A stretch of 64,000 nucleotides of DNA, from NCBI GenBank assembly GCA_030141605.1, contig JAQGDQ010000005.1, forward strand, positions 868,180-932,179. Reading direction: 5' to 3'. Each line of letters opens with the position of its first letter. Positions within the stretch are counted from its first letter, which is position 1. The notes under the pieces were generated by a model. It saw only the letters and a list, made by a program, of their open reading frames with translations, was not told the origin of the DNA and ran no database searches. Below are positions 1 to 64,000 of this stretch, one piece after another. A program made the translations under genes and the position numbers. The DNA is from Tubiluchus corallicola (lineage: Eukaryota; Priapulida; Priapulimorpha; Priapulimorphida; Tubiluchidae).

Positions 1-1196
1 AGACTTTTCTTCACCATCACAAATTGTTCCGCTATACTTTGCTATTGGTCTCTGCCATACATCTGAAAATTCATTCTTTAAATTATTTTTTTCGCCTGCA
101 CACAGCACAGTTCAGCGCAACATACAATAGGACAACTAGATTTAGGGTTACTTACAGAAATCACAAGCGTGGCTCAGCCTTTCAAATCAGGTTAACAGCT
201 CACTTAGATCATTGGTCTTTTTGCAAAAATTAAATTCACTGGCCTTTTTGCAAAAAATGATCTTGTACGTATCACATATGTTTTACACATAATTACGTAG
301 TTCGATAATTTAGTAAAACGACGTATAACTGATTCCTGTGTACAAGTACTATTGGCGATTCGTACCACTGTTAGTGCCCCGTAATGGCATTTCATCTCAC
401 GTTTTCGAATTAAAAATACTACTGGCCATTTTCTACGACTATCTTCTGTATTTCTTTTCAGTGGCTTGGCAAGTCTGGCATGATAGCAGTGTCTAGATTT
501 TTCCAGATTATGTGCTGTGTTGATCTGTCTTGAAGGTAGATTTCTTTTTATTTTCGGATTTTTAGCATTTGTGCACTCAGTAATAGATATTGATGATGGA
601 CATGACTCTTCATTTTATGTTGAAGTGATGCTGACAAGCAATGCCATGGTGTTAACTGAAATAATTGCTGCGTTTATTTATCTTGAGGCCAGTTTTGTTT
701 TAGAATTCCACCTGCCTATGTTTGCAACACTTTACATAATCTACTTAAATCTATAAGGCATAATTGTGTTGACGATGAATTGCTGTGTTACAACAAGTAG
801 GGGTGAGCATCAGACATTTGATATTTTTAGTTCAAATTCGATTTGAACCTAAAATTACAGATTCCGATAATTCAGCACATCAACTACATATGTTCTTTAT
901 CATTAAAACATTTGAAACATTATGCAATCAGCACAATTTAACTGCAATTACCGTGCATAACTTCTAAGTGGATTATTAATGTTTTTACTGCAGAATAAAA
1001 TCAAGTATTATGCACGATCTTTGAGAGATTGTTTTTTTTATTAATGAGCCAGACATTTGTTCAAAAATCTTTAAAAGTGAATTCGATTCCGATTCGAAAT
1101 CTCGAAATTCGGTTTAATTTAGTTTCAAAAGTTTTAAAAAATTAATTACGATCATTCCTTAGTTATACTTTGCCCAACGAAAGTGTTCCTTATGAT

Positions 1197-1690
1197 GTAG
1201 TACAACGTCGAAGCCGATACGGCTAAATCAGTATGAGTCAGATGTCCATGAAACCATCTCTTATCCATGACTTGAACCTTCTTGTGTATCCAAGCATCCG
1301 TCTTCTTCATCGAGTTTTTCGGCACAGTTGTTGACTAGGGATCTCCATGCAGGACGGTCGTGAAGCGAAGGAGAGGACGACCAACACTGCGAGAGCCACT
1401 GGTTAGTTCTCCATGAAGAAGGGCCTTTGTCGGTTTCTTATCGTTCATTCTGACCACATGCCCAAACCACCGAAGTTAACCTCGATATCTTCCATCTTGG
1501 CACGAGCCAGCACGTCTTCGTTTGGCACATAGTCGTCCCAGCGAATACGAAGGATGTGACGCAGATGTCTCTGCTGAACCGCATGAAGAGACCTGACCTG
1601 ATCTTGATAGAGCGTCCACGTTTCCTGACCATAGGTAAGCTGCGGAATGATGCATTGCTTGTGATGACACCCAACAAATCAATCAAAATT
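1197..1690 (-). mobile_element. Decayed LINE reverse-transcriptase C-terminus and 3' tail
   Basis: Read on the minus strand from about 1680 down, the frame gives LTYGQETWTLYQDQVRSLHA and then RHLRHILRIRWDDYVPN. This is the thumb/C-terminal signature of non-LTR endonuclease-reverse transcriptases (YG-CETW, LR-ILGI-W-D-VPN). A shift to another frame continues with LRWFGHVVRMND and GSRSVGRP, and a third frame with DRPAWRSLVNN. All are in the order seen in this LINE class, so at least two frameshifts or deletions have broken it. A stop follows, then an 84-bp untranslated tail (1197-1280) shared with 3387-3470. The copy is 5' truncated and not functional. The LINE clade was not determined. Confidence 0.85.
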
Positions 1691-3386
1691 TTCACATAAC
1701 TGCTACAACTAATTGTACAGTATACGACTGGATGTACAACAAAGTTATTAATAACTTTTTAAATTAAACACGGCCAATTATGATAAAGATTATTATTTCA
1801 AACTTTTCCCAATGTTGAATAAACCTGTTTCAATTGATTTACCTTTAAAATGGCTGTGCCTAACCATCACCGCCAGAGTTTATAATTACAAGTACTTTCA
1901 TACAACGTTACTGCTAATTAAAGCCCTGTATACAATGAAACAGCATGGATGAGATATAAAATTTCAGAAGGATTTTTTAAGCTTTATTTATTAAGTGTTT
2001 TTTCTTGCTCTTTAAACTGACAGACCTATCAACTCTTACACATTAAGTAAATGTCACACCCACATTTTGTCACACGTTTAATTTTGGAAGTTTCTGAAAA
2101 GAAAAGCTGACATCATTATGTCATTAGGTGAAGCTACTATAGAGAACCGTCCGTCACAGTTAGGAAATAATCGAATTTTTCTACCTTCAATAATCACTGC
2201 ATGAATAAAAAGTTGTTCGAAACCTTAAAGGAAGAACCAACTCTCGAACAACATTATTGCATTTTAATATACAATTCAAAATATTGAAATCACCCCACAA
2301 TATATGCATATAGAATGCATTGCTTAAAAATGTCAAAGACATTTATATATTTTTTATCTCCTGCCAAACGAACGTCGCTGCTGGCATATTTTGAAAAAAA
2401 TGACGTAAGCTGGTGAGCTCGTATAAGCGTGAATGCTGTGAATGCAAGCTGTGATGAAGGTACGCGTGCAAAATTTCTACAGTTCACTTGGAAGTTCAGT
2501 TATTCTAGCGTTATATTTAACTGAGTTTATGTAAAAATGAGTCATTTAATCAATTATGACCAAGGTTAAAGCTTTAACCCACAGGATTATATCGTAAAAT
2601 GTGTAAGCAGTATACGTTAATTGCGAAAATGTAATTAATTTACAAACTTTTGTTGACTTTCAGATACACATGTAAACTTAAAAGCATCGCTCTAGAGATC
2701 GCTCTATAAGTCAAAAAATGATTAGGAAAAAATGTCAAGCACTTGGCAGAATAACCGTTTATATTGCACGGTAACCAGATGATGCCATTTTTCACCAAAG
2801 CGTGAAGTGATCGCTAATTTACATTGAAATTATTAATTACAGTCACAGGAGCTTATCACAATTTCATTAGAATATTATTATTGTCAAATATTAGAATAAG
2901 CTCAACTGCTTATTATTTCGAATTGTGAATAGTTTATGATACAGAGAGCAAAATGGTGGTTCTTGGAAAAGAGAGGATCTTAACATTGAGCCAGACCACT
3001 CCTTAACTAACGAAGCGAAATTCCAGGATGCAGACGTCAGAAGAGTTGAGGAAGAAAAACGGAAAAATACTGGTCACACAGCTGCCAAGACGTGCGTAAG
3101 GAAAGGTGTGAGCAGCCATAGGTCAGGAAAAATAGGTACTTTATGGAGGGTCATGATTAGACTCGCATGAAAGTGTTTAGAAATGAGAGCAGTTAGATGC
3201 ACAGAACGTCGGGTTTTTACACACCAGAAAGGTCAGTTACCAATTCCAAGCATAATTATAGCTGTTATACTGATATACAATTCGTATGTAGATATGCTGA
3301 ATAATGTGCTAATAAAGGGCTATCCAGCCAGCTAACCTGGGCTAAATAATGTGATGATCATTTAAATAAAAGTGGCTTCAAAGTAA

Positions 3387-3470
3387 GTAGTACAACGTCG
3401 AAGCCGATACGGCTAAATCAGTGCGAGTCAGATGTCCATGAAACCATCTCTTATCCACGACTTGAACCTT
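3387..3470 (-). mobile_element. Second copy of the same LINE 3' tail, very short
   Basis: This 84-bp block matches 1197-1280 with about three substitutions, in the same orientation. On the minus strand it is the 3' end of the LINE whose reverse-transcriptase remnant lies at 1197-1690. Both copies stop at the same point (minus-strand end GTTGTACTAC), as expected for 3'-anchored, heavily 5'-truncated insertions. Confidence 0.8.
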
Positions 3471-4069
3471 ATTAGTATATTTTACTAATTGCACCAGACG
3501 CTTATCACACATACTTTTATTGTTAAATCCTTCTGACATTTTTCACGAACATTGAAATAAACCCATTGAAAGTTCGGTGAACGCTTGGCCTTACCAATGT
3601 AGCGCGTAATGCAATATGTAGAAGTTGGAAAAATTTTAGTTGTAGAAATAAATGCAACATGAATAAAAAATGCTTTTCCACACTGGTCAGAATCAGACTC
3701 AACTTTTCAAGATAGCGCGAATGCAATCAAACCGGCCAAGTTATTGTTACTGACGTGTCTCATTTAAAAAATGTTTTGATGTGCATTTTGAAGTTGTATG
3801 TAGTTATGGTCATATTTTAAATTAGGTTATGTAGCCATTCGTTGACTGTGTAAGCTCACAATTGTCATAGAAAAACTTTTATTGGTACATGCAATAAATA
3901 TAACTAAATATAGTAAATAGTTTATTTGTCGTTTTAATTCGGTAGATGAATCAATGATATTTGTTAATAAAAACGGGATGATGTGATGATTAATAAATTA
4001 CAAAAAATAATGCAGTGTTTACTGGCGAAATGGTGGTGGTGAAGAACAAAAAATTGCGCGATTGCATTT

Positions 4070-4200
4070 TTGCAACTATTAGTATTACATAGTATTACTA
4101 TTATTAGTATTACAGTATTACTATTAGTATTAATTTTTTCTAGACTAGTACTACTACTAGTACTTTCTAGTAATAGTATTATTATTCATTTCTCCTGTAG
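4070..4200. repeat. ATTAGT-type microsatellite, partly palindromic
   Basis: The stretch is built of TATTAGTATTAC-like units followed by CTAGTACTACTACTAGTA and TAATAGTATTATTATT. The second half is partly the reverse complement of the first, so it could fold. Confidence 0.7.
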
Positions 4201-4550
4201 GTCATTATTGCATTATTGTTACACCATCGGTAATCAAAGTCATAGAGTTCGTATCACAGTAAAGTTTATGGATGGGCCTTGGAGTCCTGTGATAAATTTC
4301 GTAAAAGCTTATCCACCATCAGGGTGTAACCCTAAAGTCACGTGACACACATGACAAAACTCAAAACTGTGTTTTACACTGCCTATACACAAATTAATCT
4401 GAAGCATCAACTGCCCAGTCAGTGATGCTGCAGTTTTTTTAAGCATTCTTATTTTATATATTATAAAGCGGGTTATTGTATTACAAGAAAAACATTTAAT
4501 GGCGATAAAAAATTAAAAATTAAGTAATTTGATTAGCAGCGATATCATGG

Positions 4551-4755
4551 GTATCATTATCATCATCACTAATGTCATCATTACCTTGGTTAATTAATTT
4601 TGACATCTTTCTCATTATCTTCACACATGTTGCTCAAATGTCATTGCCACTATTATTATGTTACCATCTTTTATCATCATCGTCGCCATCAGTATCATTA
4701 CCATCATTGTTACCATCATCATCATTTTCATCACCACCACCTCATCATCATTATA
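4551..4755. repeat. (ATC)n-rich imperfect microsatellite
   Basis: Imperfect ATC/ACC/ATT trinucleotides run for about 200 bp. They create spurious open frames rich in Ser, His and Tyr on both strands. Confidence 0.8.
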
Positions 4756-5076
4756 GTAAACTTAGCAGTATACACATTGATGAGGTGTACTTTAATCAAT
4801 ATAATTGCATCATAATGAAGCCAAGTATAAGCAAAGATGAAACTGGAGCTTGAAAGTACACGGTTGCTACTATCCACACTGTCTTTTAAGACCGACACAT
4901 ATGCCGTTGATGCGCACACACAGACATGTTTTACATAATTATGACCCATTTTGCGCAATTATGGTGGTATAAAGCTATACAATCTCTTAAAGTCGCATTC
5001 ATAAACTAACTTAACCTTTGCAACAGCCATGGGCCGTCTGAACTGAACTCAGAACATTGGGTTAGTTACACAAAAT

Positions 5077-5088
5077 GGGGGGGGGGGG
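5077..5088. repeat. Homopolymer run of 12 G
   Basis: An uninterrupted run of 12 G lies in otherwise AT-rich DNA, a likely site of sequencing or assembly length error. Confidence 0.85.
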
Positions 5089-5152
5089 TAATGCAGTACC
5101 TTCCAATGTAATATGCTAGTGACACTCAACGTTAGCTCGCATACTCTCAATA

Positions 5153-5648
5153 CAGTAAACTCCGCATACCTCAATTCCAGTCGAATCGAAAAAAACTTTG
5201 AGTTAAGCGATCTTGACCATTTCCAGCATAGAAACTCTAAGCCTTCTCTAGACAGTGAGCTAAATAGAAGGCAGAAAGTCAACCCTTCTATACATAAACA
5301 ATGAGATTTGATGACAATTACATAAAGAATGACAAATTATGTAGTGAAACACGATTTTTTTTATGTCACAAAACACACATCCACACGAGTTTTAAGCAAT
5401 ATGACACTGGGGCTAGGGTATAAATTGCATTTTGAGTTAGGCAAAGTAAATTACATATGTTTTGATTGAATGGATCATAATTTTTTATTTGAGCTAAGCT
5501 GTTTATGTTTGAGTTTATGTGAATAGGTTGAAATTTTGGGTTAAACAATGTCTTTTTGTGGGAAAAATGAAGGATTTCATCCATTCCACTAAAATTCTTT
5601 GAGGCGAAAATTTGAGTTATGCGATTTTGAGTTACATGGTGTTTACTG
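5153..5648. mobile_element. TA-flanked inverted-repeat element (MITE), about 496 bp
   Basis: The left end reads TA then CAGTAAACTCCGCATACCTC. The right end reads TTGAGTTACATGGTGTTTAC then TGTA, whose reverse complement begins TACAGTAAACACCATG. Terminal inverted repeats of about 22 bp with CAGT ends and a TA duplication on each side fit the pogo/Tigger branch of Tc1/mariner elements. Inside, TTGAGTTA-like motifs recur (near 5198, 5433 and 5612). No transposase frame is present, so it is non-autonomous. Confidence 0.75.
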
Positions 5649-7223
5649 TAGCATGCAAATGGTAAACGATCGTACATCACATCTAAAAGCTAGATAAGCG
5701 GTGTAGGTCTGAAAATCTATGTTCCAGAGGGCTCGGCGCATCTTTAGACATTTTATTGTCTAGACTAAAATTCAAAATGGTTTCTGCTGTATGTAATTTA
5801 AATAAGATTTCACCATAAAAAGTGCTTTTTTATTGGGTATTCATAATCAGGTGTGGAGTTGATTACGGTCAGAAAATTCGATTATGCCTCAATTACAACG
5901 CCGTGATTATGATTACAATGGAAAAGTGACAATTATAATTACGATCATGATTACATGAATAACTAAAAGATTATAATTACCATTTAATAAATTATTCTGT
6001 TTAAAACAAAGAGAAAGGGCTGTATCATTTGACAGTTTTCGATATACTGTTATTTGTTTACCTGCCACAGGCACCATGAATGGTGGAATGTATGATGTAG
6101 GGCTTAGTTTTCACCATTTCAGTGCAGAATAAAACTAAAGTAAAAACATTTTAACATAGCTATGTTAATATAAAAGTGATTTCAACTTATATTAGTATGC
6201 CTACTCTAATAGCAAATCAGAAAACTTAACTCATATTATGTCTGTCATTTACTATGTTTTAGTTTCTCAGTGTGTATTTTATTCTGTTCTATATTTGTAC
6301 ATCCTTAATTTTGAAAGGTTTTACTTGTGACAACGCATCAACACTTATGATTATTTATGACATATATTAGCACAAGCGTTAGCATAAATTTAATAAAACA
6401 TGGCATTATTCTTTGTAAATCCATTACATAAAATGATTGCATTGATTTACTAAACTAGATTATGATTACAATCACAATTTGTTGATTTTTATAAAATCGA
6501 TTATGAAAATGATTACAGTTACTTCAAAATTTGTAATAGATTATGATTGTAATCAGCCACAGGTCTGATCATACTTGATACAGCTACAGTACCATCAAAA
6601 GCCTTGGGAAAACCTAAGCTGTCTTAAGTATGAATAAGTAAGTTCACTCCAAGTAGATTAATAAGTGTAGTTAGTAAGCACAAATTGATTGCAATTTTCT
6701 TGTCTCAGTTTTTAATTTATGTTTAAGACTTTGTAAAATCGAAGACATTTTGCTAAGTGTCTGTCTGGCTTCTTCAGAAGTTGTAAAATAAAATTTTATG
6801 ATTAACAGTGTAGATAAAATAAATACATTATTTTAGATAAGGTAAATTTTTTAATTTAGATAATTAATATTGCTGTACCTGTAGTGTAATATCCTAATAT
6901 AACAATTGAAAAAATATAGCGTTATTTTTTTGTCTAAACTATCCTAATTGTAATATTTTATTTTACGTACTAATAGCCAATTATAATATTTTATTTACAT
7001 GATTTTACATATTGGTGCCAAATATTTAGTGAAACATATTATGCCTGATCTTAGGTAAATATAACCAAATTGTCTATAATCTGAATTTAACGATTATACA
7101 ACAAAAGTTAAGCAGTGATTTTTATCTGATTACAGCAGAAAATTTGCAGAAATAGATTGTACATATTTTAACTGCAGTGCAATCGGAATCCAGTTGTCCT
7201 CAATAATTGATTAGTTATTGACA

Positions 7224-10200
7224 ATGTCCAATATGGTACTACTGACCATGATAGCTAGAGTTGCTGATGGTCTTCCTTTGTGTGCATCAATACAAGAAGA
7301 CGAACAGGTAGGTAACTTCAGAATATCGTTTATGTTTTTTGAATCTGTTTTAGAACATCTTTGAAACATTAGACTGCAGCACATTGTGTGGTATCTCTTG
7401 ATGTAAGAATCACTGACCAATATATTTCTGAGATGTGAAATTTTTAAAATGTGGCATTTGACGTGTCAAGCTGCAGAGGTTTAACCTTGAGCAGCAAATT
7501 GTTTACAACTTCTGCATGTGAAAATACTATTGATTATTCTCTATTCTGTATTGGTGCCATTTATTGCAAACAGTTTGTTGGTAAGGTTATGCCCTCATTG
7601 CTCTAACGACTAGTTGCTCAAAGAACCCAGTTGACTAGCCGTCAAAACAAATTAAAGAAAACTCGCAAATGTTACAATATTTAACTCCGTTTGTTTTACA
7701 GACTGGAAGAAATCTGGTGGAGCATCAAAATCAAGCAAAAATGTTGTTCAGGAAAATTAATGAGCAGTCACCTGTCAGGTGTAGCATCGAAACAGGACCA
7801 TACATATTTCAGTAAGCGAAAGCTTTTATCTGAGCACAAAAACTATACATGCTTTGCATGCAGAACTAGCTGCTAAAAGCACGTGCATCTAAGCTTCACT
7901 AGAATTTCCGTGACAGTTCGATTGGTATTCCTACATGTGTATTCTTCCTTGAATATACTTCTGAATTTTGTTGAAGTTGTTGCGCACAATATATGAAATA
8001 CTGTTTTTGTTGGAGGTGTGCCAGTAGAAATGTTCATTGATCTCGAAGAAAGTTACAAGCATTTGTTTTCAGATTTTTTTGTCTACTTTGCAGCTATTTA
8101 ATGGATAGTGGTGTCTGCTACCTCGTCCTGTGTGAAAAGACATTTTCTAGAAGAACAGCATTTGCTTTTTTAGAAGACATTCAAACAGAATTTTATAGCC
8201 AGTATGGTCAAAGAGTCGGAGTTGTTGCGAGGCCCTACAGCTTTATTGAATTTGGTAAGTATTGTAACACAATGGCCAAAGTAGTGGCTAAACTCACTGT
8301 ATTCCAGAAATTACTTACCTACTTGCCATGGGTGCTGCTAGAGTTTAAAAAATTGATGCACAAGAGCTAGGGGGTCTGGAGGAACGCTGTAAGCTCCAAC
8401 ACATTTTCATGTATTTAAGAACACTTTGGAGGCCTCAAATGAGATGGTACATTAGATGGTACTATAAATTCTCGTAGATAGACTTCCTCAAATGTGAAAA
8501 ATTCTGCTTTAATAAATATATATTACCTATATTTATCTAGGTAATATTCATTGTATTCTCTTGTAGTAGTCATATACCTTAAACTCAAGTTCGTAACACA
8601 CTGCTGCGGGTGAATCATTACTTAAGCTCAATTTATTTAGTGTCAACTTTATCTCTCTAGCAAAATGTGGAAACATAAAACTGATTTGAGACTATTAAGT
8701 TTACAGTCCACCCACTGTTCATACAAAATTTAATAAGTTTGCATACGTACTAATTTTTCCTACTGGACACAGCTAAACAGTGGAATGTCTCGGCCACACA
8801 TGCATTTTAAACCATTTTGCGGTTGCTAGAAGCTTTTTCCTCAAGTAAGTTCATTAGTTAAAAACTCGTTATTGCTCATACAAACAAGGGTTGATGTTTT
8901 TATTGGTTTACTGCTAAAAATTTTATTGATTTAAGAAATTTTGTGGAGTCACATGCAGCCGCCTGCCAGAGCCCGTGCTACTTACCACTGGTTGAGTTTC
9001 TGACCATTTTGGTTCTACCAACAGTTAGGGACCTTAAATGAGCTGTCTGTAAAGTCTGTATTGTCCCTCATCTTCACTTTCTTTCTGGGATGGTTGAGGC
9101 CTGTTTGGTAGCTTTCAGGCTAATTTCTTTCATTATCCATTATTCCATTAAACATTCTTTCTCTGAGTGTATAGTGATTTCAGAATGGAGCCATTACTGT
9201 GGAAACAGTTTTTTCCATAGTATTTTTCATGTGTTTTATAATTATTTACTTTTGACATTGAAGATTATGGTTGGCGAGTTTTTGATGCTTTGTATAGATA
9301 TGAGAGGTCAGTTTTTAGAGACTGCTGCCCCAGATAATTGTTTCTCCAGTTTAACTTAAACCCTTTTTCCTATTGCTGCAATCGTGCTTATTAAAAAATA
9401 CTTGTGTTTATCATTGACACATTTTGTTCACGCTGAATGTGTGTTATACATAAAATGTGTTTTAGCTACAAATGACACCTGCATTATTTTCGCATTCTAA
9501 TATATATACTATTCCGTATTATTTACTAATTTCACCAAATTAATAAATCCAGACCATTTCTTAGAAAAAATAATAATAAAATTTTAAACATTCAGGCAAT
9601 TCCGGAATAAATTCAGAAAAAGTAAAGCTCATTTTTGGAAATGCTTAGTGCGACTCAGTCAGGGATTTTAATCAAAAGAACACAAACTCGCTAAGTACAC
9701 CTATCCACACACTATTACACCACGTTCAGAGTCATCAGGAGGAATCTGCCAGGATTCTGAATTTGGCCTCCTCCTCCTATCAGTCCTCAAACCGGGCCAG
9801 GCGTGGTCAGATGCACAACCCACTCAAACTAACTTACCTAAACAGAATAACATATCAAAAGAAAGACAAATATAAAATGTAAAAAACAAAGCTTAAAAAA
9901 TGAAAAATGAAGTACCATAAAAAAGTAACCCTTCTTTTGTCAACTGTGTCCTTAGCTTCTGCCAAGTAACATAGTAACAAAGTAAGAAATTTTGTTTATT
10001 CCAGACACATATATACAAAAGGCAAAAAAGAGTTTTACGGATTCACGATCGAGGCGGAATTTGGGAACTATTAACAATGAATTGCAAGACGTGCAGCGTA
10101 TTATGGTGCAAAATATTGATGACGTTTTACAACGAGGTGAAGCATTAAGCGGTAAGATACTACTTCAGTTTTAAAAAATGTCCTTGTTTTGTATTCTGAA

Positions 10201-11248
10201 AAAGTATAATTCACAATTTTGCCTAGCTTCAGGAATAGTTCAAATTTTGCTCTCATATGTAAATTAACACTTCTTTTGTAAGTATTAGGTGATGGTAATC
10301 AATGTTTTCACAATTGTTTTGCCTAGAAATGTCATTTGTAAGCTAACATAAGGACATTAGCGTTTTTTACCATTTTTGCAAGAAGCCTTGGTGACAGTAT
10401 GTAAATGCTGACAGTTCTGAATAGTGCCTTTACCTGTGTATACATGACAATACAGTAAACCTTCGTTATTACTGATCCCATTGTAACAAGTTTCAGATAC
10501 AAAGAACTATTTTTATTGTCCTGTTTATTCTGGTTACAACATATAATTCTGCTGTAATGATGGAATTTGTCTAGACGGGGACCTCAGATTGGCTGCATAT
10601 CAAATACTGTTAGTATGAGGCATGATGAGTAACCTCCAGAGCATTTAATTATTATTCGTTTATCTGTCTATGTATTGTTTATTATAACACAGCTTCACAG
10701 GTATATGTATACTATGTTTATTGAGTTTCGTACAGTTTACTGTTTTTCCCATTTAACTTGTACTGTAGCCATATCACCTGGTTAATGAGACTGTTGTGGT
10801 TGAGATTGAGATTATTCTGCCTTTACTCCTCACTATTGGTTAACTGTAACAAGTGTTTTCTTTATCATACATATATATATTTAAAAAAATGCTTTTACAT
10901 ACATATATGTTAAAAAATGCTCGCAGATGGTGTTTAGCATTTCTTACCTTACATAGCACAATATCGGAATATTTTCTATGTGTTAGCTATTACAAATCGA
11001 ATGGAAGTGCCGTATATAGCTATTCAACATGCTAATTTTCATTTTCTACTTTCTTTCTGACATTCACTTAAAAACTCTCATTTTTTCTTTCAGCCTTAGA
11101 TGATAAAGCTGGCAACTTGGTCACCATGTCACAACAGTACAAGAAAGATGCCCGTTATTTAAATTTGAGATCCAGTTATGCAAAAATAGGTGCCATCATT
11201 GTCATCATTGTCATTTTTCTGCTTCTAGTCAGGTATTTCATTTTCTAG
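7224..11248 (+). CDS. SEC22B: Vesicle-trafficking R-SNARE SEC22 (SEC22B-like), complete, five exons
   Basis: Exons: 7224-7307, 7702-7811, 8094-8254, 10005-10151, 11094-11248. All introns are GT-AG and the phases fit. They encode 218 residues, or 215 from the second in-frame ATG (7233), the usual family length. The start [19 protein letters not shown] is typical of the family, so 7233 is the more likely initiator. SEC22 is an ER/cis-Golgi SNARE that drives COPII/COPI vesicle fusion. Visible parts are an N-terminal longin domain (about residues 5-120, including GVCYLVLCE and [14 protein letters not shown]), an R-SNARE coiled coil (about 137-197) with zero-layer Arg162 in VLQRGEALS, and a C-terminal membrane anchor ([18 protein letters not shown]). 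It belongs to the SEC22A/B/C group and is closest to B because the longin and SNARE parts are both intact. It is transcribed in the same direction as the next gene, 5.3 kb away. Confidence 0.97.
10453..10765. mobile_element. Possible small CAGT-ended element (weak)
   Basis: TACAGTAAACCTTCGTTATT at the left resembles the termini of the other TA-flanked elements in the window. A matching right end is only hinted at by CTTGTACTGTA near 10758-10767, where about eight outer bases agree. It lies in SEC22 intron 4. It could be a solo terminus rather than a complete element. Confidence 0.3.
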
Positions 11249-11545
11249 TGTGAATTTATTCCGGTTAAGTTAACTTTCCTCTGCTGTTACGCGAATTTAT
11301 ACATTCATACCTTGTGATTATTGAATTATTTTGCACAGTACTGTAATATATACTGAGGGTGACTTTGTGTCCATGTATATTTATTATAAAAGTATTTTCT
11401 TAAGTGTGCAGTGGTGAGTCCACTTCTGTATAGAAATATGAGGAAGTTAGGGTTAATATGTTATAACAAGGGTCAATAGATAAGTGTTGTCCTGGATTTA
11501 ATGAGTACCTTAACTATCGTTGTAATTCCGGTTTTGCGTAATGTA

Positions 11546-12121
11546 CAGTGAACTACATATAACTCGAATACCTCGGGGACCGGTAAATTTGTTCGAGTTA
11601 TGTGAGGGTGCGAGTTAGACAATGTTTGTAAAAAAAGCAAGAATGACCTGCTTATCAATGCGATACACTACAGACTGTGAATATGACAAACTGAACCTTT
11701 AATCAAATATCAAACAACAGTTTTTATGAATAATCAAAAATAAAATGACTGGTCCACCTCTATTGTCTAAGTAGCATGGTTAATAGAATTCGGCTATAAT
11801 AATTTGTATTCACTGTTCTGCTAAGATAATACAAGAAAACTTAGCATTTTTGCTGAAACTAGCAGTTAAAATCGTAATGTGGTGTACACTTTCGCTTAGG
11901 ATTTCACTCTTGAGAGGTTGTTCGAGATAGGCGGGGGAATTTCAGTTAGATTCGTTTGAATTGTACGGTGTATTTGGTTTGAGTTACGCAATAATTCGAG
12001 TTATAGATTTCGAGTTATGCGATGTTTGGGAAAAATAAGAATGAAAGGGAAATCCCACGAGATTTGTTCGAGATACACAAGAATTGGAGTTATAATGAGT
12101 CGAATTATACGTAGTTTACTA
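11546..12121. mobile_element. TA-flanked inverted-repeat element with TCGAGTTAT repeats, about 576 bp
   Basis: The left end reads TA, CAGTGAACTACATATAACTC. The right end reads GTCGAATTATACGTAGTTTA then CTAC. The reverse complement of the right end, GTAGTAAACTACGTATAATT, pairs with the left end over about 22 bp with a few mismatches. The right outer base and TA are slightly eroded. The interior repeats TTCGAGTTAT-like motifs in both halves (for example near 11590, 11985 and 12006). No transposase frame exists. It is similar in design to the element at 5153-5648. Confidence 0.65.
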
Positions 12122-15100
12122 CATTTCTAAAGACTGCACGTAAAAATGGTAAAGCTGTATCTGTTGGCATTTTTAATGTCTGTTGAGAAAATTTTTAAAT
12201 CTTGTTTCAAGGAAACACTGCTTAGCATTAGCATGAGACTGCGAGCTACGACTAACAATTTGATTTGTAGTGTGACATACCTAGTACAAATTCAAAGTAT
12301 AACATTATATTATTTTTCTAGGGTTTTAAAGAGGGTTCTGATATTTGAAATGAATGAATGAATGTATGTTACTACACAATATTTTATTATGATTTGTTTA
12401 AAATGTTAGAAAACAAACTGAAATGTCTAAAATTAGATATGTTTAGGATGGAGATGTTTTCTAGTCTGCCTTTATTGCTTTGTTGTTAAACTTATATAGA
12501 GCACTGTTGTGTACACCGATACCAAGAAGCCACATCAAGTTTAATAAATAGAGCACATTGGGATGTGTTGTATCCATTTAGGCCTGCAAAGTTTTTACAC
12601 TACAATGACTAATTTAGGCCTACCGATTTATATTTGCTATAGTTATATCTATGTTTTTTAAATTGTTATTGTTTAATTGTAATGTATCTTTGGGCTGTAT
12701 TTGAATCGAATTTTCAGTTTTTCAGAATATTGTTACTAAATGCATTTTTTTATTTCATGTTAACAGGTTACTAATTTTACCATTTTGCTCCATAAGGTAT
12801 ATTATCCAACTTGTAATGCAAACTGGGTGTACTGTAAAAAGTTTTTCCAAAAGAAAATGGTAATTATTTTTAAAATGTTTTTCTTTCCTTGCTGATCTGT
12901 AGTTGTACTAAATTTACATTGTTTTTTTTTTGTTTATCCTTGGGTGTCATATTTCTTGTAGTCATTGATGTATGACTAGGGTTACGTTGCCCATATAATT
13001 CCCAGGCACTGAAAACATTGACATAATGTCTCATGAGAAATCAAATGCTACAAAAAGCACAAATCTTTAAACACTTTCTTGTCATTCTAGTGCACACATG
13101 TTTTTTCTTTTTACGATTGATGTTGGCATGTGAAACTATACTAAAACACATATTCTCAAAAGTGGTTTTCTTTTTATTTGTTCTCCACTGCTGCCTACTA
13201 GCTGATCCATCTTTTTGTCATTGCATTGTTTCTTTGCTACCTACCTGGTAATGGCTCATTAGTTTTTACCTGTCTCTCATTAATACATTGCCTGGTAACG
13301 TTTGTATATTTCTCTTTATAGTTGCCTAACTACAACTTGGTAATATTCAAGTTTTTTCCCACCTATTTGTCATTTTCATAGCTTTCCCATTTACCATAGC
13401 TGTTTAATTGCTGACCCAGATTCTTTCTCAAAGCATTTTACTGTTGCACGGCGGATCTCTCTTTCTCTCCATTACGGTTAATCTTGTGCTTGAGGTAACT
13501 TGTGTACCTCACTTTTTCCTGAATACGACTTGCAGCTAGTATTAATTGTTGCTCTTCAATTTTTCCCGACTGCAACTTATGACTGTACTGTATTGGTCCT
13601 CTTTCCTTGACAATTTTTCGATGCACTTATGGCCACTATGACTGATTCGGGTATCACTGCAGGAATTTCTTGGCGAGCTGCTTAATTCTGCGAATCTCCT
13701 GCAAACGTTGTTTTGATGGTGATCCATTCCTCTTTATTAGGCCTACTTTTCATTACTGTCTATCCATCAAGCATTCCTATTCACATCGCTGTCTTACTTT
13801 ACATGTTTCTAAACTATACGTAGTCTTTTTGGCTTGATGTTGACTTTTTATAATTCACGATTATAATAAACATAGTACAAAATCGGCATCCAGATGACAC
13901 CAGTGTTGTGTGTAACAAAATGTAAGCGTTGTGCTAAAAGAAGTATCGCGGATAATTCCCCCAAATCCACAGCCTCTATGGTATATAGCCCATGGCTTAC
14001 CCATTACCCTGGCTTAGCGTAAATCCTTGCCAAAATAATCTCGTTTAGTTTGTATACACAGCCATAGATCCAGCTGGCGAGCAGCGGGTTGAAACCAGCG
14101 TGTAGTAAACTTGTGTTGGAGGAAGGAGGCGAGCGAACTTCCGGAAATAGATGATTATAGCCACATGCTCATGGATGCGCCATGCGTTCTGTGGTCCGTT
14201 TTTGTAACGGCCTGTTAACTGTTACGTATAAGTTTATCATCATGATGAACTTTTTGGTGTGTTAACTTGCTTGGGGTTAAATAGTTTTTCAAGAATCAAG
14301 AGTCTATACGACACCATATTGTAATGGGAATGGATACATATCCAAAATTCGTTTCGGCGCGTGTTGTCCGCAAAGTAATCTTTTATAATCAATATTCATC
14401 AGTGCACGAATATCCTAAGTTAATGTTTGTCTGCAATTCTTTGACCGTTTTGACATCTATAATACAGACTGGCAGATACATCGCATTTACATACTGAAAT
14501 AGTTTATATGACTATACATCAGCAAAGGTAACAGACGGCGTTACAAAGCAAGAATTCCTCGAAATGGAATCTGGAACTAACTCTTAATCATTCATCCTGG
14601 GCCTGGCTATTTATTAGCTTGCCCTACCTTGCAAGTTCCTCTTCTTTCTAGCGAACTATAAAACTCCCTCTGAGACCTCTACGAAGGGCCCCTGGAACGC
14701 ATTTTTATACATGGTGTTCTAATAACTTTTGCGAAAAAATTTAAAAAAAAACGCTCTTTTTTGAACTTTTTGACGCCCTACGCACCTAATTCGTCTTCTT
14801 ACTTATTTTATGGCCTGTGCCAAATTTCACCACAAAGTTTATCGGAAATCAGTTATTGCGTAAAATCATTTTAACAAACAAACTCCTTGACGGAGGTAAT
14901 CATAATTATAATCGAAACTCAAGCACTGTAGTTTTTACACTAGACTGATAACTAACTAGCAAACGAATAAACAGACACGATTATAAAGTAATATTAAACA
15001 AACGGCGTTGAAAATATAACCTCCTTGGCACAGGTAAATAATAATTACCCCTAACAGTAACCCTATGATTTATTGAATCTCATTTTATTGTGTGCCATTT

Positions 15101-15644
15101 TCTCCTATTCCATTTGTGCCCTTTTTCCTGTCCCATTTTTCTTGTGTCCTTGTTCCTGTGTCATTGTTACTGTGCAGCCTTAGCGACATATATACAGTAC
15201 TACTTGTTTAATTCACTATCTTTCTGTAATCTGATTTACTACTAACTTTAGCAAACTAGTAATTAACATGAATGGCTACTTTACTAAACCAGTAAACACT
15301 TCTACACATAATAGGCTGGTTGTTGAATATGATTACTTAGCTGAGACGTTTTAATAGTAAATGTATTAACTTTTTTACCTTTTCTGGGATTATGATTTGT
15401 GACTTGCAAGCGAGATTTTTAGTGAGGCAGTTGACAAACTATACGTGCAGAATGCAGCTTTTTATTTCTGAGTCAAATTCTTTGATTAATTATTGTGCGA
15501 GTTTCGTGTATTTTGTACTGTGTATATTAGCGATACTTACGTTGCATCAACTGCTTGTACTGGTTAATTTTTAGTATCTTCTCGTCTTAAGAGCCCGCAA
15601 AACTCTATATTGCGCCTTAACGAACATCCTCTACAGTCGTAGCG

Positions 15645-15696
15645 TCGGTCAGCGGATTCCGCCAGAAGCATCGGTCAGCGGATTCAGCCAGAAACT
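15645..15696. repeat. 26-bp tandem duplication
   Basis: TCGGTCAGCGGATTC is repeated 26 bp apart with a few changes in the second half of the unit. It is a simple local duplication in the spacer. Confidence 0.85.
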
Positions 15697-16520
15697 CATA
15701 GAAAAGACATGCGTTTCAGTATATGCACACTACTGTCATTGTGTAGTGGCTGCATGTCTAACTCGGGCTGTTAGAAAAAAAGAAAGCACAAAAAATCATT
15801 GAAGTAATATTTTTAATCCGGAAATTTTAGTGCTTCTTGCATGTCAAAAAATGTCTTGCATGTGTCTCGTAAAACAAAGCTCCTTTCTATTACGCATATC
15901 TTCGAAATGTACGTTTTGTAAAGTTTGTATCATTAAGGCTGTCCTAAGAATTTAACAATGCTTAACAACATTTTATTAAGTTTCGTGCATCGAGCTTCGT
16001 ATATCGGTTATATATATTTCCACATTATCGTTTTTTGAATTACAATTTAAGTTTAATTTAAAGCTGGGATATACCGTTCGCCCAGTACATATTTGCAATT
16101 CATAGGCCATACATGTCTGGGCACACAGAATCTTTACTAATTAATGTTTTAATTATTAATTTTATTTCGTTGCTATGTTACTGTGGATTTCTTTGAGCGC
16201 CGCTCGCCGTGTAATGAACCTTAACATATCAAAGCGTCATTTATTCATGTTTGGTGTTTGGTTCCACCATAACAGAATACTATTTCTTCCACGTTAATGT
16301 TATGTGCTCGTGCGTTGTTACAGAAATGAATTTCTTAACTTAATCAAATTCTTGAGTTGAAATGGCGAAAAACGAAAAACACTATTAAATCGTTAACTAC
16401 GAATTATTAAAACAACGAGTTATTGATCTAAATATATATAATAGTTATATTGTGGACAATTATGATATTCATGTGATTTCGTCACCCATTTTATAAATTC
16501 GTCCAAAATCTGTGGGAACA

Positions 16521-19500
16521 ATGGCAGAGACGGATTCGTTTCTGAGTGACATGAGCTGCCCGGAGCTGCAGGCTCTGATGTCGGATAATGATGATGACAA
16601 CAATGAAGATAATTTCTATGGCGATTTTGGAAGCGAATATGATGACACAAGTGAAAGTGAGTATGATGACGAAGATGATGACGACTCTGATGGGACACCG
16701 GTCTATCTGTCCGACGGTTCTCACAGTAATTTAGAACAAACTGATACAACTTACTCCACATTAGAAGCGTTGCAGCCAGTTAGTTCAGACAGTAGTGCAT
16801 CACAAACCAATTCCGGTAGTATTTCGTCATACACAGCATCAGATGCAACATCCACTCGAACTTCTAACACCACATCTATGCTGCCAAGTTCTGCTAAAAC
16901 GTCTTCAGGTCCTATATCCATGAAGATTAGAAGTAGTAGCGGAATAAACGGATCAAAATCTTTTTCAGTGAATACACAAAACTCATCAAATTTACATAAA
17001 ACGCGAATCCTGGAACGGAGATCAACAGTTTCGAATCTAAAAAGTGCTTATTCAATTCCTACAGCAGCTTACATTTCAGGAAAAAAAGGCACAAAGCACA
17101 ACTTCATTAAAAGTCAGAAGTTGACAGAATCCAATAAGAAAATGCTGGTGAGAAAAACAGAGAAGGGGACAAAGTCTACAACAAACAGTCAAGGTGTGTC
17201 AACAACTTCCACAATTAACAGTAAATCACAAAAATCTACGATGAATAAAATGCGTGAAATTAAATATGAACCCGAGAGAAAGGCAGATAAATACAGCAGT
17301 CTTTCGCAAAAATTGAAAAATAGTCTCGAAAATAAAGTTTCTGACAAGCTCGTGAAGAAAAAAGCATCAATTGATAATATATCAGACGGCAGAAAACCCT
17401 CAAAAGTTAAGCAACAAAAAGGTGATAGTACAAACAAGAGAGGCTCATCTTCAAAAGATACGAAACGTAAACAAAATGCCAGTGAGCTAAACATTGAAGG
17501 CACAAGTGCAGTCACCTTAAGTGAAGCTGTTGCAATTAACGCAAATGTAGAATTGGAAATGGATTCCGTGGAAATAACAAAAATTTCTGAATGCCGTAAA
17601 ACGTCAGAACACGAGTTAGTAGACCAGTCATCGCTCAATGTACCTACGACAGTTGACAAGAAAACTGATGATATAGTAACTATGGAAGAAGACGTAAAGG
17701 ATTCAATTAACTCGATCAGTGGTGCAATGATTACTGCTGCAGAACGTGCTGCTTCTTTCAAATCAAACAGCCAAATAAGCGAAAAATCAATTAAACAAAG
17801 TGCAGTTTTAAGTTCAGGTGGCAAAGATTCGGCGAAAACAAGAGAAACTGTATCAAACAGTACAGAAAATATCAGCAGGATAACAGATTTTTATGGAACA
17901 AGTCAACTATCAGATCCATTTCGCATCCCAGAAAATGACAAAGACGCAGCAAAAGACGTAGTTTTTCCAATATTGGAAAATTCATCTCACCGAATAGGTT
18001 CAGAAGTAACGATTCCTGACTCGATTCAAGATCAGGAAGAGGCTACGTCTTCGCTATTAACTTCGAAGCCACCATACTTACATAGTACCAGACGTGCAAT
18101 TGCCAAATATAATGAATCACTTGCTAATTTCGTCAAGTCAAGAACGTCGACTACGAAGCGCCGAGAAACTCCTGTAATTCCAGAGGAACAGTTTTCAGGA
18201 AGCATGCAGCATCCCCTTTCCAGAAGAAAGAAAGCGCACAATAGCACGTTTTCAATCGGAGAGTACACGCCATCTGTTGACGTCAGTTTGCCCAACGCAA
18301 AAGCTTCCGAAAGTGCATTTGAGTCTGCGATTTCACAAAGTTTTGTTGAAAAACTTAGAGGGGATTCTCCCGTTGTCATTGGATCTCGTGAAAACTCGAC
18401 CACGCCAATGCAAATGGCTTCCAAACTAACAACTAGCAAAAAGACTGAATCTTCCACCGCTATGAAGAGCATAAATCTGGAATTTCCAGAACATCATACA
18501 AAAGAAAAATCATCGTCATTTGCGTCTGGTAAGACGTCCAGGTCAATAAAAAGTAACTCTAAGCAATCATTTGCTGTTGTGTCCATGCTCTCTGCAAGTA
18601 CAGGTAACTTTCTCTAACTTTCCGTAATTTACATTATTATGCAATGAGCGTCTTATTCGATGGCGCAGAGAAATTGTACCGAAGTTTGTACACAAAGCTA
18701 AAATTCCAAAACATGATAATTACAATACAATAATTTTTGTTTGTGAAAGCTACAAGTGCATAGTTTTATAAGTTCTTAAATGATGGTCAAAAAGCTTTTG
18801 CATGTTAAAAAATTAAATGCAGGAACAATGGCAGCTATTAATAACTGAAAAAAGCCACGTTAGTGACATATAAAGCACTCAATTAGTCGCAATACATGGA
18901 GCAAAACCATAAAGGAGTCGATTAGTTTACATCGTGGTCATCAGCAGAGAAAAAAGCATTAATAAAGATTTGTTGCCAAGAAAAAAGGGGACTAGCGCAT
19001 GGACTATCGTTTACCGCTTAAAGAGATGCAAACAGAAAATATGCAATGGCCCCACAGAGAGCTGTTTAAAACAGAGTAACTAAAAGCAAAAACTTGTTGA
19101 GTGCTGCGACTAATAGCCTCTGAAAAGTCCTCTAACTACAGCAAAAACGCCTTCGTCTACAATAGTGACAAACAAAGTTTCTTCTGGCATTTGTTTGTTT
19201 GACTTGTGTCTTAAAGCATCTGTATCTTTGGGAAAATGTAAGGGAATGATTTCAAATTTTTGGTGTTTGTATGCAAGCGTCTATAACATCAGTGTGAATT
19301 TTCAGGCGATACCGTTTTCTAATAATATCGTGATTAAAACTTCGGCACGTTTTTTGCGCCACTTGATATGATAGGTTCAATCTATAGCGTGTCCTCACAG
19401 AATGCTGTTTCCTCACTAACAAGTCTAATTTTTACCATTTCTCCTTGTTGACAGACAAACAATTTTTAATGAAGATGATTATATAAAAAAGCGTTATAAT

Positions 19501-22500
19501 TATTAACTTAAGAAATTTTAAATATTAACTTATACCATAACGACAAAAACAAAGCTTTACTCAGCGTTTTAAATGCAGCTTACTTTTTTCACATAAATTC
19601 GTTAAAAATTTTCTTAAATGATATGGGAATGAATTTCCTTAATAAAAACTGTGTGCATATCAAATAATTAATACATGTAGGGAGTAAAAGATAAAGTGCA
19701 CAGAAATCTTTAACTTTCCAAATTTTGCTGGCCCAATTCGAAATTTGAGCAAGACTCTGGGATTAGTTTATTTAATTGGCGACAAAAATGTAAATCACAT
19801 GATTTATTCTAATCATGATCCACCGCAGGACATTGCATATGGCTCCCATCGCCTTGCAAGTACTGACAGTGCAGGAGTGCTAGAAACATCCACCGCCAAA
19901 ATACTAGAAATCCTAAACTTCCAATAATCATAATAACTCGAAATTTAATCAATACGAAACAAATATTATCCTGAACAGGCATACAGTAGACAAAACTAAG
20001 GCAAAGGCTGTGATTGTTCTTTGGTACTTACCGTTTTTTTCTAAACAAGCTAACTGCTAAAGGCTTCCCGAGAGTATCAGCAGGATAGAGATAAAAGTAT
20101 GTCTCGTATTTCATGGGAACAGGAAGCTTCCTGCAAGCATCGAGCATTAGTCAAATTGTCATAACACGCCTTCGCGGATATAACTCTCAGTAAATTGCCT
20201 GGTGAACTGTTTTATTGCAATAGTTTAGGCCTATCTTATTTTGGTAATACGTAGGAAAAAGTATGGATAGCTTGGATCAGGAACGGGAGAATACGAACTT
20301 CTTTTCCCGTTGTTTACCTAAAATTGAACCACATGTCAGAAGAAGTCAGGAATCGTTATCACACACTTCTTCTTGGCCATGGTTATCAGAGAAGAAGCAA
20401 GATTTACAACGCAGAAATACCTGTCATCGAATGGTGAGTTTATTTAAGGGAAAAAAACAACTTCTAGAAAGCTTAATCTTCGAACATTAACTGTGTAATT
20501 GTTTGCCAGAGATAAGAAAGTTTCCACTCTCTAAAAAAGCATCCCACCCAGAAAAGTAAACAACAGAACACTTCATGAAATGAAGAGGAAAGTATTTCTC
20601 TGCCGACAAGTCTTATTATAATTACCAGGTGATGCGCATCATTGGGAAACTGTGTTAGCAGTTAAATCCACGATGTGCCGTTACGTTGAGTATGATCTAA
20701 TTATAAACTGCTGAATAGCTAGCTATATTCATGTAGCAACAGCACATTGCAATAACTAATTGCTTACATAAGTTGTACTTATGCAGGTTGCTCCCGAATC
20801 GACTGAGACTTCACTCGGAGCTTCAAAAACTGAAGTAGTAAAACCTCCAACAGCAGTAATAGAAGAGACGCTTGTCAGTAGTGATGACGAAAGCTTAAAT
20901 CTTACAAACACCGCTCAGGTTCGTCTTAATTGCAAACAATACTTTCAAAAAAATCTTCATAATGGTATTTCTCCCTTCTTCAGTCTGCGTTGAACTTTTT
21001 AGATTGTCTTTGCTATTTTTTGATGCAGATATATTAAGACCATTTCTTTTTCTACATCGTTTCTTTGTTTGTGGTGCATAACGCCAAACTTGTCAGGACG
21101 CTATGCATAATGTAGCAAATACCAAATCTGTTTACAGTGTTGGACTCAACTGCCCACCTACTAACCAGTTATAGGACCAACAAAAACTACATGTATCTAT
21201 AAGCAGTAAGAAAGGAATACCAATGCAGTACGAAATTTCACCAATAATTGTAAATGGTAACTTGTCTTTGAAGAAGTGCCATTGAAAAAAAATTAAAAAC
21301 TGTGGTTGGGACACATTAAAGTAGCAAAGCCAGAATTTTGTTTCGGATGAAACAGTATCCTTGAAAAAGGTGTTTTTGTTTTAATAGCTTCGTAATGAAG
21401 ATCATCATTTATTTAGCTCGATCTCTTTAGATTCTCCTCGGTCCTAGCAGCAAGATTGCTTGATTGTTTGGCAAAACTCTACCTTGCGCAAAGGTCTCTC
21501 GGACAAAAGCTTGTTCAGTTTTTCATCTTTCCTGTTGGCTAACTGTAAATGTCGCCGAATTATTCTAGTTTTTTTTTATTATCACGAACGGTATTACCTG
21601 CCAACTCTAAAACTTCAGTAGCCAAATATTTCATTACTGCTAGAAGATAAACAAGATTTCCAAAGCCAAGTCTCTCTGCATTGCCATAGCGAATACTGTA
21701 GGTACGTCCTACATGAAATTGTAAATCTGTACGGTCTTTTGCCTTTGCTCTAACTTTACCTCCTTTTCTTTTGCCATACATGGTATCTTTGGTGATTTAA
21801 TACAATGAAAGAACTTTTAGCAATAAAAAAGAAAAAAGGCTTATGCGCTCATTTCGCTTTTCAATCATTCTCAGCGTATAAGCGAGTCATGAAAGTTTTC
21901 ATGTCAAAGTATCAAATCATCTTATTGAAAGAAGTTTTCGTACGACTTGGCGTTGGAGAAAGAAACAATGTCTGCTAAACTAAACGGTAAAGCTACGAAG
22001 AAACTCAGAAAAGAACAATACAGATAAGAAGAAAGGAAAGTTACAGCATTTACTTCTAAAAATGTGCTGAATGACTGGAATCTCTAGCTAAGCAGTGAGC
22101 ATCATGAACAGCTTTGTTAATGATTTGTTTGAGAGAAGCGTTCCACCATCACAAGCAGAGAAGTCCAGACTGCTATCCATCTCCTTGGAAAAGAATTGGC
22201 TAAGCACGCTGTGAGCGACGGAACGAAAGAAGTGAATAAGTACAACTGCTCCAAGTAACCTGTTGAAAATATTCTACTAATACAACCAACCGGCCCATTT
22301 CAGGGCCACCATGGCTTTCAGAAACAAAATTCTGTTTATGCTACATAGGCTGTCTATTTTATTTAAAACCATTTACAACACTGACCTTTAACTAAACAGC
22401 TAATAAAGTTTAGTATTACATCGTTTATGGTAACTATATCACATTATTTGCATATGTTACATTTCTTTTTTCAATCCCGACTTCATCATTTTGTTATTTC

Positions 22501-25500
22501 ACTTACATGCACTCAATAACTTTCAGGATTTAAGTCAATTACACGTGAAAGAAATTGATCGTGTTGCTACACCAATGTCTCTTTTATCTGTGAGTCCTCC
22601 TGCAAGTGAAAGAGAGGGCTCACGGCGGAGTTCTCATCGGAGAAGAAAAAGGGTTTCTAAAAAACATAAGTCATCAGCAAAGTCAACTCGAAGTGGTAAA
22701 CCTGCATGGGCTAAGGCTCCTAAAGGCGGAAACATCACTACAAGAAAGTTAGTACTGGTATTATCATTCTTAGAATTATTTTTTGATTGCTAAGTTGAGA
22801 TCATACGATTTATCATGAATTGAAATTCCACCAAACCAGATTTAGTTTTACAGCACAAACACAACCAGTATAAGACCTAACATACATGTACAAAAAGTGG
22901 TGCACTTAACGTTACGACAAATAGTCAAAACAAGGAAGCCAAGCGTGCATAAAAGCAAGCATAATGCAAATGTAGTACTTCAAATGCACTTAAAAATCCC
23001 ATGATGCAGATGAAACTAGCACAAATTTTACAGAAAAAAGAATTCAAACTAGAAAATTTGATTAGAGGTAACTGTACTGAATTTTGTAATTTTAATTCTT
23101 TTCCCGTTTGATTTTTGCTGTTTTTTTCGGCATCGTGTGTATTAGAACTAATAGTGCTATATAATGCTTGTTTTTTTATGCTTGGATTTCTTCGTTTTAA
23201 TAATTTTTCTGCTTGATTTATTAGTCTTACTTATGTTAAATCTTAATGATAACTTAGCCATTCTATGCTTGTGTATCATAGGAATTATATTGGTTTTATT
23301 TATGTTAAAATGATAATTATGATTTGGCCCTATTTTTATATCAATGGGCCGTTAATACAGTGTGTTGATTCCTAGGTGGCTCTTTCGTGCACTTGTAGGC
23401 CTGTATAATAGAATAATTGTTTTTGTGTTATCATAATTAGTTATCTTACAATTATTGACGGAAAGGTATATGTTACTATATGTAAGCAGATTAGTGCTGC
23501 CTCAAATGTTCGATTAAACTCTTTAAGTTTCAAGGTTTTTGGATTTAACATTACTAGATTCCTAAATGCTTTGTTACAGAGACACCGAAAGAAAGGAAGA
23601 CAGTCCTCAAACAGAAAAAAGCGCTAGAAGAGTTAAAAGTGCCGAGACAGAAACAGGTTGTGGAAAATAAGCCTATTTCACATAGTTCTTGTACATGCAG
23701 AATTATTTATGGCTGCAATTCTGAAGCAAAGTCTCTCATCAACGGTTTTTTTGTTTTTGTTTTGGGGAGCCACCTGCGAGTTGAAATTACAAATTCACGT
23801 AACAAGTTTATTTTTTAAAGCTAAGACGTTAAACGTAAATTTACTTAGATAATCAATAGGTTAATTATATGGGCTGTACATTTTTCAGAATTTCGACCAA
23901 AAAAAGCTCTTCCTAAGAACGCTTTCATAATAACACACCGTCAACTTGATGCTGAAATTGTAAGTTGATATACAATTTATGCAATTTTATATAGGTGCTG
24001 CTTCAATTGGGTAAAATAAGGAGTACCGAGGTGCTCAAATTAATCTCTCATCTCATTTCGTTGTAGTTTTCATAAACCTCGTCACTCACCCTATCGTTAC
24101 AAGTTCATGTCACATCACATCAAATCTCAACACCATCCTTCTACCCCTATATTTTAAAACCATTTAAAATTTTGATAGACTGGTTAACCAACAATTATTT
24201 TTCACCCATTTCTGTCAAAAGAATTTATAAATGATATCGTTTTTCCCTGAAAGCTTTTAATATAGGTTTTCCTGTTAGCCAATCGGTGTAATTGTGATTT
24301 TAATGCGTTTATTCGTTAGCTTGTGTCATGTATAATGTCATGACCATCAATAAAAGGTCGTCGTGCTCCCCAGATCTTAGACCTGATGTCGTATCTGCGT
24401 GTAACGGTATATTTGTTTTAGACCTTTAATGTTAATAATTTAAAATGTTGCCGAACTTTACAGGATATGACGTGTCCAAAGGTCAAACAGTGTACTTACA
24501 TTCACGAGCAACTTATACGTAAAGGACTCAATCAGTCGCTTCAGTCGCTTGTTAGGTAAGATTTATAAATACACTTTGAAACAAACTACATTTGCAAGTT
24601 TTTTATGTAAAACAACAAAATATTTCTTAACGTTTTTTCTGAAATTCGCTATACCTTGATCACAAGTGGTTGTGTGGCCTGATTATGCTATTCAGTGCAT
24701 TCGACTTGCCTCTGATTTAAATTTCGTCTTTTTCATATTTCCTTTCATTGACCAATTTTTATTTCAAAAAGTTACTAAGTACGGATCTGTTCTTCGTTTT
24801 TATAAAACTTGATAGATTTAACAATTTTGAAACTCATCGAGCATAAATCTTTCACTTTGAGTTAGGTATCTTGCCAAATACCTGGCATACCTGGATGCTA
24901 GTAACAATAATTTTTTTCTCATTCTCACTATTAAGCGGAAATGCGTGTGAAAGTGAGCGGTATAAAGCGGTCCAAGGCGAGTATGACGCCATTCTGTACC
25001 TAATTCGAACCTTAATAACATAGTCTCGAAATAAACGCTAGCTCCTTTGGCGATGTAAAAAGGAAGAACAAGCAGAAAATACGCACATAACTACATTAAA
25101 GGGACCGGCTCTAAGTAGAGTGACACCCTAACAAAAGTATTTTGCGAACTTCGATTCTGTAGGTTTATCTGTCATAGTTATAGGTTTGCATAGTTAGATA
25201 AATGCTATTGGAAGAATTTTTTTATGCAGACTTCGATTCTTATTTGTTTATCTGCCATAATTAGATAAATGCTATTGTAAGAAATTTTTTATTAACGGAG
25301 GCCGTAAGGGTAATTCTATAAGAACTCATAAAAACTGCCAGTAAAACAGAGTAACGCGACGGTAGCGTCTGAGCGAAACAACTTAGGAAATCACGAAACA
25401 AAAAATGGGAAGATGTTTTGCAGCGAGAAGACACTTGCTGGTATTCATTTCGACAGTAAAATAACGCAACTTGTTCGCTTCATTTAATACGTGTTATGCA

Positions 25501-26747
25501 CTTAAAGAAATACACATACACTATCCATTTATTTATACTAAACTTAAAAATTGGGCGTTCCCAAAATTTGGCGCCCTAGGCAACTACCTAGTTTGCCTAG
25601 TGGTAGGGCTGACCCTGTTTAAAATAATAATAATAAATAAGGGGTTAATTCCGAAATACAGTTAAGCCTGTAGGACAATGTGCAGGTGAAGTTTGAAAAC
25701 TTCCAATCTGAACCTTTTACTGAGTCCCGCGAAAGAATTTGATGTCACGTTTTGAAGAGATTCATTTTTTACAGAGCTCTTTTGCCGCCGAAAGAATTTG
25801 CTTCTGCTGATGATTTGAAAGCTGCTTCACTTCCATCGTCTACCACACACTGGTAATTCTATGTTCTGAAATAAAACGGTTTTATCTCGTCCAAACTGAG
25901 AATTCTGATAAATGTATTCAACTGCGCCCTGAAAAATCTCTGTAAAAGTTCCTCACAATTTAATCTCACGTGAGCGGCAATTGTTGTAATTACACCTTAC
26001 ATGCAATTTTAATACGGTATTTTTGTATTGTATTGCAAACACTTTTCTCTTTGCTTTTTGGTCAAACATAATGTAGCTATTAACTTGATAGGTTGTTAAC
26101 GCATCCCCAAGAGTGGCTTTCGCAAGAGTACAAGAAAGTGCTAAGTGCTGACAAAGCATACAGTAAGTTGTATATTTTTCAATAAAAAACAATTTTCTCA
26201 CAGTACATCGACAAAATGTGGTTACACAGTCGACCTAATTTGTTCAAAATTAATTTAAAGAACAGTCAGGTGTTACACTCTGCTCGATATGGCTTACATT
26301 ATGTTCTAACGCCTTATTTTCACACCAGAGACACGAAACGAATTTTTCTATGTATGCTGAATTCTAAGTAAATTTTATTCACGCAGCTTGAAACCTGAAG
26401 ATTATAATTTTATCAATTATAAAATTTTTATGGTTATGTTAGTGGTTGTGGCGTCTCACATTATCTATCCGCATTTTCTTTGTAATCATAATAAATTAGT
26501 ATAATTATAAAACAATTAGTACATATACCAAAAGATCGTTTGCATCGCAAACCTAATAATTTCAAAAGTATTGCTGTTTTCAATAAAATCCTCATTGGCA
26601 TTTCAGTGTCAAGTTTTTTGTTTTTCAGAATCGGCCCTTACCAGACACAAAGCGCAGCTGATGGTGACTAGATCGAGCATGGTTGACAATGATACTTCTG
26701 CAGAAAGTGACACTGACGATGGTGACGACGACGAAGACGATGACTAG
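16521..26747 (+). CDS. Unrecognised acidic-ended, Ser/Lys-rich protein, about 1040 residues, ten exons
   Basis: Exons by hand: 16521-18603, 20255-20433, 20787-20918, 22527-22747, 23580-23656, 23889-23959, 24464-24555, 25775-25852, 26092-26162, 26629-26747. All are bounded by AG and GT, and every phase joins without a stop. The ATG at 16521 starts [20 protein letters not shown]; the GTG three codons upstream is not a likely start. Exon 1 alone encodes 694 residues, low-complexity and rich in Ser, Thr and Lys, with an Asp/Glu cluster at about residues 22-60. A basic patch ([18 protein letters not shown]) lies in exon 4. The last five exons look more ordered and conserved ([54 protein letters not shown]), and the protein ends in an Asp/Glu run. 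I do not recognise the family. A nuclear or ciliary scaffold is only a guess from composition. Exon 9 rests on phase and on one acceptor without a good pyrimidine tract. Confidence 0.78.
25148..25292. repeat. Imperfect tandem duplication of about 75-80 bp
   Basis: ACTTCGATTCT ... TTAGATAAATGCTATTG ... AAGAA and a T-run occurs twice in a row (25148-25225 and 25229-25292), the second copy shorter. It lies in an intron of the orphan gene. Confidence 0.75.
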
Positions 26748-27081
26748 TAACAAAATTACCTTTATTTTATAACAGTGTGATACAATGGTGCAGTACTCTG
26801 AAATCTATGCTCCCACATTTTACTCGGTCTTTTAATTCTTCCAAATTTGAACTTCCAAGTCAGTACTTGTAATTCTTTGTAAACTTCTATAGCTTATCCT
26901 GTCATATGCCATCCTGATAACTTCTCTTGTAATTTTTTTTAGAAAATTGTAATCAGTAATATTGTCTAAGAGCAAATGTTTTAGTGCTGGTCATGCTCCT
27001 GTTGTCTCTATACTGTGATTCCTCAGAATCTCCAGTAAAAATGGCCAGAATTGCTCAGTTTGGCTAAAACTGCTCTATCGT

Positions 27082-27532
27082 CCTTTTGGAAACGATATTG
27101 ACGAAGGCAAAAAATTGTCTAAATTAGCTGACTGCAAAATGTGCAACAGAGTAAGCACATATGATGAAATTCTGTTCCTAAGAAACTCTTTACAGGTGCT
27201 TTTTAACTGGTCACAAGAATTGCAAATGCTATTCAATGAAAGTAAATATAAATTAATACATATGGGGTTTTCAATTCCACACCAGGATCATTTGTTTAAT
27301 AACACTTCATTAACATTTTATGCTGTTCAGGAAGAGACTGACTTATGTGTTATTATGTCATCTGACGTAAAACCTGGAAAACACATCTCCACACAAGTCA
27401 AAAAAGCAAACATAATACTTGGTGTAATAAACAGAACATTCATTAATAAAAATGCAAGCGTACTCATCACACTGTATAAATCTTAAGTCCGTCCAAATGT
27501 GGAATACGCTAGTCTTGTTTGGAATGATGGGG
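27082..27532 (+). mobile_element. LINE reverse-transcriptase fragment, broken
   Basis: The plus frame reads NDIDEGKKLSKLADCK, then LFNWSQELQMLFNESKYKLI, KKANIILGVINRTFINK and, across a TAA, VRPNVEYASLVW. This is the palm-to-thumb part of a non-LTR reverse transcriptase, where the family normally has NDID-G-SK-SKFADDTK, W-MFN--KCK-MH-G, KKA--LG-I-R-F and LYKSLVRP-LEY---VW. The catalytic F/YADD is degraded to LADC, and a stop replaces the Leu before VRP. Only about 150 codons remain, so it is a dead fragment. Confidence 0.88.
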
Positions 27533-27884
27533 GTTAGCTGTGTGAGTTAGTGATAGTCATCTTGTCGACCATCTTAAAATGATGGCCATATTGGACGATT
27601 TCTTGTTAGCTCCCTATCCAGAATTAACCGCTTTGATGTGTTCTAACAATGTGCTAGATTTTCATAATTTTTAACCAAAATCAGCTATTGCTTGTAGGAC
27701 TATAAGTTTAGCGTCATTGCAATTCTAAGCTCTAACAGTTGTAACCAATACATGCGCCTAAGCCTACAGTTCATGATTATAGCCTATTTTGCATGCAGTT
27801 GACACAAAGAATCCCTATAACTCAATCTTTTAATCTTTTGAAACCAAAACTTGATCTAAAGAAATATAATGTGAAAAAGTCATA

Positions 27885-27955
27885 CTCAACCAAGATTTGA
27901 ACCAGATTACAAATCTAACGCCATGACCATTAAATTACATATACCTGCTGAGTTA
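27885..27955 (-). repeat. tRNA-like (SINE-type) relic
   Basis: The minus strand has CTGGTTCAAATC, close to a Pol III B box, about 35 bases after a TTTAATGGTCATGG segment in the A-box position, with TTTGTAAT where an anticodon loop would be. The acceptor stem is not paired, so it is not a working tRNA. It resembles the relic at 35915-35985 around the B box. Confidence 0.45.
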
Positions 27956-29057
27956 ATTTGACTTCAGAAATAATTGTGCGTCATTGAGAATCTTGATAAC
28001 AGACTGTAAATAGTTGTTTCTCCATTATTTGCTTTAGTTTTTTCTAATTTTATTTCCAGTATAGGAAAAGCACGTGGATTACAATAAAAACAGGTTCATA
28101 CACGAGCACACATTTTTAACCAGACAGACATTACATAAAAATATAACAACTTCTAGAACTTTTAACAATTCCTGTAATAATAACAATAATTGGCTTCAAT
28201 TTCTAACTAGTTATTAATTATCACAGACAGCTCAAAAGCAACATGGCTAGATAAGCTTTACTGAGACTGTAAATAGTCATATTTTGCATCATTGGTTAGT
28301 ATGGCTGTTTTATTGCCCAGCTAACATCTTAAATGACACACTGATCAAGTCCAATAAAGCAAGGATATAGGCCTAATCAATACAAACACTGATTATTTTG
28401 CAAGAAAATAATGTACTAGTAATGAATCACTGAAATTGAACTGAAGCTTTTAAACCTAAATTTGATAGTCGTACATTAATGGGAGCCTGGGAGCACACTT
28501 AAATGAGATGTACACCTTTGTTCGCTTTTGCTTAATAACATGATCAGTAAAAACCCATACATTGACAAAACCTTACAAAGTTTTTGCTTCTCCGCAGAGA
28601 GATGGGAAGGCATATGATCGCTTTTGCTAGATCTTAATTATACAATTAGTAATATAACAGTATTTTCATGGACTCTAAAAAGGTGGCGAGATTTTCTTTT
28701 AAATATAACGATGGAGTGACAACTGTGACAATAGTACTGTGATATTATGAATAAAATTGTAATAATAGTTTTTGCTTGAAATAAATGTTATTATTACAAA
28801 AATGCACAATGTGTATTTTTCATTTTTTAGTCTGTCCGCTGTATTCAGAGCTATTGAGGGTCTACATTATGCACCTCCTAGCACATGCTAAGAAAATACA
28901 GATTCCATTGTTCTCTCTTTTTCTTTCTGGAAACTTTTATTATTTTTTTTCTTAGTTTACTTAATTTTACATGTATAACAATGATTCATGTTGGGCAATG
29001 GATATGCTGCATGCCAAATCTTTGTTAAACAATTATTATGTACCAAGTCCAAAGAGT

Positions 29058-32000
29058 TTAAACTTCTTCTACCAATATCTCGTGTGGGTTTACACCAAAG
29101 CAGCACTTATCGCCTTGCTGATATGCCCACGGCATGTGCGTTGTAGTAAAATGACACGCTGCTTTGCCAGCATTATTCAGAATAATCACCCCACCAGCGC
29201 CACCAACTCTGTCAAGCATATAATTAAGAGAATCTCTTGCAGCGATCTCTTCATCTACTCCTGCAGAAATAAACTTACAATTAGAAGTTTAGAACATGTA
29301 CACATGAAAATTACTGAATAAGATTATTGGAATTTTTTTGGCCTGACAGCGAAGTGTGGTCTAAGAGAGTGATGCCTAATGTTAAAGGAAAACTGGACCC
29401 AATCCTATTCTGCAAATCAAAACAATCTGTTCTTTAAAATATTGAAAAGGGAACATACTATTTTTTAAAAAATGACTTATTTAAAAGAATTATTACCGGA
29501 CAAAAGTAATTGTGTACTCTCGCGGCTAGTTTTTTGCTGTTACATGCATTTTACCATTCGTTAGTTAAATGGGCACCAGCGCCTGCACTCCAGAAACACG
29601 TTGCATGAAAAACAGGTGTTGTACCTCTCCGGTCAGAGTTGTTCCTTTGTGACGTAAACTGTTTGCACACATGTGCAACACACCCATGGAATGTTTCTGC
29701 TGTTCAAAATTGTGTTCGTTCGTGACGACATCACTAGCTGGGCTCGCCAGCCATTAATTAAGTTTTTTTAATCTATTATTTAAGTATCAGAAACGCATTG
29801 ACATTATAATATGTATTAGAATGTATACATTTCAGAATGGTGTAGAATATGAAAAATCGTCCTGTTTTGCTTTAATGGAGGCAACCAATAATTTTTTGTA
29901 CAATTCAGTATTCTGTAAACAAACAAGCACTCTTGCGCATCCATGTGTAACAAATGTTAATACTTCATGAAGTGTTTGGTTGAGAAGGCGCCGGAACAGA
30001 AACATCTCGTTACAAAACATAAAAAATGAGATCAAAATAATTTACCACCACTGTCTAAGACATAGAAACATGATAATTCTGAAATTCTGCTTTTGTTATG
30101 TGCCATGCTTGCAAGTGGCTATACAGGCAGCAGTGTTTGTTCGATGTATTCGTGAATGAGTGGTATGGTGTCATCTGACGTGTGTGCTTGCCAATGTTTT
30201 GATGCAGTATTAATGCCTTTTAATATCTTACCTGCTGACATCATATTCATCACTCGGCTAGCCAGACAAACTTTGATAATGGATTCACCATGACCAGTGC
30301 ATGAAATACCACCAATGCTGTTATCACAATAGACACCGCAACCTAAAAATATACCTTGTTTCTACTTGTTTCTACTAAAACAAGCAAGCCAGTAGTCCCT
30401 TGCTATAAAGAGTAGCTTTATTCTACTGTACGAAATATCATCTTATAAGTAGAAGTGATGGTTCATACATCAAATGCATCATTTAGAATACGATCAGCAA
30501 AATTAATGTTGCTTGAGTGTTTATAGTATGAAATCTATGAAGTTTTTTAAAAATTATTCAGGCTGACAGAATTCGCAGAGCCTACAAAATGTCTGCGATA
30601 AATCCAGCATATTGCCATAATTTGAAAATTTTTCACTTGTATTGCACACACGGAGTCACACCTATGTTCCAGTAGTAACTGTTGCTCTTCTAAGCATGAT
30701 TTTTCTATAATAATAGATAGTATGAGCTGCATACGAACCGACCAATGGAGCATCTCCAACTCGACCCACTTTTTTAGCCGTTATTCCGCCAGTAGAGGTC
30801 GCTGCAGCCATATTTCCTGTCGAATCAATAGCAACACAGCCAACAGTGTCATGATTAGACCTAAAAATGTTTGATCTTTGCCTTTTACAAGTGAAAATAT
30901 GACATGAATTAGGATATATTCACACGTATCAGAGTATGCATACTTCGCATATGTGATCATTTTGGACTACAACAATTATGTGAACTGTTCCAAAAACTTA
31001 AGGCATACTGAGATACTATTGATAAAACAACGAATAGGTTACAGATCCATACTACTATTGAGAAAATTGTCACAGACAAACACTACTGCTGAAAATGATC
31101 CGAAGGCTACAGACCATACTACCACTTAAGAATAAAATTGCAACTACTAATCCACGCTACTGTCTACCTAAGTGAGGGACACTAAGATTAAATAGGGCTC
31201 ATGCGCTGCTATCAATCAGTATACAGGTTGTAAGGAAGACCACATACTACTGTAATAATTTTCAAATGAAGCCAATACCTTGCCATAAACGTTGAAGATA
31301 CAGCCCCTCTATAATCAGCGCACTTGGAATATTGTTCTTTGGCATATGTACACAGTAACTCGTCCGTAGGAACAGCGGGTACTCCTTCTTCCCGAGCAAA
31401 CTTGTTCGCACCTTCGCCAACAAGGAGCACATGTTGTGTCTGAAATATAACATAATGATATTAATAATATTATTGTTACGATCGCTATCCTAAAGTAGAG
31501 TGATAAGCACACAGAAATAGTTGTGCTTATTACACTTACACAAAAATAGTTGCGGGGTAAATTTTTAGAAAATTTAGAAAACTCGCAGAAAAAATTCACA
31601 GGAAAGATATTTCCCAGAATTGCCATTTCCCAGAACCGTCGTTTCATAGAAAATAAAAATCACAGAAAATGTAATAAAACGTTTTAGATAATGCGAAAAA
31701 AAGTAATTTGTTTTAACCAAAGTTAATCAATGACAAGCCTGGCAACTGATTTGTTTGGAGACCGCTTAGGAATATCACTCTTGGGCAGTTACTTTTACTC
31801 TATCCGAATTATTTTTTGGTGTTTAGAGAAGATGTACATGCATCCAAATGTGACATCTCTGCCACTTCTGTCATTCGTCTCTAAAAGAACCTGCAAAAAA
31901 TCTTCCGAAAAACATAATTTATTGGCAATTGCTGACTCCAAGATATTAACAAATCTGTGTGGTTCCCAAAGCCTGCTAATTTTCAGTTTTTTATAATCAT

Positions 32001-35000
32001 TATTTTTTAAACTTTGTTTCAAATCCCATGAAAATCAATTGAATTTGAAGTGATGCATGCAACAAATGATACAACGCAAATTACATTCAGAAAGTTTCAT
32101 CATAAAAAACTTGAACAAAATATTTTTCTAAAACAAAATTAAAGAAACCAAGGTTGACCATTAAACACTACGTCACTTTAAATGATTCTGATTTTTGATA
32201 TTCATTAGTCAAAGTGCTATAGTAACTAAAGGAGAGGAAGAAAGAAAGAGAGATAGAGAGAGAAAGTGAGAGAAGAGGGAGAAGGGAAGGGAGAGAAAGA
32301 GTGAGTGATTAAGAGAGAAAGAGACAGACAGGAAAGGATAAAGGGGGGATGAGAGGGTGTAAGAAGAGGGAGAAAGCAAACAGTGAAAGAGAAAGTGAAG
32401 GCGTCATCCTACTAAAATTTAGTAGATTTAGCAGTTGAAGACGTAGCCATGATTTATCTGTCAAAAAAGCGTATTGGAAAAAGTTTTCCGGAAAAAACAT
32501 CTGGCAATTTTTTTCTGGGAAGTTATTTTTTCTGGGAAATGGTTTTTCTGTGAAATTTTCCTAAACCAATAGCTGCATATTCTAAATCTAATAGTGTCAT
32601 GTGTTTTGAAGCCTTCAAGCCTATAGCATGACTTAATAAACTATCTGCAAGGTTGTTTTTTGTGTTAATAACGACATTGCATAGCTTTTTTTAGTTTACC
32701 TTTAGTTTCTCCTTCTAAAAGAAAAAACTATAATCTATTAAATATTAGAAAAGTAAAATTCTCTTCTGCTCATTATTGTTATACATGTAGTGGCATTGTT
32801 GTTATTGTAAAGACTTAATGACGTGTAGTGAAAATGCAGATTAATATATACTAAACCAGGAACTTTGCAACCAACAATGCCAATTTTTAAATGATAGATA
32901 GGAAAGGAACACAAGCGCATGAACATAAAACATACTATGCAAACCACTACTGCTAACTGTACCTTTTCCATTACAGATCTTGCAAGCTTGACTGGATTCT
33001 TAATGTTTCGTACGCATGCAACACCTCCAGCTCGTAGAGTATCACCTTCCATTATTACTGCATCCATTTCTATCTGACCATCTGCATTTAACACTGAACC
33101 AGTACCTAAAATGCAGCACTGTTGTTTGAAAAGGCTCATTAAAATGTGTAGATTGTTAAGCTACAACGACTTATTTGCGGATAGGCACTACTACTACTAC
33201 TACTGCTACTGTTTTGCCAGGATTGCCAATGGTCTACTGCTGCTGCTGCTGCTGCTGCCGCTACCACTACCACTACTACTACTAACACTATGGCTGATAA
33301 AGACACAAACCATAAATGTATTATTACTATTATTGGGTATGACGTAATGAAGTCAATAATATAATGATAGGCCATAAGAGTATAACGAAGACGAAGCAGG
33401 TAACAAAGATCCGCAACTCCACACACTATTGAAAAAACACCCAAAATTCCCAGAAATACTATTGCTGAAAACGACCAAAATCTGCAATCAATTGGCAGAA
33501 TGGCAGAAAAACTACAGGTGATAAAATATTAATACCAGGGAAGGTACAAAATAAAAGTTTATTTCTGTGTAGTTGCTGAAAACTGCAAAGCTCCAATTTT
33601 ACTTTAATGCTGAGAAGTACAAAAAAGCTATTAGTTAGTTCTACTGCAGCTAAGAATGATGAAAAAGCTGTCCCGCAACTATAAGTCCACGTTGCCAATG
33701 TACTTCTGATTTAAACATTTAGAGTGTGTTCTAAATTCAAAACCAGCGACATTGTCGAAGCGGTAAATTGGACCTTGAAATTACTGATTGTGATAGTCCT
33801 ATATAGTAATGTAGGGAATCACTAGCCTAACAGTCGTACACGTATCTGGTTTATTAACAAGCGAGGCTTGTGCCGAAGAGACAAACTTGTCTTTTCTCTT
33901 TGAAATTTAATTTAATGATATACTAAATGGCATTTTGATTTTATAAATTTGGAACTTCTGTTAGTTAGGTCACTTGGGTGGGTAACACGAGCATCGGCGA
34001 GAAAGCTCTTCACGTTAAAGTTAAACCACTGAAGCCAGACGTAGCGGTGTACCACACAACTTACGTTATCACTGTCGTAAATCATCAACTGCTAATATCA
34101 ATTTAGTGGTTAACACAATAGGGATGGTAGACTGTAAAATGGCCAGATTCACTTGAGGAATGTGATGGTTGCTTCCATCCCCGTATCGGGATTTGGATAT
34201 CTTCATGTAGATGTTAAAAGTTTACCATGTTGGAAACGTCGTCTGTGCGTCACTGTCAGGCAAAAATCTGTAAGCTGTGACTGTCAGTTTGGACAGTCGT
34301 ATAGCCAGTGAAAGTTCAGCAGAACCATTATTTTGGGGAAGGGGTAAATTTGTTGTTAAATTTCATTAAATAGTATCCCACTTGTTTACTGAAAGTCGGA
34401 TAAAATGTTGTCTATCAATTACAATAAAACAATCTACGTATTATATGAGAAAATTACGAAAATTATTTATTCCTGTCACAGAATTGGCATAAATAATCAG
34501 CACACACCTTTCGGCACACGTTACATCAAAAGTTGGTTTTAGGGTACCTGTGGTCCTCCTAACCCGAACCATCACACTAATCATTTGCGTTTTTATAAAC
34601 ACTGTAACTATTTAAAATTTTAAAAGCCTATACTGCTTGATTTATGCACACTGAGAGCCTACATAGTTTACATTCTGATGATAAGTAAGTATGTCGTGTC
34701 TATTTGCTCAGTGCAAAAAACTCACATTCTGCAGTAAGTTAACGCTTTAGTATAAGAGGGGTACAATAGATAATATTATTATCATTTTAAGCTCATCTTA
34801 AAGTACGTTTAGCAATCTGGGCTATATACATATTCCAAACTGCTAGAAAACGGAAACTTGTCAAGCAATAATCAACTGGATATAAAGCGTTGATAAGAAA
34901 TGTTAACTAAGAGTCACTCATACGAATGCATAATCTTATGTTCTATCGCGGTAAATTACTGTGTCACGAAATATGACTACGTATGTCTATTGCATAGATG

Positions 35001-37665
35001 TTATATTATACGACAAGAAACCGTGCAAACCGGGAACTTGTTGGTGATGTTGGTGACAATGACAGTACTTCAGCATTCTCCGTAACATTAAATGGAGGCT
35101 GTTATTCCCGAAGAAAAATAAATTTGAAACACATGCAACATACATTTACACGATCATTATTTATACGATTAATACATCAAGATATACTTTTAATTTACAC
35201 CAGAAATCTTGAACATAGATCGCCTTTCTTTTAACTTTTCTGTCTCGGAAGACAATGGAGTTATTGATCACATTGATGGAGCTGCATCGTCGACTGTAGC
35301 TGAGCAATCCGATCCTTGAACCACTGGAGTGGCCTCTCCAGGGCACACGCCTGGGCAAGGTGTATGGAGATCCTGAGTTGCCCAGACAACAGGAACCCCC
35401 TCTATTCCTCCCTGGTGTAGTCCAAAGGAAAGCGGAGCGATACGTTTGGCACTAGGTTGGCTGCAGGAGCTGCCGGAGTCAGTGAGCATGCTGCACTGGT
35501 CCGCCTTCGGGGCTCCACTCCTGATTTGGAAGGTTTACTCGTACACATGGCCATTGGGTCACTTGACCTCCTCCGCCCTCTAGCCGTTGGCTGCTTGTGC
35601 AGCTTTCCGCCTAGTGTTGAGATACAGTGTGGGCATCCCGCAAGCCTACAGCACCTGGTATTCTTAGGCGGTCACCTATCCAAGTACTAACCAGGCTCTA
35701 CGTTGCTTAACTTCGGTGATCAGACGAGAACCGGTGTTTTCAACGTGATATGGACGTAGATGTCTTCTTTTAATTACAATTCTATTTACGTTATGAAAAA
35801 ATAATAAACAATGTAGGTCTAGAGTTACACTATATAATTTTACGTATAGATGCATACATACCTTCTTTGTAAAAATGTTTGTGTATGTTATTTTTCAAAC
35901 CTACGATGAAAGTTAAATGCAGCCTGGATTTGAACCAGAGCCCTTCTGCTTACATTATGACTCCCCAGACCACTAGGTAACCACATTTGTCTAAGTGTTT
36001 AAAGCAGTCCAAAGTTCATCACTTATAGCTAGCCAAGCAAATTCATTAATTTGTTGTGGATTGTAACATACTAATAATAATCTTAACACTAAAATTACAA
36101 TAATAGTATACACTTGCACTCATTTTATTAAAATTTAATAGCATATAATAATCGTACATAGTACACAAAATTGGTCCTCCTGCACTCAAATGTAAAAAAA
36201 GTTATGTAAAGAATGGAATAAAGTATATGCATACATAGGTTAATAAAATGGAGCAATGTATGTTATACGAAACGGAGTCTCTCTTTCATATGACTAGCAC
36301 GCATTTGACAAGAATAGAGTAAAATACAAGGGTACTAAAGATCATGAAAATGGAGTAATCATCAATGTGTGCTACAGAAGTCTTCCCTTTTTATATATAC
36401 ATCTAACAAGGTTGTGGTAAAAATAGGATAAAATGTATCAGTATAACGATTGTGAAAAAATGGCATTAGTAACAAAAAATGGATCCTCCCACTTAGAATA
36501 TAGGTCTAACAAGGTTGTGTAAAGAATGGAGTAACCTAAACTATGAACTGTTCCACCGTGCTGATAATGTGTTGCTCGGATAAGCTTACTAGGTCAGTTG
36601 CTGCTCAGTTACTGGAATAATGGGAATCCAAAATAAGCTCTGAATCGCAGGAATGGTGGAGTTTCAAGTTCAACAAAAATTTCTGAGGTTATTTCTGTCA
36701 GCTTAATTGGCTTTTTTTCAAACCAACTTTACTATGCGCGAGTTTTAAATGACGTGACACCTTGGCAAAAGTCAGCTGTGTAAGTTTAAGGAGTTAGTCA
36801 TTCATTCATTCAGTCAGTCAGTCAGTTGACTAGTCAATCAATCAATAGTGAGTGAGTCAACCAGCTTAGTCAATCATTAAGTTCAATAGTTTGACGCATT
36901 TATACAACCCAGCGAAGTAATCAGCCATATATTTTTATGAGTGGATAGAACAGTAGAAAATAGCCGAAAAAGAAACGTTTTCTGTGTTACGTACGTGCGT
37001 ACAGGGAGAGTTCTCAATGTAAACAACGACATTACAATTATATCCGGAAAGTTCTGTTAAATAAAAGCACGTTGACGAACAGCACTATTTTAATTACAAA
37101 CCAATGGCAAAAAAATTATAGTCGATTCATTCAAGAGAAACAACAAATTGTTTTCATCCGCGTAAGACGCAATGCGTGCTAGAAGAAATTGAAACTAGGC
37201 TTATCATTGTCTCAGCTGTGACTTGATCAATACAATTGAAGCTGTACTGTACACGGTAGAATTGGTGACCACTCTTATGTATGCAAACACTCAATTTGCC
37301 ACTATTTAACAATAAATATTTTGAAAACCTTAACCTGTTAAAATCTTCCTGTTCATAGCAAAAGCTCTTTTAAGAATTCATTGATTGCACAAATCAGGCT
37401 AAGCATAAAGTTGCACTAAGTAAATAACTAGGTGACACCGTATTACCTCCTGTAAATAAATCATGATACCTGCATCAAACAAAGGGTCGTCTTCTAAAAC
37501 ACACACAGCAGTTTCGACAGCATCAGTTACCGAGCCGCCCTTCATTAGCATTTGATATCCGGCTTTAGCAGCCCGTTTTACTCCCTCCATTGTCGCTTCT
37601 CGCATTTCTTCCGTTTGTATGTGAAACGCTCCTCCATGAACGATTAGTGTGGGTGTAATACTCAT
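29058..37665 (-). CDS. ASRGL1: Asparaginase-like isoaspartyl peptidase/L-asparaginase, complete, six exons
   Basis: Exons on the minus strand: 37665-37470, 33105-32963, 31439-31279, 30860-30739, 30342-30232, 29260-29058 (stop TAA). All introns are GT-AG and the phases fit. They encode 311 residues against about 308 in the human protein. The enzyme is an N-terminal-nucleophile hydrolase. The family cleaves itself before a threonine and hydrolyses L-asparagine and beta-aspartyl dipeptides in the cytosol. Visible features are LIVHGGAF near the N-terminus, GSVLNADG and EMDAVIMEG in exon 2, the nucleophile Thr172 in [14 protein letters not shown], then [21 protein letters not shown] and THMPWAY. 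The residue before the nucleophile is Asp rather than the Gly common in vertebrates. The linker before it is shorter than in the human protein. Intron 1 (4.4 kb) contains the 5S-headed retroposon. The gene is convergent with the orphan gene and divergent from CDK9. Confidence 0.95.
32222..32400. repeat. Polypurine (GA-rich) tract, about 180 bp
   Basis: The plus strand is almost pure purine (AGAGAGATAGAGAGAGAAAG and similar) for about 180 bases. It lies in intron 2 of the asparaginase-like gene. Such tracts can form triplex DNA, but that is not shown here. Confidence 0.85.
33187..33290. repeat. (CTA)n/(CTG)n microsatellite
   Basis: CTACTACTACTACTACTGCT occurs at 33187-33212 and a CTG run of eight or more units followed by CTACCA units at 33233-33290. 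It lies in intron 1 of the asparaginase-like gene and gives spurious poly-Ala, Val and Ser frames. Confidence 0.9.
35237..35764 (-). mobile_element. 5S-rRNA-headed retroposon (SINE3-like), about 528 bp
   Basis: On the minus strand the unit begins with a 120-nt 5S rRNA-like head (35761-35642). It runs straight on, without the T-run that ends true 5S genes, into about 400 bp of relatively GC-rich body. It ends near 35237 in CGAGACAGAAA. An 11-bp imperfect direct repeat, TTCTTTTAAYT, flanks it at 35226-35236 and 35765-35775, as a target-site duplication would. The combination of a 5S promoter head, a body and flanking repeats is the known layout of SINE3-type elements. The body matches nothing I can name and may come from a LINE tail. 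The insertion lies in an intron and is GC-richer than its surroundings. Confidence 0.72.
35642..35761 (-). rRNA. 5S rRNA-like sequence (head of a retroposon, probably not a working gene)
   Basis: The 120-nt minus-strand block aligns end to end with animal 5S rRNA. It has ATCTACGTCCATATCACGTT at the 5' end, AAGTTAAGCAACG in the box A region, GGTTAGTACTTGGAT and GGTGACCGCC in the box C region, and GTGCTGTAGGCTT at the 3' end. Several conserved G/C positions are changed (GGCC to GTCC, GTCGGGCCC to GTAGAGCCT, CCTGGGAA to CCTAAGAA), mainly transitions, as in a methylated and decaying copy. No terminator T-run follows. Confidence 0.75.
35915..35985 (-). repeat. tRNA-like (SINE-type) relic
   Basis: On the minus strand TGGTTACCTAGTGGTCTGGG resembles a tRNA D-arm/A box, and CTCTGGTTCAAATCCAGG carries a good B box with a short T-stem, about 35 bases apart. 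The acceptor stem does not close. It lies next to the 5S-headed retroposon but outside its flanking repeats. Confidence 0.5.
36798..36860. repeat. Tetranucleotide repeat (TCAT/CAGT/CAAT)n
   Basis: TCATTCATTCATT is followed by CAGTCAGTCAGTCAGT, TCAATCAATCAAT and GTGAGTGAGT. It is a compound microsatellite in intron 1 of the asparaginase-like gene. Confidence 0.85.
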
Positions 37666-39604
37666 TTTCTTTCTTGCAGTTATTTATAAATTTAACTAGT
37701 TTTATAGATGAAAAATGAAAGTGAGACGGTCTGCCCACGCGAACACAGCGAAAAGCAGCAGCCTTTCGCTTACGTACTTATAGTAAAATGTTGGCACAAC
37801 TTTCCGTTTTACGATTTTCACTTGTAACCAAACTTGTTGTATAGCCTTGAGCAAACAACATTGATCTTCAGTAAATAACGACTTTACAAATATCTACGTT
37901 CAGTATAGATAAGTTTCTCGGGAGCTGTCGATCAATGATATTGAACCACAGTCAGCATATGCGCAGAAGAAACATACCTGCTGACGCAATCACTGAGTAA
38001 TTATGACATCGAGTTGGCTCTCTTTGGTGATACAGATCAACCATAACAAATCGTTTACAACGCCATTTCGTCTTCTACTGAAATTATTAGTGCTCAGTTA
38101 CTTTTTTTAATTTTCATCGATAAAAATATAATATAATTTTTAATATTTCAATTTTTAGGTTTAAATGCATATCAAAATATCTACCATTATTGTGTATTTT
38201 TATTACATTTTTTTTCTTTTCGTTCATCTGTAGCTTACTAATTGATTTTAAATAATGTATACTACTTGTATACGCAGTTTTAATAATGCAAATTCTGATA
38301 ATTATACTGTATAATTATTCGAATTATTTATTTATACTGAGTAATGCATCCCTTGTCATTTGCGCATATGTACTTATTTTAGTAATTCACAAGTTTCAAC
38401 AAACATATGCGTGTCAATGTTTCGTCAAAAAATTTACAAATTTATCTTGAAGAAAAATGCTTTACGTTATAAAACACAAGTTGCTTACCTTGTTCCCCAA
38501 AAAATACTTTCTTGAATAGAATAATAATTAATGGCTTTGATGGATAAAAATGTAATTTGTTTTAAGGATTTTTTGTTTTTTTAATCATTTACTGAATAAT
38601 CATGTCTAGTGGCAAAAGGTAAATTGCTTATAACTCATAATTATATAATCAACATTATAATAATTCTAATATTATAAAATATTATATCACGTATCGTATA
38701 CGAGTCAGTCAAAAATTGTTTTTATAGTGAGTTTATAATTTGTAACACGTTACGCACATCGTGTAATCAATAAAGTTTCAGAAGCCTATTAATTAACATG
38801 AGTATTTTCAAGTTAATGTTAATTCGCTCGTTTCATAAACTGATGTTGTTTTTTAGATTAAATGTTTTCACAAAAGAGCAGTTTTAATGTAGCACGCGGA
38901 CGCGTTTGGTTTGGGGGTACGGAATAGATAAAATTGGTTTATGTTGTTTTCAATCCATCCGTTTATGCAGCCGGTGTATGCGTTATTCTTTTTCTGCATC
39001 TATTTCCTATTGATTTCTTCCGCGGGCTGTTCGGCATTGGAAAACGCACCCGCATCCGCATCTGCATACACGTGAACGCCACTTTATATGACGTGTACAT
39101 AACGGTCATCTTGCCACCTTGTGAGCATGAAAAACATTAATATCATTAAAAAAAATTTTACAAATGAAGTAACTTGTTACGCACGGTTTTTTCATTTGTT
39201 TTAGGTGACCTCTGCATGATCCACAATGGGTCAAATTTGATAGAATAAAAAATTTTTTAAGCAAATCTTTTCTTAAACAAAAAAAATCACTAATAAAATG
39301 AGGTACCCGTGCGAAATTCGAGCATAATATTGAAACCGACGTCGACAAGTTAATATTTCTTTAGTCTTCCTGACTTAGTCATAACTGACAAAATTTTCCA
39401 TCTAAATCTAGACTACTTAAATTCATTATTCGTTATTAGGAATTTCCTTTGTATTTTAATTACATTAAATTTTATCTCCATTTTATTGCGAAATATGTAT
39501 TTTTATTGTAAAATGTTTCTTAAGGAGAGCTTATTGTTCTATCAATCATGGCGTCTGAAATAATGCGATATGTTTAGTAAAAGTGCCATAGAAGCAATTT
39601 CTTG

Positions 39605-39687
39605 TGTCATCGTTTTGAATGTTTCTGGTTATGTCATATAAATATTAATTTTGTGTGACATAATCAGAAACACTCGAAACGATGACA
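39605..39687. other. Near-perfect 32-bp stem hairpin, possible pre-miRNA or tiny foldback
   Basis: Arm 39605-39636 and arm 39656-39687 are reverse complements over 32 bases with three differences. On the plus-strand RNA two of these would be G-U pairs and one an A-C mismatch. The loop is 19 nt and AT-rich. Size (83 nt) and stem length suit a microRNA precursor. No homology to a known microRNA is claimed. Confidence 0.55.
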
Positions 39688-41113
39688 ATGTGCCCTGTGT
39701 AATACCCAAGAAGCTACAACTGAAGATTGTAGTCAAGTAAATGTTTACAGGGTTGATGCCCGTGATCTACATGATTCGAATATGGAAATTACAAGAAGAA
39801 AATCTAGTATTTAGTTCATGACGGCCATTATGGAATCTACAAAACAATGAGGAGTAATGATATGAAGCTGTATGTTGTTCTTGTGGATCCTGCAGTCGCT
39901 CGAATTGAGGGTTACTTGCTGATTGTTGCAATGAGGACCAAGACTGAACCTCTGAATTTAGACATCAAACTGCTTTTGGATTTGTATTTCTTCTTGTAGT
40001 TGTTTATAGGAAAATATTAGGTATAATTGGTTTTGCATGGCAACATTGTTTTGCATGTTCTAACAGAGCCTTCCGTCTGGTTCTGCTTTTTTGATTACGC
40101 TTCTAATGAGTGTAATTACTAATATTATTATTGAAACACGTGTAACTTAAAGTGTTAAAATTGCCAAAACCAATAAGAATGACTGATAAACGGGATAACC
40201 CAGTCCGTGAGTATTGTGCCGGGACCATAGATGTATTAGCAATTGGTCCTACACTTTCACACAAACCAAATTTGCCCATTGATGATACTACTTTTGTAAT
40301 TATGCTCTGTTTTATGTGTGAAATAAAATATCATAGTCATAGTCATAGTCCTAGCAGTGCTAAACAAATCCGATGCCGATGCGATTACGTCAGAAGGTTT
40401 CCGTGCTTGATCATGTAAATTTCTGTTGCTGGCAATTTTGCTCGGAAGTGGCGTTGACAATCTATTGGCATAGTAGTGTCTAGTTTTTTACTGACTTACG
40501 GCTGTGTGTACCTGTATTTTCGAAATTTGCCTGCCCAATGTCTACAATAGACGTAATTGACATATGATGATGATGGGAATTCGGCATTGATGTGGATGAT
40601 GGCATGTCTGTAGTAAAGAAGTGGTGCTGACAAGCCACTGGCATTGCACTTAGCGTAGTTTTTTGCGACACCGGTGACAAACTTTAAAACATTTTAAGTT
40701 TTCTGCCAAAGCAACGACTTTTTGGCGACGACAGGTAATATTCACTGGTATTTGCTGTCGTGAATATTTCACGACAATTTAAGGAACATTTGGAGCATAC
40801 CGTAAAACACGGTGAATATGGACAATTTTTACATTCAAATTGCGATAACTTTTTTGTTAGTTTTTATTCTAAATTGTGTTTGGTAGTTATATGGCCACAT
40901 ACATAATTTATTACTTGAAGGTATTACTCTTATGACAAAAAAGTCTGACATTGTTTTTTATTTGAAAACCAGTGTCCCTGTTAACCCTGCATTTTAGGAT
41001 GATTAGGGACAGCCTTATTCTTGTACCCATGTTGCATTACATCGGTGATGAGGGACACAACTTATGTTTTAAAAAACAAGTTTTAAAATTGGTTACTTTG
41101 ATACCTAGGAATA

Positions 41114-42644
41114 CAGTATAGTCTGCTTATAACGAGTTTCAGGGGACTGTCAAAATTCGCTCGCTGTAACTGAATCTTGTTATAGCCGAGATCGCTTGTC
41201 TGAGTGTATGTGCTATATAGAAATGTAGGCTTTTAGGCTGCTATAATGTTAACCACGAAAAGATTGCTTTTTTGAGACTGGCACAGGTTCTTTAATGAGT
41301 GCCATTGTTCTGTAACCATTCTATCATAAAAGAGTAAACTTATAACATTTAAAAACTCCATTATTTTTATTATTAAGGCAGTATACAGCCTGCTTAAAAC
41401 TGCCGCATTGTTACTTTGATTGCGACGTCTTCTGACAGTCAAGGGTATTTTGCATAGGTGTTGCAATCATTTAAATGTCTGCACAAGACTCTGGATATCT
41501 GCGTGGGTGGAAAACATGCCTGACTTTTGTTTAACTTCTTCATGACAATGAATATTTGTGTAGTTTTGACATCCCCACTGAAAACACCCATAGTGCGAAA
41601 CTATATTTTCTGAAAGAGAATTAATTTTTCTTTCTAGCACTGTAAATAATATGCTTAGATTTTTTTATTTGTTTGTGTAATTAACAGGATGATACGAAAC
41701 ATATGTAGAATTTTTGTGTCAGAGTCTTCTAATCACCATAGTTTCTAGATAGCTTGTATCTAAAACTGTTCAACGTAAAAACTGTAGAGCATTCCGTTCT
41801 ACACAAGATTTTGCAAAAACTATTGAAATCACTTTAACTTTGTAAATTTGACAGCTGTTCAAACACGCTTAGGTATTATGAAATGTGTACAGGTACTCAA
41901 CCACTTGCTGTGAGTCTGCCCTATGATGGCTATTGAATTGACAGCCGGCACTGTCAATATGATAAGTACTAAGAATGATAACTAGCTGTATAGTAATTTA
42001 GGGTGACTCCAATTATACTATTTTATGAATTTGTTTACTTGCAACAGATTTTTCTTAGGCTGAAAACTTTGAAAAGTCACAGAATTATTTATTTTGCAAA
42101 GCAAAGCAGTTTATTTAAAAAACCTCTGTTATTGTACCTGCTTCATATTAAATTGCACCACTTTATTTAAGGAGCTGTCAAGTTTACTGTTATCTGTATC
42201 TGTCATGTTTCCTTACGTCTTGACAAACTAGTTATTTTTCTGTCTGAATCATTATGCTCCCTTCATTCTGATAGCAGTGTGTACAGCAGCACTTGTAGCT
42301 GCTGAGCTAACTGGCCAGCAGGTGTGCATGATCGTGCTGTACTATGATATACATAACATTGTTTTATAAGCGTGGTCAATAAATTTACCACCACTGCACA
42401 CCGAGATATTTTTGCTTCTATTGAACAGTGCCCATTTGCACATTGTATTAGAAGTTGCGCTCATTATAAATATGCAGGGTAAATACAATCATGGGGTCAA
42501 AAAATTCCCTCGTAATAAGCAAGATCTCGTACTATCGGGGCTCGCTGTAAGCAATGTTTAAACATATTATTTATGCCTAAGATATGGCGGGACTTTGAAA
42601 TTTCCTCGTAATAATCAGAGGCTCGTTATAAGTGCATGATACTG
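41114..42644. mobile_element. TA-flanked inverted-repeat element, about 1.53 kb
   Basis: The left end reads TA, CAGTATAGTCTGCTTATAAC. The right end reads CTCGTTATAAGTGCATGATA then CTGTA, with reverse complement CAGTATCATGCACTTATAAC. About 24 bp of inverted repeat with a few mismatches and a TA on each side fit a pogo/Tigger-like element. TCGCTGTAA and CTCGTAATAA motifs recur near both ends. At 1.5 kb it could be an internally deleted autonomous copy, but I see no transposase frame in it. Confidence 0.7.
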
Positions 42645-43530
42645 TAGTAGGATAAATTTGTGAACCTTGGTTAACTAGCACTACTCCTAGATAGCACAAT
42701 CTATTACATATCATCAAACACCAAAATTCACCATTCTCTCCCATTGACCACATATCTTTGAACTAAATCCAACATTTTAGGATGGACTGTAGCTCCTCAT
42801 TGTATTGTATTGTTCTTGTGTTGTCTTGTATTGTTCTCCAGCAGGCAGTCCTTTATACGTGTGTGGCTTGCTGTCCCGATTCACTCCATTGTTTATTTCA
42901 AATCAAGTATAAAATTGATCATAAAATTCACAAAAAAATAGTGTGACTCAAAACTGAAAAAAATTGTTAGGTATTACTGAAGATAAGTCATTCATCTTCG
43001 AAATTCCTGCCAGCTACAAAATTACCACATCTGTCACACTGATTCGGCTTGTGCAATAAAATTTCTGAGTACTATTTTTTGTATTGTTAGTATGTCTCTG
43101 GTTTACAGTTGTCATTGCAACCAAGAGTGACTCCACATTAATATGATAGTGAGTCCTTTGTAGATAGTATATGCATCAGTTTTTTGGTTTATAAAATTAT
43201 AATGAACTGTACATTGTTTATTTCTTCAATATAATAGGAGCTTTAATAACTCTTCTTGGTTTTGTCCCTGTTCACCTAGCGTTCTTATTTATCCCGTTTT
43301 ATGGAATTTAGCAACTTTTGTACTTGGAAATTTTCAGATAGCCAATGAAATCACGAACCCTGTGAAACCATAGCATTAATAGTACTCTGCTGCACATCAG
43401 CTAATAGCAACAATAATATTAAAAATTTGATGTTAAAATTTATTTTTAAAAGTATGAGTTCAGGTCATTAAGCTTTTGAATATTCGTCCATGGTATCTGT
43501 TTAATCTTGCTATTAAACATTCACTGTCAG

Positions 43531-43592
43531 TTGTTTGAAACATTTATCAAGCTGTAGTACATTGTTTGAAACATTTATCAAGCTGTAGTACA
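43531..43592. repeat. Exact 31-bp tandem duplication
   Basis: TTGTTTGAAACATTTATC and the following 13 bases are repeated head to tail without change, about 360 bp upstream of the CDK9 start codon. Confidence 0.95.
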
Positions 43593-43952
43593 TTAGTAAC
43601 TATAGCCTCATTGTCAGTTTCAAATTTTTCAGTTTTAATGTCTCCCAAACTCACTTGTTTTTCCAATGATTATGGTATCAGATTTGATGACCCCCATGGT
43701 ATGTCGCTGCCATTTCTCTAGCAATAGTATACTAACAAAACTTTTTTTGTTATAGAAAGTCATTTGAGCTGAACGGCTTTGACTTGTTGACTGAATCTGA
43801 TGTGACTGACTGACTAATTTTCTATAATTCGCAAGAAGTTGCTTTAAGGAAAAGAGGCTTTTATTATTTTGGTATATAAATTGCTTATAGGTAGGTTTGA
43901 AGTGAGTAAATGCAGTTGTCAAGGTACATCACACTCAAGTGGAAGCTAAAGT

Positions 43953-46900
43953 ATGGCTTTGCTCATCAATAAACCTGAAGACTTTGATTATCCTTATTGT
44001 GATGATGTTGGAAAGTATGAAAGACTTACGAAAATTGGTCAAGGAACATTTGGGTATGTTTGGTCGTAATCTGTACATTACGCATTACGATAGTGATCGC
44101 AGTTTCAGACAAAAAGCAAATTTTTCAATAGAATAATGTGTGATATAATAGTTAGGCCTGTTTATTAAAAGCAACCCCATTATATTATTATTATTATTAT
44201 TATTAAATCTACATGAGAAAGTGATTTTTCAATAGGTAAAAAAGCAGTCTTAAGCAGAACTGGTAAGCAGTTCTACACACGTTGTGATGCATCAAATTTC
44301 TCGACCTGATTATTTGATACTTAGATGCATGCTTCGTCCATTCTTTTCATGTAATGTTGATGCATACATAATTGCCATCTTAACGCACGTGCATCTGAAT
44401 AGGAAAGTTGAAAGTGTGCTTGAACATTGCAAGCAAACATGGCTGCACCCTATGGGAAAACAGAAATCGTATAATATTTGTTCTGACTGAAACATTCAGC
44501 TATTTGAAATTATGTGCAAAATTGGAGAATATTTAAAGAAGTTAAATGTCTGGTTATTTATACCACGGGAAAGTAAGTGTAGAGGCCCAATTTTGGCCAT
44601 ATAGGCTTACATTTTTGCCATAAAAATCTACCCGTATATGTACGGTTACTTGGAATGCGAGAGTAATGCGCAGTTTGTGTTTGTGGTTGTTATTGTCATT
44701 ATTATTATTACTAGCAAAGGCCCCTCAAAAAATTTTGCGTACAAATACATTTATCAAAAATACGCGAATACCTACATAGTCCTCATTTATAACTCAAAGC
44801 GAGTAGCAGTTTTTACTGAATTAAAGTTATAAGGTTACAGACAGACTATAATGGATGACGTCACAACAATTGCTTTGCGTCAGCAGCGGAAAAACGCCAT
44901 CACAGGGCACCGCGGCCCTCCCCCGAATTCTAAATATGGCTATAACACCCACCGTTGAACGGGCTATTTAACCATTACTGGCATCATGCCAGGTACGTTC
45001 CCGTTCTTCAGAAATAAGAGGTATAAGTTTTGCAAAAAATGTCCGTTTTTGGAGGTTTTTTGGCCCCCATTCATCCCGGTGGCACCAAATCGAAAAATAA
45101 ACCCTTGGGTGGAGACCTTTCATTTGACATATAGATCGTTGAAAATGGTGCAGTCGTCGCAGCTGTAGCCTCGTCGGTTATCTATCCACCCATATATATA
45201 CATATATATATATATACCAGCGAAATTAATATATACGATTATTACTATTTGCCTCTATCTGTTTAGGAATATTCTTGATAATGAGCTAGGTTAAGGTTTT
45301 GCCACAACATCCGTATTGTAGGCCACAAGGTTGAGGAGTGGTTTAGTGCTGAGCTATGTAAAAGAATAAAATAATGATCTAATTTTCTGGCTTGTTTGTA
45401 ATAATTTTACAGAGAAGTGTTCAAGGCAAGAGAGAAAGGGCCTTCAAAACGTCTCGTGGCTTTGAAGAAGATACTGATGGAAAATGAAAAAGAAGGAGTA
45501 CGTGTGAATTTTTTGTTTCCGTGTAATGATGTATTCGCTTTCTTGTACTTACATTAATACCGATTTACTGAATGGCTATTCATGCTTTAGTACATTGTTT
45601 TTGAAATGTTATAGTATACTGCATGTGATTATTGGTTATTCGAGTTTAAAAAGGCTTTCCTCTTGATTGCTTTTGTTGCAACTTTTTAAGTGTCAGAAAG
45701 ATATTTACCAAGATATTGTGATTGCTACTTGATTAAAAAACTGATTTTATAATTTATGTACACATTGACTAAGCCAGTTACCGTTCAACAGATATCTCTT
45801 ATAAATATGAAAATTTATTAATATTTACAGTTGTCTTTGATGAGGAGAATAGTTGAGTTTTTATGGCATCATTCCTTTAATGTGCTTGGCTACAAAAGAT
45901 GATAATGACTGAGCCAAGTTATTAAGTCGAGTGATTACTTGTGGGTGACAATTTAGCAGCAGGGCTTGCTTCAATTTAGCAGTAGGGCTTGCCTCAATTT
46001 TGCAGTAGGGCTTGCTGGAAAGTATATTGTGCACACCAAAAACTTTTGTTGCAAGGTAAATATAGCTGTTTCATTAACATGGGGTGTGCTTGCTTAGCAA
46101 ATGAAGTTAAGCTAAAACTGCTTAGTGAATAGATGGGTGACTCACCAAATTCATGCATGTTATGGGTAGATTTACCGAGCTGTCTTCGATTATCTCTCTC
46201 GTTAGAAGAGTATATACTTATATGCATATTTTAAGCATGGTAAAGATGCCTGTGCCAGTTCAGTAACTCAACATAAAGAATTATTTTTGGTAATAAAGTT
46301 AGGAGCCACTCCTGCTACAATCTTTCAACTGTAATTAGGCTCTGGAGTTAAATACTGGATTCCAGATTATAGTTTGCTGAACTGTAGTGTAGAAACTGTA
46401 TTTATGTTGCAGTTTCCCATCACGGCTCTCAGGGAGATAAAAATACTGCAGTTACTGAAGCATGATAATGTTGTCCGACTGATTGAAATTTGTCGAACAA
46501 AAGGTAAGTAGTTTACAGTACTGAGTATGTGCCACATATATCAAAGAGTTACTAGTTCTAAATTTGATTTATCTAAAAAAAATTCATAATAAAAAATCAT
46601 TGTTAAACAACTCAAAATGTTCATGTGTATGTGTGACATTTACATGGTGAGAATATATTTGAAAAGTGTGCATTTGGACTGTGTAGTATTTACATAGATT
46701 TCCATTTTTCGGTGCTATTTTGTGAGTGTGCATTATTGTGTATCGGCGACATAATATTTTGCATCATAAATGTGGCTTTTGTGTTAAACATCAAACATTT
46801 GTCTATTTCTTACAGCTACTCCATACAACCGGAATAAGAGCACATTCTATTTGGTTTTCGAGTTCTGTGAGCATGACTTAGCTGGCTTACTAAGCAATTA

Positions 46901-49390
46901 TAATGTGAAATTCAACCTGGGCGAGATCAAGAAAGTTATGCAACAATTACTTAATGGACTTTACTTCATTCATTCAAATAAGGTTTGTATTGATATGGTG
47001 ACTGATTTATTTTATGATTTGTGTGAGGGTTTGTTATTTAAAACAAGTAAAACTTCACTGATTATTTATTATTGTTGTCGCCACTGTGAAAAGAAGTCTT
47101 GTTTGGGATTCCTCAATATATTGTTGGGAATTTTCAAAACCGAATTTTTAAGTTGCATGATTGCAAAGCAAGCTGTCACAAAACATTTTAGTTTTGGCAC
47201 TATCGAGTTAACTGTCTCCAGAAAAAGCTATTTAATGCTTTTACTAACCTTAACTGTAAATAATAGCATACTGTATGTAATTAGGCAATGAACTCGTTGC
47301 CTATGTTGAAGATATTTTTTCACTTACTTTCTAGACACTTAAAAGAAAGAACAGTGCATTTTAATTATTGTTCTACCAGCTAGTGCTGCTCTTCATTATT
47401 TGAAAGACTACAGTTAGAAAAAAATGTTTGTGCCAAAAGCCAAAATGACTATTGGTAGCTTACCTTCAAAAAAAGTTTGTTTAGTCCAAAAAATTAGTTT
47501 AACTAAACTGGCAATTTGTGCACCATTAATTTTTCAAAGTGTAAACAAGTTAACGAATTTATTCCAGTTTCACGACACAGGGCTGGCCTTAAGCCAATTC
47601 GACCAATTTCGCAGAATCAGGCCCCGTGCTAGACATCTACTTTCTGCTTACTATGTACACACAACGATGCACTGCAAAGACTGATTACTGCTATGTGCAG
47701 TAATCAGTTATGTGCAGCCCTTGCTGCCATGAGCATTAAGCTTATACAGCTGTTAGTTCTATGTGATACCTACATAAGCATTAGCAATCTAAAAGACAAT
47801 CTCTAAATTTGCTAGTAGCTAGAGCACATCATCTGTAGACATCGCTGTTTTTTTGGCGTTTTGTTTAAACTTCCAACTGTGTACTTTTCAGTTGTGATCT
47901 ATACATTTTCTTTTCTACTTGTCGTGCTTATGTGTGTGTGCAATTTTTATTTAAAATTGTAGCCGTTTGTTCCATTAGCTCGTATGCATTGCACTTTTAA
48001 GCACGTTTTAACTTCATTCTGTCACAAAAACATAAAGTAATAGCATATTTTTGTGATTTTACAGACATTAGCTGGGAGCCTGGGTCCCATCAGCATTGTT
48101 TCCAGTAGGGCTCGCGTCTTTTACGAGCAGCACTAGTCAGTCGACCATTACAAATTGTACTGCTTGTACTGCTCGAGTTTTTCAAGTTTACAAAGTCATA
48201 CTTGAAACACGAGATCTGCAATCAGTAAATTCCTATACATACAAACCTTATAAGCGAGTTTTTAGTTGTGAAACTTCACTGAACAAGTCTTTTAATAAAT
48301 GGTGAAATGGCTTTGGTGAAAATAAGGTAATGGTATCTATTTTACAGATTTTACATAGAGATATGAAAGCGGCAAATATACTCATCACAAAAAATGGCAT
48401 TTTGAAGCTAGCTGATTTTGGCCTTGCCCGTGCATTTAGCCTTCCTAAGCCAAATCAGGCTAATTTGCGGTACACTAACAGAGTGGTGACACTGTGGTAT
48501 CGACCTCCGGAATTGTTGCTCGGTACAGTTATTAGAAATTTTACTGCTATTAGTCACTAGTATACTCTTTGTAAGAAAAACAAAGAAATTAACTCTTCTA
48601 TGTATTATACTGAGTTTCAGAAGCTAATTATCTTCTCAAACAGCATTCTTGAATGCTTCATGTAAATGTGGTGCACATATATTTGGTGTCATGTTCAAGT
48701 TGATTTATGCCATGCATAGCATCATAACAATGCTAGAGCTTCATAAGTAGACTGAAACAAAATCTATAGTCCTTATTTCTGTGTAAAATATTTCATACTG
48801 ATTGGTTACATCTTGTAATTTTATTAATATCTGAGACGTCAGCAAGTCATTAAAATTTATAATTTTATTTGCCAGGTGAACGAAACTACGGTCCAGCAAT
48901 TGACATGTGGGGTGCAGGTTGTATAATGGCAGAAATGTGGACGAGGAGTCCGATCATGCAGGGAGCTGCAGAACAACATCAGCTTACGCTAATCAGCCAG
49001 CTGTGTGGTTCAATAACACCAGAAGTTTGGCCCAATGTTACCAGACTAGAATTATACAACACGCTTGAACTTCCGAAAGGTCAAAAGCGAAAAGTGAAGG
49101 AGCGCTTAAAGCTATATGTGAAGGACCCGTATGCATTAGACTTGCTGGACAAGTTGCTGACTTTAGATCCTTCTAAACGAATGGACAGTGATAATGCACT
49201 GAATCATGATTTCTTCTGGAATGATCCAATGCCGTGTGACCTTAGTCGCATGTTATCGGTTCACACACAATCGATGTTCGAGTTTTTAGTTCCAAGTCGC
49301 CGGCAGCGTCCGCATGCTGCACACCATGGCACTGCCTCTAGACAACCACAGCAACAAGCACAGGATCAACACTATGACCGTGTCTTTTAA
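43953..49390 (+). CDS. CDK9: Cyclin-dependent kinase 9 (P-TEFb catalytic subunit), complete, six exons
   Basis: Exons: 43953-44053, 45413-45497, 46413-46503, 46816-46982, 48348-48522, 48876-49390. All introns are GT-AG with matching phases. They encode 377 residues against 372 in human. CDK9 with cyclin T phosphorylates the RNA polymerase II tail, DSIF and NELF to release paused polymerase in the nucleus. Visible features are IGQGTFG (28-34), the ATP lysine in VALKK (Lys52), PITALRE at the cyclin-binding helix (64-70, the original name of this kinase), [12 protein letters not shown] in the hinge, [10 protein letters not shown] (Asp153), DFG (171-173), activation-loop Thr191 in [15 protein letters not shown], and [12 protein letters not shown] and [12 protein letters not shown] in the C-lobe. 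The tail from about residue 350 is Gln/His-rich and ends DRVF, like the ERVF of vertebrates. All catalytic residues are intact. Intron 4 carries an in-frame read-through of about 100 codons, so a retained-intron form would lack the catalytic loop. Confidence 0.98.
44180..44206. repeat. (ATT)n microsatellite
   Basis: Eight to nine ATT units lie in CDK9 intron 1. Confidence 0.85.
45190..45218. repeat. (TA)n microsatellite
   Basis: CATATATATACATATATATA and a few further TA units lie in CDK9 intron 1. Confidence 0.8.
45950..46016. repeat. Three tandem copies of a 23-24 bp unit
   Basis: AATTTAGCAGTAGGGCTTGC occurs three times in a row with one or two changes each, in CDK9 intron 2. Confidence 0.9.
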
Positions 49391-52300
49391 ATTTAAACAG
49401 TAAAAATGTGTTCTTGAGTTGTGCAAGATGGTTACATATAGGTGATAGTTTGACCTGTGTTTCAGTTTTAGGAAGAACTGGTCTTAACATCTATTATATG
49501 GCCATCTTTTTGCCAGTGTTCACAATTTCTCAGCCCATGGAATTACGAGGCAGAGATCCCGCTGTGATTGAGACTGGCAACAGTTGATTAACACCCAGAC
49601 AAACTTGCAGAAATTGGTCTAAAAACAGCACAAAGCCCCGAATATATTATAGCAGTATTAAAGTGGTTGTATGAGATTAATTGGAGCACATTTTATGAAT
49701 AGAAATCTGCAATATTTCGATTAAGTTAATCACTTGAGCCTCTGTTTTATTGGTACCTTACAAACTATGGTGTGACTAATTAGGTTCTTTAGCGACATGT
49801 AGTACCATCTGAAAAAGTCAAGGCATCAATGAGCTCATCTCGGCTAAGAAGTTTTGTTGTCAGCAGAGAACTTGCAAGTGCTAATGCTCATTCAGCTTCA
49901 CAAGCAGTTGGTACGATTGTTTGTAAATCAGTATATAAATGTGCTAGAGTAGAGGTCGGCTTCTGATTTTTGCACCAGCTATTTTGATATCCGAAACGTG
50001 ACGTCACCAATTTTTATCCGCTGTAAATAACTATGTACTGACAAAGCTAGTCTCCTGAAAAATATAATGTTGCCACCAACACACATCCAACTGCCATCTG
50101 TATGCCACAAAGTAATGACAGAAATGTACAATAATTCAACACTGGATAACATGGCACTGAAAAACATTGGTAGTTTTTGGGAGGAGATAAATTTTTTGTT
50201 GACTGTTTAAATTTGTAAATTTGCTTTTAATTTTGCTAATTCTAAAGGCAGTTTTTGTTAAGACGTCTTTCCCAATGAAGAGGAGGTTGTTTCCTGCAGC
50301 AATGATATTTTATTCTTTTACAGCAGCAACTGACGTCAAACATATTGATCTATCGCTCCACCTCCGCTGTAACGTAAGCACGCTTAGCAGCATTCAGGAC
50401 AACAACTGTCTAAGCTAAACTAAATTAAACTAAGCATCATGACAGTCACAACTAATGTCTAATCAGCAGATAAACTGATTGCACTTTTTCATAAACACAA
50501 ATTTGTAGACCAGAACTTTTTTTACACGAAATTAGCATTTCAAGTAGCCAAAAAATGACTTCAATTTAAACAGAACATAAAGACGAAGCTTCGAGCCATC
50601 ACAAAATACACAGACATAAGTATAATGAAGAAACTAAGCCAGCTAGCCTTGCTTTATAATAAATAAGTCTCTCTTGCCTTTGAATGTACAAACATCATGT
50701 CTGCGATGTATTTTTTCTATATTAACTGATCATGTACTCGCCTGCAAAATTTATTCAGTTTTTGTATTTTTCCATTTGTTAGGCTACGGAAATGGAATAA
50801 ATTTGATGGTTTCATTTCACAGACAATCCTTATATTGAATGCTCAACTTACACAAGTCCCAATGGCATCTTTTAACCATGATTATAACCAGAAAAATAGC
50901 GTAAAATTAACTAATATTACATTGATGTATAATACAAGTTTTGACCACATTTGAATTAATTTTGACTGTGAAGATCTCATTAAGGTTTATAAAAACTGGC
51001 CAGAAAAGAAAACATTTTGTTTGTCCTTATTTAAAGTTAATCAAATAGTTGTTTTTATCTAACTTGCAAAGCCATAAACTAAACTAAACTGCGTATTTTC
51101 TTGATTGCAAAATGGTTTAATCAGCAACTCATAGACTTAAGCGTTGTGCATTTCTTCCTATAAACGAAACTAGACTATATATTTCCACTAATTCTCTTGC
51201 AATTTCAATTAACAATAATAAAATCTAGAGCCAGGCCAGTATTTCTCCCGCTAACTAATGAAAAGTTGAACATTTTTCATAACAGTATTAGACACAGCTG
51301 ATGCTGGGTGCAAAATAACTTGTAAGCTGATAAGGCAGTCAACGAAAACATCAATCGTGTTAGACATCAATCGTGATGTAGAGGATTACTTTGTGGCAAA
51401 TTTTGTCAACCGTCAACACAGAAAAAGCCCACATTCTCATACTTTACTTGTAACAATAGAAATTGGGGAAAAAGCTGCACCTTTGATGTTGTAAAAAATT
51501 ATTTCCTGTAAAGCGGGAGCTTTGCAAAAAACCAAGTAATGATGTTGTCATTTTAATTACATTTATGCCTATTATTTGTTTTTCTGTTTGTTGATTTATT
51601 TCTATTTTAACTGATGGATGTTATAGGGCAGGAAAATTACAGATAGCTACTCATGGATTGCAAGCCCAATGCTACCATTATGCCATGAATTTTAAAACTG
51701 TAAAACTGGTGGGGTAATGTCCTACTAGTTTGTCAAAATTGCCTCATTAGCTGGTCATATTTGCCGCACTGCCAGCAGGGTCTTTAAAGCACTGCATTTC
51801 GGCTTCTGGCATGATACAACAGACTAGCTCCTTTCCATTTTAAATACTGTTTACTTTGCTTATACAACTGAGTGAAATACACCCAAAAATTAACTTGTCA
51901 TCCCTAAGTCTCTTTCTCACAGGCACATGTATAGAAATGAGTGCACAGAATGCTTGCCAAATGTTGTACAAATAAAATCAAACAAAAATACAAATTACTT
52001 GAATTTGGTCCGTCGTTTTTGAAGCAGTAAAATTCCCTGCATTATGTTAAATTTGTTTGCTAAGCAGCTGCTTTTCAGTTTAATACCACCATTTTATAGA
52101 AAGAAAAAAAGTAGTGCAAAGAGAAACAAATAGACAGAAAGACCATAGATATATTAGATACTTTGTTTTTGTTACTCAACTTCAGTATAAATGGTATTTT
52201 CACAAAGCTTACATCTTAGAAAAACAGACAGCAACAATTAATATACACTATACTGTACATGCTATCTACAAACAGCAGTAAGTTCAACTGCTACATGAGA

Positions 52301-52741
52301 CGTCTGGATCATTTAAAGTTTCGAAACATAGTCTTGGAAACCAAATCACAGTAAGATTACAGTTAGCAAACCACAGTGATGTAAAATGAAAGAATGATAA
52401 AGTTAGATCGGGAAGAGAGAAAATGGGAACATGATAGAAGAACACAGAGAAAAGAGGGACAGAAAGCATGAATGAGATGAAATGGAAGTCACAGACAGAG
52501 AGGAGTGAGACAAAGGTAGCCAGAGGTGGTCAAAGAAAAAAAGAGAGAATGACGATGAAAAGATGTGATAAGAGTGAGTGAGCGAGAAAGAATGGAATAA
52601 AGGAAACATATTATTCAAGTGACTACAATATTTACGGCTTCATCAGCGTCATAAGCCAACTAAAACAAGGAATTACGATGATGAAAGCCTCGACAAAATG
52701 TTCTTAAATTGATTTGTTGCACAATTAATCATGAACATCAC
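49391..52741. other. Spacer between convergent CDK9 and PMPCA
   Basis: This must include both 3' UTRs. No exon is recognisable. A purine-rich stretch lies at 52390-52600. The rest is AT-rich without visible structure. Confidence 0.6.
52390..52600. repeat. Purine-rich tract beyond the PMPCA stop codon
   Basis: The plus strand is dominated by A and G (AGAGAAAAGAGGGACAGAAA and similar) for about 200 bases, interrupted more often than the tract at 32222-32400. On the PMPCA sense strand it is pyrimidine-rich and would fall in the 3' UTR or just beyond. Confidence 0.7.
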
Positions 52742-55700
52742 TCATCTGAACAATGTGAATTTCTTACTGCATAAGCTGCCTTCTTTGTTCAGTAACCCTT
52801 CTTGTATAGTCTGATAGCTGGGTAACTGTGAGAGCGTGCCGAGTGCAGCAACCGATGGCTTTGAACGCAACATTCTAGTCGCTACCCGTAGTATATCATC
52901 CCTGGTTATTTTACCTGCAGAAAAAACACTTCAACATGAAATTGCCACATATGTTAAAACTAAAATGATTCCTTTGGCTTTGTGCTTCCGTTGGCCCACA
53001 CTGTCTTCTCTTAAATCATCTTTTGTGGTCTAACCACCACAGATGTAAGGTCACTGGCCTTGAGACCATCATTTTTGTAAACTGCCATTTTATTTGCTGA
53101 GTTAGCCAAATCTGAAGCTGATTTTATTGAAGTACATTAAGCTATTAACAATTAATTGTCACTTATAAGTTACAACATTGCATTATGAACGCTAAATCAG
53201 ATCTTGCATGGACTAAAACAGATTCAAAGAAAGGAGTTTCTGGTTTGCTCACTAAAAGTTGTAAAATTGAATCCTGCTGTTACTTTGTACATTTTAGTGC
53301 TTTCAATACTTGAATAAATTATTATTATTTCTGTACACCAGATTAGCCTACATGTTTTTGCCCATGGTGTGCAAACAATAGTTTTCACATGTGATAATAC
53401 ATCTTTATCTAAAACTGTGAGTAATGTGATGTGTTGATCACATTTAACACAAAAATGCAGAATGGAGGCTCTAGAGTACCTATTTCTTCAACAAAAAATT
53501 GAGGTTGTCGTCGATGACCAGTAGACAATACTTGACGTGCAATATCTTCAAACACAACTGGCCTGCTCTCCAAATTCATCATTAGCATTGACTGGAGTTG
53601 AGTTTTGGCACGATCAAGTTCCACTGGATCTGTGTCTCCAACCATAAGTAGAAATTCCTTAGTAATCACATCCACAAGTTCTGCCAGCTAAGCCAAAATG
53701 GTGATAATAGTAAGGTAATGGTATAAATGCTACAAAATTATTTTTGCACAATCATTAATGATCAATAATCGTTGATTAAGATAAAAATGTAATGTATAAA
53801 TTAATAAACTAACAGTTGAGGTAATATTGCACTTACTATGGTTTACTTATTTAAGCCTTATTACTACCATAGTAATAAACCATTAGATGCCAATATTTAA
53901 TAATTATTTACATAGTAATAAACAACACACATAGATCATGAATACCCACAACCTGTATTACATGGCACTTGTAAAATGGAACGAATAAAATAAGGACAAC
54001 GGATTACTAAAAGTGACCATACTTGTGATGGATGGGCACTTGCGTGAATACAAAACAATCCTGCATCATTGTATGCATGATTGTAGGCTGTAGCATTGTA
54101 CATCCAGTGGTATCTAAAAATGCACAAACAACAACTTTACGTCAAAATAAACTTCGAATTTTGTCACTAGTAAGTGAACTATTTTTCTGCTATTCTAATA
54201 CAGTATAACATCATAATAACGAACCTGCTAGGGATCCAGAAAAAAGTACTTTATAACCGAGGTATTCTATAAGCATACAGAGCTAATCATATGTATATCA
54301 CTACTATATGGAGAAGCACTTATGAAAATGTGTGACTTCATAGAGGATGTATTAGAACATGCTAAAAAATTGTATAAGTATAAATATTGTCTCTTGTATA
54401 AAAAGTTTTTGCAGTAAACCAAAGGCAGTAAGATTCATAATGAAATATACACAGTACCCTGCCATTAGGTTTGAAAAACAGGTGGATGCCAAGGAGCTAA
54501 ATGACTGACTGTTTTTATACAGCCAGTAGACGAAATTGTCTTAATGCACAATGTGTTAATAATTGGAACCATATCCTGCATGCCCAACAACTTTTTTGCT
54601 GCACCAGGAATGACGGGTTAAATTTAACTGTAAATTAATTTAGAAACGGCTGACAAAAGTAAAGTATTCGATAAAAACTTATAAATACATAGTAATACAG
54701 GCAATGCAGAAAAGAAATCAGCAATATACAATAAACGAGTATGCTGTATGCAAAACTATTATATTAGTTAAATAAATGATCTTGAGGATTCACATATCAG
54801 TTTTAAAAACTGTTTAATCTAAACCAAATAAATAATGTTTAAACTAATAAATGATGAAAGTTCTTTTTGTGAGTTTGCATTACTGGCATGTATGCAATAA
54901 ACTATGTTAGCTATTATGGTGTTATACTGTATATGTATTTAATGAGTGGTCGCTCAGTTAAATAACGTAGGCAAGTTAATCAGCGAGATATTAAACTGAT
55001 GATGTGATCTCACTGTCCGAGTTCTGAACTTCAAATCAGCATCCATTTGATATTTCAAGCCCGAGCTCTGAAAGTCAGGTATCTGGACATAGACTATAAA
55101 TCACTAATTAATGTGAGAAATAAACTACGCTATTTAGGTTCTTTTTAAATGGGATCTTTACTGATAGTACGGAGATGTAACGCTAACGAGCAAAATGATA
55201 GGCTTGTAACTTTAAGCTAAATTCCTGAAATCTGACTCAGATCGAGACTCAGTTCTGAATTTTGTTTAAGCCCATTTTCACAGATTTAAATTACTGAGGG
55301 TTTAATCCTCAAAAATGAAATCGTAATTGCAAATCATAAACCCCAAACTTCCAAAAATCCACTTGAACCACACCTACCTGTTCAACACGTTGAGATACAA
55401 GCGGGTGTACATTCCCTTGCCCGGCCCACCAGCAGAGAATGATCCGCCTCCACCCATCATCATGTTTAGTACACAAAATGCCACAAAATCAGAATGCTTA
55501 TGGCTGCTGCTCTCCATACCCAGTACAAAGTGAGCTAGTTCAGGAATAGGTGAAGGACCTAGGCTAACGTTTGACATATCTTTTTGTCTCTGCAAAAAAA
55601 CGACATTTTACAATTTTCAGTCCAAAAGGAACACTGCTTAATAAGAATGCTTGTCTAAAATATAGCAACGATGCACTGGAAAGGGACAGAATACAAAAAT

Positions 55701-58700
55701 CGCGGGCAGCATTTGTAATTAGCATTATCATTAGCACAATCACAAAATTCCAATTATGCATAAATATAACCACTACAACATAACGAAGGCAATAAAATGT
55801 AAGAATGCAAGTTTAAATTTATGCACTACCTAGAGCAAATACGACAGCAGTGCTATATCTCTGATGCATGTGAAGATAATGACTGATCCTGACTAACTGA
55901 CACCGACTAGCATAAAAATTAAGATCTGGTTTAGCCAGGCAGGTTTATAGCTCAAAGGAACAAAATTTGAGTCCTGATACAATAAGGTTCTGAATCATGA
56001 ATGACAACATTTTTAAAAAGCCTTCCACCTTCTAAATTTAAATGTTGGTAATAACATATCTTGCCATTATTGTTGTAAGTATAATGTACAAAGAAATAGA
56101 GATCAAACATTGATGGGCTGATCGTCTCAGTTATACAGCTTCTAATAACGTCTAAGAATTTTTTACTGATGTACATAGACCTGTGCTGCAGAAATTTTGT
56201 TCATCATACCAAACCGGAAATTTAGTTGTTAGTGAAAGAAATTCATGCCATTTAGTGGAACATCCTGTACATGGTGTCCACTGATCTACAAAGCTGAAAA
56301 AACTATATAATAGCAGGTTTATTTATATAATAATTACTAACCAAAATTTCTCCACCAGTGTACTGGGCCAATGACTCATCTTGCAGATCTCTTGTCTCTA
56401 ATACCAAGCTTTCATCCTCCTCCCAAACTGGCTTCTCTGATACAAAATACTTTTGAGCAGTGTTGACTAAATCTTCATGCTCTACACCAACCCCTGCAAA
56501 CAAATTCTAAGAAATCAATCATTCCACAGTAAACTGCAAGACTTACAGGTTCATTTTTCTGAGATGAGAATGCATGGCCCAGTGGTCGTAGTATTGTGCT
56601 TGGTGATTGGTGTTAAGAATGGCATAAAAGCTGTTCAGTTACTGGATGGGTAAACTGCTTCAAGTTTGTTCTGGGCCATTTCATTCACCACGTTAATTTC
56701 GGTGGTTTACCTCCTATGGGAGAATGTATACATATCTGCTTCTTAGCTGGGGCACCTCTGCCAGTTCAGTGGCTCAGCCTAGAAAATCAGTTTTTAATAA
56801 AGAATCAGGTCTCAGTCTTACCATGACCATTCCATTTGTGTTGACCTGTTGTTGAATCGTGGATTCCAACATAAAGGTTCAGTATTGTACAAATTGGTTC
56901 GCATAGTTTGTACTAATCAAACTCATTTCTTCTCTGGCACGGAGTTTTCTTGTTTTGATGATAAGAAAACAGTGCAAGACATAGTAACCACAAAGCAAAA
57001 CAGTGCAAGACATAGTAAACACAAAGCAACTAATTTTACACATTGCATAATTTTTGATACCTCCTTTACAGGTGTTAATGTGAATATATATTTGCAGTAA
57101 CTCTACAAACTGTAAATTTATTTGATAAAGCACACAAATTTATCAAATAAATGCATAAAACTCAATCATTGCAATAGAAAATGCCTCACATAACAGATTT
57201 GGTACAAATCTTGACAACTTAAATCGTAAAGTTTAAAAGGCATAATTAAAAAAGTTTTTAACAATCAAAAATTAGAAGAATATTTCAGACTTCATTACCT
57301 GCAAGGACCATCCTGGCTGGAGTGAAGTAATTTTTCAGAAATGTGAATAAAACATGTCTATTTACATTGAATACATTCTCTCTAGGGCAGAGTTTTGGAA
57401 GGCCCAGAGTGTTGTCTCTAAATGCAGCCTGTAAAATAAATACCTTATACACACTGCACGAAACAGATTGAAAGGTTAATTCAAGATCTTGCAAACACAC
57501 CTACGCAATTACCACTTCAATCAAGCTGAATTAGACGGTAAGTCAAGTATGAATTCTCTTTGAAAATCCCAAATAAATCAAGCGGGCCTAGAAAAGAACA
57601 CAGGAAAATATTTGGAGACTGATGTGTGGCAGCAGTTGTTTCAAGTCAATAACAAGTTAACTTTCTTGGTTAGTTGAGCAAGTTAAAGCAGAGGCAGTGG
57701 GGGTAAAAACATAAAGTGTATTGATGTCATATTCTGTCATTCTGATATGAAATACAACTTCCGGCTGAGAATAACAGACAAACAGCCATTACGTTCACCA
57801 GCAGGTAACCTTAGCTGCTGTGTTTCATGAACTGAAAAGAGTTTGTCATGAAAAATATCAGCGTCCCTATTGCACCTACATAAGTGTCGTCAATTCTACA
57901 CACATTTCACTCTCAAATACAATTTTACAATAGAGGATTACAGAGCGTAATTGTACTATTATTTAAAATGTCACCCATTCTATAAACTTAGTGATATCAA
58001 CAAATGTGAGTTCATTATAGTGAACCTCCTAGGCACTCTATAAGCACATGCGACTAATATAAATAATGTACAATGAATGGCTTCATAGAGGATGTAAAGG
58101 ACTTTTGGAAGATACTAATAAGTCTCAACTATGCAATATAATTAAATTCAATAAAATGTACTTTAAGCAACTCCAATAAACTAAAAATCAATACACATTA
58201 AAAAAAGTCAGTCGCTTTTTTCACACAAAATTTCTGTTTTGTCCCTTGTGTATAAATAGTTTTTGCAGCAAAGTAACTGCAGTAAGGTTCATCACTTGAA
58301 ACATCTCAGGAGTGAGTTGCCAGTGAAACACCTTAGCAGTGCGATGCCTGTGTAAAATAGCTGAGTGCCAAGCTACTGAGTGACCCATGTTGTTTTTATA
58401 CAGCTAGTAGACAAAATGACATTTCAACATGAAATCTTAACAGCTCCGCATGCCACATGCTCAGCAACTTTTTTGCAGCACCAGGGTTGACTGGTTAAAT
58501 TTAACTGCTAATTAATTTAGAAATTGCTGGCAAAGACAAAGTATGCAATAATGGATTTATAATGTAGTACTTTTTTAGATTTAATATGTAAAAATCTTAT
58601 GAATAACTACAAAAAAAAACTTGCATGCGAATTTATTATAAAAATTATGATCAGTTTACGCGAAACTCATTCTAGGATATTATTGCCACCATCTTGAAAT

Positions 58701-61700
58701 GAAAAACCGACTCCGCCAAACGATGCGGAATTCATTTCAATATATTCATGTGAAGTTTCATGACAATCCATCGCAAAGTCACAGAGCCTTAGACTTTTTT
58801 CCAAAGGTCCTCACACCAACAAAATAACAACAAGAACAACAAGAAACACATCCGCAACAGAGGAATGGTGATTTGGGTTGAATCTTTCGACCTAAAACCA
58901 CATCCATATTAACGAGTGCCTGCATACTCCACACAAATATTAATTATAACTAAATTATCTTTTACAGCTCAGGATTTAGAATTAGCAAAATGAGTCGTCC
59001 ATTTTCACATACTTCACAATATATATAGGCATAAATACAAGTGATGAAAAGATTATGCAATAAAATTTACCATTAAATTGATGAAGAGCACACGTTTAAA
59101 ATGACGTAATTAAAAGCTGTAAATAGATAATCTATGTCAATTTAAATAGAAACTGTACATTAGAAGTATGGGACAGAGATTACATACTGTAGTCCAGAAA
59201 AAAGCAAGAGCTAAAAATTTCCTGTATGCATTAATTTTACAGTTTACCAAAGTATTAGCGTTAAGTTCAAGTAAACTATTGTAGTGGATTGGATTTCTAA
59301 ACTTGCAGTTTTAGGTCAAACTCAGTCGAAGTTAGCAGTTCTGAAAAAGATGAGCTACTTACCGCATGTATCATTTCATTTAACAAAGGTTCTGGATCAG
59401 GCCTCATGTCTAAATCTTCTAATTCATAACTGATCGCTGCTTGTGCCAATTCTACCTGGTTAAGTACATTTGAGTTAAGACAAGGCTACAGAGATGCTGC
59501 ACTAACACGATTACAGTAATTTACTTCACACTTCAATTAAATCAATACCAACTAATTAAATTAAAATTCGGACTTTTTTATCAAATACTGGATGTTTCCA
59601 ATTTCAACAGTTTATTTTCAAAATATTGCTTTATAAAAAAAACAAAAATTTTGTTATTGACTTTCAGCTGGAGATTGATACTAACCATTTCTCCATTATA
59701 CAAAACTCAAAAGTGGCAAAAAATGAAAACACACTGCAAATGAATAAATAAACTTAGACAATAACTAACTTGTAAACTGTACAAATAAAAATTACAACCT
59801 CTGTATTCAAAATATTAGGACGAAGAACCACGTCTGCAATTAACTTTACAACCTTATCCAAACCAGAACTATAGGCAGAGGCTGCATAAATTGCTGTATC
59901 CCTGCAAATATCAGTCATTCGTACAAGACAATTTGACATACGCAATAACAGGCACAAAATCAAAAGAGAGTTAGTTTATTTAGATGTATACCAGTTTCTG
60001 TAAAAGATCATTCAAGACACAGATCATGGTAAAATAACAGAAAACTCAGCAAGATAATCAGAATGACATTTGGAGTTTTTGATATTTGACTTTATGCTAA
60101 CCATTTCCTGAAATGGAGTACCTTTCCTTAATTATGATAGCTCTAAGGTTCGTATAAGCATTACTATCCTTCCAGAAAAAACTCAATTGGCTAAGGAAAA
60201 CCTTTAAAAATTTTTAGTAAAGCTCTGAATCAAACTAGAACTTTAGTGTGTTCAAATGCAACACAACTTAGGCCAGTTAAACAATAGAAACCACTTTTTA
60301 AAAAAGTCGAACACTTAACTTCAATAGGAATGCTAGGCCTCCGGGTAAGTTTTGTTAAAAAATAAAATTACCGAGATATCTGGCAATCACATATGCCACC
60401 TTCTTTCTCCAGTTCCAGTAGAATTTTATCCCTGTTCTCATACTCTTTGGATGACTAAAAATATACAAAGTTACCATGTAAAGTTTTTCATTTCTTTTAT
60501 TTACCTTTAATACTACACATGCCATATAAACACACGCATAATACACATGTTAATATACCTTCTTCGGGTAAATAGCTGGTGCCACATTTTTGTACAGTAG
60601 TCTTCGAATTCAGATCTAGCACTAAGAAGTCAGGCCTCCATAATGTAGAGGGCTGTAGTATGACTAAATCTAGTTCATTACCCGAAGTAATCTTCTAAAA
60701 TGAGCACATGGGGTAGAAATGTCATAGCCATGGTGTTTGCAGACTTAATAATTATCAAGTCAAAGTATTTCATGAGCAGAATTTAATAAAACAACTATTT
60801 TTGTTTTTCGATACTTACCGAAAATGCTAGTTTTTCCAAAAAGTGGGAAATTCCACTAGGAAATGTTACTTCATGTCGTGACCCACAGTCAATCGCAACT
60901 AGAAACAAATTAGATAAACTTAACGACCCAAATTGATCTAAACGATTGACTTTCATACATATTCTTTGTTCTTGTGGTTAAGCTGCTAAAATAAGTCATT
61001 TTTCCTAATCTGTAAACATTACATTTACTAAGAAAACCTAATGAGCTTAAAAGTTATAGATGCAGACCATCCTGCTCAGCCAAATGAGAATAATTACATC
61101 AAATTTATACTTTAACAATTTATTTATAATTTAACAAGCTTTTTAAGTACCATATGTATATGTAATGCAATCCTTGTTTAGCAGCGGCCACTAAGCTGGC
61201 AAAAATGGATAAAGTTTTCACAATGCTAGAGACCACTGCTACAAAAAGGTGACAAGAAATTATTTTTACATCACGCTGAAATCAATTGCTTCACAACATT
61301 CCTTGTTTAAATTAAACTACGATGCATACTAATATTGCGATGTATGAATGAGTTTAAATTTCATATAGATTATGATTAAAGAAAAAGGTACCAAGCCGGC
61401 ATTCTGAATGATGATACGTATATCATGTTCAGAGTGACTTGGAAGTATATAAAAGTTCCCCTCATCAAACCTCTTTCAGTTCAAATAAACCTATATAATG
61501 AAAGGCCAATAACAGCAGAAAATAAAATGCTTTGGTTTCTATATATCTATATATAGTTTTAGTTTTTCTACATGTCATGATGCACTTAAATTTATAGAGC
61601 TTGGCATATTTATCCTGACAATGCACTTACCTCCAACTGTGCAAAAACGACCATATTTTTTCTCAGATGCCACCTTAAGGCCATTCTCTAAAACTGTCAC

Positions 61701-61842
61701 CTTAGTCTCCTGAGGCTGATGAGTGACTATTGCATATTTAGCTTTTGGAAGATCTGGCAATGTCGCAGACAGCAGAACTTTATTAGGATCGGCATTGTCA
61801 CTGTTGCAGTTAGTGCTTGATGTTCGAATATGGCCTTGAGGG
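52742..61842 (-). CDS. PMPCA: Mitochondrial processing peptidase alpha subunit, missing only its first exon
   Basis: Exons on the minus strand: 61842-61631, 60898-60819, 60454-60372, 59901-59799, 59455-59363, 57428-57299, 56493-56342, 55589-55378, 54113-54023, 53687-53480, 52914-52742 (stop TGA). All introns are GT-AG with matching phases. They give 512 residues, close to the 525 of human. The protein is the substrate-recognising partner of the beta subunit; together they remove presequences from imported proteins in the matrix. Visible features are [20 protein letters not shown] at the start of the first M16 domain, HFLEKLAF in place of the zinc-binding HxxEH (alpha subunits are catalytically dead), [30 protein letters not shown], and the glycine-rich loop [18 protein letters not shown] that handles presequences. 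[18 protein letters not shown]-like sequence and a C-terminal TLFR follow. The first visible exon starts two bases into a codon, so an upstream exon with the presequence is missing. Introns hold at least two transposon copies. Confidence 0.95.
54201..54929. mobile_element. TA-flanked inverted-repeat element, 729 bp, in a PMPCA intron
   Basis: The left end reads TA, CAGTATAACATCATAATAAC. The right end reads GCTATTATGGTGTTATACTG, TA, whose reverse complement begins CAGTATAACACCATAATAGC. About 24 bp of inverted repeat with few mismatches and a TA target repeat on each side are seen. A related, eroded copy lies at 58003-58560 in the same orientation. No transposase frame is present. Confidence 0.8.
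56966..57027. repeat. 31-bp tandem duplication with one change
   Basis: AAAACAGTGCAAGACATAGT and 11 more bases are repeated head to tail with a single substitution, in a PMPCA intron. Confidence 0.92.
58003..58560. mobile_element. Eroded relative of the element at 54201-54929
   Basis: Blocks shared in order with 54210-54670 include GAACCTCCTAGG/GAACCTGCTAGG, CTTCATAGAGGATGTA, AGTTTTTGCAG, TTTTTATACAGC-AGTAGAC, CAACTTTTTTGC-GCACCAGG and GGTTAAATTTAACTG. The left end is changed to TATAGTGAACC, and a right inverted repeat was not found. It lies in another PMPCA intron. Confidence 0.75.
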
Positions 61843-62029
61843 CTGAAACAAACACACAGCAATCACTTCATCTACACAACACCACGAGCTGCATCACAAC
61901 TGTCAGCATTTTTTATAATTAGTATAGGTACCAAACTGGCACTTTTCTAGCCGCAAAACTTCTTGTAGCTAGAAAATTTTCACTGCAAAAAGTGATTCAG
62001 AAGAATAATCCATGAGTTTTGTGAGGTAA

Positions 62030-62140
62030 TATGAAGTTTGCAGATAAAAACATTTGTGGATCTGCAATCGCCTTATCTGGAAAGATTTCACATACAAAAC
62101 ACCATGTAATTTAAAATTTTGTAATTGATTTTTTAACAGT
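62030..62140. repeat. Direct repeat, copy 1 (about 110 bp)
   Basis: ATGAAGTTTGCAGA, GGATCTGCAATCG, TTATCTGGAAAGATTTCA and ATTTAAAATTTTG recur in the same order at 62999-63108 with small changes. The two copies flank the inverted-repeat element at 62352-62845. Confidence 0.85.
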
Positions 62141-62351
62141 GTTACAGTTAAAAACTTGTTATAATAACATATACAATAGAGGTAAGTTAAAACTGACAAC
62201 AAAGCATCTTAGCTGTGCAGATGATAGTACAATAGAAATCAGAAAGATTACATGCAAAGTATAAAGGTAAAGATTAGAAAGCAAGGCCGACACTCTAGAC
62301 AGTTCTGTGTAGTCCAGGTAAATATGGACATCAAAGCTGGAAAATGAAATA

Positions 62352-62845
62352 CAGTGGACTCTCGTTATAAGAATCACCTCGGGAGAAGGCAAAGTGATTC
62401 TTATAACAAGCGATTCTTATAACGAGCATGACACAGAATTGCTTTAAAAAAATTTTATGCACATAAAAATTATTTATTTCCCGAAATTACGCTAGAAACG
62501 ACATGAAACAGCATAATGTTTTTCTGGCCTAAAAAGGACCTAAAAATTACTAGACTAATGTTTTCATTTCATGGTTGGGTAAATATTTCATGATGCCAGA
62601 ATTGCCTTAAAAATTTTTTAATGCACATAATTTTTTTCCTCCACGCCCACTGCGCAGAACCTTGTAAGCAGGGCGTGAGAGACAATGGAGTTGGCGCCAA
62701 AATTGATTCTACTATCGAAAGAAGGGTGATTCTTATACGAGCGGATTTTCACTAGGAAAATGCCGAATCAATTCGGGAAACGCGATTTTGATTCTTATAT
62801 CGAGCTGATTCTTATACGTGTGATTCTTGTAACGAGAGTCCACTG
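62352..62845. mobile_element. TA-flanked inverted-repeat element with GATTCTTATAAC repeats, 494 bp
   Basis: The left end reads TA, CAGTGGACTCTCGTTATAAG. The right end reads CTTGTAACGAGAGTCCACTG, TA. The 24-bp inverted repeats differ at one position, the best preserved in the window. GATTCTTATAAC-like units recur close to each end (about seven in all), as expected of transposase-binding subterminal repeats. It is non-autonomous and looks young. Confidence 0.88.
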
Positions 62846-62998
62846 TAGATGCACATTTTTCTTTGTGGATCTATCAAATGAAAAAGCAATAAAATACTGC
62901 TAATTTTTAAATATTAAAGATTGAAATCATGGTTATAAAGCTGCTAAAGGTTCCAGCTTGGCAATTTGTAATCTCTTATAATAATTATAACACTTGCT

Positions 62999-63108
62999 TA
63001 TGAAGTTTGCAGACAGTAACATTTGTAGATCTGCAATCGTTTTATCTGGAAAGATTTCATATAAAAACACCATATGATTTAAAATTTTGCAATTAATTTT
63101 TTATTAAG
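62999..63108. repeat. Direct repeat, copy 2 (about 110 bp)
   Basis: This is the partner of 62030-62140, with the same block order and same orientation. Confidence 0.85.
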
Positions 63109-63114
63109 TCCCCA

Positions 63115-64000
63115 CTGCCCTTAATACTGAAAATTCATTTATTCATGATACTCATGAAGCAGATTTTGACAAATTAAAAAGTGAATTTGTTCAGTTAAAA
63201 TTTTATAAGCAGGTGTTACACGTACATTCAAAAGCTAGTAACGTAGTGCAGAAATGGGTATATACCCAACTTTTGTCTTTATTGTAAATTTAGTTGTAAA
63301 CTATTGGCTACACATGCTGGAAACACCCTGCAACAGCCTAATTTACAATGCATATTTAGATTGCAAACAAAAAGATAACGAAAATGTGTATAACTGGGTC
63401 TCGTTCATAGGAATATTTTGTATAAACTTGGGTTTGAACATACTTGGATTACTGAAGGTACGTTAAGTGCCCGAAGGTTGCTTTACTCCATTAATAAGAA
63501 ACTACAGGAATAGATATAATGACTATTTTTTGAAAAATATTTATAACGACAACAACGATGATGGGGGTAATAAACTTCGAACTCATAGGCTTTTTAAAAC
63601 TGTATATTGTTTAGAGAAATATTTGCTTAAGCGTAATAATCCAATTTAAAGCAAACGTATACAACTATATACACTAGATTTAGAATTAGCGCACACACAT
63701 GGGATATTAAGAGGGGGAGGGTTTATAATATCATAAACCAACAATACCTGCTCAACAAATATGTAAAATATGCAAGATGAATCAAGTGGAAGATGAAATG
63801 CATTTTTGTATGACATGCTCTGCTTATCAAAATACAAAATACAATTGTATTTGAAGATATTTTAAAAATATTTCCTTCTTTTGCAAATATGCCTGTAAAT
63901 GAACAGTTTATTTTTATTAATGGCCTAAATGATGTAGCGATGAGAACCCTAGTAATAGACTTTATACATCATCAGCAAGAAAAGGGGAGAGAAACAGGAC
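63115..64000 (+). mobile_element. LINE C-terminal domain relic running off the window
   Basis: Plus frames in order give HEADFDKLKSEFVQLKFYKQ, then (frame change) MGIYPTFVFIV, VNYWLHMLETPCNSLIYNAY, NKLRTHRLFK, LEKYLLKRNNPI, then CKICKMNQVEDEMHFCMTCS, and NEQFIFINGL near the end. This order (LKFYK--LHVHSK-SN, G-YP, VKYWLHLL, KLRTYRLFK, RKF-ISAH, C--C----EDE-HFL--C) is the region after the reverse transcriptase in many animal LINEs. At least three frame breaks and stops make it a pseudogene. Its start (63115) is approximate. Confidence 0.82.

Follow-up and report, generated by a model that had tools for sequence, protein, structure and literature searches.

Zebrafish SINE3 was reportedly described by Kapitonov and Jurka in 2003. 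The DeuSINE superfamily is recognized by a central domain, Deu, within the body. 5S-derived SINEs (SINE3) are known from zebrafish and other fish, as AmnSINE1, and from fruit bats, the springhare, a beetle and several moths, and have been reported from Aspergillus (PMC3747384, PMC3272025, PMC8010984, PMC5063351). Zebrafish SINE3 and the 5S-headed DeuSINEs AmnSINE1 and OS-SINE1 join a 5' 5S rRNA-derived head to an unrelated body and insert in a LINE-dependent manner, the partner LINEs of this group being CR1 or RSg-1 (PMC3747384). The lepidopteran elements HaSE3, PxSE4, PxSE5, LaSE2 and CsSE2 carry a 5S head with boxes A, IE and C, occur in 532 to 4,415 copies, measure 294-389 bp and, in some cases, have trinucleotide 3' tails (PMC3272025, PMC8010984); their heads have diverged, those of PxSE4 and PxSE5 being ~63% identical to Bombyx 5S (PMC8010984). 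Springhare Ped-1, which is mobilised by the LINE BovB (PMC3747384), and the 5S SINEs of fruit bats likewise have a 5S-derived head.

The element analyzed here lies in a 64,000-nucleotide stretch of Tubiluchus corallicola DNA, which we refer to as the window. It shares with zebrafish SINE3, AmnSINE1 and OS-SINE1 the 5' 5S rRNA-derived head, the unrelated body and, presumably, LINE-dependent insertion; unlike in that group, we found no partner LINE, and the tail is (CAA)n behind a TGTCT-TCCG-AGACA hairpin. It resembles the lepidopteran elements in its 5S head with boxes A, IE and C, its trinucleotide tail and its similar copy number, whereas its head is 98% identical to host 5S and its length is ~565 bp. 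Ped-1 and the fruit-bat elements, from different hosts, are likened to it by the head. By its defining 5S head the element is of the SINE3 type, the class to which the original prediction had assigned it, and we consider it highly probable (about 94%) that the window element is a copy of a non-autonomous 5S rRNA-derived SINE that spread via a Pol III transcript and a LINE reverse transcriptase. The family is apparently, and likely, undescribed, being set apart from known families by their descriptions rather than by comparison with Repbase or SINEBase. It is a further example of a known, uncommon element class and introduces no new principle; it is a large, young addition to a class described from few lineages, and its head has hardly departed from the host gene.

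Anatomy of the window copy

The retroposon occupies window positions 35237-35764 on the minus strand and consists of a 5S rRNA head and a ~405-bp body, flanked by an 11-bp duplication (10/11); it therefore reads from right to left, a strand that the original prediction had not named. In an Rfam scan, minus-strand positions 35643-35761 matched RF00001 over the whole model (1-120) with 101.7 bits (cut-off 38, E 4e-21); the scan gave no family other than 5S in the element, so that the body has no Rfam match. The head ends ...GTAGGCTT at 35642 on the minus strand, has no terminator T-run, and continues straight into GCGGGATGCCC / GCGGGATGCCCACACTG and the rest of the 405-bp body, which ends at 35237. 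A full-length 5S head that lacks its T-run and passes directly into a body of about 400 bp (measured at 405 bp, 35641-35237) had been proposed from the letters of the window, and each of these points is borne out. The features, in the order of the element, are as follows:

35765..35775, target-site duplication (TSD) on the 5' side of the element, TTCTTTTAATT on the plus strand; 10/11 match to 35226-35236, family-wide flank-repeat statistics
35760..35764, minus strand, GACAT, five additional bases that separate the 5' duplication from the first aligned 5S base
35642..35759, minus strand, 5S rRNA-derived head, 118 nt; RF00001 at 101.7 bits, 45-copy head consensus
35237..35641, minus strand, body of non-5S sequence, 405 bp
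35238..35261, minus strand, remnant of the 3' terminal hairpin (CTCCATTGTCT-TCCG-AGACAGAA); blastn of the consensus against the window (24/24), fold of the consensus 3' end
35226..35236, TSD on the 3' side of the element, TTCTTTTAACT on the plus strand

Many family copies have GA or a few other bases in the place occupied here by GACAT. By homology, the internal Pol III control region (box A, IE and box C) is contained within the 118-nt head. Relative to the family consensus, the window copy is without 17 nt (GACTCTCTTGGCGCACA) ahead of the hairpin and has lost the terminal GGATGCC(CAA)n; it is an internally deleted, 3'-shortened and probably immobile member of the family.

The family and its head-body junction

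The genome searched was the window's own assembly (343.5 Mb in 2344 contigs). The element yielded 2122 first-look candidates, of which the best 40 were scored; among these, the other copies are 93-96% identical over almost the whole element. A 25-mer taken across the head-body junction, with at most 3 mismatches allowed, has 1,200 occurrences on many contigs, 598 on one strand and 602 on the other, and its reversed-pattern control occurs nowhere in the genome; the exact junction is also absent from viral and prokaryote sequence collections, as expected. The genome contains 304 exact matches to the tail GGATGCCAACAACAAC in its context. A single-copy body, or 5S heads not joined to it elsewhere, would have told against the original prediction; the body is multi-copy, and one fixed junction recurs in about 1,200 places. 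Because some assembly contigs duplicate each other (the loci L065 and L070, for example, are identical), the true copy number is somewhat below 1,200. On each of contigs C44, C2105 and C2125, exactly 49,032 bases separate two RVT_1 matches, a spacing which indicates that the assembly repeats the same region and that copy counts are inflated.

A consensus built from 45 distinct copies describes a complete element of ~565 nt, comprising GA, the 118-nt 5S head and a remainder of ~446 nt that includes a 3' hairpin and a (CAA)n tail. Folding of its 3' end, GGCGCACACTCCATTGTCTTCCGAGACAGAAGGATGCC(CAA)n, gives a hairpin, TTGTCT-TCCG-AGACAG, enclosed by outer pairs. T-runs in the consensus are all shorter than four, and it contains no tRNA. 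With 1,200 junctions on many contigs and a length of ~565 nt, the family is dispersed, multi-copy, short and non-coding, as SINEs are. Two SINE copies, L124 (contig C1319) and L123 (contig C720), have internal deletions that join distant parts of the element.

The head consensus of the 45 copies is identical to the host 5S gene consensus at 116/118 positions, and the box A, IE and C region that it carries lies at the element's 5' end. True 5S genes are clustered on several contigs; they have a TATA-like box (TATAAACCCG, TGTAAACCCG or a near variant) ~30 bases upstream in 24/25 flank variants, and in them GGCTT is followed immediately by T's. Both of these gene features are missing from the SINE, and the 5' flanks of its copies show no excess of TATA boxes (1/46, controls 0-2).

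The near identity of the head to host 5S genes is also what one would see if the body were an independent repeat and the reverse transcriptase, by switching templates as in U6-LINE chimeras, picked up 5S RNA afresh with every insertion. Against this, the junction falls at the identical base in 45/45 distinct aligned copies, and one of the two head differences, A95, is present in 44/45 SINE heads and in 0/12 distinct 5S gene sequences, which already contradicts fresh capture. Essentially no bodies with a different head were seen: exact body starts without the expected G at one junction base number only 19, and 15 of these still have TGTAG, the end of 5S. The fixed junction and A95 together show that head and body are inherited as one unit, and we regard capture at each insertion as very improbable. 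The fused unit has been copied; this, and not repeated 5S capture, is what the copies show.

Copies diverge from the consensus by ~3-4% per site and have few variants in common, and head and body distances among them are not correlated (Mantel r -0.21). Since A95 is common to the heads, we read this value as reflecting a star-like burst and not as evidence against co-inheritance; the low divergence, the few common variants and the missing correlation are all expected if few sources expanded in a burst fairly recently. As the copies examined were the best-scoring ones, the estimate is biased towards a young age.

Several SINE heads (L024, L025, L028, L031 and L036) score 114-116 bits against RF00001, within the range of real genes; homology-based annotation will mistake many SINE heads for 5S rRNA genes. 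The 5S genes clustered on contig C779 (L010-L012 and L027) switch orientation between 45,994 and 46,944, and their spacers are of several types.

Retroposition of the family

To characterize the insertion sites, we scored the best repeat between the 5' and 3' flanks of 47 copies and compared it with mismatched flank pairs. A score of at least 10 was reached by 36% of copies and 0.4% of mismatched pairs, and a score of at least 9 by 47% and 1.5%, respectively; for roughly half of the copies this method gave no clear TSD. TSD lengths vary within the family, from about 9 to 15 bp. The flank repeat of the window copy scores 9, a value also attained by 2/46 mismatched partner flanks, so that its TSD is, taken alone, only suggestive.

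An empty site provides direct evidence. Copy L008 sits inside another repeat, an empty version of which adjoins copy L003; the joined L008 flanks align to positions 1286-1073 of the L003 locus at 90%, straight across the insertion point, and the empty site holds a single copy of the 12-bp target ATGACACCTTGA. Insertion with target-site duplication is thereby shown directly, and the TSDs and the empty site together show retroposition of the family. The 11-bp duplication of the window copy (TTCTTTTAACT / TTCTTTTAATT, 10/11), which had been named as a candidate TSD of a retroposon, belongs to a family whose TSDs are far above chance, and the proposal of a retroposon holds for the family as a whole.

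These target sites also bear on 5S-containing LTR elements such as Cassandra or Ajax (TRIM), or a solo LTR from one, which come into consideration since Cassandra/Ajax-type elements carry 5S-derived promoters (PMC10886601). Their TSDs have a fixed length of 4-6 bp, whereas those here are about 9 to 15 bp; moreover, the element here has 5S sequence at its very 5' end and a microsatellite tail at its 3' end, and no paired LTR-like copies occur among the aligned loci. The class is defined by two LTRs, a primer-binding site and a fixed short TSD, and what we find is a single unit with variable TSDs; we regard an LTR origin as very improbable. Spread of a pseudogene or spacer unit from 5S rDNA arrays by DNA-level duplication, although 5S clusters lie on several contigs and the assembly contains duplicated contigs, has next to no probability, because real 5S units have a TATA-like box, a T-run and spacers unlike the SINE body, the copies are dispersed with differing flanks and TSDs, and the empty site with a single target copy already contradicts it.

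Proposed mobilization and the search for a partner LINE

For the SINE, we propose that the transcript of a 5S gene became fused, at the exact 5S end and without the T-run, to the ~446-nt sequence with the hairpin and (CAA)n. RNA polymerase III would, as in the class generally, start from the internal 5S control region, which is intact, and read the whole fused unit, and since the consensus has no T4+, the transcript could pass through the body. A reverse transcriptase encoded by a LINE, again by analogy with the class, would recognize the 3' hairpin and repeats, and target-primed reverse transcription would then insert the RNA and make duplications of 9-15 bp; the duplications and the empty site are observed, and the priming step is the likely route to them. 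It has been argued that retroposed 5S promoters lacking upstream signals are weak (PMC8010984, PMC3272025), which counts against this model. The family is at the same time well suited to testing how such promoters function when the TATA-like element found upstream of the host genes is missing.

The 3' end of a SINE is either common to its partner LINE (stringent type) or poly-A (relaxed type). A match between the 3' end of the element and LINE tails, suggested in the original prediction as a point of comparison, did not emerge from a non-exhaustive search covering tail patterns, 30 RVT_1 loci and 18 CR1/L2-like 3' ends. Exact and 3-mismatch tail patterns, with the SINE context excluded, gave no LINE with the same 3' end, their matches being, where readable, SINE copies altered by deletions or shifts; the 30 RVT_1 loci that were read have other tails, none with the SINE 3' end, and the 18 CR1/L2-like 3' ends likewise have other tails, none shared with the SINE. 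It is conceivable, though we think it unlikely, that the near-wild-type 5S head folds, binds TFIIIA/L5 and brings the SINE RNA to ribosomes making LINE protein, the partner LINE having vanished or having an unlike tail and the SINE being a young orphan.

The genome contains many and varied CR1/L2-like relatives. One CR1/L2-like LINE family (L116, L117, L118 and L122) ends in the trinucleotide repeat (TAC)n, behind 3' sequence unlike that of the SINE. Within the window, an ORF at 27115-27486 on the plus strand resembles, by eye, the C-terminal region of the reverse transcriptase of a CR1/L2-like LINE; it has no Pfam match. About 150 bp from the 5S element, positions 35915-35990 on the minus strand form a tRNA-like stretch (GGTTACCTAGTGGTCTGGGGAGTC...GGTTCAAATCCAGGCTGCA) that contains sequences resembling box A and box B. 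It received no ARAGORN call and has no match among the other loci compared, and it may be the relic of a tRNA-derived SINE or a tRNA pseudogene.
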